Shown here: one piece after another, positions 1-38,025 of the stretch
Layout: the number at the start of each line of letters is the position of its first letter
Numbering within the stretch: position 1 is the stretch's first letter
Virus record (IMG/VR): IMGVR_UViG_3300044695_006068
Coordinates: 1 to 38,025 of that record
DNA: 38,025 bases
DNA from: a virus
Direction: 5' to 3' (one strand)
Program-made: the position numbers and the translations under genes
The notes under the pieces: model-generated
The model's database searches: none
What the model was told of the DNA's origin: nothing
Seen by the model: the letters and a program-made list of their open reading frames with translations, nothing else

Positions 1-20
1 GGTCATTCGCGAGCGCGATG
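1..20. other. cos: Right half of candidate cos site
   Basis: Bases 1-13 (GGTCATTCGCGAG) are repeated exactly as the last 13 bases of the window (38013-38025). They are followed here by CGCGATG (14-20), the exact reverse complement of CATCGCG at 38006-38012. Joining the ends therefore gives a 13-bp core between perfect 7-bp inverted arms. That symmetry, and the position about 50 bp before the small terminase gene, fit a lambda/HK97-type cosN site whose cohesive strand was represented at both ends. A chance assembly overlap could also give a terminal repeat, but would not explain the flanking dyad. Confidence 0.6.
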
Positions 21-69
21 TTCGGCTAGTCGGTGCCTCGGCCGCTTTGTACGGTGAAGGGTGCGTGTG

Positions 70-621
70 ATGCCGGTCGGTACGGTGCAGCTCATCACGA
101 TGGCCGAGTACGCGCGGCGCCGTGGGTGCACCGAAGGCGCGGTGCGCCGGGCCGTGCGGGACCAGCGCATCACGCTGATCGAGGGCAAGATCGACCCGGT
201 GGCGGCCGACGCGCAGTGGGCGCGCAACACCCGCGTGCGCGCCGGCAGCCGGGCCACCGACGACGCCAACCTGCAGGCGCCCGGCGGCGCGCGCCGCGGC
301 CAGGCCGACGGCGACGACGGCGACGGCGACTACTGGCAGAGCAAGGCCCGCCGCGAAGCCGCCGAGGCCGAGCTGGCCGAGCTGCGCCTGGCCGAGCTGC
401 GCCGCGTGCTGGTGCGCGAAGACGACGTGCGCGCCGCGCTGTCGCGCCGCGTGGCCAGCCTGCGCGAAGCCTTCCTGCAGCTGCCCGCCCGGGTGGTGCC
501 GCTGCTGGTGGCCCAGCCCGAGCCCGGCGCCATGCACCGCGTGCTGCACGCCGAAATTGTGGCCGCGCTGGCCGCGGTGACGGCCGACCCCGAGCCGAGG
601 CCCCAGCATGGGCGCGCGTGA
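70..621 (+). CDS. Terminase small subunit (Nu1-like)
   Basis: A 183-residue protein beginning MPVGTVQLITMAEYARRRG. The N-terminal 40 residues look like the winged helix-turn-helix of phage Nu1-type small terminases (EYARRRGCTEGAVRRAVRD), which bind DNA near cos. The C-terminal half is a charged helical region rich in Glu, Ala and Arg, suited to oligomerisation and contact with the large subunit. The ATG at 70 is preferred over the upstream GTG at 61 because GAAGG at 56-60 lies at a good distance from 70. The gene overlaps the large terminase gene by 14 bases, so translation is probably coupled. Its place directly after cos is the usual one. Confidence 0.85.
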   Translation: MPVGTVQLITMAEYARRRGCTEGAVRRAVRDQRITLIEGKIDPVAADAQWARNTRVRAGSRATDDANLQAPGGARRGQADGDDGDGDYWQSKARREAAEAELAELRLAELRRVLVREDDVRAALSRRVASLREAFLQLPARVVPLLVAQPEPGAMHRVLHAEIVAALAAVTADPEPRPQHGRA

Positions 622-2686
622 CCTGCCCCCGCTGATCGACGCCGAGCGCCTGGTCGGCGACATCCTGCGCGAGTACCTGGCGCCGCCGCCCATCGTCACC
701 GTCACCGAGTGGGCCGAGCGCCACCGCGTGCTGTCGGGCAAGGACAGCAGCGAGCCCGGCCCTTACCGCGCCGCGCGCACGCCCTACGCCCGCGAGCCGA
801 TGGACTGCCTCAGCCAGCACAGCGCCGTCGAAGAGGTGGTGCTGATGTGGGGCGCCCAGACCAGCAAGACCACGGTGGGCAGCAACTGGCTGGGCTACAC
901 CATGGACACCACCCCGGGCCCGGTGATGGTGGTGCAGCCCACCATCGACATGGCCAAGCGCTACAGCCGGCAGCGCCTGTCGCCGATGATCGAGGAGAGC
1001 CCCGCGCTGCGCCGCAAGGTGCGCGAGAACAAGAGCCGCGACGAGGCCAACACCACGCTGCTGAAAGAGTTTGCCGGCGGCTTCTGCGCCCTGGCCGGCG
1101 CCAACAGCGCCGCCGGCCTGCGCAGCATGCCCGTGCGCGACCTGTTCCTCGACGAGATCGACGCCTACCCGCTGGACGCCGACGGCGAGGGCGACCCCAT
1201 CAAGCTGGCCGAGGCGCGGCAGACCACCTTCAGCCGCCGCAAGCGCCTGCTGACCAGCACGCCCACCACCAAGGACTTCAGCCGCATCGAGCAGCGCTAC
1301 CTGGCCAGCGACCGCTGCCGCTACCACGTGCCCTGCCCGCACTGCGGCGAGCACCAGGCCCTGGAGTGGGGCGCCGACAAGCCGCACGGGCTGAAGTGGG
1401 ACAGCGCCGACGACGGCAGCCCGCTGCCCGACAGCGTGCGCTACGTCTGCGCGCACTGCGGCGGCGAGATCCGCGAGCACCACAAGCCCGCCATGCTGGC
1501 CGCCGGCCGCTGGGTGGCTGAGGCCCCGGGCGCCGCCGCCGGCCGCGTGCGCGGCTTCCAGCTCAGCAGCCTCTACAGCCCGCTCGGCTGGCTCAGCTGG
1601 GCCGACATCGTGGTCGAGTGGCACCGCGCGCTGATCGCTGCCCGCGCCGGTGACATCAGCCTGCTGCGCGTCTTCGTCAACACCCGGCTGGCCGAAACCT
1701 TCGAGGAAAGCGGCGACCGCGCCGACGAGCACGCGCTGCGCAAGCGCGCCGCCGACATCCCGCTGCGCCAGGTGCACTGGGGCCTGTACGTGGCCACCAT
1801 CGGCGCCGACGTGCAGGGTGACCGCATCGAAGCCTACGCCTGGGCCTGGGGGCGCGGCATGGAGCGCCAGCTCGTCGACCGCGCCGTCTTCTACGGCGAC
1901 CCCGCGCTCGACGAAAGCCAGCCCGGCAGCCCCTGGGCCGCGCTGACCGAGTACCGCCGCACGCCCATCCTGCACGCCAGCGGCCGGCCCGTGCCGGTGC
2001 TGGCCTGCATGGTCGACAGCGGCGGCCACCACACGCAGGCCGTCTACGCCTACGCCCGCGCCCACCAGCACGCGCACGTGCACGCCGTCAAGGGCATGAG
2101 CCAGGCCGGCAAGGCGCTGCTGGGCAAGCCCACGCCGCAGGACGTGACCTGGCGCGGCCAGAAGATGAAAGGGGGCGTCAAGCTGTGGCCGCTGGGCACG
2201 GACACCGCCAAGGCCGAAATCTACGGCCGCCTGCGCACCGCCCAGCCCGGCCCGGGCTACGTGCACCTGAGCAAGCACCTGCCGCCCGAGGTGTTCGACC
2301 AGCTCACCAGCGAGAAGCTCGTCACCCGCTACGTCAAAGGCCGCCCGCGCCTGGAGTGGACCAAGCCTGCCGGCCGCCGCAACGAGGCCCTGGACTGCGC
2401 CGTCTACGCCCTGGCCGCCGCCGTGTTCGCCGGCATCGACCGCTGGCGCGAAGGCGACTGGCGCAAGTGGCAGGCCCGGGTGGAAGACCGCAGCCTGTTC
2501 GACGAGCCTGCCGCGCCCGCGCCCCCGCCGCCCGCGCTCACCCAAGAGCCGCCGCCCGCGCCGCCCGAGCCCGCCCGCCAAGCCGAGCCACCGCCCGCCG
2601 CCCCCACCAACGCCACCGCGCCGCCCACCCCGCAGCGCCGCCCCGCCCACCGCCCGACCATCCCACAAGGACGCCGCCGATGGTGA
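608..2686 (+). CDS. Terminase large subunit (GpA family)
   Basis: A 692-residue packaging motor and nuclease of the lambda gpA family. An N-terminal ATPase domain has a Walker A-like GAQTSKTT at residues 82-89 and a Walker B DLFLDEID at 178-185. A zinc-ribbon-like pair (CPHC and CAHC) follows in the middle. The C-terminal nuclease domain shows acidic residues in IGADVQGDRIEAYAW and CMVDSGGHHTQAVYAYAR. The last 60 residues are a proline/alanine-rich tail. The protein cuts concatemeric DNA at cos and pumps it into proheads. Its stop overlaps the next start (ATGGTGA). Confidence 0.95.
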   Translation: MGARDLPPLIDAERLVGDILREYLAPPPIVTVTEWAERHRVLSGKDSSEPGPYRAARTPYAREPMDCLSQHSAVEEVVLMWGAQTSKTTVGSNWLGYTMDTTPGPVMVVQPTIDMAKRYSRQRLSPMIEESPALRRKVRENKSRDEANTTLLKEFAGGFCALAGANSAAGLRSMPVRDLFLDEIDAYPLDADGEGDPIKLAEARQTTFSRRKRLLTSTPTTKDFSRIEQRYLASDRCRYHVPCPHCGEHQALEWGADKPHGLKWDSADDGSPLPDSVRYVCAHCGGEIREHHKPAMLAAGRWVAEAPGAAAGRVRGFQLSSLYSPLGWLSWADIVVEWHRALIAARAGDISLLRVFVNTRLAETFEESGDRADEHALRKRAADIPLRQVHWGLYVATIGADVQGDRIEAYAWAWGRGMERQLVDRAVFYGDPALDESQPGSPWAALTEYRRTPILHASGRPVPVLACMVDSGGHHTQAVYAYARAHQHAHVHAVKGMSQAGKALLGKPTPQDVTWRGQKMKGGVKLWPLGTDTAKAEIYGRLRTAQPGPGYVHLSKHLPPEVFDQLTSEKLVTRYVKGRPRLEWTKPAGRRNEALDCAVYALAAAVFAGIDRWREGDWRKWQARVEDRSLFDEPAAPAPPPPALTQEPPPAPPEPARQAEPPPAAPTNATAPPTPQRRPAHRPTIPQGRRRW

Positions 2687-2988
2687 CCACCGCCCACCTG
2701 CCCACCCACGCCGACATCGTGCGCGACATGCTCGCCCGCGTGCGCCGCGCCGAGCAGACCGCCGGCCGCCAGCTCGACGAGCAGCTGGCCCAGCAGGTCG
2801 AGCGTGAGATCCGCCAGCACTGGGGCGGCGAGCAGGTGCACGTGCCGCGCCGCCAGACCCGCGACGCCCGGGCCGAGCGCAACAGCCGCATCCAGCGCGC
2901 CTACCTCGAGAACGTGCGCCTGTCCGAAATCGCCCGCCAGGAGCAGATCACCGAGCGCCAGGTGCTGCGCGTCGTGCGCGGCCGCTGA
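2680..2988 (+). CDS. Mor-family transcription regulator-like protein
   Basis: A 102-residue protein. Its C-terminal part follows the Mor/C activator plan known from phage Mu: a QVEREIRQHWGGEQVHVPRR stretch (dimerisation helix and beta strand with GG), then RNSRIQRAYLENVRLSEIA and QEQITERQVLRVVRGR, a helix-turn-helix. Members bind DNA as dimers and activate middle or late promoters. The gene overlaps the terminase stop by 7 bases and sits inside the head operon, an odd place for a regulator. It is followed at once by the first of two matching palindromes (2989-3020), which could be a target site. That link is inference only. Confidence 0.7.
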   Translation: MVTTAHLPTHADIVRDMLARVRRAEQTAGRQLDEQLAQQVEREIRQHWGGEQVHVPRRQTRDARAERNSRIQRAYLENVRLSEIARQEQITERQVLRVVRGR

Positions 2989-3020
2989 CAGGTGACATCC
3001 GCCCCTTGAAATGTCACCCC
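2989..3020. repeat. Palindrome copy 1 (GGTGACAT / ATGTCACC)
   Basis: GGTGACAT at 2991-2998 and ATGTCACC at 3011-3018 form perfect 8-bp arms around a 12-base centre. The 32-base element has the same length and the same outer sequence as the copy at 5174-5205; only the central bases differ. It lies between the Mor-like gene and the connector gene, where most neighbouring genes overlap. It may be an operator, an RNA hairpin for processing or attenuation, or a small mobile repeat. There is no T-tract, so it is not a typical intrinsic terminator. Confidence 0.75.
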
Positions 3021-3042
3021 CAACCACCGCAGAGTGCCCGCC

Positions 3043-3597
3043 ATGAGCGACATCCCCACCCAAGAGCCGGCCGTGCTGGCCGCAGGCGACACCGCCAAGT
3101 GGCGCCGCATCCTGGCTGACTACCCGGCCGGCCAGGGCTGGGCCCTGAGCTACACGCTGGTCAGCGCCGCCAACCGCTACACCTTCACGGCCAGCGCCGA
3201 CGGTGACGCCCACCTGGTCACCGTGGCCGCCGCCACCACCGCCACCTGGGCCGCCGCCACCTACACCTGGCGCGCCCAGGCCAGCAAGGCCGGCGAGGTG
3301 TACACCGTGGGCACCGGCACGCTCACCGTGCGGCCCACCTTCGCCACCGCCACCGATGGCCGCAGCCACGCCCGCAAAGTGCTCGACGCCATCGAAGCCG
3401 TCATCGAAGGCCGCGCCACCAGCGAGGTGGGCGAGTACCAGATCGCCGGCCGCCAGCTGAAGTACATCCCCATCCCCGAGCTGCTGCAGCTGCGCGACAA
3501 GTACCGCGGCGAGGTGCTGCGCGAAGACGCCGCCAGCCGCGCCGCCCGCGGCCTGCCTGACCCGCGCCGCGTCTTCGTGCGCTTCGCCCGCCGCTGA
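3043..3597 (+). CDS. gpW-like head-tail connector
   Basis: A 184-residue protein. The first 100 residues are Thr/Ala/Tyr-rich and beta-like (SYTLVSAANRYTFTASADG, ATTATWAAATYTWRAQASKAG), resembling an immunoglobulin-like add-on. The C-terminal half (ARKVLDAIEAVIEGRATSEVGEYQIAGRQL, then KYIPIPELLQLRDKYRGEVLRE) follows the gpW pattern of small connector proteins that close the head after packaging. The position between terminase and portal is also that of lambda W. The ATG at 3043 is chosen over a GTG at 3034. The N-terminal extension is long for gpW, so the exact role is moderately certain. Confidence 0.65.
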   Translation: MSDIPTQEPAVLAAGDTAKWRRILADYPAGQGWALSYTLVSAANRYTFTASADGDAHLVTVAAATTATWAAATYTWRAQASKAGEVYTVGTGTLTVRPTFATATDGRSHARKVLDAIEAVIEGRATSEVGEYQIAGRQLKYIPIPELLQLRDKYRGEVLREDAASRAARGLPDPRRVFVRFARR

Positions 3598-3618
3598 CCC
3601 CACCCGCAGGACTTGCCC

Positions 3619-5160
3619 ATGCCCAGCCTCACCCAACGCCTGCGCCAGCGCGTGGCGCAGTTCATCGCCCCGCCGGCTGCACGCCGCCGCCTGCCGGCAG
3701 CCCAGGCCCGCCGCTTCGACGCCGCCCGGGTTGACCGCCTCACCAGTGAATGGTGGACCGCCAACGCCAGCATCAACGAAGAGCTGCGCAGCGATCTCGA
3801 CCGCCTGCGCGCCCGCGCCCGCGACCTGGCCAAGAACAACGACTACGCGCGCAAGTTCATCGGCATGTGCCAGGGCAACATCGTCGGCCCTGACGGCTTC
3901 CGCCTGCAGGCCCGCGTGGTCGACGACAACGGCCGCACGCCCGACCGCCTGGCCAACCAGGCCATCGAAGCCGCCTTTGCCGAGTGGGCCGCCGCCGCCG
4001 ACATCACCGGCACCATGAGCCTGCGCGACGTCTGCGAGACGCTGGTGGGCAGCCTGCCCACCGACGGCGAGTTTCTGGTGCGCATGGTGCGCGGCGCGGC
4101 AGCCGGCAACCGATACAACTTCGCGCTCGAGCTCATCGACGCCGACCGTATCGACACCCAGCACACCGAGCTGCTGGCCAACGGCAACCGCGTCGTCATG
4201 GGCGTGGAGCAGGACGAAGCCGGCCGCACGCTGGCGCTGCACCTGTACCAGAGCCACCCGAATGACCTGCGCGGCGCCCAGCAGCGCCGCAAGGTGCGCG
4301 TGCCGGTGGCCGAGCTGATCCACCGCTTCCGCGTCGACGTGCCCGGCCAGGCCCGGGGCGTGCCCTGGATGGCCCCGGGCATGGTGAGCCTGCACCACCT
4401 GGGCGGCTTCATGCTGAGCGCGCTGCTGGCCGCCGAGAACGGCGCCAACCACTACGGCTTCTTTCGCACGCCCGACGGCCTGCCCCCGGTGGGCAGCGAC
4501 GAAGCCGGCGACGGCCAGCAGATCACCACCAGCCAGCCCGGCACCTTCGACACGCTGCCCCCGGGCGTGGAGTTCCAGGCCTTCGACAGCAAGTACCCCG
4601 AGCAGAACTTCGGCCCCTTCGTCAAGACCACGCTGCAGCGCATCGCCAGCGGCTGGCGCGTGGCCTATCACAGCCTGGCCAATGACCTGGAAGGCGTGAA
4701 CTTCAGCAGCATCCGCAGCGGCACGCTTGAAGAGCGCGACCGCTGGGCCAGTGACCAGGCGTGGTTCATCGGCGCCTTCCTGCGGCCCATGTTCAACGCC
4801 TGGCTGCAGCAGGCGCTGTTGTCGGGCGCGGTGCTGCTGCCCAACGGCAGCGCGCTGCCGGCGTCGCGCCTGGCCAAGTTCAGCATGCACGAGTGGCAGG
4901 CCCGCCGCTGGGACTGGGTGGACCCGCGCGCCGACATGGAAGCCAAGGCCCAGGCCGTGCGCGCCGGCCTGATCGCCCCGCAGACCCTGGCCGCGCAGAT
5001 GGGGCAAGACTTCGAAGACGTGCTGCAGCAGATCGGCGAAGCGCAAGCCCTGGCCCAGCGCTACGGCGTCACGCTCACCGCTTACCAGGGCGCCCCGGGC
5101 GCCACGCCGGCCGCGCAGCCTGCGCCGGCGCCTGCACCAGCGCCGGCCGAAGCCGCTTGA
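3619..5160 (+). CDS. Portal protein (lambda gpB family)
   Basis: A 513-residue portal of the lambda family. It forms the dodecameric ring at one capsid vertex through which DNA enters and to which the tail attaches. Recognisable stretches are the N-terminal LRARARDLAKNNDYARKFIG, the central GDGFRLQ-like segment (NIVGPDGFRLQARV), and VAELIHRFRVDVPGQARGVPWM followed by a long helical region. The C-terminal 30 residues are an Ala/Pro repeat (PAPAPAPAPAE). A ribosome-binding GCAGGA lies 8 bases before the ATG. The gene is flanked by the connector and the protease-capsid gene, the usual head order. Confidence 0.92.
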   Translation: MPSLTQRLRQRVAQFIAPPAARRRLPAAQARRFDAARVDRLTSEWWTANASINEELRSDLDRLRARARDLAKNNDYARKFIGMCQGNIVGPDGFRLQARVVDDNGRTPDRLANQAIEAAFAEWAAAADITGTMSLRDVCETLVGSLPTDGEFLVRMVRGAAAGNRYNFALELIDADRIDTQHTELLANGNRVVMGVEQDEAGRTLALHLYQSHPNDLRGAQQRRKVRVPVAELIHRFRVDVPGQARGVPWMAPGMVSLHHLGGFMLSALLAAENGANHYGFFRTPDGLPPVGSDEAGDGQQITTSQPGTFDTLPPGVEFQAFDSKYPEQNFGPFVKTTLQRIASGWRVAYHSLANDLEGVNFSSIRSGTLEERDRWASDQAWFIGAFLRPMFNAWLQQALLSGAVLLPNGSALPASRLAKFSMHEWQARRWDWVDPRADMEAKAQAVRAGLIAPQTLAAQMGQDFEDVLQQIGEAQALAQRYGVTLTAYQGAPGATPAAQPAPAPAPAPAEAA

Positions 5161-5173
5161 GCGCGTGCAAGGG

Positions 5174-5205
5174 CAGGTGACATTTACCCCTGGAAATGTC
5201 ACCCC
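5174..5205. repeat. Palindrome copy 2 (GGTGACATTT / AAATGTCACC)
   Basis: GGTGACATTT (5176-5185) and AAATGTCACC (5194-5203) are perfect 10-bp inverted arms around an 8-base centre. The element matches the copy at 2989-3020 at both flanks (CAGGTGACAT at the left, AAATGTCACCCC at the right) with the same total length of 32. It fills most of the 66-base gap between portal and protease-capsid, so it could control expression of the capsid gene. Confidence 0.78.
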
Positions 5206-5226
5206 GCGGGCTGATGCAATGCCCGC

Positions 5227-7161
5227 ATGCAAGACGCCAACCTTCTGCCGCAGGCCATCCGCGATGCGCAGGCCGCCAAGCCGCTGAGCCGGGCGCTGCA
5301 GTTCGAGCGCGCCCAGATCGACGAGGAAGCCCGCACCGCCACGCTGGCCTTCGCCAGCGAAGCGCCGTTCGACCGCTCGTGGGGCCGCGAGATCCTGGAC
5401 GTCAGCCCCACCGCCATGCGCCTGCAGCGCCTGGCCAGCGGCGCCAACCTGCTGGTGGATCACGACACGCGCGACGTCGTCGGCGTGGTCGAGCAGGTCG
5501 AAGTCGGCGCTGACCGCGTGGCCCGCGCCGTGGTGCGCTTCGGCCGCAGCGTGCGGGCTGAGGAAGTCTGGCAAGACGTCCGCGACGGCATCCGCCGCAA
5601 CGTCAGCGTGGGCTACATGATCCACGCCGCCAAGCTGATCGAAACCGACGACGACGACGACGACACCTACCGCGTCACCGACTGGGAGCCCTACGAGGTG
5701 TCGCTCGTCAGCGTGCCGGCCGATCCCAGCGTCGGCGTCGGCCGCGCCCTGGCGCAGCCCCAAGCCGCACCCCACGCGCCCCCCGCACCCTTCTCGGCGC
5801 CGGCAGCCGCCGACCCGGCCACCCCGGTGGCCGGCCCTTCGCCTGCTGCCGACCGCGCGGCCCCTGCCGCACCGACCCCGCAACCTCAGCCGCTGAAAGG
5901 CCGCACCATGTCCGACGTCCAAGTCACCGAGCGCAACCACGCCGCCGAAATCTCCCAGCTCGCCGCCACCATCCAGGGCTACGACGCCCGCGAGCTGGCG
6001 CTCAAGTCCATCCAGGCCGGCCACACGGTCGAGCAGTTCCAGGCCGAGGTGCTGCGCCAAGTGGCCAACAAGCCGCTGGCCGCCGACGTCAAGCTCAACG
6101 AGCGCGAGCGCAAGCAGTACAGCTACGTGCGCGCCATCGCCGCCGCCATCGCTCGGGCCGAAGGTCAGGCCGTCAGCGGCTTCGAGGCCGAGCTGAGCCA
6201 GGAGCTCGAGCGCCAGCTGCCCGCCAACGCCAAGCGCCACGGCGGCATCTTCGTGCCGATGCGCCTGCAGGCCGAGCGCGCCGCCATCGCCGAATCGCTG
6301 TGGAACACCAGCACCAAGGGCAGCAGCACGGTCTTCACCGAGCCCGGCGAGTTCATCGACCTGCTGCGCAACCAAGCCGTGGCCGTCGAGCTGGGCGCCC
6401 GCGTCATGGCCGGCCTGACCAGCCCGGTCAGCTTCCCCAAGCAGACGGGCGCCGCCACGGCCTACTGGATGCCTGAGAACGACGGCACCAACGTCACGGC
6501 CAGCAACGCCACGCTGGGCAGCGTCAGCCTGACGCCCAAGACGCTGCAGGCCACCACGGCCTTCAGCCGCCAGCTGATGGCGCAGTCCAGCATCGACGTC
6601 GAGCAGTTCATCCGCAACGACCTGGCCGCCCAGCACGCGCTGGCCTGGGACCGCGCCGTTCTGCACGGCAGCGGCAGCAACAACGAGCCCACGGGCATCT
6701 ACGCCGCCAGCAACGTCAACAGCATCGCCATGGGCGGCACGCCCACCTACGGCAAGCTGATCGACATGGTCACCGAGGTGCTGAAGGACAACGCCCTGAT
6801 GGGCAACCTGGCCTTTGCCACCACGCCGGGCATGGCCGGCAAGCTGGCGCAGACGGTCATCGCCGCGTCGACCGACAGCCGCATGATCTGGACGGGCCCG
6901 CTCAACGACGGCCAGCTGGTGGGCTACCGCGCGGTGGCCACCAACCAGGTGCTGGCCACGCTGGGCAGCGGCAGCGACCACGGCGTCATCTTCGGCGACT
7001 TCACCAGCGTGATGATCGGCACCTGGGGCGCGCTCGAGATCGTGGTCGACCCCTACGCGCTCAAGAAGCAGGGCATGGTGGAAGTCACGAGCTTCCAGCT
7101 GGCCGACATCGCGCTGCGCCACCCGCAGAGCTTCTGCAAGGCCACCGGCGCCACCATCTGA
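5227..7161 (+). CDS. Prohead protease-major capsid protein fusion
   Basis: A 644-residue two-part protein. Residues 20-180 are an HK97-type prohead protease (U35/S78-like): LLVDHDTRDVVGVV with candidate catalytic His79, and RRNVSVGYMI with candidate Ser127. A Pro/Ala-rich linker (about 185-225) joins it to an HK97-fold major capsid protein (about 228-644), with an N-terminal helical scaffold-like segment and the body from about residue 330. An ATG at 5908 (residue 228), preceded by GAAAGG, could start a free capsid subunit from the same mRNA. Protease and capsid are separate genes in most phages, so the fusion is notable, though known in some lambdoid relatives. Confidence 0.9.
   Translation: MQDANLLPQAIRDAQAAKPLSRALQFERAQIDEEARTATLAFASEAPFDRSWGREILDVSPTAMRLQRLASGANLLVDHDTRDVVGVVEQVEVGADRVARAVVRFGRSVRAEEVWQDVRDGIRRNVSVGYMIHAAKLIETDDDDDDTYRVTDWEPYEVSLVSVPADPSVGVGRALAQPQAAPHAPPAPFSAPAAADPATPVAGPSPAADRAAPAAPTPQPQPLKGRTMSDVQVTERNHAAEISQLAATIQGYDARELALKSIQAGHTVEQFQAEVLRQVANKPLAADVKLNERERKQYSYVRAIAAAIARAEGQAVSGFEAELSQELERQLPANAKRHGGIFVPMRLQAERAAIAESLWNTSTKGSSTVFTEPGEFIDLLRNQAVAVELGARVMAGLTSPVSFPKQTGAATAYWMPENDGTNVTASNATLGSVSLTPKTLQATTAFSRQLMAQSSIDVEQFIRNDLAAQHALAWDRAVLHGSGSNNEPTGIYAASNVNSIAMGGTPTYGKLIDMVTEVLKDNALMGNLAFATTPGMAGKLAQTVIAASTDSRMIWTGPLNDGQLVGYRAVATNQVLATLGSGSDHGVIFGDFTSVMIGTWGALEIVVDPYALKKQGMVEVTSFQLADIALRHPQSFCKATGATI
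5890..5910 (+). promoter_or_regulatory. Possible internal start for free capsid protein
   Basis: GAAAGG lies 7 bases before an in-frame ATG at 5908, exactly at the junction between the Pro/Ala linker and the capsid scaffold helix (MSDVQVTERNHAAE). Internal initiation would yield a 417-residue capsid protein in excess over the protease fusion, much as lambda makes Nu3 within C. This is inferred from sequence only. Confidence 0.4.
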
Positions 7162-7172
7162 GGCGCCTGAGC

Positions 7173-7436
7173 ATGCGCGTGCGCTTCGTCCGCGGCACGG
7201 CCCTGGGGGGCGTCGGCAACGACGCCCACCCGGGCGATGTGCGCGACTTGCCGGCCACGCTGGCCGCCACGCTGGTGGCCGCCGGCCGCGCGCAGCCGCT
7301 GCCCGAAGAGCCGCCCGCGCTGCTGCAGGCGCTGGACGCCGTGCAGCAAGCGCACGCCGCCATGGTCACCCCGGCCCCCAAGCCCGCCACCACAACGCCG
7401 CCGCGCCGCCCGCGCAAGGCCGCTTCAAAGGACTGA
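7173..7436 (+). CDS. Small head protein, unknown (lambda gpFI position)
   Basis: An 87-residue protein (MRVRFVRGTALGGVGNDAHP) with a compact N-terminal half and a C-terminal Pro/Thr/Lys-rich basic tail (TTTPPRRPRKAASKD). I do not recognise a family with certainty. The start resembles small phage proteins of the form VKFLRG..GGVGNDV..GDV, found after the capsid gene and often called head fibre or head-completion proteins. It lies 11 bases after the capsid stop and 3 bases before the decoration-like gene, so it belongs to the head cluster. Confidence 0.55.
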   Translation: MRVRFVRGTALGGVGNDAHPGDVRDLPATLAATLVAAGRAQPLPEEPPALLQALDAVQQAHAAMVTPAPKPATTTPPRRPRKAASKD

Positions 7437-7439
7437 CGC

Positions 7440-8069
7440 ATGGACATCATCGGCGACGCCACCCTCACCAACATCCAGGCCCCGGCCGCCATCAGCGCCG
7501 ACGGCAACAGCGCCGGCATCGACGCGCGCAGCCTCAAGGGCCAGGGCGCCATCGTGCTGATGGCCCGCAACACGGCCGGCAGCACGCCCACGCTGGCGCT
7601 CAAGCTGCAGGGCTCGCCTGACACCGATGCGGTGACCAGCGTCACCCCGGGCAGCAACACCGGCACGGGCAACTGCTTCGATGTCGTCGCTGGCCCCGAT
7701 GCGGTGGCCGAGACCATCACGCTGACCTTCAGCAACGCCACCACGGCCGCAGTCGTCGGCGCCACCTCGGGCGCCCTGGGCAACGCCACGGTGGGCCAGC
7801 GCTTCACCAGCGCTTACGTCGCCTTCGACCTGGTGGCCGGCGGCACCGCCTTCGCCAACGGCGACACCATCGCCATCGTCACCACGGCCCGCAGCTACAG
7901 CGATGTCGACGGCGGCGCCTTCACCGGCCTGACCACCGGTGTGTCCACCCAGAAGCGCGCCATCAACTTCGACCGCTGCCCGCGCTACCTGCGCATGAAC
8001 TACGACATCGGCGGCACCAGCAGCCCCGCCTACACGCTGGCCGTCGTCGCGCTGAGCGAGACCGACTGA
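7440..8069 (+). CDS. Putative capsid decoration or structural protein
   Basis: A 209-residue Gly/Ala/Thr/Ser-rich protein predicted to be mostly beta strand (ARSLKGQGAIVLMARNTAG, LALKLQGSPDTDAVTSV, FDRCPRYLRMNYDIGG). It has few charged residues and no signal peptide. Proteins of this size and make-up directly after the capsid gene are often decoration or stabilisation proteins, or major virion proteins of unknown role. Function is inferred from position and composition only; no catalytic motif is seen. Confidence 0.55.
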   Translation: MDIIGDATLTNIQAPAAISADGNSAGIDARSLKGQGAIVLMARNTAGSTPTLALKLQGSPDTDAVTSVTPGSNTGTGNCFDVVAGPDAVAETITLTFSNATTAAVVGATSGALGNATVGQRFTSAYVAFDLVAGGTAFANGDTIAIVTTARSYSDVDGGAFTGLTTGVSTQKRAINFDRCPRYLRMNYDIGGTSSPAYTLAVVALSETD

Positions 8070-8098
8070 CCCCGCCACCCCAAGCCCGCCCGCCGCCC

Positions 8099-8383
8099 AT
8101 GTTTGCCGAAAACCTCGCCCCCTTCTTCAAGGCCAGCGGCCTGGGCGTGGCCGTCACGGTGGACGGCGCGGCGCGCGAGGCCATCTTCGACGCCGAACAC
8201 CAGCTCGGCGGCCTGGCGGTGGCCGGCATCGCGGCAGCGCAGCCCATGCTGACGCTGCCCACGGCGCACGTGCCCGCCAGCCCGGTGGGCAAGGCCGCCG
8301 TGGTCGGCAGCACCACCTACACCATCGTCGAGCACCAGCCCGACGGCACCGGCGTCAGCCGGCTCATGCTCGAGCGCGCCTGA
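8099..8383 (+). CDS. Head-tail joining protein (gpFII-like)
   Basis: A 94-residue protein starting MFAENLAPFFKASGLGVAVT. It shows the gpFII/ATP-binding-sugar-like layout: an N-terminal helix with DFF-like residues, a middle insert, and a C-terminal beta hairpin ending in VEHQPDGTGVSRLMLERA. These proteins form the ring to which the tail binds after DNA packaging. The next gene starts one base after its stop. Size and order (capsid, small head proteins, FII, U, V) match lambda. Confidence 0.7.
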   Translation: MFAENLAPFFKASGLGVAVTVDGAAREAIFDAEHQLGGLAVAGIAAAQPMLTLPTAHVPASPVGKAAVVGSTTYTIVEHQPDGTGVSRLMLERA

Positions 8384-8384
8384 C

Positions 8385-8837
8385 ATGAGCGCCCACCTCG
8401 CCATCCAAACCGCCCTGGTCGCGCTGCTCACCGCATCGCCCGGGCTGGCATCGGGCAACGTCAAGACCAACGCCACCCGCCCCATGGCCGCGCAGCACAG
8501 CGCGCAGGTCAACGTGCGCATGCTGCAGAGCCGCGCCGACTACCCCCGCACGTTGGGCGCTGGCTACGAGTGGACAACCAGCTTCGCCGTCGACTGCCTG
8601 GCGCGCGGCGCCAGCTCGGCCAGCGAGCCGGCCGCCACTGTCGACGCGCTGCTCGAAGCCGCCTGGGCGCGCATCGCCGTGTGGCAGCCGGCCACCAACC
8701 TGGGCGTGATCGACGTGCGCATGACGCCCACCATCGACTGGCAGACCGACGACGGTGACACGCCGCTCGTGGCCGCCACCATCAGCCTTGTCGTCCAGCA
8801 CCGCACCCGGTCCAACAGCCTGGTTGCGTGGCCTTGA
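8385..8837 (+). CDS. Tail terminator protein (gpU-like)
   Basis: A 150-residue protein (MSAHLAIQTALVALLTASPGLASG) with the gpU-type pattern of a first helix, a tyrosine-rich central strand region (YPRTLGAGYEWTTSFAVDCLARG), a long helix (VDALLEAAWARIAV) and a C-terminal pair of strands (TPLVAATISLVVQHRT). gpU caps the tail tube and fixes tail length. It lies between the FII-like gene and the tail tube gene, the lambda Z-U-V order without Z; a possible Z homologue is at 37247. Confidence 0.72.
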   Translation: MSAHLAIQTALVALLTASPGLASGNVKTNATRPMAAQHSAQVNVRMLQSRADYPRTLGAGYEWTTSFAVDCLARGASSASEPAATVDALLEAAWARIAVWQPATNLGVIDVRMTPTIDWQTDDGDTPLVAATISLVVQHRTRSNSLVAWP

Positions 8838-9049
8838 CGCGCCCACCCACCACCGCACCCACCACCATGCCCGCCGCCAAGCCCGCCCCCGCACCCGCCG
8901 AGCCGCCCAACCTGCAACCCGTGGGCACGCCGCCAGCCGGTGGCCGCTGGACGTGGGACGCCGGCCACCAGGCCTGGGTGCCCCTGCCCGAACCCGCCGC
9001 GGCGCCCGCCGCCCCCGCCACCGAAACCGCCGCCGCATCCAAGGAGTAA
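8828..9049 (+). CDS. Small proline-rich protein, unknown
   Basis: A 73-residue Pro/Ala/Thr-rich protein if read from the GTG at 8828, or 60 residues from the ATG at 8867. The central motif GGRWTWDAGHQAWVPL, with three Trp, is the only compact part; the rest looks disordered. The GTG start overlaps the gpU-like stop, but no strong ribosome-binding site decides the start. It may be a minor tail component, but no function can be read from the sequence. Confidence 0.45.
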   Translation: MALTRPPTTAPTTMPAAKPAPAPAEPPNLQPVGTPPAGGRWTWDAGHQAWVPLPEPAAAPAAPATETAAASKE

Positions 9050-9052
9050 GCC

Positions 9053-10012
9053 ATGGGCCGCCTCATCCGCAAGACCGCCATCCTCGCCAAGACCGAAGTC
9101 AACTACGGGGTGGACCCCACGCCCGATGGCGCCGCTAACGCCATTCTGGTGTCGAACGCCTCGTTCAACATCGCCTACACCAACGTCAACCGCGACCTGA
9201 TCCGCGCCAACCTGGGCGGCAGTGAGCAGCTGGCCGGCACGCGCTTCGTCGAGTGCAGCTTCGACGTCGAGCTGGCCAACTCGGGCACCGCTGGCACCGC
9301 CCCCGCCTGGGGCCCGCTGCTGCTGGCCTGCGGCATGGCCGAGGCACTGCTCACCACGCCTGCCCGCGTCGAATACACGCCGGTGTCGGCTTCGTTCAAG
9401 TCGGTCACCATCTACTACCACATCGACGGCACGCTGCGCAAAGCGCTGGGCTGCGTGGGCAACGCCGAGCTGATGCTGAACGAAGGCGAGCGCCCGATGA
9501 TCCGCTTCACCTTCACGGGCCTGGACGGCGGCACCACCGCCACCGCCGACCCCACGCTGACGCTCACCTCGTGGAAGGTGCCCAGCGTGGTGTCCGACGT
9601 GAATTCGGGCGACATCAACCTGGGCGCAACGTACAGCGCCGGCACGCTGACCAGCGGCACCGCCTACCCCAGCCGCGGCCTGGCCATCAACCTGGGCAAC
9701 ACGATCGCGCGCAAGGCCATCCTGGGCGGCCAGTCGGTCAGCATCACGCAACGTGATGTCACCGGCTCGTGCCAGCTCGAGCTGAGCGCGGCGCAAGAAG
9801 CCACCTTCCGCACCGACATCAACGCCAACACCACCACCACGCTGGGCTTCACGCACAGCACGGGCGCTGGCGTGGGGATCATCCTGCACGCCCCGCGCGT
9901 GCAGCGCATCGACCCGTCCGACGTGGACTACGAAGGCGAGCTGCACACCGGGCTGAACTTGCGCTTCGTGCCCAGCAGCGGCAACGACGAGCTGCGCATC
10001 GTCTGCCTGTAA
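9053..10012 (+). CDS. Major tail tube protein
   Basis: A 319-residue Thr/Ala/Gly/Ser-rich protein, predicted beta-rich, beginning MGRLIRKTAILAKTEVNYGVD. The TVYGVDPTP-like N-terminus and the segment LLACGMAEALLTTPARVEYTPVSASFKSVTIYY are typical of siphophage tail tube proteins that stack as hexameric rings around the tape measure. It has one of the clearest ribosome-binding sites in the window, AAGGAG at 9041-9046, in keeping with high expression. The order terminator, tube, chaperones, tape measure supports the call. Confidence 0.88.
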   Translation: MGRLIRKTAILAKTEVNYGVDPTPDGAANAILVSNASFNIAYTNVNRDLIRANLGGSEQLAGTRFVECSFDVELANSGTAGTAPAWGPLLLACGMAEALLTTPARVEYTPVSASFKSVTIYYHIDGTLRKALGCVGNAELMLNEGERPMIRFTFTGLDGGTTATADPTLTLTSWKVPSVVSDVNSGDINLGATYSAGTLTSGTAYPSRGLAINLGNTIARKAILGGQSVSITQRDVTGSCQLELSAAQEATFRTDINANTTTTLGFTHSTGAGVGIILHAPRVQRIDPSDVDYEGELHTGLNLRFVPSSGNDELRIVCL

Positions 10013-10071
10013 GCCCCGCCGCCTGACCGCGCCGCCCTGCCCACCGCAACCAGCCCCACACCGAGCCCCGC

Positions 10072-10410
10072 ATGGCCTTCCGCCTCTACGTCAGCAACAC
10101 CATCACCGTCCCGGTCGCCGGCAAGCTGCCCGGCGCCGACGGCAAGCCGGCCGCGTTCTCGTTCTCGCTCCAGGCCAAGCGCCTGTCGCAGAGCGCGCTG
10201 CGCGACATCGTCGACAGCAACCAGCGCACGGTGCCCGAGTTGCTGGCCGATGTCGTCAGCGGCTGGGACGGGGTGCTCGACGACGACGCCAACCAGGTGC
10301 CCTTCACCCCGGCCAACCTGGCCGCGCTGCTCGAGATCGTGGGCATGGCCGGCGTCATCTTCGGGGCCTACCTGGAAAGCTGCGGAGCCAAGGGCACGAC
10401 AAAAAACTAG
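10072..10410 (+). CDS. Tail assembly chaperone G-like protein
   Basis: A 112-residue protein ending at TAG 10408-10410. It matches the role of lambda gpG: a small helical protein between the tail tube and tape measure genes that coats the tape measure during tail assembly. Its last codons, ACA AAA AAC, contain an in-phase -1 slippery heptamer at 10401-10407, so part of translation should continue into the T domain to give a longer G-T protein. The segment LRDIVDSNQRTVPELLADVVSGWDG is typical of this family. Confidence 0.8.
   Translation: MAFRLYVSNTITVPVAGKLPGADGKPAAFSFSLQAKRLSQSALRDIVDSNQRTVPELLADVVSGWDGVLDDDANQVPFTPANLAALLEIVGMAGVIFGAYLESCGAKGTTKN
10401..10407 (+). promoter_or_regulatory. 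Programmed -1 frameshift site A AAA AAC
   Basis: The heptamer AAAAAAC is phased X XXY YYZ in the G frame (AC A AAA AAC TAG), directly before the stop. A slip of -1 leads into an open frame to 10811. A GC-only stem, GCGCG at 10419-10423 pairing with CGCGC at 10430-10434, starts 12 bases after the heptamer and could stimulate pausing. Position and arrangement match the G/GT frameshift found across lambda-like tails. Confidence 0.85.
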
Positions 10411-10811
10411 CGGAGGCGGCGCGCCTGCTCGCGCGCGGCGAGCTGGACTTCGGGAGCACGGAAGATGACGACGCCGCCGACCACGAACAAGACGCCGCGC
10501 TGGCCGCTTTCGGCCTGGTGCTCGACCAATCCGACACCGGCGGCCCCAAGCCCTTCTTCCTGCTGCCCGAAAACCAGCGCGCGCTCACCACGTGGCTGGC
10601 GCTGCAGACGCAGTGGGTCTACGCCGGCATGGGGCAGCCAACGGGCCTCAATTACGCGGGCGTCGAAGCCTACCTGCGCCTGGCCCGCCTGGACCGCCCC
10701 CCGCGCCGCGCCAAGGGCCTGCTGGCCGACATACAACGCATGGAGCGCGTCACCCTGCACGAATGGGCCGACCGCGCCCGCCGCGAGCGCCCCGCCTCGG
10801 CGCGCCGCTGA
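10408..10811 (+). CDS. T domain of frameshifted tail chaperone G-T
   Basis: This frame is entered by the -1 shift at 10401-10407; the first new codon is CTA at 10407. It adds about 134 residues: LAEAARLLARGELDFGS, an acidic stretch EDDDAADHEQD, then LPENQRALTTWLALQTQWVYAG, and a basic end rich in Arg. The combined product is about 246 residues. In lambda, gpGT recruits tail tube subunits through T while G binds the tape measure. A GTG at 10518 could be read as a start, but it would remove the first third of the T domain, and the frameshift explains the reading frame better. Confidence 0.8.
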
Positions 10812-10829
10812 ACCACGGGCCTGAGCACC

Positions 10830-13800
10830 ATGGCAGAACAAATCGGCATTCGGCTCAACCTGCAGGGCGCCGCCCAGGTAACGGGCGGCCTGGCGGGCGT
10901 CGTCCGAAGCCTGGGTGATCTGGACAGCAAGACATTGAAGGTGGGCGACGCCTTCAAGGCCCTGGGCCCGCAGCTGGCCGCCGCGCTGTCGGTGGGCACC
11001 ATCGCCGCGTGGCTGAAGTCGGCTGTCGACGCCGTCGACGCCATGAACGACCTGGCCGACGCCACCGGCTCCACGGTCGAAGAGATCAGCAAGCTCGACC
11101 GCTTCGCCCGCACCACCGGCACCACGCTCGATGCCGTGGGCGGCATCATGGTGAAGTTCAACGCGATCTTGAAAGACGCCGACGGGACCAACGCCGCCAG
11201 CCAGGCGCTGCGGGCCATCAACGTCGACGTGGCCGCCCTGCGCCGCGCCGACCCCGTCGACGCCCTGCAGCAGACCGCCCGCGCCCTGGCCGGCTTTGCC
11301 GACGACGCCAACAAGGCGCGCGTGGTGCAAGAGCTCTTCGGCAAGTCCGTCCGCGAGGCCGCGCCCATCCTCAAGGATCTGGCCGACGCGGGCACGCTGC
11401 AGGCCAGCGTCACCCGCGAACAAGCAGAACAGGCCGAGCGATTCAACCGCGCGCTGGCGGCCTTCCAGACCAACGCCAGCGACGTCAGCCGCAGCATCGT
11501 GGCCACCTTGCTGCCCTCGGTCAACGACCTTCTGCAGCGCATCAACGCAGTACGCGAGGCCTTCGGTGGCATCGGCGAATTCATGCGCGCGGCCATGACC
11601 GGCGGCGGCGCATTTGAGTTCCGCGACCCGGTGGCCGGCTACCAGGAATACAGCCGCCGCATTGCAGCAATCGACGCGCGGCTGGCAGATCAAAGAGTGC
11701 AGCGAAGCGCCTACGAAATGGCCAGCCTGCGCCGCCAGCGCGAGGAACTCGAGCGCTATCAGTCTTTCTACGGGCGCCTGGCGCAAATGCAAGATGCGTT
11801 TGGCGCTGGCGCAGGCCGAGGCAGCGCGCCGCAAAACGCAACGCGCCCCAGCATCGCCCTACCAGCCCCCGGCGCGGCCGGGGCAGCCGCCGCCGCCAAC
11901 GCCGAGCGCGACATCCGCGCCCGCCAAGACCTGGCGCGCCTGGGGCGCGAAGACGCTGCCCAGGCCGCCGCTGACGAAGCCGCCCGCCGCGCCGCGCAGC
12001 TGCAGCTTGAAGCCGACGAGAAGGACAGCCTCAACCGCCTGCTGCGCTACGACCGCGCCGTGGCCGATGCCGAAGCCGCGCACCAGGCCGAGCTGGAGCG
12101 CATCGCACAAGACGCCCTGCGCCAGCAGGCCCGCTACGACGACGCCACGCTGGCCGCTGAGCAAACCAGCGCCGAGGCCCTGCAGCGCGAGCTGGAGCTG
12201 CAGGCCGACCGCGCCCTGGCCCAGCAGGTGCGCGAATACGATGCCGAGCGCGCCGCCGACGCCGCCATCAAGGCCGAGCGCGAAGTGCGCGCCGCCCAAG
12301 ACCTGGCCGCCATCGCCCAGTACGACGCCGCCGAGCTGGCCGCCGAAGCCGCCCACCAGCGCGAGCTGCAGCTGCAGGCCGACATCGCCCTGGCCGCCCT
12401 GGTGCGCGAGTACGAGGCCGAAGAAGAAGCGACCCGCGAGTACCTGCGCCAGCGCGAGGCCTACCGCGACTACCTGCTGACCCTGCAAGACCAGATCACA
12501 CAGGCCCAGATCCAGGACGCCGCCGCCGTCCAGAAGTACCTCGACGACCAGACCGAAGCCGCCCGCCGCAACCTCGAGTCCATCCAGGACCGCACCGCAG
12601 ACCTCGAGCTCGACGCCAAGGCCAGCGCCCTGGCCGCCGCCCAGGCCATCAGCCTGGCCGAAGCCATCGAGCTGGTCACCATCGCCCGCCTGCGTGAGCA
12701 GCAGGCCATGTACCGCGCGGGCACCGAGGGCTACGACGCCATCGAGCGCGAGATCCAGGCTCGCCAAAAGCTGCTCGGCGCCCTGGGCGACCAGCGCGTG
12801 CGCCAGGCCAACGACCAGGCGGCCAAGGACGCGGCCGCGCAGTGGGAACGCACCGTCGACCAGGTCGGCCAATCGCTGGCCGACGCGCTGATGTCCGGCG
12901 GCAAGAGCGCAGGCGACGCACTGAAGCGCTACTTCAGCACCCTGGTGCTGCAGCCCATCATCAAGGCCATCGTCGACCCCGTGGCCCGCGTCATCGTGGG
13001 CAGCCTGGGCTTGGCCGGCACGGCTGCCGCCAGCACCGGCGCAACTGCAGCAACCGGCGGCGCCAGTAGCGCCAGCGGCATGGCCGGCCTGCTGGCATCC
13101 AGCAGCAGCATCTTCGGCGCCGGGGCCGCGGCCACGATGGGCGGCAACGTCATGGGCGCTTTTTCGTCTGCTGGCTCAATGCTATCTGGCGGCGCCACGA
13201 TGCAGGGCTTGGCCATGGGAGCAGGCGCTGCCGCGCCCATCATCGCCGGCGTCATGCTGGCCCGACCGCTGCTGCAGGCTGCCTTTGGCCGCAAGCTGGT
13301 GGACACAGGCGTGCAAGGCACCTTCGGCGGTGAGCAGGGCTTCAGCGGCAGTCAATTCGAGTTTCTGCGGGGCGGCTGGTTCCGCAGTGACAAGACGCGC
13401 ACCTCTGCCCTCAGCACCGATCTGCAATCCATCCTCGGCGGCGGCTTCGGCCAACTGCGCGAGCAGACCGTCCAGATGGCGCGCGACTTGGGTCTGGCGT
13501 CCGAATCGGTGGCCGCTTTCACCAAGGACATCAAGATCAGTTTCAAAGGGCTTACCGAAGAACAGATCCAGCAGAAGCTGTCGCAAGAACTGGGCCTCGT
13601 CGCCGACGAGATGGCCCGCCTGGCCGGCGGCGCCGGCACCACCGCCGACAGCCTGCGCCAGCTCTACCAGCAGGTCATGTCAGAGCGCGCCCAGCTCGAG
13701 ACGCAGCTGCTGCAGCTGCAGGGCGACACCGCAGAGCTTCGCCGCCGCGAGCGCGAAGCCATCCACGAATCCAACCGCGCCCTGTACGACCGCATCAATG

Positions 13801-15224
13801 CCCTGCGCGACGAGCAGGCCGCGCTGGCCGCCGCCACCGCCGCCGCCACCAGCGCCGCCGCCGACGCCCTGGCCAGGCAGATCAGCGCCAGCCAGTCCGC
13901 CGCCAACGCTGCGCGCCAGGCTGCCGATGCCTACGCCCAGGCCGGCAGCAGCCTGCGCCAGACCATCGCCGCGCTGCTGGGCACCGGCAGCCCGGGCGCC
14001 AGCGCCGCCAGCGCCTACCGCACCGGCCTGGCCGCCGCCCAGGCCGGCGATGCCACCGCCATGGGCAACCTGGGCGCCCTGGCCAGCACCTACGCCGAAA
14101 GCCTGCGCGGCACCGCACGCACCCGGGCCGAAGCCAACATCGGCGCCGCCCGCATCGCGGCCGAGCTGCAGGGCGTAGCCGCCCTCAGCGACACCCTGGG
14201 CACCCAGCGCAGCGCCCAGGCCGCGCTGCTCAACGTCAACACCGCCGCCCTGCAGGTGCTGCAAGACGATCTGCAGAACGGCAACCTCACCGTCGATCTG
14301 CTGCGCGAACACAGCACCAACCTGCAGAAAATCGCCGCCGCGCTAGCCGCCAATGGCGTCGTGGTGGGCCAACTGCAGAGCAACGACCAGACCACCGGCG
14401 GCGTCATCGACGAGCAGGCGCGCGCCGCTGAGCTGCTGGCCAGCAGTGACCTGACCCTGGCCCGCGTGCTGGCCAAGCTGAGCGAAAGCGACCCCACCAG
14501 CCTGTTGCTGGTGGACCGCATCACCAGCGGCAACACGCTGGTGGCCGACCGGCTGTCGCAGGTCATCAGCGCGATCAACATGCAGACCGCCGCGCAGCAG
14601 GCCGAGGTGAAGCGCCAGCAAGACCTGCAGCGCGCGGAGGCTGACCTGAAGAGCGCCAGCTCCTACCTGGGCAGCTTGCAAGGCAACGTGCAGAGCGCCC
14701 AGGCCACGCTGGCCGGCACGCCGGCCACCACCAGCGCGCGCGTAGGGACGCGGTATGACTGGCTTGGCTTCGCCAAGGGCGGCATTTACGAGGAGCGCGC
14801 CAACCCCGCCTTCGCCGCCGCACAGCAAGCCGAAGCCGAAGCCCAGGCCGCGTTGCGCGCCTACGAGCCGCAGGTCAACGCACTGCGCGACCTGATCCGC
14901 TCGCTCGGTGGTGTCCCCGCCTTCGCGATGGGCGGCCTGCACTCCGGCGGCATGCGCCTGGTCGGCGAGCGCGGCCCGGAGCTTGAGGTCACCGGCCCCG
15001 CGCGCTACTGGTCCGCCGCCGACACCACCGCCATGCTGGGCAACGCCACCCGGCGCGAGGAGGTGCTCGCCGCCGAAATTCGCGCCCTGCGGGCTGAGGT
15101 GCAAGGCCTGCGCGCCGAAGCGCGGGTAACGGCAGTCGCCACCAACAAGGTCCAGCGCCTGTGGGAGCGCGTCACGCGCGACGGTGAGTCCATGCAGATC
15201 ACCGACGTCACACCCACGCCCTGA
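10830..15224 (+). CDS. Tape measure protein
   Basis: A 1464-residue protein, the longest in the window. It sets tail length and is ejected during infection. The N-terminus (IGIRLNLQGAAQVTGGLAGVV and a following helical domain to about 230) is typical of lambda H-like tape measures. Residues about 340-560 are a coiled coil with at least two near-repeats of QRELELQADRALAQQVREY. Hydrophobic Ala/Gly segments lie at about 715-830 (AGTAAASTGATAATGG and VMLARPLL). The C-terminus has FAMGGLHSGGMRLVGERGPE, a motif common at tape measure ends. At about 1.5 angstrom per residue the tail would be near 220 nm. Confidence 0.93.
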   Translation: MAEQIGIRLNLQGAAQVTGGLAGVVRSLGDLDSKTLKVGDAFKALGPQLAAALSVGTIAAWLKSAVDAVDAMNDLADATGSTVEEISKLDRFARTTGTTLDAVGGIMVKFNAILKDADGTNAASQALRAINVDVAALRRADPVDALQQTARALAGFADDANKARVVQELFGKSVREAAPILKDLADAGTLQASVTREQAEQAERFNRALAAFQTNASDVSRSIVATLLPSVNDLLQRINAVREAFGGIGEFMRAAMTGGGAFEFRDPVAGYQEYSRRIAAIDARLADQRVQRSAYEMASLRRQREELERYQSFYGRLAQMQDAFGAGAGRGSAPQNATRPSIALPAPGAAGAAAAANAERDIRARQDLARLGREDAAQAAADEAARRAAQLQLEADEKDSLNRLLRYDRAVADAEAAHQAELERIAQDALRQQARYDDATLAAEQTSAEALQRELELQADRALAQQVREYDAERAADAAIKAEREVRAAQDLAAIAQYDAAELAAEAAHQRELQLQADIALAALVREYEAEEEATREYLRQREAYRDYLLTLQDQITQAQIQDAAAVQKYLDDQTEAARRNLESIQDRTADLELDAKASALAAAQAISLAEAIELVTIARLREQQAMYRAGTEGYDAIEREIQARQKLLGALGDQRVRQANDQAAKDAAAQWERTVDQVGQSLADALMSGGKSAGDALKRYFSTLVLQPIIKAIVDPVARVIVGSLGLAGTAAASTGATAATGGASSASGMAGLLASSSSIFGAGAAATMGGNVMGAFSSAGSMLSGGATMQGLAMGAGAAAPIIAGVMLARPLLQAAFGRKLVDTGVQGTFGGEQGFSGSQFEFLRGGWFRSDKTRTSALSTDLQSILGGGFGQLREQTVQMARDLGLASESVAAFTKDIKISFKGLTEEQIQQKLSQELGLVADEMARLAGGAGTTADSLRQLYQQVMSERAQLETQLLQLQGDTAELRRREREAIHESNRALYDRINALRDEQAALAAATAAATSAAADALARQISASQSAANAARQAADAYAQAGSSLRQTIAALLGTGSPGASAASAYRTGLAAAQAGDATAMGNLGALASTYAESLRGTARTRAEANIGAARIAAELQGVAALSDTLGTQRSAQAALLNVNTAALQVLQDDLQNGNLTVDLLREHSTNLQKIAAALAANGVVVGQLQSNDQTTGGVIDEQARAAELLASSDLTLARVLAKLSESDPTSLLLVDRITSGNTLVADRLSQVISAINMQTAAQQAEVKRQQDLQRAEADLKSASSYLGSLQGNVQSAQATLAGTPATTSARVGTRYDWLGFAKGGIYEERANPAFAAAQQAEAEAQAALRAYEPQVNALRDLIRSLGGVPAFAMGGLHSGGMRLVGERGPELEVTGPARYWSAADTTAMLGNATRREEVLAAEIRALRAEVQGLRAEARVTAVATNKVQRLWERVTRDGESMQITDVTPTP

Positions 15225-15245
15225 CGCCACGACGGAGCACGACCC

Positions 15246-16133
15246 ATGAAAGTGATCGACCCCGTCATCTTCGCCCCGGCGCAACTGGTCAGCAGCACCG
15301 CCGTCGAAACCGCCGCCGCATGGGCCAGCGGCACCACGTACGCCAAAAACGCTGTTGTGGACTACGGGACCTATTACTGGATCAGCCTGGCCAACAACAA
15401 CACCGGCCACCAGCCTGATACATCCCCGACATTCTGGTCACGAGTCGGCCCGGACAACACGCACTCCATGTTCGACGACCAGGTCAGCACGTCGACAAAA
15501 TCCACCAGCCCGCTGACCGTGGTCATCAATACAGGTTTGTGCAACAGCCTGGCAGTGCTTGGCCTGGTCGGCGCACAACTGCAGGTCACGATCACCGATG
15601 GCCCCACAGGCCCGACGATTTACAGCCGGACGATCAACCTGGACGGGACATTCATCTTCGACTGGTACCAATACTTCTTCGAGCCCAACGTGCAAATCGG
15701 CGAAGTGGTATTGACCGACCTGCCCCCATACCCGAATGCGCGCATGACGGTCAGCCTCACGGGCACGGGCACCATTGAAATCGGTCAACTGTCCTGGGGC
15801 ACACAGTACGACCTGGGCGATGCCGAATATGGCGCCAGCCTGGGCATCATCGACTACTCGCGAAAAGAGACCGATGAATTTGGCGTCACCACGTTCGTCC
15901 GCCGAGATTTCTCAAAACGCCTGAGCGCCCGCGTGCTGCTGCAGAACACACAGATCAACCGCGTGCAGCGTGTCCTGGCCGGCCTGCGCGCCAGGCCCGC
16001 TGTGTGGATCACCGCGCCTGACGTCGCCGACCTGGCGCCCTTGACCGTCTACGGCTTCTTCCGCGACTTCGCCATCGAAGTGCCGTACCCGCGCGAAAGC
16101 CTGTGCAGCCTTGAAATCGAAGGCCTGACCTGA
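15246..16133 (+). CDS. Tail-tip protein with carbohydrate-binding-like domain
   Basis: A 295-residue protein. Residues 22-70 (AAAWASGTTYAKNAVVDYG, then YYWISLANNNTGHQPDTSPTFWSRV) resemble the small aromatic carbohydrate-binding module (CBM5/12-like) found in many phage tail proteins. The rest is beta-rich and ends with a segment (RVLLQNTQINRVQRVLAGLRARPAVWITAPD) typical of betaproteobacterial phage tail-tip proteins of unknown role. GGAG lies ahead of the ATG. Its place between tape measure and receptor-binding genes suggests a distal tail or baseplate role. No lambda K, I or J homologue is seen, so this phage has a different tail tip. Confidence 0.6.
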   Translation: MKVIDPVIFAPAQLVSSTAVETAAAWASGTTYAKNAVVDYGTYYWISLANNNTGHQPDTSPTFWSRVGPDNTHSMFDDQVSTSTKSTSPLTVVINTGLCNSLAVLGLVGAQLQVTITDGPTGPTIYSRTINLDGTFIFDWYQYFFEPNVQIGEVVLTDLPPYPNARMTVSLTGTGTIEIGQLSWGTQYDLGDAEYGASLGIIDYSRKETDEFGVTTFVRRDFSKRLSARVLLQNTQINRVQRVLAGLRARPAVWITAPDVADLAPLTVYGFFRDFAIEVPYPRESLCSLEIEGLT

Positions 16134-16166
16134 CCCCCTGACCGACACCGCCAGGAGCCACACCCC

Positions 16167-16637
16167 ATGCCCGCCAGCCCGCCCACCTACACCCCGCTGC
16201 CCACGCCGGTGCCGCAGCGCACCGACCCGGCCAACTTTGCCGTGCGCGCCGACCTGCTGCTGACCGCGCTGCCCACCTTCGGCAATCAGATCAACGCGCT
16301 GGCCGCCAACGTCTACGCCAACGCGCTCGAGGTGCTCGCCAACGCCAACGCCACGCAGGCCGACCGCGCCCTGGCCCAGGCCGCGCTGGCGTCGATCGTG
16401 GCTGCCAACCCGGCAGCCAACGCGGCCGCCGCCGCAGCATCCGCCGCGGCCGCCGCCGTCAGCGCCGCCCAGGCGCAGGCCGTCAGCCCCGACAGCCCGG
16501 TGCGCTTCAACGCGCGCCGCATCTCGGCCCCGCTGACCATCCCCAGCGCCTACAACGCCGCATCCGTCGGCCCCATCGCCATCGACGACGGGATCACCGT
16601 CACCGTCCAAGACTTTGCCACCTGGAGCATCCAATGA
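16167..16637 (+). CDS. Tail fibre adaptor-like protein
   Basis: A 156-residue protein. The N-terminus (PVPQRTDPANFAVRADLLLTALPTFGNQIN) occurs at the start of many phage tail fibres. A long Ala-rich coiled-coil-like stretch follows (about 80-110), then FNARRISAPLTIPSAYNAASVGPI and a DGITVTVQDFATWSIQ ending, a small beta domain common at fibre ends. AGGAG lies 9 bases before the ATG. Its stop overlaps the start of the DGR target gene (ATGA), so the two are translated together; it probably links the variable receptor-binding protein to the tail. Confidence 0.6.
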   Translation: MPASPPTYTPLPTPVPQRTDPANFAVRADLLLTALPTFGNQINALAANVYANALEVLANANATQADRALAQAALASIVAANPAANAAAAAASAAAAAVSAAQAQAVSPDSPVRFNARRISAPLTIPSAYNAASVGPIAIDDGITVTVQDFATWSIQ

Positions 16638-17977
16638 GCACCCTCAACGTCCGCACCATCCAGACGCCCGACGGCTCGCCCGTCGCCTTCCCGTTCGGCA
16701 TCCGCATCGGCGCAGGCGCGGCCGGCACCATCAACCACATCGGCGTGCCGGGGCAGCAGGGCTTTGGCGTGGGCATCGCGCCTGAGATCCCGAGCGGCTT
16801 TGCCCGCCTGCCCGGCACCGAAGACCCGGCATCTGAAAACTACGGAAACTACGTGTACAGCGACGGCTCGGTGATGGTCTACGTGCCGGCCTTCTTCTAC
16901 CGCTACGGGACAGGCAGCAACGGTGGCGCCGTCAACGTCGTCGACGTCAAGCCCTTCAGCCACTGGCCCACCGTGGCCGATGCCAACGCGGCCGGCTACG
17001 CGCTGCACCGCGCCTTCTACAACGGGGGCAGCATTCGCCAGGGGTTCTGGGTCGACAAGTACCTCTGCTCCAACAACGGCGGCACCGCCAGCAGCATCAA
17101 AGGCGCCGCAGTGCTCACCAGCGCGCAGCGCGGCAGCCTGTCCACTGCCACCTTTGCCAGCCTCACCGGCACGCCCACCAACAACCTGGCCGGCGCCATC
17201 GCCGCAGCCAAGACGCGCGGCAGCCGCTTCTTCTGCAACACACGTTTCATCCGCGGCGCCTTGGCACTGCTGGCCAACGCGCACGGCTCCGCCGCCACCG
17301 GCACGGCGTTCTGCGCCTGGTACAGCGCAGGCGCCACCAACTTCCCCAAAGGCAACAACAACAACGCCCTGGGCGACAGCAACGACGCCGCCATCGCCTA
17401 CGTCGACGACGGCAATGGCACGTATGCCACCGGCCGCACCGGCAGCGCCAACCTGCCCGCGCGCGTGGCGCACAACGGGCAAGCCTGCGGCGTCATGGAC
17501 CTCAACGGAGTGGTCTGGGAAACGGAGCTGGGCATCACCAGCAACGGGACCAATTTCTACGTATTCAAGACGAGCGCTGACGTCGCCACCGTCACCGGCG
17601 GCACCACGCTGGCCACCGACGCCTGGGGCGCCACCGGCCTGGCAGCCCTGTACGACAGCCTGGGCGCCACCTACGAAAGCCTGACCGACAGCGCCAGCAA
17701 CAAGACCTTCGGCGCCGCTGCTCAGGTGCTCAGCGCCGCCACCAGCGGCAACGCCTGGGCCTTCGCGGGCTTGGGCATCGCGCTGGCCACTGGAGTAGGC
17801 GGGAGCAACCAGTTCGGCAACGATTACCTCTACGACGATCGGCCGAATGAGCTCTGTGCGATCTCTGGCGGCTACTGGGGCACCGGCAGCATTGCCGGGG
17901 TCTGGGCGCTGATTCTGGACGGCGTCCGCGGTAACTCGGACATCAACTTCGGGTTCCGCGCCGCCTCTTTCCTGTGA
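16634..17977 (+). CDS. DGR-diversified receptor-binding tail protein
   Basis: A 447-residue protein whose C-terminal 41 residues lie in the DGR variable repeat. The N-terminus (MSTLNVRTIQTPDGSPVAFP) is a common fibre-like start. From about residue 75 the chain follows a C-type-lectin/formylglycine-enzyme-like pattern: VYVPAFFYRYG, HRAFYNGG, GFWVDKYLCS, CNTRFIRGALALL, GVMDLNGVVWETELGI and the final GVWALILDGVRGNS, FGFRAASF. In this fold the diversified residues sit on an exposed surface and bind the host receptor. Variable residues against the template are 414, 416, 417, 420, 427, 429, 430, 436, 437, 439 and 444. The role is inferred from DGR logic and position after the tail genes. Confidence 0.88.
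   Translation: MSTLNVRTIQTPDGSPVAFPFGIRIGAGAAGTINHIGVPGQQGFGVGIAPEIPSGFARLPGTEDPASENYGNYVYSDGSVMVYVPAFFYRYGTGSNGGAVNVVDVKPFSHWPTVADANAAGYALHRAFYNGGSIRQGFWVDKYLCSNNGGTASSIKGAAVLTSAQRGSLSTATFASLTGTPTNNLAGAIAAAKTRGSRFFCNTRFIRGALALLANAHGSAATGTAFCAWYSAGATNFPKGNNNNALGDSNDAAIAYVDDGNGTYATGRTGSANLPARVAHNGQACGVMDLNGVVWETELGITSNGTNFYVFKTSADVATVTGGTTLATDAWGATGLAALYDSLGATYESLTDSASNKTFGAAAQVLSAATSGNAWAFAGLGIALATGVGGSNQFGNDYLYDDRPNELCAISGGYWGTGSIAGVWALILDGVRGNSDINFGFRAASFL
17851..17968 (+). repeat. DGR variable repeat (VR)
   Basis: A 118-base segment at the 3' end of the target gene, aligned without gaps to the template at 18509-18626. Thirteen positions differ: 17873, 17879, 17880, 17883, 17892, 17913, 17918, 17921, 17922, 17939, 17943, 17948 and 17964. 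The template has A at all 13, and no C, G or T of the template is changed. GGGTTCCGCGCCG at 17951-17963 is unchanged and corresponds to the initiation-of-mutagenic-homing region. Confidence 0.97.
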
Positions 17978-17984
17978 CCCTGTG

Positions 17985-18006
17985 CCCTGGCGCGACAGCG
18001 CCTGGG
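17985..18006 (+). promoter_or_regulatory. DGR target hairpin with GACA tetraloop
   Basis: CCCTGGCGC (17985-17993) pairs with GCGCCTGGG (17998-18006), with one T-T mismatch, around a GACA loop. It begins 7 bases after the target stop and 16 bases after the VR. The BPP-1 DGR needs a short hairpin or cruciform just downstream of VR for efficient retrohoming, with a GNNA-type four-base loop. The same position and loop type here suggest the same role. No matching hairpin follows the template copy, as expected if it marks the target. Confidence 0.65.
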
Positions 18007-18025
18007 CCTCTTGCCTGAGCCAGAC

Positions 18026-18505
18026 ATGAGCCACAACACCCGCAGCATCCACGCACAGGCCGGCTTGCACCGCAAGCTGATCCTGTTTGCTGCGCAGTTG
18101 GAGCTGTACCTGGCGCACTTCCCCAGCCACCACAAGTACGCGCTGACGCAGCAGATCCGCGCGGCCTACGTGGACGTCTACAACCTCGTGACGGAGGCAC
18201 AGAAGCGCTACCACAAGCGCACCACACTTACCCAGCTCGACATCCGGCATGAGCAATTGCGCATGCTGCTGCTGCTGGCGCACGAGCTGGGCCTGTTTCA
18301 CTTCAGCAAAGGCAAGCAAGACCCCGAGCGCCCGGGTGACCACCGGGCCTTGGTGATCCTGCGCCTGGTCGACGAGCTGGGCCGAATGATCGGCGGCTGG
18401 CTGGCCAGTCAATCACAAGCCGGGCCCCAGGCCTCGGCTGAGCCGGCGGCACCATCGCCGGCGCATGAATCCGGCGGCCTGGCCGTCGGTGCGGTAGGGG
18501 CTTGA
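18026..18505 (+). CDS. avd: DGR accessory variability determinant (Avd-like)
   Basis: A 159-residue protein, basic and helical over residues 1-115, as in Avd four-helix-bundle proteins that form a pentamer and bind both reverse transcriptase and template RNA. Helices can be seen in QAGLHRKLILFAAQLELYLA, KYALTQQIRAAYVDVYNLVT, TLTQLDIRHEQLRMLLLLAH and HRALVILRLVDELGRMIGGW. The last 35 residues are an Ala/Ser/Pro tail. The ATG at 18026 is preferred to an in-frame TTG at 18011. Its stop lies 4 bases before the template repeat. Target, avd, TR, RT is the BPP-1 order. Confidence 0.85.
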   Translation: MSHNTRSIHAQAGLHRKLILFAAQLELYLAHFPSHHKYALTQQIRAAYVDVYNLVTEAQKRYHKRTTLTQLDIRHEQLRMLLLLAHELGLFHFSKGKQDPERPGDHRALVILRLVDELGRMIGGWLASQSQAGPQASAEPAAPSPAHESGGLAVGAVGA

Positions 18506-18796
18506 CATGCTCTGTGCGATCTCTGGCGGCAACTGGAACAACGGCAGCAATGCCGGGGTCTGGGCGCTGAATCTGAACAACGTCCGCGGTAACTCGAACA
18601 ACAACATCGGGTTCCGCGCCGACTCTGAGCCTGGCTTGCCACATGCGGCATCGGCCGACCGGCACAGAGGGAGCCCCCGTCGCGGCTGGTGCCGAAATGT
18701 TCTGTTGCCGCGCCCTGCAGTAGCCCCGGCCGCCCGTGTTGGCAGCCCGGCGACCCTTGGCGCAGCAACCCCTTTGCCCAGCAGGTTGCGCGCACG
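18490..18796 (+). ncRNA. DGR template RNA (TR plus 3' spacer)
   Basis: No gene is needed between avd (ends 18505) and the reverse transcriptase (starts 18797). The stretch holds the TR and then 170 bases of spacer (18627-18796). In BPP-1 the functional RNA starts just before TR and needs roughly 140 bases of spacer after it for Avd/RT binding and self-priming. The size here fits. An open frame across TR (18507-18800) exists only because the template copies coding sequence. The exact RNA ends are not visible. Confidence 0.65.
18509..18626 (+). repeat. DGR template repeat (TR)
   Basis: The invariant template copied by the reverse transcriptase. It contains 26 adenines, many in AAC or AAT codons if read in the target frame (NWNNGSNAGVWALNLNN, NSNNN), the hallmark that lets adenine mutagenesis reach many amino acids. 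It matches VR at 105 of 118 positions, and all 13 differences lie at template A. The match ends at 18627, where the template has G and VR has T. Confidence 0.97.
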
Positions 18797-19864
18797 ATGA
18801 AACGCCACGCAAACCTGTTTGACCAGTACGCGCACCCCGATGCGCTGCTGCACGCCTACCGGCGCGCCCGCGAGGAAAAGCGCAACAGCCGCGGCTGTTT
18901 CCTGTTCGAGCGCAACCTGGGCGCCAACATCCACGGTCTGCACGCGCAGCTTCTGGACGCCACGTATGCGCCGCTGCCGGTCAATGCCTTCTGGATCAAC
19001 GATGGGCGCAAGCCCCGCCTAATTGAAGCGCCCTCGTTCCGCGACCTGGTCGTGCAGCACGCCGTCTATGCCGTCGTCGGCCCGCTGTTCGAGCGGCGCT
19101 ACATCGCCACCAGCTTTGCCTGCCGCACCGGGCTGGGCACGCACGCCGCCGCCGATTGGCTGCAGGCCGCCATGCGCCGCGCGCCGCGCAGCGCCTGGGC
19201 GCTGCACGTGGACGTGCGCAAGTTCTTCTACAGCGTCGACCGCGCCACGCTGGCCGCCCTGGTGCGCCGCGTCATCAAGTGCCCGGACACCCTGCGCCTG
19301 CTCGACCTGTTCGCCCAGCGCCCGGCGCCAACGGGCATCCCCATCGGCAACCTGATGTCGCAGACGTTCGCCAACCTGTACCTCAACAGCCTCGACCACT
19401 TCTGCAAGCGCACGCTGGGCGCGGCCGACTACGGGCGATACATGGATGACGCCGTGATGATCGCCCCGAGCCGCGCCGTCGGCCAAGACTGGCTGCACCG
19501 CATCGGCGAGCACCTGGCGCTGCTCGGGCTGGAAATTAGCCACCACAGCCTGCAGCCCATTGCCCGCGGCGTCAACTGGGTTGGCTACCGCACGTGGGCC
19601 CGTGCGCGCTTTGTGCGCCCGCGCCTGGTCCACCAGATCCGCGCCGACGCCCGCCACGCCCGCATTCAACCTCTGGTGTCGCGCCTTGGCCATGCGCGCC
19701 GCACCGCGTCTTTCCGGCCCCTCATCCAGTACATCACGGAGCATCACCATGCCGTCGCTCATCGCCTACCGAAAAGTTGTCACGCCCATGCACACGTGGG
19801 AGCTTCGCCTGCCCGAGGGCAACGCCGGCCAGCGCCAGGCGCAGGAACTCGCCACGCTGCCTGA
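18797..19864 (+). CDS. DGR reverse transcriptase
   Basis: A 355-residue reverse transcriptase of the DGR type. Visible motifs: ALHVDVRKFFYSVDR with catalytic Asp139, GIPIGNLMSQTFANLYL (residues 180-196; the I/LGxxxSQ motif that marks DGR enzymes), YGRYMDDAVMI with YMDD at 215-218, LGLEISHHS, and GVNWVGYRTWARARFVRP at the thumb. It copies template RNA into cDNA with errors opposite adenine. The ATG at 18797 is chosen because the chain then starts like other DGR enzymes. The last 38 residues overlap the next gene in another frame and are Ala/His/Arg-rich with no clear motif. Confidence 0.95.
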   Translation: MKRHANLFDQYAHPDALLHAYRRAREEKRNSRGCFLFERNLGANIHGLHAQLLDATYAPLPVNAFWINDGRKPRLIEAPSFRDLVVQHAVYAVVGPLFERRYIATSFACRTGLGTHAAADWLQAAMRRAPRSAWALHVDVRKFFYSVDRATLAALVRRVIKCPDTLRLLDLFAQRPAPTGIPIGNLMSQTFANLYLNSLDHFCKRTLGAADYGRYMDDAVMIAPSRAVGQDWLHRIGEHLALLGLEISHHSLQPIARGVNWVGYRTWARARFVRPRLVHQIRADARHARIQPLVSRLGHARRTASFRPLIQYITEHHHAVAHRLPKSCHAHAHVGASPARGQRRPAPGAGTRHAA

Positions 19865-20174
19865 CGGGCGCACCGTCGTCGCGCTGGACGACGGGGCCAC
19901 GCTGCCCGCCACGCAGCCGGCGCAGATTGCCGCCAGCATCGAGCACCTGCCCAACCCGCTGCCGTCTGACCTGCGTGACGCCATCCGCGCTGTCAGCCCC
20001 CAGGTGCGGCTGATCCAGCAGCGCGTGGTGGATGCCATCCGCAGCCGCTACAGCGTCGACGACGAAATCAAGCTCCTGCGCACCGCCCCCAGCGCCGAAA
20101 CCGAGGCATGGAACTCCTACGTCGAAGACTGCCGCGCTTGGGGCAGGGCAGAGCGCGCGAAGCTCGGGCTGTGA
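19749..20174 (+). CDS. Conserved phage protein after DGR, unknown
   Basis: A 141-residue protein (MPSLIAYRKVVTPMHTWELR). It overlaps the reverse transcriptase gene by 116 bases in another frame. The C-terminal end (IRSRYSVDDEIKLLRTAPSA, EAWNSYVEDCRAWGRAERAK) looks like small proteins coded after tail-fibre genes in betaproteobacterial phages, with a conserved Trp-rich helix. It may be a fibre chaperone or a virion component, but no function is established from the sequence. Confidence 0.6.
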   Translation: MPSLIAYRKVVTPMHTWELRLPEGNAGQRQAQELATLPDGRTVVALDDGATLPATQPAQIAASIEHLPNPLPSDLRDAIRAVSPQVRLIQQRVVDAIRSRYSVDDEIKLLRTAPSAETEAWNSYVEDCRAWGRAERAKLGL

Positions 20175-20193
20175 GCGACTGAGGTTGCCGCAC

Positions 20194-20526
20194 ATGCGCG
20201 CAGATCCAGATATCCGGCCCCTGCGCGGCCCCATGCGCTGGCTCTTTGAGCGCACCGGCTTCAGCGGCCTGTGCCTACCCCCGCTGGGCATTTGGCTGCA
20301 CCCCGACCTGATGTCCTGGCAGCGCGCAGGTCTGGCCGCGCCAGTGCCCGGCACCGCGGCCGACCGCCTGCTGCGCCACGAGCTGGCGCACTGGCGCCAG
20401 GCGCAGCGCTTCGGCGTGCTGGGCTTCTACAGCCGCTACCTCGCCGGCTTGCTGCGCCACGGCTACCGCAACCACCCCCTCGAGATCGAAGCCCGCGCGG
20501 CCGCGCAGGCCCCGCCAGGCGCTTGA
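20194..20526 (+). CDS. Putative zinc metalloprotease-like protein (HELAH motif)
   Basis: A 110-residue protein with RLLRHELAHWRQAQRFGVLGFY, which contains a HExxH zinc motif (HELAH), then a helical LRHGYRNHPLEIEARAAAQ in which the second Glu could be the third ligand. Small proteins with this arrangement are known in phages and resemble DUF4157-type peptidases. GAGG precedes the ATG by about 10 bases. It lies just before the lysis genes; a role in tail-associated cell-wall entry or in lysis is possible, but only the motif is seen. Confidence 0.55.
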   Translation: MRADPDIRPLRGPMRWLFERTGFSGLCLPPLGIWLHPDLMSWQRAGLAAPVPGTAADRLLRHELAHWRQAQRFGVLGFYSRYLAGLLRHGYRNHPLEIEARAAAQAPPGA

Positions 20527-20613
20527 GCGCCGGCCGCGCCGCCCACCGCCAGCCGCCAGCCGCCACGCACCAGCACACAACCCGCCGCCCACCACCCGCA
20601 CTGAAGCCGCCCC

Positions 20614-20952
20614 ATGCACACCACCGAGGCCCCGCCACCACCCAGCCCAGCCGCTGACGTGCTCAACCACCGCCTCGACACGCTGCATGGCGACGTCGGC
20701 GAGATCAAGACCGCCCTGCGCGAGCTGGCCGCCGCCGTCGTGCGGCTGGCGCTGGTCGAAGAGCGCCAGGCGCAAGCCGCCGCGGCGCAAGAACGCGCCT
20801 TCACCGCCCTGGAGCGCATCGAAGCCCGTCTCACCGTCCTCGAGCAACAAGCCCCCGCAGCCACCCGCGCCGCCGCGTGGATGGACCGCGCCATGTGGGC
20901 CGCCGCCGCTGCCGCGTGCATGTACATCGCCAAGAGGGCAGGGCTGATCTGA
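20614..20952 (+). CDS. Coiled-coil membrane protein, XhlA/holin-like
   Basis: A 112-residue protein. Residues 15-85 form a heptad-like coiled coil (DTLHGDVGEIKTALRELAAA, ALERIEARLTVLEQQ). A C-terminal segment (WMDRAMWAAAAAACMYIAKRAGLI) can cross the membrane. This layout resembles XhlA/hemolysin-type proteins that sit beside holins in phage lysis cassettes. Its stop overlaps the next start (TGATG), linking it to the holin candidate. Confidence 0.6.
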   Translation: MHTTEAPPPPSPAADVLNHRLDTLHGDVGEIKTALRELAAAVVRLALVEERQAQAAAAQERAFTALERIEARLTVLEQQAPAATRAAAWMDRAMWAAAAAACMYIAKRAGLI

Positions 20953-21380
20953 TGCGCCGCTCCACCAACCCGCAAGACCATTTTCCTGACCGCAGGAATA
21001 TGGTGCGCGCCCGCCCCCTGCGCCTCACCATCACGCTCACCGCCAACTGGCGCCGCGCCTGGCGCATGCTCAGCGTGCAGGCCGCCGCGCTGGCCTGCGG
21101 CTTCGGCCTGCTGCCACCTGACCAACAGGCCGCCCTGCTGGCCGCTTTCGGCGTGCCCGAGCACCGGCTGCCCCTGGCTCTGGGCCTGCTCTTCCTGGCC
21201 GCGCGCCTGGTCGGCCAGCCGGGCGTGGAAGACGCCGCGCCCGCCACACCCCCCGTTCGGGCTGAGCCACCCACCGCTCGGGCTGAGCCTGTCGAAGCCC
21301 CAGCCACACCCCCCGCTCGGGCTGAGCCTGTCGAAGCCCCAGCCCCCGCCGCCACACCATCGCCCCCGCCCCACCCATGA
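20952..21380 (+). CDS. Putative holin with REP-derived C-terminal repeats
   Basis: A 142-residue protein. Two hydrophobic segments, about 40-56 (MLSVQAAALACGFGLL) and 72-90 (LPLALGLLFLAARLVG), with an Arg-rich start, fit a small holin like those placed before endolysins in similar phages. The last 45 residues are low complexity and include two copies of ARAEPVEAPA with a 13-residue period, encoded by the GGGCTGAGCCTGTCGAAG element (21254-21339). The tail looks like a later insertion in the reading frame. The stop overlaps the endolysin ATG. Confidence 0.6.
   Translation: MRRSTNPQDHFPDRRNMVRARPLRLTITLTANWRRAWRMLSVQAAALACGFGLLPPDQQAALLAAFGVPEHRLPLALGLLFLAARLVGQPGVEDAAPATPPVRAEPPTARAEPVEAPATPPARAEPVEAPAPAATPSPPPHP
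21254..21339. repeat. REP-like repeats inside the holin gene
   Basis: Two full copies of a 25-base unit starting GCTCGGGCTGAGCCTGTC (21276-21300 and 21315-21339) stand 39 bases apart, with a partial copy GTTCGGGCTGAGCC at 21254-21267. The core is the extragenic element common across Burkholderiales and pseudomonad genomes, here kept in frame as 13-codon steps. Confidence 0.75.
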
Positions 21381-21850
21381 CCCTCGTCGACCAACCCGTC
21401 AGCGCCGACTTCCGCCTCAGCGAATTCCTGCGCTCAGAAACCGCCGTGCGCCGCGGCATCGACAACGAGCCCCCGGCCGCCGTGCTGGCCAACCTGCGCA
21501 ACGTGCTCGGCCCGTCCATGCAGCGCGTGCGCGATCTGCTGATGCAGCCGGTGCAGATCACCAGCGGCTACCGCAGCCCGGCGCTGAACGCCGCGATCGG
21601 CGGCAGTGACTTCAGCCAGCACACCCTGGGCCTCGCCGCCGACTTCATCAGCCCGCGCTTCGGCAGCCCGCGCGCCATCGCCCGCCACATCGCCCACCAC
21701 GCCGAGCAGATCCGCTACGACCAGCTGATCTTCGAGGGCCAGTGGGTGCACATCTCTTTCCTGCCCCCAAGCCACGGAACGCCCCGCGCCCAGGTGCTGA
21801 CCGCGCACTTCGCCGGGGGCCGCGTCAGCTACAGCGCCGGCATCGCCTGA
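21377..21850 (+). CDS. Endolysin, M15 family peptidase
   Basis: A 157-residue zinc peptidase that cuts peptidoglycan cross-links. SGYRS (63-67) and FSQHTLGLAADF place zinc ligands His82 and Asp89; WVHIS gives His125, the third ligand. The size and compact single-domain form match phage endolysins of the M15_3 type (D-Ala-D-Ala carboxypeptidase-like). There is no signal peptide, so export should rely on the neighbouring holin. The start overlaps the holin stop (ATGA). Confidence 0.92.
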   Translation: MTLVDQPVSADFRLSEFLRSETAVRRGIDNEPPAAVLANLRNVLGPSMQRVRDLLMQPVQITSGYRSPALNAAIGGSDFSQHTLGLAADFISPRFGSPRAIARHIAHHAEQIRYDQLIFEGQWVHISFLPPSHGTPRAQVLTAHFAGGRVSYSAGIA

Positions 21851-21857
21851 GCACCCC

Positions 21858-22448
21858 ATGCTGATCGACCGCGCCCTCACCGCCCTGTCCACCGCCGCCG
21901 CCATCGGCCTGGGCGCCCTCAGCGTCACGCTGTGGATGGACGTGCGCGACGCCGAGCGCACCGCCCAGCGCCTGCGCGCCACCCTGGCCGAAGAGCGCGC
22001 CCAGTGGGCCACCGACCGCGCCACCCTGGCCACCGCCGCCGCCCAGGCCAGCGAGCAAGCCCGCGCCACCGAAACCGCCTGGAGATCCGCCCATGACGAC
22101 ATCGCCGCCACCGCCGCGCGCCAGCAGGCCGCTGCCCGCGCTGACGCTGACCGCGCTCGCGCTGCTGCTGACAGCCTGCGCCAATGGGCGGCAGCCTACG
22201 CAGCCCAGTGCAACGCCCCTGCCGCCCCCGGCCACACAGCCCCCGGCCATCCCCCCGCTGCCCCCGGCAGCCCGCCAGCCGGCAACGCCGGCCTGGTGCT
22301 CGCCGACATGCTCAGCCGCCTGGACGCGCGAGCTCGAGAGCTGGCAGCGCTCGCAGACGCCCGCGCCGCCGCCGGCACCACCTGCGAGCGCGCCTACGAC
22401 GCCCTGACGACCACCCCGCGCCCGCCGGCCGCCGCCCCGCCGCACTGA
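21858..22448 (+). CDS. Inner-membrane spanin (Rz-like)
   Basis: A 196-residue protein. It has an N-terminal membrane anchor (residues 8-28, LTALSTAAAIGLGALSVTLW), then a long Ala/Glu/Arg-rich coiled coil (about 30-115), a flexible Pro/Gly stretch (120-142) and another helix. This is the i-spanin layout: anchored in the inner membrane, crossing the periplasm to join the o-spanin for outer-membrane disruption. It starts 7 bases after the endolysin and contains the o-spanin gene in its +1 frame. Confidence 0.8.
   Translation: MLIDRALTALSTAAAIGLGALSVTLWMDVRDAERTAQRLRATLAEERAQWATDRATLATAAAQASEQARATETAWRSAHDDIAATAARQQAAARADADRARAAADSLRQWAAAYAAQCNAPAAPGHTAPGHPPAAPGSPPAGNAGLVLADMLSRLDARARELAALADARAAAGTTCERAYDALTTTPRPPAAAPPH
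22093..22407 (+). CDS. Outer-membrane spanin (Rz1-like lipoprotein), nested
   Basis: A 104-residue protein inside the Rz-like gene in the +1 frame. Residues 14-29 (LPALTLTALALLLTAC) are a lipoprotein signal with lipobox LTAC and candidate acylated Cys29. The mature part is very Pro-rich, as in lambda Rz1. Nested Rz1 is common in lambdoid phages. The signal sequence on a second frame is unlikely to be chance. The final 30 residues are also Pro-rich. Confidence 0.82.
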   Translation: MTTSPPPPRASRPLPALTLTALALLLTACANGRQPTQPSATPLPPPATQPPAIPPLPPAARQPATPAWCSPTCSAAWTRELESWQRSQTPAPPPAPPASAPTTP

Positions 22449-22487
22449 CCCCGCCGCCCACCCCCAGCCCAGCCCAGGAGCCCCAGC

Positions 22488-22787
22488 ATGCGCCTACTCG
22501 CCCACGCCCTCGCCGCCGTCCTGCTGATGCTGGCCATCGCCCTGACCATCCAGCCCGCCGCCGCCGCCGTCATCGCCATCGCCACCGACGGGGACCGCCG
22601 CGCCGAGCTGCACGATCAGCCCGGGCCGTGCGTGGGCGCCGCCAAAATGGCCGTGTTCATCCAGGGCCAGACGCGAACGCCCGGCTGCTGGGTGCTGGCC
22701 GGGCCTGACACGGTGCAAATTGCGTGGCTGGATGGCGAGGTCAGTAACGTCGCCATCCGTCACTTCCGGCGCCCCGAAGAGGGTTAG
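22488..22787 (+). CDS. Small secreted protein, unknown
   Basis: A 99-residue protein with a signal peptide (MRLLAHALAAVLLMLAIALT, cleavage likely after AAAA near 28). The mature part has two Cys (Cys49 and Cys68 by count) that may form a disulfide, and a beta-like pattern (VLAGPDTVQIAWLDGEVSN). It is the last gene of the rightward late block, preceded by AGGAG. It could alter the periplasm or cell surface of the host; I do not recognise a family. Confidence 0.6.
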   Translation: MRLLAHALAAVLLMLAIALTIQPAAAAVIAIATDGDRRAELHDQPGPCVGAAKMAVFIQGQTRTPGCWVLAGPDTVQIAWLDGEVSNVAIRHFRRPEEG

Positions 22788-22802
22788 GCCAAGAGCCTCA
22801 CG

Positions 22803-22814
22803 GACTGTGAGGAA
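22803..22814 (+). repeat. Integrase arm-type site candidate, copy 1
   Basis: GACTGTGAGGAA occurs here and at 22959-22970, one on each side of the tRNA-derived core. Direct repeats flanking an attP core are typical of tyrosine-integrase arm sites. CCTCAC at 22796-22801 and GTGAGG at 22807-22812 also make this copy part of a small inverted repeat. Confidence 0.5.
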
Positions 22815-22898
22815 TCTTGCCCAACAACCCCCTCCAAACGCCCCTTTTGCCGCTGTTTCACGAGGGCGCTTCCCTCGTAGCGCGGCACGTGCATGGCA

Positions 22899-22958
22899 TT
22901 CGAAATCCGGCGTACTGGTTCTCCAGTACCGAGGGTTCGAATCCCTCCCTTTCCGCCA
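22899..22958 (+). other. attP: attP core: 3' part of tRNA-Ser(CGA)
   Basis: Sixty bases match the 3' end of a tRNA-Ser: anticodon loop TTCGAAA (anticodon CGA), half of the anticodon stem (TCCGG), the long variable arm GTACTGG/CCAGTAC, the T arm GGGTTCGAATCCC and the acceptor end with CCA. The 5' half is missing (upstream bases do not pair), so it is not a working tRNA. Phages that insert into tRNA genes carry such a piece to restore the gene on integration. The integrase gene starts 1 kb away and ends 32 bases from this core. Confidence 0.88.
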
Positions 22959-22970
22959 GACTGTGAGGAA
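22959..22970 (+). repeat. Integrase arm-type site candidate, copy 2
   Basis: Second GACTGTGAGGAA, abutting the CCA end of the tRNA core, in the same orientation as 22803-22814. Confidence 0.5.
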
Positions 22971-22990
22971 ATCCTCCCAGTCGCGCCGGC

Positions 22991-23944
22991 TCAAGCCCGG
23001 CGCTTGCCGATCTTGGCCACCGCCTCGGCCAGCGTGTCCGCGTACAGGTGTGCGTAACGCTGCGTGCTGGCAGGGCTCTTGTGGCCGAGCACCTGGCCGA
23101 CGGTGAACAGCGGCACGCCAGAGTTCGCCATCTCGCTGGCCGCGCTGTGGCGCAGGTCATGGAAGCGCACGTCGCCCAGGCCCACCTTGTCGCGGGCGCG
23201 GGTCCAGGCAGCCTGGATGCCGCGCTTGTGGCCGGTCAGCGGCAGAAACTTCAGCAGGTGGCGGATGCGCGGGTGCGGCGGGATGACGCGCGGCTGGCCG
23301 TTCTTGCTGTCGTGCAGCACCAGCAGGCCGTCGACTACCTGCACGGCCCACAGCTCGCCCAGGCGCATGCCGGTGTAGAAGCACACGCGGATGGCGATCT
23401 GCGCCTGCCAGCTGCCGCACGCGCGGCACGCCTGCAGCATGCCCTTGCGCGTGATGTAGGTCTTGCGGGCATTGCGCACCACGGGCAGCAGCATGCGCGC
23501 GGTGGGGTCGGTGTCGGTCAGGCCGTGGCGTTTCCAGGCCCAGCGACACGCCGCCTTGAGCAGCGCCAAGCGGTTGCGCAGGGTGGCCGGGCTGGCGTCG
23601 GACGCGGCGATCACTTCGCGCGCCACATCGGGCAGGTCGATCATGGGCTTGCCCTGCCAAGCCCAGGCGATGGCGCCCAGGTGCTCGGCCGCGCTCTTGT
23701 AGCTCTTGAGGCCGGTCTTGTCGGTCAGGTAGTGCTTGACCGCCTGGTCGATCAGCGGCTCGGCTCGGGCGACGCCAGCCGCAAGCGCGTAGAGCCGCGC
23801 TGTTTCGGCTCGGTCGAACGTGTCAGCCTGGGCTTGACTCCAGCCCTTCGGAAGCAATCGAGTAAGTCGGTGTCGGCGACCTTCAAGATAGCGGTCGAAC
23901 GAGAAACGCCAGCGCTTGTCAGCCTTTGACCAGTAGATCGACAT
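22991..23944 (-). CDS. int: Tyrosine-type integrase
   Basis: A 317-residue site-specific recombinase. The catalytic set is visible: Arg194 (TGMRLGELW), Lys214, His262 and Arg265 (FHDLRHSAASEM), His288 (VLGHKS) and the nucleophile Tyr297 (TQRYAHL). The N-terminal half has a core-binding domain (about 60-145) and a short arm-binding start. It is the last gene of the leftward operon, next to attP, and should insert the phage into the host tRNA-Ser gene. The first 193 bases overlap the excisionase frame, an unusually long overlap. Confidence 0.95.
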   Translation of the reverse strand: MSIYWSKADKRWRFSFDRYLEGRRHRLTRLLPKGWSQAQADTFDRAETARLYALAAGVARAEPLIDQAVKHYLTDKTGLKSYKSAAEHLGAIAWAWQGKPMIDLPDVAREVIAASDASPATLRNRLALLKAACRWAWKRHGLTDTDPTARMLLPVVRNARKTYITRKGMLQACRACGSWQAQIAIRVCFYTGMRLGELWAVQVVDGLLVLHDSKNGQPRVIPPHPRIRHLLKFLPLTGHKRGIQAAWTRARDKVGLGDVRFHDLRHSAASEMANSGVPLFTVGQVLGHKSPASTQRYAHLYADTLAEAVAKIGKRRA

Positions 23945-24129
23945 GATGCAAGGTAGTTGTCGACGTCTTCGGCGCTGAAGCGCATGGCCCCCTCGCCCGC
24001 GCCCAGGCGAAAGCAGGGCAGGCGGCCAGCATACGTCAGGTCATAGACCGCCCGTTTGCTGATGGCCAGCCGGTCGGCCACCTGGCGGGCTGTGAGCAGC
24101 GGCTCAGGCGTGGTCATCGTCATCCCCAT
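23752..24129 (-). CDS. AlpA/excisionase-like HTH protein
   Basis: Up to 125 residues. The N-terminal 60 (LLTARQVADRLAISKRAVYD, AMRFSAEDVDNYLASCR) form a MerR-like winged helix as in AlpA and phage Xis proteins, which bend DNA at att and direct excision. The C-terminal 60 residues overlap the integrase start in another frame and lack an obvious fold, so the functional protein might be shorter. Starts are possible at ATG 24129, 24123 or 24117; GGGGATG precedes the last. It overlaps the previous gene by 26 bases. Confidence 0.75.
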   Translation of the reverse strand: MGMTMTTPEPLLTARQVADRLAISKRAVYDLTYAGRLPCFRLGAGEGAMRFSAEDVDNYLASCRSTGQRLTSAGVSRSTAILKVADTDLLDCFRRAGVKPRLTRSTEPKQRGSTRLRLASPEPSR

Positions 24130-24343
24130 CGACCAAAGTGCCCAGCACCTGCCGCACAGTCACCAGCTCGGCGCGCAAGGTCACCAGCTCGGCCAGCATC
24201 TGGCCGTAGTGCGTCACCAGCTCGCGCCGCGCGTGCTCGGATTCGTCCAGCAGCGCGGCGGCTCGGATCAGCATCACGCAGTCGCGCTGCGTCAGCTTCT
24301 GGCCGCGGCGGAAGGCCAGGGTGCGCAGGCGGGCAGCGCTCAT
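24104..24343 (-). CDS. Small helical protein, unknown
   Basis: A 79-residue protein (MSAARLRTLAFRRGQKLTQR) that is mostly helical, with a coiled-coil middle (LVTHYGQMLAELVTLRAELVTVRQVL) and an acidic end DGDDDDHA. Its start overlaps the stop of the gene before it by 4 bases. It belongs to the leftward early operon; no function is seen. Confidence 0.55.
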   Translation of the reverse strand: MSAARLRTLAFRRGQKLTQRDCVMLIRAAALLDESEHARRELVTHYGQMLAELVTLRAELVTVRQVLGTLVDGDDDDHA

Positions 24344-24606
24344 TTGCCGAACACGCTTTCCAGCCAGCCCGCGTATTCCCGCATGCTGGTCGACAAGATG
24401 AGGCGGCTATCGTCGGAGCCTCGCACGCTGCCGTCGTTGCACTCAAGGCAGGCCATGCTGAACTCAGCCACCGCATCGGCCGCCGCCTGCAGCTTCTCAG
24501 CCGCGCGCAGCGCTGCTTTGCGCCGCGCCGCCTCGGCCCGGGCCTGGGTCTTGCGGTCGCGGTCGCTGAGCCAGTCTTCGCCGGTCATGGTGAGTTGGTG
24601 CGTCAC
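24340..24606 (-). CDS. Small phage protein, unknown
   Basis: Eighty-eight residues from the GTG at 24606, or 82 from the ATG at 24588 (MTGEDWLSDRDRKTQARAEA). The GTG is preferred because GGAGGGG stands 7-8 bases before it and it overlaps the previous stop. A long basic/alanine helix is followed by CLEC and a conserved-looking REYAGWLESVFGK end. One of a series of tightly linked small early genes. Confidence 0.5.
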   Translation of the reverse strand: MTHQLTMTGEDWLSDRDRKTQARAEAARRKAALRAAEKLQAAADAVAEFSMACLECNDGSVRGSDDSRLILSTSMREYAGWLESVFGK

Positions 24607-24794
24607 TTCGGCCCCTCCACATGCGCCCAGTGCGTCACACCCTCGACCACGCCGCCCGTGGCGCAGTCGAACCAGCAGTCGACCTCGTCGTCGTACCAGC
24701 CAGAGAACCATTCGCCCGTGTCGCGACAGCACAGCACGGTGGTTTCGCAGTCGGGCTTTGTAGCCACGGGACTCCAGGTCAGGGTTTCGGTCAT
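24603..24794 (-). CDS. DUF551-like small protein
   Basis: A 63-residue protein (MTETLTWSPVATKPDCETTV) with the DUF551 pattern: a Trp-Pro start, VLCCRDTGEWFSGWYDDE in the middle and VTHWAHVEGPK at the end. Such proteins are frequent in phage early regions; function is unknown. AGAGGAAGG precedes the ATG, and the start overlaps the methyltransferase stop (ATGA). Confidence 0.7.
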   Translation of the reverse strand: MTETLTWSPVATKPDCETTVLCCRDTGEWFSGWYDDEVDCWFDCATGGVVEGVTHWAHVEGPK

Positions 24795-26131
24795 GCCGCC
24801 TTCCTCTCTTGCGCCATCTCGGCAAAGTTCGCCCGCACCAGCGCCTCGGCCATGGGCGGGCACACGCTGTTGCCGATCATGCGCACCTGCGCGTGCTTGG
24901 GCAGGCTGCGGCCCAGGTGGGGGGCGTCGAGCATGTAGCTCTCGGCAAAGCCCTGGGCGCGGGCCAGTTCGCGGGGCTGCAGCATGCGCAGCCCGATGTC
25001 GACTATGCGGAACTGCTCGCCGGCCACGGTGACCAGGGCCATGCGGTCTTTGGTGGGCAGGGTGTGCATCGGCTCGTCCAGGCCGGCCCACTGGCCGCCG
25101 CTGCCGTAGAACTTGACCATGAATGCGGCCACCAGGCTGTGATGGTCCACGCTGGTGACGGTGCCCATCGGCATGCGCAGGTCACTGCCCACGACGCCGG
25201 TGTAGTGCTTGGCCAGGAAGGCCGACACAAGGCAGTGCTCTGCCTTGCTGGTGATCGTGCTCAGCGGCTCGTGCACGCCGCGCACCTTGCCGGCGTCGCC
25301 GTCGCCGGTGTGGCCGATGCGCACGATGAAGGGCTTGGCGGCCTCGATGACGAAGCGGCGCAGCCCTTCGGCCACGCGGCGCAGGGTGGCGTCTGCCAGC
25401 GGGCGCGCACGGTCGAAGATGGACGGGCAGGGCAGGCTCCAGTCGATGCACTGCGCAGCCGTGCGCCAGGGCTGGGGCCGGCCGGGGCCATGCGTGGGTG
25501 TCGGCCACACGATGGGCTGGCCATCGCGCCGCGCCACCAGAAACAGGCGCTTGCGGCTGGTGGGGGCGCCGTAGTCGCAGGCGCGCAGCTCGCGCCACTG
25601 CACAGCGTAGCCCAGGCGCTGCAGGGCGTTGACGAAGGCGCGGAACTCGCGGCCCCGGTTGCGCGGGCAGGGCCGGCCGTCCTGCGTGAGCGGGCCCCAG
25701 GTGACGAACTCTTCCACGTTCTCCAGGCAGATGATGCGCGGCTGCACCGTGGCCGCCCAGCGCACCGCCACCCAGGCCAGCCCGCGAATCTTCTTCTCCA
25801 CGGGCCTCCCTCCCTTGGCCTTGCTGAAGTGCTTGCAGTCCGGGCTGAACCACGCCAGGCCCACAGGCTGGCCGGCGCAGGCTTCGCGCGGGTTCACGTC
25901 CCACACGCTTTCGCACAGGTGGCGCGTCTGCGGGTGGTTGGCCTGGTGCATGGCCACCGCCTCGGGGTCGTGGTTGATCGCGATGTCCACCGGCCGGCCA
26001 ATGGCCCGCTCGATGCCCGACGAAGCGCCGCCACCGCCGGCAAAGTTGTCGACCACCAGCTCGCGGTGCAGGGGGAGCAGGAATTGCTTCAAGCCGCCAC
26101 CTCGCGCAAAACCCCGCCGCAAAAGCAGCAC
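24791..26131 (-). CDS. DNA cytosine-C5 methyltransferase
   Basis: Up to 446 residues. Motif I FAGGGGASSG (30-39), motif IV FSPDCKHFS with catalytic Cys99 (a PDC instead of the usual PPC, as in one phage-associated subgroup), motif VI LENVEEF near 136, motif VIII-like CDYGAPTSRKRLFLVAR, and motifs IX-X with RELARAQGF and MIGNSVCPPMAEAL at the end. It transfers methyl groups from S-adenosylmethionine to cytosine. No restriction nuclease is nearby, so it is probably an orphan phage enzyme that protects DNA or tunes expression. The start could instead be TTG 26092, preceded by GAGGTGG. Confidence 0.93.
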   Translation of the reverse strand: MLLLRRGFARGGGLKQFLLPLHRELVVDNFAGGGGASSGIERAIGRPVDIAINHDPEAVAMHQANHPQTRHLCESVWDVNPREACAGQPVGLAWFSPDCKHFSKAKGGRPVEKKIRGLAWVAVRWAATVQPRIICLENVEEFVTWGPLTQDGRPCPRNRGREFRAFVNALQRLGYAVQWRELRACDYGAPTSRKRLFLVARRDGQPIVWPTPTHGPGRPQPWRTAAQCIDWSLPCPSIFDRARPLADATLRRVAEGLRRFVIEAAKPFIVRIGHTGDGDAGKVRGVHEPLSTITSKAEHCLVSAFLAKHYTGVVGSDLRMPMGTVTSVDHHSLVAAFMVKFYGSGGQWAGLDEPMHTLPTKDRMALVTVAGEQFRIVDIGLRMLQPRELARAQGFAESYMLDAPHLGRSLPKHAQVRMIGNSVCPPMAEALVRANFAEMAQERKAA

Positions 26132-26403
26132 CAGCGCATCCCGCTCTTGCTGAGCAAATTACCGATGATCTGGTAGCTGCCACCACACGCGGTATCCCAG
26201 GAAATAGCGCCGGAGTCTTTGGTCCAGGTGCATTGCTTGACCCCTGCACTGTTACCTTCCGTCCGCGCAGCCTCAGCCGCCGCCTGCGCCACCGCTCGCA
26301 CCCGCGCCGGCAGATCATCCGGCCCGCCGCCCAGCACGCCTGTCACGTGTGCCGGGCTGGCAGACCAGCCCATCAGCTCGGCGATGCGCTGGTCGGTGAT
26401 CAC
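26089..26403 (-). CDS. Small phage protein with zinc-ribbon-like end
   Basis: A 104-residue protein (MITDQRIAELMGWSASPAHV). Cys residues in KQCTWTKD, TACGGSYQ and WCCFCGGVLRE could form a zinc ribbon, a layout shared by many early phage proteins that end in a CxxCGG motif. Its ATG overlaps the stop of the gene before it (26400-26403). Function unknown. Confidence 0.65.
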   Translation of the reverse strand: MITDQRIAELMGWSASPAHVTGVLGGGPDDLPARVRAVAQAAAEAARTEGNSAGVKQCTWTKDSGAISWDTACGGSYQIIGNLLSKSGMRWCCFCGGVLREVAA

Positions 26404-26612
26404 TTCTCACCCACCCGGTGCTGACCGTCGGCCGCTGTAAGCAGCGGACCGAGCAACACGTTGCTTGCGTGGCGGAAGTTCTGGTATCCCGCGGCCTGAG
26501 CCGCAGCGTCCAGCGCTTGGTGATGACGCACGTCGCGCTCGACCTTGATGGTCTTGGCCAAGCGCTTGATGCCGTCCAAGGTGGATGGACGAATGTCCTT
26601 ACTTGCCATCAT
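26400..26612 (-). CDS. Small DUF5623-like protein, unknown
   Basis: Seventy residues (MMASKDIRPSTLDGIKRLAK). The stretch STLDGIKRLAKTIKVERDVR followed by HHQALDAAAQAAGYQNFRHA resembles the N-terminal domain of DUF5623 proteins found in plasmids and phages. It overlaps both neighbours by a few bases. Function unknown. Confidence 0.6.
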   Translation of the reverse strand: MMASKDIRPSTLDGIKRLAKTIKVERDVRHHQALDAAAQAAGYQNFRHASNVLLGPLLTAADGQHRVGEK

Positions 26613-27006
26613 CGGCCCCTTGACTCATCAACCGCGAGCGCAGCTCGTAGCCCATCAGCGGCCACATCTTGGCCACCGCGTTCTGCCGGGCGATCTTGCG
26701 GCCGATCTCGGCGTTGAAGTTCTCCGGGCTGGCGCAAGCCGACTCGCCGGTGACGGTGAAGCCGTTCTTCAGCACGAGGACGCAAAAGGTCAGGAGGGAC
26801 AACGGCGCGGGCGGTGGCGTGGCACTTTCTGCGTCGATGACGCCGCCATTCGCATGAATGCGGTCCAGCGCAGCGCCGCGATAACCGTCTTCAGCCGTGA
26901 AGTAATGCTCCGAGGCGATGTTCGCCTCGATGTCGGCCGGCGTGATGCGCGGCCCCACGTTGGCGCCCTTGGCGCAAATTTCCTGCTCAATGCTGTAAGT
27001 ACTCAT
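26599..27006 (-). CDS. Phage Gp49-like family protein
   Basis: A 135-residue protein (MSTYSIEQEICAKGANVGPR). The second half, LLTFCVLVLKNGFTVTGESA, followed by FNAEIGRKIARQNAVAKMWP, fits the Gp49-like family (PF13876) found in the early regions of many phages and prophages. The reading frame extends upstream to 27189, but the ATG at 27006 begins the conserved part. Function unknown. Confidence 0.8.
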   Translation of the reverse strand: MSTYSIEQEICAKGANVGPRITPADIEANIASEHYFTAEDGYRGAALDRIHANGGVIDAESATPPPAPLSLLTFCVLVLKNGFTVTGESACASPENFNAEIGRKIARQNAVAKMWPLMGYELRSRLMSQGADDGK

Positions 27007-27055
27007 GTCGTCGCTTTCCAGTTGAAGGCGGCCCCGATCGAGGCCGGCATAGGTT

Positions 27056-27886
27056 TCACTTCTCCACCACCCCATGCCAGATGGTCGTGGACAGCTCGGC
27101 CTCGATGGCCTTCCAGACGAAGTTCCCCGCGTCTTCCAGCACCTTGTGCGGGCGCAGCAAGTCGTACCACATGCTGAGCTTGCCGCCATCGGCTATGCGG
27201 TAGCGCAGGCGGGCTTCGACCTGGTAGCGGTCGCCGCCCTCCAACACGGGGATGCCCAGGCTGAAGACCTCGGGCACCATCAGGCGGCCTTTCGCGGCGG
27301 TGCCTTCGATCGACTCCTCGTAAGTGATCTGGTGCTGCCCGTTGGACAGGCGCAGCCCGCTCGCGAAGTTGACCTTCTTCTTGGCCTCGAGGCTGCGGCT
27401 GATCTCCAGCATGTCGGCGGCCGGGGGCATGGCGATGTCGGGCAGGTTGTCTTCGATCCAGGTGGCGAAGGCTTCCTGCGTCATCACCTTGCCGCTCTGG
27501 CTGGTCCAGCGCTGCCATTCCGGCGACAGCGGGCAGTCGAAAACCGCGCGGTCGTCGCGCCAGCCGGCCTCGCCGCCGCGGTGGTCGTTGAAGATGGCCA
27601 CGAAGCTGGGCTTGGGCTCTCGCACGCCGTAGACCTTCGCCTCGTAGCCCGCCACGCAAAGCCCGTTACGCTGCCGCACATAGCCGCAGAAGCTGGCGTG
27701 GTCGTTCAGCCGGACGGTGCCCCGCGGGCGCGCGGGTGTGGCCAGCAGCGCTTCCAGGTTGTGCACCTGTGCGCCCTTGGGCAGCACGACGAAGGGCACG
27801 GCATGCCCAACAAACCGCACCTCGCCCAGGTTCATCCCTGCGTCGATCGCCGCCTGCAGGCCGGTGTCAATGGTGGTGTCGCTCAT
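27056..27886 (-). CDS. DUF2303 family protein
   Basis: A 276-residue protein (MSDTTIDTGLQAAIDAGMNL). The pattern VRLNDHASFCGYVRQRNG, FVAIFNDHRGGEAGWRDDRA, and FATWIEDNLPDI near the middle is characteristic of DUF2303, common next to recombination genes in phages, and possibly involved in homologous recombination. A GTG at 27895 would add three residues. It precedes a RecT-less, exonuclease-containing operon, so a recombination role is plausible but unproven. Confidence 0.85.
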   Translation of the reverse strand: MSDTTIDTGLQAAIDAGMNLGEVRFVGHAVPFVVLPKGAQVHNLEALLATPARPRGTVRLNDHASFCGYVRQRNGLCVAGYEAKVYGVREPKPSFVAIFNDHRGGEAGWRDDRAVFDCPLSPEWQRWTSQSGKVMTQEAFATWIEDNLPDIAMPPAADMLEISRSLEAKKKVNFASGLRLSNGQHQITYEESIEGTAAKGRLMVPEVFSLGIPVLEGGDRYQVEARLRYRIADGGKLSMWYDLLRPHKVLEDAGNFVWKAIEAELSTTIWHGVVEK

Positions 27887-27887
27887 C

Positions 27888-28226
27888 TCACGCACCCCCT
27901 GCCACGCGCTTCAGTTCGCCGGTGGACTTGTCCACCGTGCGCAGGCCCTCGATCTGCATCTGCCGCGGGTCTTCGCGCGTCAGGTTGCCTTCGGGCGTGC
28001 TGAACATGATCGAGGAGCCGCGCTCCTCCTTCGGCAGCTTGAGCTTGATGTCGTCGAACACCTCGATCTGCCCGCCCTTGCCGGGCTTCAGCTGCAGATC
28101 CAGCGTGAGCCGGCCGGCGCGGCCGGTTTCGCCGCACTTGAGCGTCAGCTCGTGCAGGGCCTTGGTGAGGTCTTCGCTCAGCGTGCCAAAGCGCAGCTGG
28201 TTGAGCGTGTCGGTGAATGGCCGCAT
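27888..28226 (-). CDS. DUF2303-partner protein, unknown
   Basis: A 112-residue protein (MRPFTDTLNQLRFGTLSEDL). The centre is predicted beta (AGRLTLDLQLKPGKGGQIEV, IKLKLPKEERGSSIMFSTPE), and similar proteins occur immediately before DUF2303 genes. AAGGAGG sits 8 bases before the ATG, one of the best ribosome-binding sites of the operon, which suggests high expression. Function unknown. Confidence 0.65.
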   Translation of the reverse strand: MRPFTDTLNQLRFGTLSEDLTKALHELTLKCGETGRAGRLTLDLQLKPGKGGQIEVFDDIKLKLPKEERGSSIMFSTPEGNLTREDPRQMQIEGLRTVDKSTGELKRVAGGA

Positions 28227-28294
28227 GGTGGGGCCTCCTTCTGGTGGTGTGCGGCGCCATGCCCGGGCGCTGCGGTCGGGGTGTTGGTGGTGGC

Positions 28295-28867
28295 TCAGGG
28301 GCGCCAGTTGAAGACGCTGGCCCCGGGCAGCGCGGCCGTGTGCGTGATGCCCTTGCGCACCTGGTAGACCACGAACTTGCTGACGCCCAGCCGGTCGGCC
28401 AGCGCTTGCCAGGTCTCGTTGCTGTGCAGGATCTCGTCGCGGATGGCCGGGGTGACCTTGCGGCCGCGCTGGTCCCAGATGCGGCGGCTGGCCAGGCTCT
28501 TGCTCAAGAGGTTCTTGACCTTGCCGGTCTTGCGCAGCCATTCGCCGTGTTGCTGGCGGGTGCCGGCGCGGCTGTGGGCGGGGTTGACGCAGTCGTCCGC
28601 CTTGCAGCAGGCCCGCGCGAAGGCAAAGTGGCCGGGCAGAAGGTCGCTCCCGGTGGCCAGCAGCAGCGCGGCGCGCCGGCCGCGCATGGCCACGCCCAGG
28701 CGCCCGCCGGCTGCGGCAGGGTGTTGCAGGTGGACACGGGGCGAGCCCTGGCTGAAGCTCAGGCGCCAGTGCCAGCAGCCGGTGTCGGCGTCGATGACGC
28801 AGCGCTGGCGCAGGTCTTCGAGCGTCCTGATGCCGCCCAGGTAGGTGCCGGGTGCGTGGGGCATCAT
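28295..28867 (-). CDS. HNH endonuclease-like protein
   Basis: A 190-residue protein. GCWHWRLSFSQGSPRVHLQ followed by CCKADDCVNPAHSRAGTRQQ fits the His-Asn-His family with a zinc-binding-like Cys cluster (CVNPAH corresponds to the CvNPdHL motif of phage HNH proteins). A C-terminal helix-turn-helix (TWQALADRLGVSKFVVYQVR) resembles the DNA-binding part of homing endonucleases. The first catalytic His is unclear, so activity is uncertain. AAAGGGGG precedes the ATG. It may be a free-standing homing nuclease or a host-directed nuclease. Confidence 0.6.
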   Translation of the reverse strand: MMPHAPGTYLGGIRTLEDLRQRCVIDADTGCWHWRLSFSQGSPRVHLQHPAAAGGRLGVAMRGRRAALLLATGSDLLPGHFAFARACCKADDCVNPAHSRAGTRQQHGEWLRKTGKVKNLLSKSLASRRIWDQRGRKVTPAIRDEILHSNETWQALADRLGVSKFVVYQVRKGITHTAALPGASVFNWRP

Positions 28868-29103
28868 GCGCCCCCTTTCGCCGGCAGCTCGCCCAGGGGG
28901 CGGATGTCCCAGTGGCCGAGCTTGCGCATCTGCTCGACGAGGCTGGCGTCGTCGGTCAGGCGCCAGGCTGCGTGCTCGATGCCGATGGTGCGGAAACGCC
29001 AGGCTACAGCTTCGCACGGGCCAGCAAAGCCTTGCTCGAGCTGCTGCAGCGCCCGGCGCAGCACGGTGCTGGTGCCCGCCGGCATCACCTCAAAGTCTCT
29101 CAT
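28864..29103 (-). CDS. Small phage protein, unknown
   Basis: Seventy-nine residues (MRDFEVMPAGTSTVLRRALQ), or 81 from a GTG at 29109. Predicted mixed helix and strand (LEQGFAGPCEAVAWRFRTIG, HWDIRPLGELPAKGGA). It overlaps the start of the HNH-like gene. No family recognised. Confidence 0.5.
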   Translation of the reverse strand: MRDFEVMPAGTSTVLRRALQQLEQGFAGPCEAVAWRFRTIGIEHAAWRLTDDASLVEQMRKLGHWDIRPLGELPAKGGA

Positions 29104-29105
29104 GC

Positions 29106-29192
29106 TCACCCCCCCAGCGGCGCAAACAGCGCCGTCACCAGCACGATCACGATGCAGCAGGCCCAGAAGAGCTCCAGGTCAATCTTGTTCAT
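29106..29192 (-). CDS. 28-residue membrane microprotein
   Basis: A reading frame of 29 codons: MNKIDLELFWACCIVIVLVT then ALFAPLGG and stop. Residues 9-24 can span a membrane, with charged residues only at the N-terminus. AGGAGG stands 7 bases before the ATG, a near-perfect ribosome-binding site. The start lies within the previous gene's last codons, and its stop almost touches the next gene, matching the packed operon. The coding call rests on this site and packing; a role cannot be named. Confidence 0.6.
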   Translation of the reverse strand: MNKIDLELFWACCIVIVLVTALFAPLGG

Positions 29193-29800
29193 GCCTGAGC
29201 CTCCTGTTCACGCGGCGCGCAGCCATCGCGCAAGGCGCGCAGCAGGGCGGCGCAGTGGGCGGCCTGGTGCATGGCGTCGCGCAGCGCGTTGTGCTTGTCG
29301 GCCTCGTCGCGCTCGGGCGCGGGTACGTTTGGAAGCAGCTTGCGCAGGGTGCGCAAATCCCGCTGCTGCCAGTAGGCCCAGGGCACCGACAGCTTGTGGC
29401 GCCCCAGGGCGCCGCGCAGGATCACCAAGTCGAAGTCGATGCCGTTGGCCCAAATCGGGGCACCGGCCAGATCGGGCGCCTGCAGGCGCCAGTTGAATTG
29501 CCTCAGCACCTGTCTTTCGGGCTGGCTACCGTGACCGTCTTGCCGAGCCTGCAGACCACGCAACCCGCGGCGCGCGTGCTCAGGCTGGGTGAGCCACCAC
29601 GCCACTGTTTCGCCGTCGACCGAAGCGCCCTGGCGCAGGGAATCGGCCAAGTCGATGTGCCAGTGGTAGTGCTCGTCGGGCAACACTCCATCGGCTTCGC
29701 TGAAGCGCACCAAGCCAATGCTGAGCATCGCGGCGCTGGGGCCGACGCCCATGGTTTCGATGTCCAGCATGAGCTGGATGGCGCTCTCGTTCACGGTCAC
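29189..29800 (-). CDS. DnaQ-like 3'-5' exonuclease (ExoVIII-like)
   Basis: A 203-residue RNase-H-fold exonuclease. LMLDIETMG (Exo I, Asp/Glu), WANGIDFDLVIL (Exo II, Asp) and HNALRDAMHQA (Exo III, His/Asp) are in order. This family is common in lambdoid early regions and acts on DNA or RNA ends; a recombination or repair role is likely. Start is the GTG at 29800, with GAAGGAG 8 bases ahead. Start overlaps the stop of the previous gene. Confidence 0.85.
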   Translation of the reverse strand: MTVNESAIQLMLDIETMGVGPSAAMLSIGLVRFSEADGVLPDEHYHWHIDLADSLRQGASVDGETVAWWLTQPEHARRGLRGLQARQDGHGSQPERQVLRQFNWRLQAPDLAGAPIWANGIDFDLVILRGALGRHKLSVPWAYWQQRDLRTLRKLLPNVPAPERDEADKHNALRDAMHQAAHCAALLRALRDGCAPREQEAQA

Positions 29801-30297
29801 GTTCTCAACTCCTTCGGTGGCTCAACCACCATCACCGCGGGCCCCATGCCCCCGGCCAGCGCCGCCTTGGTGCGGCGCTCAACAAGTTCCTCGGCCGCGA
29901 ATCGTTCGCTGTGCGTGATGCCGTCCAGCAAGTCCACCCACGCGGCCTGCAGCTCGCGAAGCGCGGCCAGTTCGCCGGCCCGGGCCGCGCGGGTGCCGGT
30001 GGTGCGCTGGCGCTCGAGGATGGCCACGCAGGCTCCCTGCGCCGCGCGCACCACGCCGTCGGGGTCACGCGCCACGCGCTGCAGCACCAGGGCTTCGGCC
30101 AGGTTGATGGCGTCGAAGATCGTGCGCCAAGCCGTCTCCCCGGCCTGGCCGCGGCGCACGTCGTCCAGCGCCATCAACAGCTCCACGGCCCAGCGCGAGC
30201 GGTCATGAAGGCTCAGCAGCGCCGCGCCTTGCAGGGCCACCAGATGCGCCTGCAGATTCACGCCGCGCGGCCGGTAGCGGCTTCGTTTGCGTGTCAT
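29797..30297 (-). CDS. Phage early protein, unknown
   Basis: A 166-residue helical protein (MTRKRSRYRPRGVNLQAHLV) with a basic start and long amphipathic helices (RSRWAVELLMALDDVRRGQA, LRELQAAWVDLLDGITHSER). Similar proteins are widespread in Burkholderiales phages without known function. The longer reading frame upstream to 30525 overlaps another gene and is unlikely. Confidence 0.6.
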   Translation of the reverse strand: MTRKRSRYRPRGVNLQAHLVALQGAALLSLHDRSRWAVELLMALDDVRRGQAGETAWRTIFDAINLAEALVLQRVARDPDGVVRAAQGACVAILERQRTTGTRAARAGELAALRELQAAWVDLLDGITHSERFAAEELVERRTKAALAGGMGPAVMVVEPPKELRT

Positions 30298-30319
30298 GCG
30301 TTTGCCCCTTGACAATGCG

Positions 30320-30535
30320 TCACCACAGCGCGTCCTCCAGCTCAGGCGCCGGCACCTGCCCGCGCAGGTAGCGGCTGGGCAAGCGGGTGCACATGCGGCG
30401 CTGGGCCACCTCGGGCGGCGCGGGAAAGGGCCAGTGCTCGACGATCGGCGCCACACGCAGCAGTCCGCCTTGGCTGCCCGGCAGTTCCAGCGCTTCGCGG
30501 TTGTCTGGCAGGCGCCAGCGGTCACCGGCGCTCAC
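30320..30535 (-). CDS. Small phage protein, unknown
   Basis: Seventy-one residues (MSAGDRWRLPDNREALELPG) with a hydrophobic/proline centre (APIVEHWPFPAPPEVAQRRM). Its ATG overlaps the stop of the HD gene (ATGA). Unknown function. Confidence 0.5.
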   Translation of the reverse strand: MSAGDRWRLPDNREALELPGSQGGLLRVAPIVEHWPFPAPPEVAQRRMCTRLPSRYLRGQVPAPELEDALW

Positions 30536-31176
30536 GCCGCGGCCCCCTCGCCCTGCCGCGCCTGCTCATACGCCCCAGCGCGCAGTTCCTGGTAGCGCTC
30601 CAGCCACGCGGCGGCCCAGTCGTCGTGCGTCATGCCGCCGCCGTCGCGCAGGTGCAGCCAGTCGGCGGGCTGGATGCCGGCCAGCACTTCCCAGGGCAGC
30701 CCGCCGGGGTGCATCAGGTCGCGGCGTTCGGTGGCCAGGGCCACCAGGTCGCCGTGGCGGATCAGCTCGCGGCCCGCGTGGTGCGCTTCCAGCAGGCCCC
30801 ATTCGGCCAGCAACATGCTCTGCACCGTGTCTTCGAGCGCATCCCAGTGGTCGGCGTCCAGGGCCTGCACCGCGCGCAGCGCCAGCAGCTGCTTGACGGG
30901 CGAGGTCATGTCGCCGATCAGGCACTCGTGCGCGTCGTGGCACAGGGCGGCCAGCAGCGTCTCGCAGTGGGTGACGCCCAGGTCGCGCTCGAGGATCTGG
31001 CACACGTGCAGGCTGTGCTCGGCCACGCTGTACAGCCGGTGCGTGTGGCCGTTGAAGCGATTGATCTTGGCCAGCGCCTCGGCCGCTTCGCTGGGGCTCA
31101 GGCCGGTCTTGGCGCGGCCGTTGGTGACTGCGCGCAGGTCCACCACGCGGCCGTGGCTTGTGAGAATCCAGGTCAT
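30532..31176 (-). CDS. HD-domain phosphohydrolase (YfbR-like)
   Basis: A 214-residue protein with HD-domain metal motifs: RLYSVAEHSLHV (first His), LAALCHDAHECLIGD (HD) and a later Asp in ALDADHWDALED. The SPVKQLL motif after the HD pair resembles the YfbR/5'-nucleotidase class that hydrolyses nucleoside monophosphates. It may supply or balance nucleotides during phage DNA synthesis. The ATG at 31176 overlaps the stop of the previous gene. Confidence 0.8.
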   Translation of the reverse strand: MTWILTSHGRVVDLRAVTNGRAKTGLSPSEAAEALAKINRFNGHTHRLYSVAEHSLHVCQILERDLGVTHCETLLAALCHDAHECLIGDMTSPVKQLLALRAVQALDADHWDALEDTVQSMLLAEWGLLEAHHAGRELIRHGDLVALATERRDLMHPGGLPWEVLAGIQPADWLHLRDGGGMTHDDWAAAWLERYQELRAGAYEQARQGEGAAA

Positions 31177-31649
31177 AGCCACGCCCCCAGCACCGGGCGC
31201 CGCGCAGGCTTCGGCTGCGGTTGCAGCGCGCAGTTCAAGACCCGTGCAGCGTCCAGCCACAGATCCAGGCCGCCGTCCCGGCCTTCGATACTGGAGCCCT
31301 GCAGCCGCACCACGCCGTGCACGTGTGCGTGGGCCAGCAGGCGCTGCTTTGCCGCATCGGCGTCGGCCGAGGCCTGCTCGGCGGTGTCAGCGGGTTGCAG
31401 CCACAGCAGGGCGTGCAGCAGCTTGCCGTTACGAGCCGCGCCAGCGGCGGTGGGTTGTTTCGCCACCACGTGCAGCATGGGCTTGGCCGGGCCGCCATTC
31501 GCGTTTGGAATGACGACCGCATACACCGCCACCAGGGCGGCCGAGACTTGCACCTCGCCCGACCGCGGGCGGCTGATCCAGTCAGCCAGCACTTCGCGCG
31601 GCGCGGCCCGCAGGCCGTCGTGCGGGGCGGGGGGCATGAAGGCGCTCAT
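31173..31649 (-). CDS. Phage early protein, unknown
   Basis: A 158-residue protein (MSAFMPPAPHDGLRAAPREV). Predicted mixed fold, with AALVAVYAVVIPNANGG and KLLHALLWLQPADTAE. No family recognised. Start and stop overlap both neighbours by four bases (ATGA), consistent with coupled translation. Confidence 0.5.
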   Translation of the reverse strand: MSAFMPPAPHDGLRAAPREVLADWISRPRSGEVQVSAALVAVYAVVIPNANGGPAKPMLHVVAKQPTAAGAARNGKLLHALLWLQPADTAEQASADADAAKQRLLAHAHVHGVVRLQGSSIEGRDGGLDLWLDAARVLNCALQPQPKPARRPVLGAWL

Positions 31650-32014
31650 CGCCCCGCCTCCACCTGGGCCAGCTGCACGCGCAGCTCGCTGATGTAGCTG
31701 CGGTGGCTTGCGATCAGCAGCGGGATGTCCCGCGCCTCGCCCTGGAGGAACTCAACGTCGCGCTCGGCGCCGTCAATGAGCCGACGCAGATACCAGGCTT
31801 TGATGCCCTGGCGCAGGCGCTGCGACCAAGGGCGCGGCACGCCCATGGCAGCCGCCGCAGCGGCCGGCGCGCCCGTGAGGCCCTCGAGCTCGATCCAGTG
31901 GATCAGCGCGACCGCCCCGATGACCGCCAGGATCAGGCAGAGCAGGAATTCATACGCCGCGGCGGCGCGGCGCTCGGCCCGGGTGGGCGCGTGGGGGACG
32001 ACAGGCACCGACAT
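31646..32014 (-). CDS. Membrane protein, first gene of leftward operon
   Basis: A 122-residue protein with one transmembrane segment (AYEFLLCLILAVIGAVALIH, about 20-40) and a cytoplasmic coiled coil (DGAERDVEFLQGEARDIPLL). GGGAG precedes the ATG. It is the first gene after the leftward promoter at 32062-32090, so it is probably expressed early and strongly. Such position is used by exclusion or host-shutoff proteins, but this is inference only. Confidence 0.6.
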   Translation of the reverse strand: MSVPVVPHAPTRAERRAAAAYEFLLCLILAVIGAVALIHWIELEGLTGAPAAAAAAMGVPRPWSQRLRQGIKAWYLRRLIDGAERDVEFLQGEARDIPLLIASHRSYISELRVQLAQVEAGR

Positions 32015-32061
32015 CGCAACTCCCGCCCCCTGCTGCGCAGTTGTCGTGGGGCTGGATGCGG

Positions 32062-32100
32062 ACTGTAGCGATGCTTTTGCGTGTCGTCAATAGCAATGCT
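32062..32100 (-). promoter_or_regulatory. Leftward early promoter pL with two operators
   Basis: On the minus strand, -35 TTGACG (32085-32090) and -10 TACAGT (32062-32067) are 17 bases apart, close to sigma-70 consensus. Operator TAGCGATGCT (32066-32075) covers the -10 and TAGCAATGCT (32091-32100) abuts the -35. The first gene starts about 50 bases downstream at 32014. A repressor bound at both operators would shut the whole leftward operon. Confidence 0.75.
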
Positions 32101-32179
32101 TCAACGTCGGGCATACCAAGGCGACCATACCCAGGTTGCGCCCGCTATGGTCGACTTCTGGATTGATGAGCAAACGCGC

Positions 32180-32209
32180 AAATCCCGACCCCGCAAAGGG
32201 TCAGGGTTT
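32180..32209 (-). terminator. Possible terminator of repressor transcript
   Basis: AAATCCCGACCC (32180-32191) pairs with GGGTCAGGGTTT (32198-32209) with one mismatch, around a 6-base loop. It lies just past the repressor stop in the leftward direction. The U-run on the minus strand is short (TTTG), so strength is doubtful. Confidence 0.3.
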
Positions 32210-32253
32210 GCTTCGGTTACGTGCTCGCCAGGAGGCGAGAGAATGCACGGTTG

Positions 32254-32706
32254 CTATGCGACTGCCCGGCGATTGCCGTTTGGTCGTTGAGCGGCAAATT
32301 GCTTTGCAGTGCCCTCGATCAACGAGCGTTGATCCGGTGTCAGATCACGCCATTCGTCCGGCGTCAACTGATCGAAGGGCCAGGGAATGCCGTAAACCAC
32401 CGGCGCCGGCTCCTGCACCTGCACCGTAAGACTGTGCCCATTCATGGTCACCGGCTGCAGCAACAACGAAGCGCGCCGGGCCAGCGCGGCCCAGGTGGGA
32501 CTGATGCGATCCAGCGTCACGCCGAAGGCCTCAGCGTAGATCACCGCCGCCTCCATGTTCACCGGCCGGCGCTCATGCATGTGCTGGCTGAGCATTGATT
32601 CGCCGCCGGGCAGCTTGTGCTGGCGCGCGAACGCTTTCTTCTCTCGGCCGTCCATCAATTCGCGCAGTGCGCGGGCCTCGAATTCGGTGCTGGCCTTCTG
32701 CTTCAT
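32254..32706 (-). CDS. CI-like HTH repressor
   Basis: A 150-residue protein. Residues 20-72 form an XRE-like helix-turn-helix (KAFARQHKLPGGESMLSQHM, MEAAVIYAEAFGVTLDRISP). The C-terminal 50 residues (WPFDQLTPDEWRDLTPDQRS) resemble a helical dimerisation tail seen in small phage repressors; there is no S24 self-cleavage domain, so induction may not need RecA-driven cleavage. The start lies one base from an operator at 32708-32717, so it can control itself. It is divergent from the Cro-like gene, the standard switch layout. Confidence 0.8.
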   Translation of the reverse strand: MKQKASTEFEARALRELMDGREKKAFARQHKLPGGESMLSQHMHERRPVNMEAAVIYAEAFGVTLDRISPTWAALARRASLLLQPVTMNGHSLTVQVQEPAPVVYGIPWPFDQLTPDEWRDLTPDQRSLIEGTAKQFAAQRPNGNRRAVA

Positions 32707-32707
32707 G

Positions 32708-32767
32708 TAGCGATGCTATCCAGGCATCGGGATAGCATGGCTTTACAGCGCCGCAAAAGCAATGCTA
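32708..32767. promoter_or_regulatory. Switch region: three operators
   Basis: Copies of AGCNATGCT lie at 32708-32717 (TAGCGATGCT), 32733-32742 (TAGCATGGCT, reverse orientation) and 32758-32767 (AGCAATGCTA). The centre-to-centre spacing is 25 bases for both pairs, the same as between the two pL copies. The leftmost sits against the repressor start; the others flank the rightward promoter. Divergent genes share this 72-base region. Confidence 0.78.
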
Positions 32768-32771
32768 CAGT
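32742..32771 (+). promoter_or_regulatory. Rightward early promoter pR
   Basis: TTTACA (32742-32747) and TACAGT (32766-32771) are spaced by 18 bases. Operators cover the -10 and the upstream edge of the -35. The -10 hexamer is the same as in pL. The Cro-like ATG at 32779 lies 8 bases after the -10, so the mRNA may begin at or near the start codon. Confidence 0.7.
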
Positions 32772-32778
32772 GCGCGCC

Positions 32779-33078
32779 ATGGAAAACAGCCATCCCGTGG
32801 CAGCGGCCTGTGCGAAGTTCGGCAGCGCGGCTGCTCTTGCAAAGCAGATGGGCGTGACGCCCGGCATGGTCAGCCAGTGGATCAACGGACGCCGCCCTGT
32901 GGCCCACGATTCGTGCGCAGCCATCGAACGCGCCACCCAAGGCGCCGTCACCGTCGAGGTGCTGCGCCCCGATGCCGCCTGGAGCCGCATCCCCGACCCC
33001 GCCTGGCCGCACCCGGCCGGCAGGCCCGTGATTGACGTCGCACGGCCGGTGTCGGCTGTGGCGCAGGAGGGGGCATGA
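32779..33078 (+). CDS. Cro/YdaS-like regulator
   Basis: A 99-residue protein. Residues 10-62 (CAKFGSAAALAKQMGVTPGM, VSQWINGRRPVAHDSCAAIE) form a YdaS/Cro-type helix-turn-helix, followed by ERATQGAVTVEVLRPDAAW, typical of YdaS relatives. The last 35 residues are Pro-rich. It is the first gene rightward from pR. Likely lowers repressor synthesis and favours lytic growth. The ATG is chosen by the promoter and family start; the mRNA is probably leaderless, so no ribosome-binding site is expected. Confidence 0.82.
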   Translation: MENSHPVAAACAKFGSAAALAKQMGVTPGMVSQWINGRRPVAHDSCAAIERATQGAVTVEVLRPDAAWSRIPDPAWPHPAGRPVIDVARPVSAVAQEGA

Positions 33079-33329
33079 GCATGCCGCGTCATGGCGTCAA
33101 GGCGCCCCGGGCCCGCAAGCACAGCCAGTGGCTGGCGTGGATGGCACAGGTTGCCGCCGCCAGAGCACAGGCGCGGTACGAGCCGTTGCCGGCCGCAACG
33201 CTAAGCACCTCGCTGGACTTCGTCGGCCGCGCTACGTCGTTCCTGGACGCAGTGCAGAGCTTCCGCCTGCAGACATTGACCGCAGATGCTCTGCGCAATC
33301 GCGCGCCCGTTCGCGCTCGTCGGGCGTGA
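33075..33329 (+). CDS. Small protein after cro, unknown (CII position)
   Basis: Eighty-four residues (MSMPRHGVKAPRARKHSQWL). The ATG overlaps the Cro-like stop (ATGA). The protein is basic and helical at the start, and the end (ALRNRAPVRARRA) is Arg-rich. The position is that of lambda cII, but no cII-like helix-turn-helix is clear. Its last 98 bases overlap the opposite-strand gene at 33232-33537, so one of the two may be shorter than drawn. Confidence 0.4.
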   Translation: MSMPRHGVKAPRARKHSQWLAWMAQVAAARAQARYEPLPAATLSTSLDFVGRATSFLDAVQSFRLQTLTADALRNRAPVRARRA

Positions 33330-33537
33330 GCATGGCCCAGAGCGACAGCGCGTCGGCCTGCTCGATCAACGTGACGATGTCGCGCTGCAGATCGGCCGGC
33401 GTGGCCGGCAGCTTCAGCAAGGCCAGCAGCACCGGCATCACGCCGGCCATCCAGACCAGCTGCCCGGCCAGCTCGCGCTCGATCGCGCGCAGGCGCTGCT
33501 CCAGCGCGGCATCGCGCTGGTCGTCGTTGTTGTCCAT
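33232..33537 (-). CDS. Small leftward protein, unknown
   Basis: A 101-residue protein (MDNNDDQRDAALEQRLRAIE). Helical start, a hydrophobic segment (LVWMAGVMPVLLALLKLPA, about 30-48) and a helix with a Leu/Trp pattern (IVTLIEQADALSLWAMLTPD). AGGAGG lies 7 bases before the ATG, strong support for translation. It is the only leftward gene in this part and overlaps the rightward gene 33075-33329 tail to tail. Possibly a regulator made during lysogeny; unproven. Confidence 0.55.
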   Translation of the reverse strand: MDNNDDQRDAALEQRLRAIERELAGQLVWMAGVMPVLLALLKLPATPADLQRDIVTLIEQADALSLWAMLTPDERERARDCAEHLRSMSAGGSSALRPGTT

Positions 33538-33722
33538 GGGCGCCCTCCTGGCGGCACTGGTTGGGGTGAGAGCCGCCATTGTCAGCCGGGCAGGGCGCCC
33601 GCCCTTCGTCGCCCCCGATCCCTCCCTGCCCGGTGCCCATGGCCGGGTTTCTGCGCCACGCTGGCCGGCCGTGATGCCGGCTGCCCGGCCGGTGCCTGTG
33701 GGTACCGTCTCCCCTGCATGCG

Positions 33723-33746
33723 GCCCGGCCGGGCGGCGCGTTTTTT
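33723..33746 (+). terminator. Candidate intrinsic terminator
   Basis: GCCCGGCCGGGC (33723-33734), a perfect palindrome, is followed by GGCGCG and TTTTTT (33741-33746). It lies in the intergenic stretch 33538-33769, which otherwise shows no gene. It would end rightward transcripts from pR before the replication genes unless antiterminated. The symmetric stem leaves little room for a loop, so confidence is limited. Confidence 0.35.
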
Positions 33747-33769
33747 CTTCCACGCTCGGAGCCTGACGC

Positions 33770-34039
33770 ATGAAGCTCACCGAGGAAATCAAGGTGCGCC
33801 TGGACGACCAGACCGCCGAGCTCTTCCGCCGCCGGGCGCACGCGGCCGGCTGCACGGCCGGCGAGCTGCTGCGTGATCTGGTGTGCAACCTCGAGCACGG
33901 AAAGACCTGGGGAGAACATGTGGCCCATGTTCGGCGCACCGCCGTCACCCGTGAAGGCCCGCTGCCGGCCCGGCTGCATGTGTTCCCGCCGCCGGGCGAC
34001 GGGACTGGTGAGTACCCTCAAGTTCGCGGGGCTGCGTGA
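33770..34039 (+). CDS. Arc-like ribbon-helix-helix protein
   Basis: An 89-residue protein. KVRLDDQTAELFRRRAHAAG and CTAGELLRDLVCNLEHGKTW are a typical ribbon-helix-helix pattern (strand, then two helices). Such proteins bind DNA as dimers and often regulate phage or plasmid genes. The C-terminal 40 residues are less structured. Its stop overlaps the next ATG (TGATG). Confidence 0.65.
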   Translation: MKLTEEIKVRLDDQTAELFRRRAHAAGCTAGELLRDLVCNLEHGKTWGEHVAHVRRTAVTREGPLPARLHVFPPPGDGTGEYPQVRGAA

Positions 34040-34299
34040 TGGCAGGCCGCACGCAGACACCGGGCCTGGTGCGCCACCGCGCCTTCGAAGCCAAGGTGAA
34101 CCGGCAGTACCTCACCCGCACCGGCCGCCTGGCCCGCCTGGCCAAGATCGAGCCTGATGCGTCGGGCGATGACATCCTGCACTTCGAGTACATCGACCCG
34201 CCGCCTCAGCCCGACGCGCTCGGTCCGACCAAGACCCGCAAGGACGGGTTCCAGATGCACGAGCGCGTGGCCTCGCGCTTGATGTTGCGGGTGGATTGA
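34039..34299 (+). CDS. Small phage protein, unknown
   Basis: Eighty-six residues (MAGRTQTPGLVRHRAFEAKV), basic in its first half with ILHFEYIDPPPQPDALGPTK in the second. Starts 1 base into the previous stop. No family recognised. It precedes the primase-helicase gene by 13 bases and may belong to the replication unit. Confidence 0.5.
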   Translation: MAGRTQTPGLVRHRAFEAKVNRQYLTRTGRLARLAKIEPDASGDDILHFEYIDPPPQPDALGPTKTRKDGFQMHERVASRLMLRVD

Positions 34300-34312
34300 G
34301 GCGAGCCGCGCG

Positions 34313-36739
34313 ATGACACAGGAAGCCTTGATGCAGCCGCTGCTGGACAACCTGCCCGCCGCCATGCGGGCGCTGGACCAGTGGCTGGTCTGGCGCTTCG
34401 AAACCTACCCCGGCGACAAGAAGCCGCGCAAGGTGCCCTACTACTGCAGCGGGCGCAAGCGCCGCGGTGAGCAGGGCAGCGCCGAAGACCGCGCCCAGCT
34501 GGCCGGCTTTGCCCAAGCGCGGGCGCTGGTGGACACCGGGCGCTTCGATGGGCTGGGGTTCGCCTTCCTGCCCGGCGACGGGCTCATCGGCATCGACATC
34601 GACGCCGCCATCGACGCCGACACCGGCGAGGTGGCGCCGCACTGCCTGCGCATCATCGAGCAGTGCGCCAGCTACACCGAGCGCAGCCCCAGCGGCCGGG
34701 GCGTGCACATCATCGTGGCCGGCCACACGCAGACCTTCAAGGACAACGCGATCGGCGTCGAGGTGTTCTGCGGCCGACAGTTCTTCACCTGCACCGGCGA
34801 GCGCTGGGCCGGCACGCCGGCCGAGGTGGGCCCGATCACGCCGCAGACGCTGGCGATGTTGCGCGAGCTGGTCAAGCCAGCGCGCGACCAGGCGCCGCGC
34901 GCCGCTGCACCACGCCCCGCCACGCCCGCCGCCGATGACCTGGGCCGCCGGCTCGAATCCGCGCTGCTGCAGCTGGACAGCGACATGCCGCACGACGACT
35001 GGGTCGAGGTGGGCATGGCGCTCAAGGCCGCGCTGGGCGAAGGCGGCCTCCGGCTGTGGGACTGGTGGAGCAGCAAGGGCAGCAAGTACCCGGGGCACGA
35101 GGTGCTGGCGCGCAAGTGGGCCAGCTTCCGCGGCCAGGGCATCACCGAGGCCACCATCTTCCGCCGCGCCATCGACGCCGGCTGGGCCCCGCCGCGCAGC
35201 CGCGGCCCCCTGCGCGCACCGCCGCCGCCGCAGGACGCGCCCGACCTGCAGGACGACGGTGCAGCCGGCGACGACCAGGCCGACGACGCACCCGACTACC
35301 ACGCCGACCCCGAAGGCGCCGAAGCGGCCGAAGCCCGATCTACCCCTGCGTCCGGCTCCGCGCCGGGTGGCAGGCGCAAGCCCTGCAACAACCTGCCCCC
35401 GGCGCTGGACGCGCTGCTGCTGCGCAACAGCGAAGGCGGGGTGGCCGATTGCCGTGAAAACGTCTTCCTGACGCTGAAGCACCACCCGGAGCTCACCGGC
35501 CTGGTGGCCTTCGACGAGTTTGCCTACCGCGTGCTCAAGACGCGCACCACGCCCTGGGGCAGCGAGCCGGGCGAGTGGGCCACCGACGACGACTACAGCC
35601 TGGGCTACTGGCTCGCCACGCAGATACGCCTGCGCGTGCGGGCTGAGGCCACGCTGGCGGCCGGCGTGGCCATGGCCGCCACGGACAACAAGTTCCACCC
35701 GGTGCGCCAGTACCTGGACAACCTGCCCGCCTGGGATGGCATCGACCGCCTCACGCACTGGCTGCACGAGTGCGTGGGCGCGGCCGACACCACCTACACG
35801 CGCCTGATCGGCCCGTGGTTCGTGATGAACATGGTGCGCCGCATCCGCCAGCCGGGCTGCCAGGCCGACTACATGATCGTGCTCGAGGGCAAGCAGGGCA
35901 AGCGCAAGAGCACCAGTCTGCGCACCCTGGTGGGCCGCGACGACTGGTTTGCCGACACGCCCATCCGCATCGGCGACAAGGACGCGCTGCTCAATCTGGC
36001 GGGGAAGTGGCTGTACGAGATCGCCGAGTTGGACAGCTTCAGCCGCGCCGAAACCACCGCCGTCAAGCAGTACCTCACCAGCCGCATCGACCGCGTGCGC
36101 GAGCCCTTTGCGCGCCGCCCGGCTGACCGCCCGCGCAGCTGCGTCTTCGCCGGCACCACCAACCAGGACGAGTACAGCAAAGACAGCACCGGTGCGCGCC
36201 GCTTCTGGCCCGTGGCCTGCGACGACGAGATCAACCTCGACAAGCTGGCCGCCGACCGCGACCAGATGTTTGCCGAGGCCATCGCCCGCCTGGCCAGCGA
36301 CGACGCCGAAACCCGGCGCTGCTGGCCCACGCGCGAGGAAGAACAGCGCTACCTCGTCCCCGAGCAAGAGCGCCGCGAGATCGGCGATCCGTGGTTTGAG
36401 CGCATCGCATCGTGGGTGGACAGCAGCGCCCGCTTCGGTGAGGCCCACACCGAAGCCTGTGAGCGCGACAGCTTCACCACGCACGAGCTGCTGGTGTACT
36501 GCCTCGGCGTGCCCAGCGACCGCATCGACGGTGCCCGCCAGATGAGCACGCGCGTGGGCATCGCCATGCACAAGCTCGGCTGGACCAAGAAGCGCGATGC
36601 CCATGGCGCCAGGCTCTGGCGCTACGTCCGTCCAACCTCGAAGCCGGGGCAGGGCGCGGACGATCAGAACGCGGTGGGTGGTCCCACCAGCGAGCCGCAG
36701 GCCGGTGGTCCGGCCGAGGAAACGCTCGATGAATTCTGA
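34313..36739 (+). CDS. Primase-polymerase / VirE-type helicase
   Basis: An 808-residue replication protein. Residues about 20-175 form an archaeo-eukaryotic primase-polymerase (GIDIDAAIDADTG near 92, SPSGRGVHIIVAG near 125, VEVFCGRQFFTCTG near 149). About 215-290 (DWVEVGMALKAALGEGGLRL, KYPGHEVLARKWASFRGQGI) is a PriCT-like helical domain. From about 390 a VirE-type superfamily 3 helicase has Walker A EGKQGKRKST near 525, YEIAELDSFS (Walker B) and VFAGTTNQDEYSKDSTGARR (sensor). It should prime and unwind phage DNA at the origin. GAGGCGAG precedes the ATG. A copy of the GTCCAACC repeat lies within its 3' end. Confidence 0.92.
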   Translation: MTQEALMQPLLDNLPAAMRALDQWLVWRFETYPGDKKPRKVPYYCSGRKRRGEQGSAEDRAQLAGFAQARALVDTGRFDGLGFAFLPGDGLIGIDIDAAIDADTGEVAPHCLRIIEQCASYTERSPSGRGVHIIVAGHTQTFKDNAIGVEVFCGRQFFTCTGERWAGTPAEVGPITPQTLAMLRELVKPARDQAPRAAAPRPATPAADDLGRRLESALLQLDSDMPHDDWVEVGMALKAALGEGGLRLWDWWSSKGSKYPGHEVLARKWASFRGQGITEATIFRRAIDAGWAPPRSRGPLRAPPPPQDAPDLQDDGAAGDDQADDAPDYHADPEGAEAAEARSTPASGSAPGGRRKPCNNLPPALDALLLRNSEGGVADCRENVFLTLKHHPELTGLVAFDEFAYRVLKTRTTPWGSEPGEWATDDDYSLGYWLATQIRLRVRAEATLAAGVAMAATDNKFHPVRQYLDNLPAWDGIDRLTHWLHECVGAADTTYTRLIGPWFVMNMVRRIRQPGCQADYMIVLEGKQGKRKSTSLRTLVGRDDWFADTPIRIGDKDALLNLAGKWLYEIAELDSFSRAETTAVKQYLTSRIDRVREPFARRPADRPRSCVFAGTTNQDEYSKDSTGARRFWPVACDDEINLDKLAADRDQMFAEAIARLASDDAETRRCWPTREEEQRYLVPEQERREIGDPWFERIASWVDSSARFGEAHTEACERDSFTTHELLVYCLGVPSDRIDGARQMSTRVGIAMHKLGWTKKRDAHGARLWRYVRPTSKPGQGADDQNAVGGPTSEPQAGGPAEETLDEF

Positions 36740-36955
36740 TCTCGTCCAACCTCCGTCCAACCTCCGTCCAACCTCTGCGCAAGGTTGGACGGGCGGTTTT
36801 TGCCTCGGTGGCAGGGTGCCGTCCAACCTCGTCCAACCTGCCTCACGTGCACATGCGTGTGTGCGTGGGGGCGCGCGGACGCCCGCACGCCCCCGCACGC
36901 CCCCGCAGGGGCGCGCACAGGGGGAAAGGGGTTGGACGAGGTTGGACGGTTGGAC
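36630..36955. repeat. GTCCAACC iteron array, candidate origin
   Basis: Forward copies at 36630, 36744, 36755, 36766, 36821 and 36831; reverse copies GGTTGGAC at 36783, 36930, 36940 and 36948; one more at 37207. Three forward copies stand exactly 11 bases apart, about one helix turn. Most forward copies lie left and most reverse copies right, so the array is roughly symmetrical about 36880. It fills 36740-36986, a stretch without a gene, right after the primase-helicase. Iterons near a replication gene suggest an origin; an operator cluster is the alternative. Confidence 0.65.
36764..36801 (+). terminator. Intrinsic terminator made of iteron copies
   Basis: CCGTCCAACCT (36764-36774) pairs perfectly with AGGTTGGACGG (36782-36792) around the 7-base loop CTGCGCA, and five T follow at 36797-36801. 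It lies 25 bases after the primase-helicase stop and could end that transcript. The stem is built from one forward and one reverse iteron, so protein binding and termination might compete. Confidence 0.65.
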
Positions 36956-37034
36956 GAGAGAGCAAAGAGCACCACAACACAGCACCATGCAACAGCAAGG
37001 CCAAGGCAGCAAGGCAGCAAGCCTGCGATCCACC

Positions 37035-37250
37035 ATGCCGCAGACCGCCGAGCTTGTCGACTGGCTGCGGGCCGAACTGGGCAAGCAGGCAGCCGACCGC
37101 ATCGTGCTGAAGGGCAAGCAGGGCCGGGGCGGCTTCTACGCCGCTGAGATCGGGCCGGATGGCGTGCTGCGCGAGTTCGGCAGCACGGTCAGCGGCCGGC
37201 GGGTGCGGTTGGACGGGCAGGGGGGGTTGGTGTGGGGGGCGGCGCCGTGA
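37035..37250 (+). CDS. Small phage protein, unknown
   Basis: Seventy-one residues from the ATG at 37035 (MPQTAELVDWLRAELGKQAA), or 87 from the ATG at 36987. The C-terminal GRGGFYAAEIGPDGVLREFG is strand-rich. The frame stays open upstream to 36597, but that part crosses the iteron array and is not convincing. It ends with GTGA, overlapping the next gene. Confidence 0.6.
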   Translation: MPQTAELVDWLRAELGKQAADRIVLKGKQGRGGFYAAEIGPDGVLREFGSTVSGRRVRLDGQGGLVWGAAP

Positions 37251-37957
37251 GGATCACCATCGACACCAACATTGCCCAGGTGCGCGAACGCCTGGGCGCG
37301 CTGGCCGGGCAGGCTGACTTTGCGGCCAGCGTGGCGCTCAACGCCACGGCCCGCCACGTGCAGGCCATCGTGCCCGGCCTGCTGCGGGGCGCGCTGGATC
37401 GACCCACCCCCTTCACGGCCGGCGAGCCCACGGGCAGCCGCGCCTCGACCTTCATCGCCCGCGCCGACAAGCGCAAGCTCGAAGCCGGCGTCTTCTTCAA
37501 GACCCGGCAGGCCAGCTACCTGCGCTGGCAGCTGCAGGGCGGCACGCGGCAGCCGGCGCGCAAGGCCCTGCGCCTGCCTGCTGCGGTGGAGCTCGACGCC
37601 TTCGGCAACCTGCCGCGCGGCACTATCACCAAGCTGCTGGCCGTGGCCCGGCGCGAAGGCAAGCTGAGCAAGCGCCAGTCGCGCACCATCCGCGTCAGCC
37701 GCAACGTCGAGATCTTCTACGGCGACCCCACCGAGGCCGGCGTGCCCGGCAGCCCGCCCGGCATCTACAAGCGCATCGCGCGCCCCGATGGGCGCTCGCA
37801 GCTCATCCCGTTGATCGTGTTCCCGCAGCGCTCGGCGCGCTACGAGAAGCGCGTGGACTTCCTGGCCGCCGCGCAGCCCGTCGTCGCCCGCGAGTTGCCG
37901 CGCGAATGGGCGCGGGCCATCGAGCAGGCCATGCGCACCGCGCGCGCCAGGTCATGA
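37247..37957 (+). CDS. Minor tail protein Z-like protein
   Basis: A 236-residue protein from the GTG at 37247 (240 from a GTG at 37232). The start RITIDTNIAQVRERLGALAG, the AASVALNATARHVQAIVPGL stretch and the end LPREWARAIEQAMRTARARS resemble the lambda gpZ/HK97 tail-completion class, which positions DNA at the head-tail junction. In lambda, Z lies among the tail genes; here it precedes cos, so in the circular genome it leads into the terminase. The match is moderate. TMP and U-V order support a role in tail completion. Confidence 0.55.
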   Translation: MRITIDTNIAQVRERLGALAGQADFAASVALNATARHVQAIVPGLLRGALDRPTPFTAGEPTGSRASTFIARADKRKLEAGVFFKTRQASYLRWQLQGGTRQPARKALRLPAAVELDAFGNLPRGTITKLLAVARREGKLSKRQSRTIRVSRNVEIFYGDPTEAGVPGSPPGIYKRIARPDGRSQLIPLIVFPQRSARYEKRVDFLAAAQPVVARELPREWARAIEQAMRTARARS

Positions 37958-38005
37958 GCCGAGCCAGCCAGCCCACCCCCCGGTCTGGGTCCTTCCTGGG
38001 CCCTC

Positions 38006-38025
38006 CATCGCGGGTCATTCGCGAG
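38006..38025. other. cos: Left half of candidate cos site
   Basis: CATCGCG (38006-38012) followed by GGTCATTCGCGAG (38013-38025), identical to bases 1-13. Together with CGCGATG at 14-20 this forms a 7-13-7 dyad across the join. Upstream, TCTGGGTCCTTCC and TCCTGGGCCCTC at 37984-38005 contain near-direct repeats that could be terminase contact sites. The segment 37958-38005 holds no gene. Confidence 0.6.

Follow-up and report, generated by a model that had tools for sequence, protein, structure and literature searches.

A template repeat held in an open frame between avd and the reverse transcriptase of a phage DGR, a candidate translational coupling device

The template repeat (TR) RNA of diversity-generating retroelements (DGRs) is usually described as non-coding (PMC4372165). 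In the 38,025-base IMG/VR virus record IMGVR_UViG_3300044695_006068, analysed here over its whole length and referred to as the window, the TR lies within an open reading frame (the TR-ORF) that begins directly after the gene for the accessory variability determinant (avd) and ends on the start codon of the reverse transcriptase (RT) gene. The question raised by this locus is whether such a frame is open by chance, encodes a peptide, or is kept for the expression of the RT.

The phage and its DGR cassette

The window encodes a gpA-type terminase, a lambda-type portal, a protease-capsid fusion, a tail tube protein, an integrase, a cytosine methylase, and VapE/PriCT, and these genes point to a temperate tailed phage. 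The cytosine-C5 DNA methylase and the phage integrase are both encoded on the minus strand, at positions 24794-26131 and 22994-23944, respectively. The host is likely a member of the Burkholderiales, as the two bacterial relatives found are a Burkholderiales MAG and a Rhodoferax MAG. Searching the window against Rfam gave no matches, and neither did a DNA-level search of E. coli genomes with the window.

The cassette is arranged in the order putative CLec-type target gene with the variable repeat (VR), avd, TR, spacer, and RT gene (Table 1). The product of the target gene is probably a tail or receptor-binding protein. Its profile weakly matches (2.4e-05) TaqVP 5VF4, the Thermus aquaticus DGR variable protein and a C-type lectin (PMC6328139), in two stretches comprising a central GVWE region (the CLec core) and the VR. 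The VR is located at the 3' end of the gene, as in other DGR targets. A CLec fold may be suggested by this weak profile match, and the AlphaFold model of the target has a pLDDT of 30. The Avd accessory protein of DGRs was identified by both a Pfam and a PHROG profile. Aligning the RT to place its lineage, as proposed in a first-pass annotation of the sequence, identified a DGR-type enzyme with intact YMDD and IGNLMSQ motifs, whose nearest solved structure is 8UB7 (E 4.5e-50), which we take to be the DGR RT of phage BPP-1. The C-terminus of the RT overlaps the next gene (19749-20174) by 116 nt in another frame, and this overlapping end explains why RT length in relatives ranges from 334 to 355 aa.

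Table 1 Features of the DGR cassette, in positions of the window.
Feature	Position	Strand	Details
Target gene, DGR variable protein	16634..17977	+	447 aa, C-terminal VR; PHROG 2889 and 5302 (tail) matches
Variable repeat (VR)	17851..17968	+	Last diversified adenine position 17948
IMH-like invariant VR 3' end	17949..17968	+	C at 17964, A in TR, a fixed difference
Potential hairpin after VR	17984..18007	+	5+4 bp stem, one T-T mismatch, loop GACA (fits GRNA)
avd, accessory variability determinant	18026..18505	+	159 aa; PF22296 bAvd 6.5e-13 (above cutoff); phrog_3206 Avd
TR-ORF	18507..18800	+	97 aa; begins (ATG) 1 nt past the avd stop; no stop within TR or spacer; ends in overlap with RT start
Template repeat (TR)	18509..18626	+	26 adenines; frame same as VR; identical in L004
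Spacer, TR to RT	18627..18796	+	170 nt; TR-ORF frame kept, no codon periodicity
ATGA start-stop overlap, TR-ORF/RT	18797..18800	+	NTGA in 52/58 clusters
DGR reverse transcriptase	18797..19864	+	355 aa; PF00078 (RVT_1) 9.4e-15; phrog_1423 1.2e-93; 8UB7 4.5e-50

Adenine-specific diversification and its 3' edge

The VR and TR comprise 118 bases each, and one copy of each is present in the whole record. As the first-pass annotation had noticed, the two repeats differ at 13 sites that all fall on TR adenines, so that 13 of the 26 template adenines are changed, while none of the 92 non-A template bases differs. The chance of all 13 differences falling on TR adenines is 1.5e-10 (hypergeometric). Six of the changes are A>G, five are A>T, and two are A>C, and the variable adenines are nearly all found at codon positions 1 and 2, many of them within AAY codons, where stops therefore cannot arise.

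The 11 residue changes originally counted across these 13 sites are present as listed, yet the 13th difference (D to A) proved to be fixed, leaving 12 diversified sites and 10 residues. This site, an A at position 18622 of the TR and a C at 17964 of the VR (D444A), has these same two bases in all 22 close relatives compared, and across the wider clade nearly every RT cluster keeps the difference at this 3' edge. As the share of C expected at a diversified site is about 11%, the site represents a fixed difference rather than diversification and most likely lies beyond the copied part, as a difference between IMH and IMH*. Such a position fits BPP-1, where cDNA synthesis begins within the IMH* at the 3' junction of the TR (PMC12875486). 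The IMH of the VR is hence unlike the IMH* of the TR, both by this fixed A/C difference and by the divergence that follows it, and it could be speculated that the conserved difference sets the direction of transfer.

The hairpin described for DGRs is GC-rich, follows the VR, and has a GRNA loop and a stem of 7-10 bp. The stem of the potential hairpin in the window contains one mismatch and is interrupted in other lineages, and a covariation test of a simple helix in this post-VR hairpin gave no support. In most sampled relatives, the element following the VR reads GAGC-GRTA-GCGA, with possible tandem G-A pairs and no plain stem.

An RT search returned 24 viral loci, with an RT identity of 59-97% in all but one, and VR/TR pairs were recovered in 22 of these, along with the TR of a 23rd (L014). 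Tallying mutations over columns 1-110 of 22 non-redundant VR/TR pairs, the window included, revealed that 308 of 541 TR-adenine cells were changed (159 to G, 87 to T, and 62 to C), compared to 3 of about 1,900 non-adenine cells. The comparison among relatives that had been proposed as a check thus found an invariant TR and a VR changing almost only at TR adenines. For example, no difference separates loci L006 and L008 in 1,000 nt of the target gene, avd, the TR, the spacer, and 1,000 nt of the RT gene, yet 13 of 25 TR adenines and 0 of 85 other sites differ between their VRs. The pairs L015/L017 and L011/L012 are much like L006/L008, with the VR alone changed. Likewise, the window and L004 share an identical TR, and their VRs have diverged at 15 of the 25 TR adenines and at 0 of the 85 other bases. 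The earlier suggestion of an active-looking phage DGR with recent activity was borne out by the complete cassette and by the L006/L008 pair, identical but for 13 TR-adenine sites of the VR. A complete and recently active DGR in the window is thereby supported by a population signature of activity. Mutagenic retrohoming in vivo is predicted, and its chemistry is presumably that of BPP-1, given the homology between the two systems. The survey sequences include metagenome contigs and may contain assembly errors, but such errors would favour neither TR adenines nor one frame.

A frame kept through template and spacer

The first base of the TR is the G of the TR-ORF ATG (18507-18509), and the TR-ORF is in the same frame as the VR. 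A coupled TR-ORF lineage is defined here by an ATG after the avd stop, an open frame through TR and spacer, and an NTGA at the RT start, all of which are found in the window. The initial set of 24 sequences showed this arrangement without exception, and the spacers, 149-170 nt long, were all 2 mod 3.

This could represent an ordinary active DGR whose TR-ORF is a chance product of GC-rich DNA, since the TR must be stop-free to encode the VR, chance ORFs of at least 80 aa are plentiful in the window (201), and frame 2 of the spacer is likewise open in the window. A widened survey covered 226 loci with a full VR ORF, grouped into 141 RT clusters (85%) and 104 lineages (75%), and RT starts were placed by profile position, independently of the TR frame. 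In a quick tree, the window RT belongs to a 31-lineage clade (SH-aLRT 100). In this clade, frame 0 is open in 27 of the 31 lineages, and in 27 of 31 it ends exactly at +1 relative to the RT start, compared to control frames 1 and 2, which are open in 8 and 5 lineages and have the exact stop in none, although these counts derive from related, non-independent sequences and are not to be read as probabilities. Across 1,495 codons of the clade, frame 0 carries 5 stops, and frames 1 and 2 carry 44 and 48. The TR-ORF is also kept at a spacer GC content of 0.43-0.55, and the exact NTGA overlap occurs in 4 of 71 outside the clade, which is about chance level. A frame open by chance is thus already refuted by the survey, unless the survey is badly biased, and is considered extremely improbable.

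At 85% clustering, the TR-ORF pattern is found in 52 of 58 clade clusters, with the tetramer at the RT start being ATGA in 46, TTGA in 4, and GTGA in 2, and a stop codon precedes the TR-start ATG by one base in 51 of the 58 RT clusters. The length of the TR-ORF takes 14 different values between 82 and 124 aa, so many length changes have all kept the frame. Four lineages of the clade, L029 (Bise), L088, L189, and L087, are without the arrangement, and all have good VR/TR pairs, demonstrating that the coupled arrangement is not essential to DGR function. In L093 and L094, the TR frame extends far upstream without a stop, reaching back 370 and 248 nt from the TR, respectively, and continues in frame into the RT, and these may be avd-TR-RT or TR-RT fusions. 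In the cultured Aeromonas phage phiWae15 (L034), an annotated hypothetical gene (3726-4001) exactly spans TR and spacer between avd and RT, ending 2 nt before the RT, making this phage a possible bench model.

The conserved start, stop, and frame would also be expected if the TR-ORF encoded a functional small protein, e.g., a lectin-like decoy, as its TR part would give an invariant VR-like peptide. However, in 17 pairs with equal-length spacers, substitutions at the three codon positions amounted to.113/.115/.145 in the spacer, compared to.118/.091/.391 in the RT, and the spacer codons of these pairs had no significant third-position excess or codon periodicity. The wide length range of the TR-ORF and the lack of a match in a Pfam search with it likewise argue against a functional peptide, which is regarded as very improbable, and a protein-coding role was rejected on the basis of the missing codon periodicity. 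Judged from these substitution patterns, the spacer evolves as RNA rather than protein while the frame is held, with only start, frame, and stop being kept. By analogy with BPP-1, the spacer may fold, recruit RT-Avd, and hold the priming adenine (PMC12875486).

Translational coupling and known systems

The locus is probably best described as an active DGR of a temperate tailed phage in which avd, template, and RT constitute a single translationally contiguous operon, with the TR-ORF acting as the coupling device. RT and Avd would reverse-transcribe the TR RNA, making errors at adenines, and the resulting cDNA would replace the VR at the 3' end of the gene encoding a C-type-lectin-like tail protein. 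Ribosomes ending avd would restart one base downstream on the TR-ORF, read TR and spacer in frame with the VR, terminate at the NTGA, and begin again on the RT. The TR-ORF would then be kept for coupling and not for its peptide, and a frame held without amino-acid constraint would be expected of such a device. Both translation of the TR-ORF and dependence of the RT on it are predicted from the gene arrangement.

In the native BPP-1 operon, brt is without a clear ribosome-binding site (RBS), and supplying one increased activity 100-fold in E. coli (PMC12875486), indicating that RT translation is a real bottleneck. The RT starts of the clade carry ordinary SD-like sequences (mean -5.1 kcal/mol, compared to -5.4 in uncoupled DGRs), and therefore the RT could also start on its own. 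A G-rich, SD-like stretch before the TR scored -7.8 in the clade and -6.8 in uncoupled DGRs; as the latter also carry it, the stretch was dropped as evidence of a clade-specific RBS, and it may be an RNA motif instead.

The open frame might alternatively keep ribosomes on the RNA and thereby prevent Rho-dependent termination between avd and RT, without coupling initiation. While this would account for a frame without amino-acid constraint, it does not by itself demand an NTGA overlap this exact or a gap of 1 nt behind avd, and is considered unlikely. The RT also lies in the -1 frame relative to the TR-ORF, and VP58.5, ACA1, and their relatives carry a fused TR-RT frame (PMC10612066), so the two could be joined into one protein by a -1 frameshift, resembling VHML-like phages, in which TR and RT are fused in frame. 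Yet, inspection found no conserved slippery sequence directly before the stop, and the RT keeps its start codons (ATG, GTG, or TTG), making frameshifting a highly unlikely explanation.

Within the preferred reading of translational coupling, it could be speculated, as a tentative and rather doubtful extension, that the RT is made only by ribosomes reading through the template in the target frame. In that case, a stop or frameshift in the template would end the copying of that template, and further RT synthesis would be prevented by RT-Avd on the spacer, creating a self-checking and self-limiting mutator. In practice, the translation of brt is a bottleneck where a structured spacer precedes it (PMC12875486), and an open, start-stop-coupled template without peptide constraint suggests how DGRs may set the level of RT and tie it to an intact template. 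The coupled lineage may also point to DGRs that are functional in new laboratory hosts without an added RBS.

Among known systems, the DGR of Bordetella phage BPP-1 (mtd, avd, TR, brt) shares order, parts, and IMH/IMH* logic with the window, and its RT, the best structural match (8UB7), is 37.6% identical to the window RT. However, the TR frame of BPP-1 stops about 31 nt before brt, with no ATG at the TR start and no coupled TR-ORF. The VHML-like DGRs of Vibrio phage VP58.5 and Pseudoalteromonas phage ACA1 resemble the window in having the TR in an open frame that reaches the RT, but there the TR is the N-terminal part of the RT, whereas the window has a separate ORF with a start-stop overlap. 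These DGRs form a separate RT lineage, with the TR in frame as the RT N-terminus in 6 of 7, and the arrangement in ACA1, where the TR forms the N-terminal part of the RT, has been called uncommon (PMC10612066). Pseudomonas phage Bise encodes the nearest RT of a cultured phage (41.7%) and belongs to the same clade as the window, but its TR frame has stops and it has no coupled TR-ORF. On inspection, no coupled TR-ORF was found in BalMu-1 and ANMV-1 either. In DiGReF group 3 DGRs, the TR also overlaps coding sequence, but, in the part of the source consulted, the group is defined by overlap with the annotated RT ORF and a separate ORF coupling avd and RT was not found there (PMC3521204). A separate coupled TR-ORF was not found described in the DGR and template-repeat literature, in a search that mostly missed subscription papers and preprints. 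Compared with these systems and judged by its sequence, the DGR of the window is itself ordinary, while the coupled TR-ORF, found in most of one large RT clade, appears to be new.

Follow-up and report, generated by a model that had tools for sequence, protein, structure and literature searches.

The alpha protein of P4 has an origin-binding C-terminal domain that reads the short iterons of ori and crr, and SaPI origins have an AT-rich region between their iteron sets. At lambda O-type and iteron-plasmid origins, the initiator is separate from the helicase and an AT-rich unwinding element is present. Such A+T-rich unwinding elements are commonly carried by origins, according to the section cited here (PMC5043065). 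In the SaPI Rep family, the C-terminal domain recognizes iterons downstream of its own gene, and the isolated C-terminal domain of SCCmec Cch2 binds specifically to a putative origin that lies downstream of the gene and has direct repeats (both from the cited section of PMC7581432). In P4, the initiating helicase and primase are fused (cited section of PMC7145576).

Here we describe a repeat array found in a 38,025-base virus record, the whole of which was analysed and is called the window below. Most probably, a temperate tailed phage starts its DNA replication at this array. The best reading of its kind is an origin of the SaPI-Rep/P4 type in temperate tailed phages, with a Z-DNA-prone tract where an AT-rich unwinding element is usual.

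The repeat array and its genomic context

The window carries terminase, portal, capsid, tail, endolysin, spanin and integrase genes, and is therefore taken to be a temperate tailed phage. The first-pass annotation had reported eleven copies of GTCCAACC at 36630-37214. Searching the whole window recovered exactly these eleven exact matches and 0 elsewhere (Table 1). The array is real: 100 dinucleotide shuffles gave a mean of 0.95 matches and a largest count of 6, and 0/100 reached 11. The 11-base period described for three of the forward copies (iterons 2 to 4) was likewise found. Forward (F) and reverse (R) copies run F F F R F F to the left of a 91-bp spacer and R R R to its right, and a further single copy stands apart on either side. 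The earlier picture of forward copies clustering on the left and reverse copies on the right thus holds for the totals (six and five), but a reverse copy, iteron 5, stands within the left cluster. The array had also been called gene-free. This is true of nine of the eleven copies, which lie between the primase-helicase gene and a small ORF, but the two outermost copies fall inside these genes. Facing each other across the spacer are the two arms of a perfect 20-bp inverted repeat.

Table 1. Positions of the array, its spacer and the adjoining genes in the window
Feature	Position	Strand	Basis or remark
VapE-type primase-helicase gene P0001, 808 aa, putative initiator	34313..36739	+	PF05272, PriCT_2, phrog_15962
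C-terminal winged helix codons (residues 720-772), candidate iteron reader	36470..36628	+	model; covariation
Iteron 1	36630..36637	+	exact match; inside primase-helicase gene
Iteron 2	36744..36751	+	exact match
Iteron 3	36755..36762	+	exact match
Stem-loop from iterons 4 and 5 with T run behind, terminator-like	36763..36793	+	1 found; shuffles 0.5 +/- 0.9
Iteron 4	36766..36773	+	exact match
Iteron 5	36783..36790	-	exact match; inverted copy within left cluster
Left arm, perfect 20-bp inverted repeat	36819..36838	+	faces right arm across spacer
Iteron 6	36821..36828	+	exact match
Iteron 7	36831..36838	+	exact match; inner left
Central spacer, 91 bp	36839..36929	.	GC 0.78 (survey's bounds) vs locus 0.70; alignment
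Alternating purine-pyrimidine tract, 24 nt	36844..36867	.	longest such run in the 38-kb window
Iteron 8	36930..36937	-	exact match; inner right
Right arm, perfect 20-bp inverted repeat	36930..36949	-	faces left arm across spacer
Iteron 9	36940..36947	-	exact match
Iteron 10	36948..36955	-	exact match
Small ORF P0003, right border of the array	36987..37250	+	no Pfam or PHROG match
Iteron 11	37207..37214	-	exact match; inside small downstream ORF

GC skew, which had been suggested as a check on the origin, shows no turn at 36,880 in the window. Because the skew likely follows gene orientation here, it decides nothing about the origin. Antisense to the primase gene is an open frame of 1001 codons (34112-37117, minus strand), probably a by-product of high GC.

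Conservation of the array among relatives

A first protein search recovered an array at the same place in 13/13 loci. The core layout is shared by 11 of these (L015 with one altered copy) and is rearranged in L012 and L013, whose protein is 62% identical. When the window is aligned with L003, L006, L008, L009 and L015, 71/72 iteron columns are invariant, as against 72/144 of the other columns.

The wider survey covered 209 loci, each with the helicase half complete and 300 bp or more downstream, grouped into 95 clusters at 85% identity; 13 of 222 loci with a match were left out for an open ORF, an uncovered C-terminus or less than 300 bp downstream. Two large scans supplied the best 80 of 579 and the best 80 of 591 confirmed candidates, and the survey therefore leans to close relatives and Pseudomonas. 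In 60/95 clusters, the interval from -50 to +450 of the helicase stop contains an 8-mer repeated to a level reached by 0/100 shuffles. This interval outdoes every other 500-bp window of its locus in 60/95 clusters, and the best 8-mer there is counted 5.8 times on average, vs 2.2 times in windows elsewhere in these loci. The interval holds no significant array in 35/95 clusters. Some Pseudomonas clusters among these 35 have an array further downstream, behind an inserted gene; in phage vB_Pae_U5 (L031), for example, TGTCCCAC-type copies and alternating runs occupy a stretch some 380-650 bp past the helicase stop. In the remaining clusters of the 35, no array was found further downstream either.

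From lineage to lineage the array changes its word but retains its layout. Among the consensus units are AGGTTGGACG, AGGTGGGACG, AGGTTAGACG, AGGTAGGAC, AGGTATGGAA, AGGTTAGGAA, AGGTTGGGAA and AGGTTGTGAC, and the same orientation patterns of the G-rich strand (−−−+−− or −−+−−− to the left of the gap, with +++ to the right) recur with different words. Neighboring iterons on the same strand are mostly 8 to 11 bases apart, and short inverted iteron pairs are found in 48/60 arrays. The first-pass annotation had counted absence of the copies from relatives with the same primase as evidence against its reading. Arrays of this word are indeed lacking in relatives such as L057, L049 and L056, but an array of another word takes the same place. 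Among ten whole records checked, the GTCCAACC cluster is absent from the four with clearly other words (G003, G005, G006 and G007).

Several loci (L060, L061, L082, L068, L070, L078-L080 and L081) share the primase half of P0001 but match its helicase weakly or not at all. At the same place, these primase-half-only loci have arrays built on other words (CGCGTAAC, CCCTGTTA, ATGCGGAA, GTGGACAC), several with an alternating tract; L061, L070 and L080 have a DUF5906 match.

The primase-helicase and its C-terminal domain

P0001 matches PF05272 at residues 469-688 (E 1.5e-69), PriCT_2 at residues 216-286, and phrog_15962. Its helicase half and C-terminus were modelled at a mean pLDDT of 87.9, and the closest solved structure to this model is PriRep1 with dsDNA (7pds; Foldseek E 5.7e-29), which we take to be the SaPI1 protein. 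Superposition on 7pds_F gave Z 33.3 and an rmsd of 4.7 over 401 residues, the model range 1-413 including the winged helix. After the AAA+ core, a strand-helix-helix-helix-strand-strand unit is predicted, with block pLDDT mostly 84-92; such a unit is typical of a winged helix, and the model predicts a C-terminal dsDNA-binding domain. The isolated winged helix gave nothing credible in a PDB sequence search with its profile (best E 0.12) and no significant match in a fold search of its model against the PDB (best E 0.24). The fold-search rows are winged helices of several families, and the P4 origin-binding domain is absent among the rows shown, although a family missing from these match lists may still be a relative.

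P0001 ends in an acidic tail with a final hydrophobic residue (LDEF), and other helicases end in EEPF, DVPI or DDAIPF. The last residue is F, I, L or Y in 67/95 helicase clusters vs 10% of 280 other ORFs, and an acidic plus hydrophobic end is found in 55/95 clusters vs 11% of other ORFs. The tip of SSB is also an acidic tail with a final hydrophobic residue, and by analogy the helicase tail is possibly a docking peptide for host replication proteins. In the codons of the primase C-terminal tail, GGTGGTCC recurs (twice here, at 36677-36711, and at the 3' ends of L045, L047, L048, L051 and L057), which perhaps reflects a DNA-level constraint beyond coding.

Two binders of the array had been put forward, the ribbon-helix-helix (RHH) protein P0002 (33770-34039) and the primase N-terminus, and neither is borne out by the survey. 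Relatives of P0002 occur in only 2/95 clusters (tblastn, E 1e-3). A P0001-like N half is not required for a GTTGGAC-type array, nor is it enough: among the 15 such arrays whose upstream sequence is long enough, 8 have it and 7 are without it, and it accompanies 9/42 arrays of other words. In L019, a Prim-Pol domain (PF09250) takes the place of the P0001-like primase half.

The iteron word appears to follow the other end of the protein. Over 60 arrays, the partial rank correlation of iteron similarity with winged-helix identity given AAA+ identity is 0.42 (0/500 permutations), compared with 0.115 for AAA+ identity given winged-helix identity (28/500 permutations). Of 23 sliding 50-residue windows along the helicase, the last (residues 713-762) is the best, at 0.40, with the next at 0.26. 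Leaving out the GGAA-type words, the winged-helix partial correlation is 0.47 (n=42; 0/500). When 29 disjoint nearest pairs are compared, what the winged helix adds to AAA+ falls short of significance (partial 0.26, p 0.09), and L171 and L172 have their word in common despite only 33% winged-helix identity. With GGAA-type words there is mostly a Cys after the recognition helix together with an E-K/R-R wing, and with GGAC-type words mostly a Trp; these associations may largely represent one clade. From these correlations, the C-terminal winged helix of the helicase appears to fit the role of iteron reader better than the RHH protein or the primase N-terminus. We infer that it binds the iterons as a 10-bp unit, AGGTTGGACG in the reading of the G-rich strand.

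The central spacer and its alternating tract

No AT-rich region separates the iteron sets in the window, the spacer being more GC-rich than the locus (Table 1). Spacer statistics were compiled for 56/60 arrays, leaving out L091 (fewer than five copies), L172 and L240 (short gap) and L161 (no central gap). The median spacer length is 88.5 bp. The longest alternating purine-pyrimidine run in the spacer averages 21.7 nt vs 6.7 nt in random windows of the locus, and beats the random windows in 50/56 spacers at p 0.05 and in 47/56 at 0.01. Because the random windows are mostly coding DNA, shuffles and outer flanks were used as further controls; the run averages 6.8 in base shuffles, 10.7 in dinucleotide shuffles, and 6.7 and 6.4 in the outer flanks. 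Against dinucleotide shuffles, the spacer run is longer in 41/56 spacers at p 0.05 and in 32/56 at 0.01, which leaves 15/56 in which the tract does not rise above the shuffles at p 0.05. The spacer contains the longest alternating run of the entire locus in 46/56 cases (mean locus length 8.5 kb). The close relatives L006, L008 and L009 have a tract of merely 11 nt.

Steps inside the tracts are CG (44%), CA/TG (46%) and TA (10%, with 15% expected), and the tracts are richer in GC than the rest of the spacer (0.676 vs 0.599). The lowest-GC 25-mer lies to the right of the tract centre in 37/50 spacers. Six spacers (L178, L155, L159, L019, L035 and L018) have a run shorter than 9 nt. Their GC content is 10 to 27 points under that of the locus, whereas the other spacers are on average 2 points above it (Mann-Whitney p 9e-6). 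Since the tract-poor spacers are shifted to AT, alternation and AT-richness look like substitutes for each other.

The tract is also found where the array is not detected. The longest run of the locus lies within 800 bp behind the helicase in 51/59 array clusters (5.8 expected; one of the 60 has less than 800 bp downstream) and in 23/35 clusters without a detected array (3.5 expected). It lies within 800 bp behind the gene in 16/25 primase-half-only loci (2.8 expected), and the tract thus outlasts a change of helicase type. The spacers show a modest structure signal, folding better than dinucleotide shuffles with a mean z of -1.33, below -2 in 18/56, and -2.4 in the window. An Rfam search gave three microRNA matches, all below threshold; two fall in the GC-rich spacer, and all three are taken as chance.

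Proposed mechanism and alternative readings

The origin reading is supported by the position, layout and conservation of the array and by the homology of P0001 to SaPI Rep; the binders first proposed for it are not. By this model, the C-terminal winged helices of the helicase would bind the iterons behind their own gene. As has been proposed for SaPI Rep, two helicase rings would form on the facing iteron arms and melt the spacer that separates them. Opening would rely on the Z-prone tract, with AT-richness serving instead in a few lineages. The alternating tract might help strand opening under negative supercoiling, doing the job of the AT-rich element elsewhere; rings on convergent iterons could exploit or drive a B-Z transition, whose junctions would start strand separation. 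The iteron word would evolve along with the winged helix. We propose only tentatively that this amounts to a widespread class of temperate-phage origins that open at a Z-DNA-forming alternating tract instead of an AT-rich element, with a word that evolves with the winged helix, and we are similarly doubtful that the real role of the tract is that of a Z-DNA opening element. The tract could instead be a hairpin or cruciform element, or a stretch of weakly stacked pyrimidine-purine steps, which we rate as somewhat less likely than not. Alternation by itself maximizes weakly stacked steps, and spacer folding is slightly stronger than in dinucleotide shuffles. This signal of structure is modest, however, and GC-rich, TA-poor tracts suit Z-DNA more than easy melting. 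In literature searched mostly outside subscription papers, no report was found of Z-DNA-prone tracts in phage iteron origins or of VapE-phage origins.

Other functions for the array as a whole appear improbable. It is situated between replication and structural genes, and the stem made by iterons 4 and 5, followed by a T run, resembles a terminator, as might be expected of repressor sites or a transcription terminator between an early replication operon and late genes. A simple scan of 36400-37300 shows no promoter-like site, however, and relatives such as L056 and L057 have this iteron pair without the T run behind it. Neither convergent arms nor a spacer tract are expected of a terminator, and the RHH candidate occurs in only 2/95 clusters. 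We therefore consider a regulatory array in place of an origin unlikely, although a terminator may coexist with the origin. It is quite unlikely that the array is an origin read by a host protein or another phage protein, with the helicase recruited. Shared ancestry may account for part of the winged-helix covariation, as the 29 disjoint pairs (p 0.09) allow, but different phages have different words, which go with the helicase C-terminus, unlike the sites of a conserved host protein, and the two other neighboring phage genes tested have relatives in few clusters (P0002 in 2/95 and P0003 in 10/95). A packaging or recombination site is very unlikely. Although cos, pac and att sites can hold repeats and the array adjoins late genes, the repeat word follows the replication helicase, the array stands behind the helicase stop in 60/95 clusters, and the integrase and terminase genes are at 22991-23944 and 608-2686, respectively.

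An origin at this place means that, in a large group of temperate phages and prophages, replication origins can be located by a rule that needs only the sequence. The helicases also make up a natural series in which each winged helix has its own DNA word to be matched with, and a recognition code might be deduced from it. If the tract is indeed the opening element, a sequence prone to left-handed DNA would replace the AT-rich unwinding element at an origin, which would bear on origin opening in GC-rich genomes.

Comparison with known origins

Lambda O-type and iteron-plasmid origins have iteron arrays in common with the phage described here, but their initiator is not itself the helicase and they use an AT-rich unwinding element. 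P4 alpha is a primase-helicase fusion with a C-terminal origin-binding domain and short iterons, as in our reading of P0001; the structure of the P4 domain is not among the rows shown for the isolated P0001 winged helix. SaPI Rep/PriRep1 resembles P0001 in its VapE-like SF3 helicase core and in fold (7pds, Z 33.3). The SaPI spacer is AT-rich, whereas the phage spacer is GC-rich and alternates purines with pyrimidines, and the phage differs also in being tailed and in having its primase and helicase fused. As predicted for P0001, the SaPI protein has a C-terminal DNA-binding domain, and its iterons too lie directly downstream of the helicase gene (PMC7581432). SCCmec Cch2 likewise has a DNA-binding C-terminal domain and a repeat-holding putative origin downstream of its gene (PMC7581432), but has only three 5-nt repeats and belongs to the D5/primase C-terminal family, not VapE. 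The SaPI-Rep/P4-like kind of origin is thus known, and what is new is a tailed-phage spacer without AT-richness and with a recurrent alternating tract.
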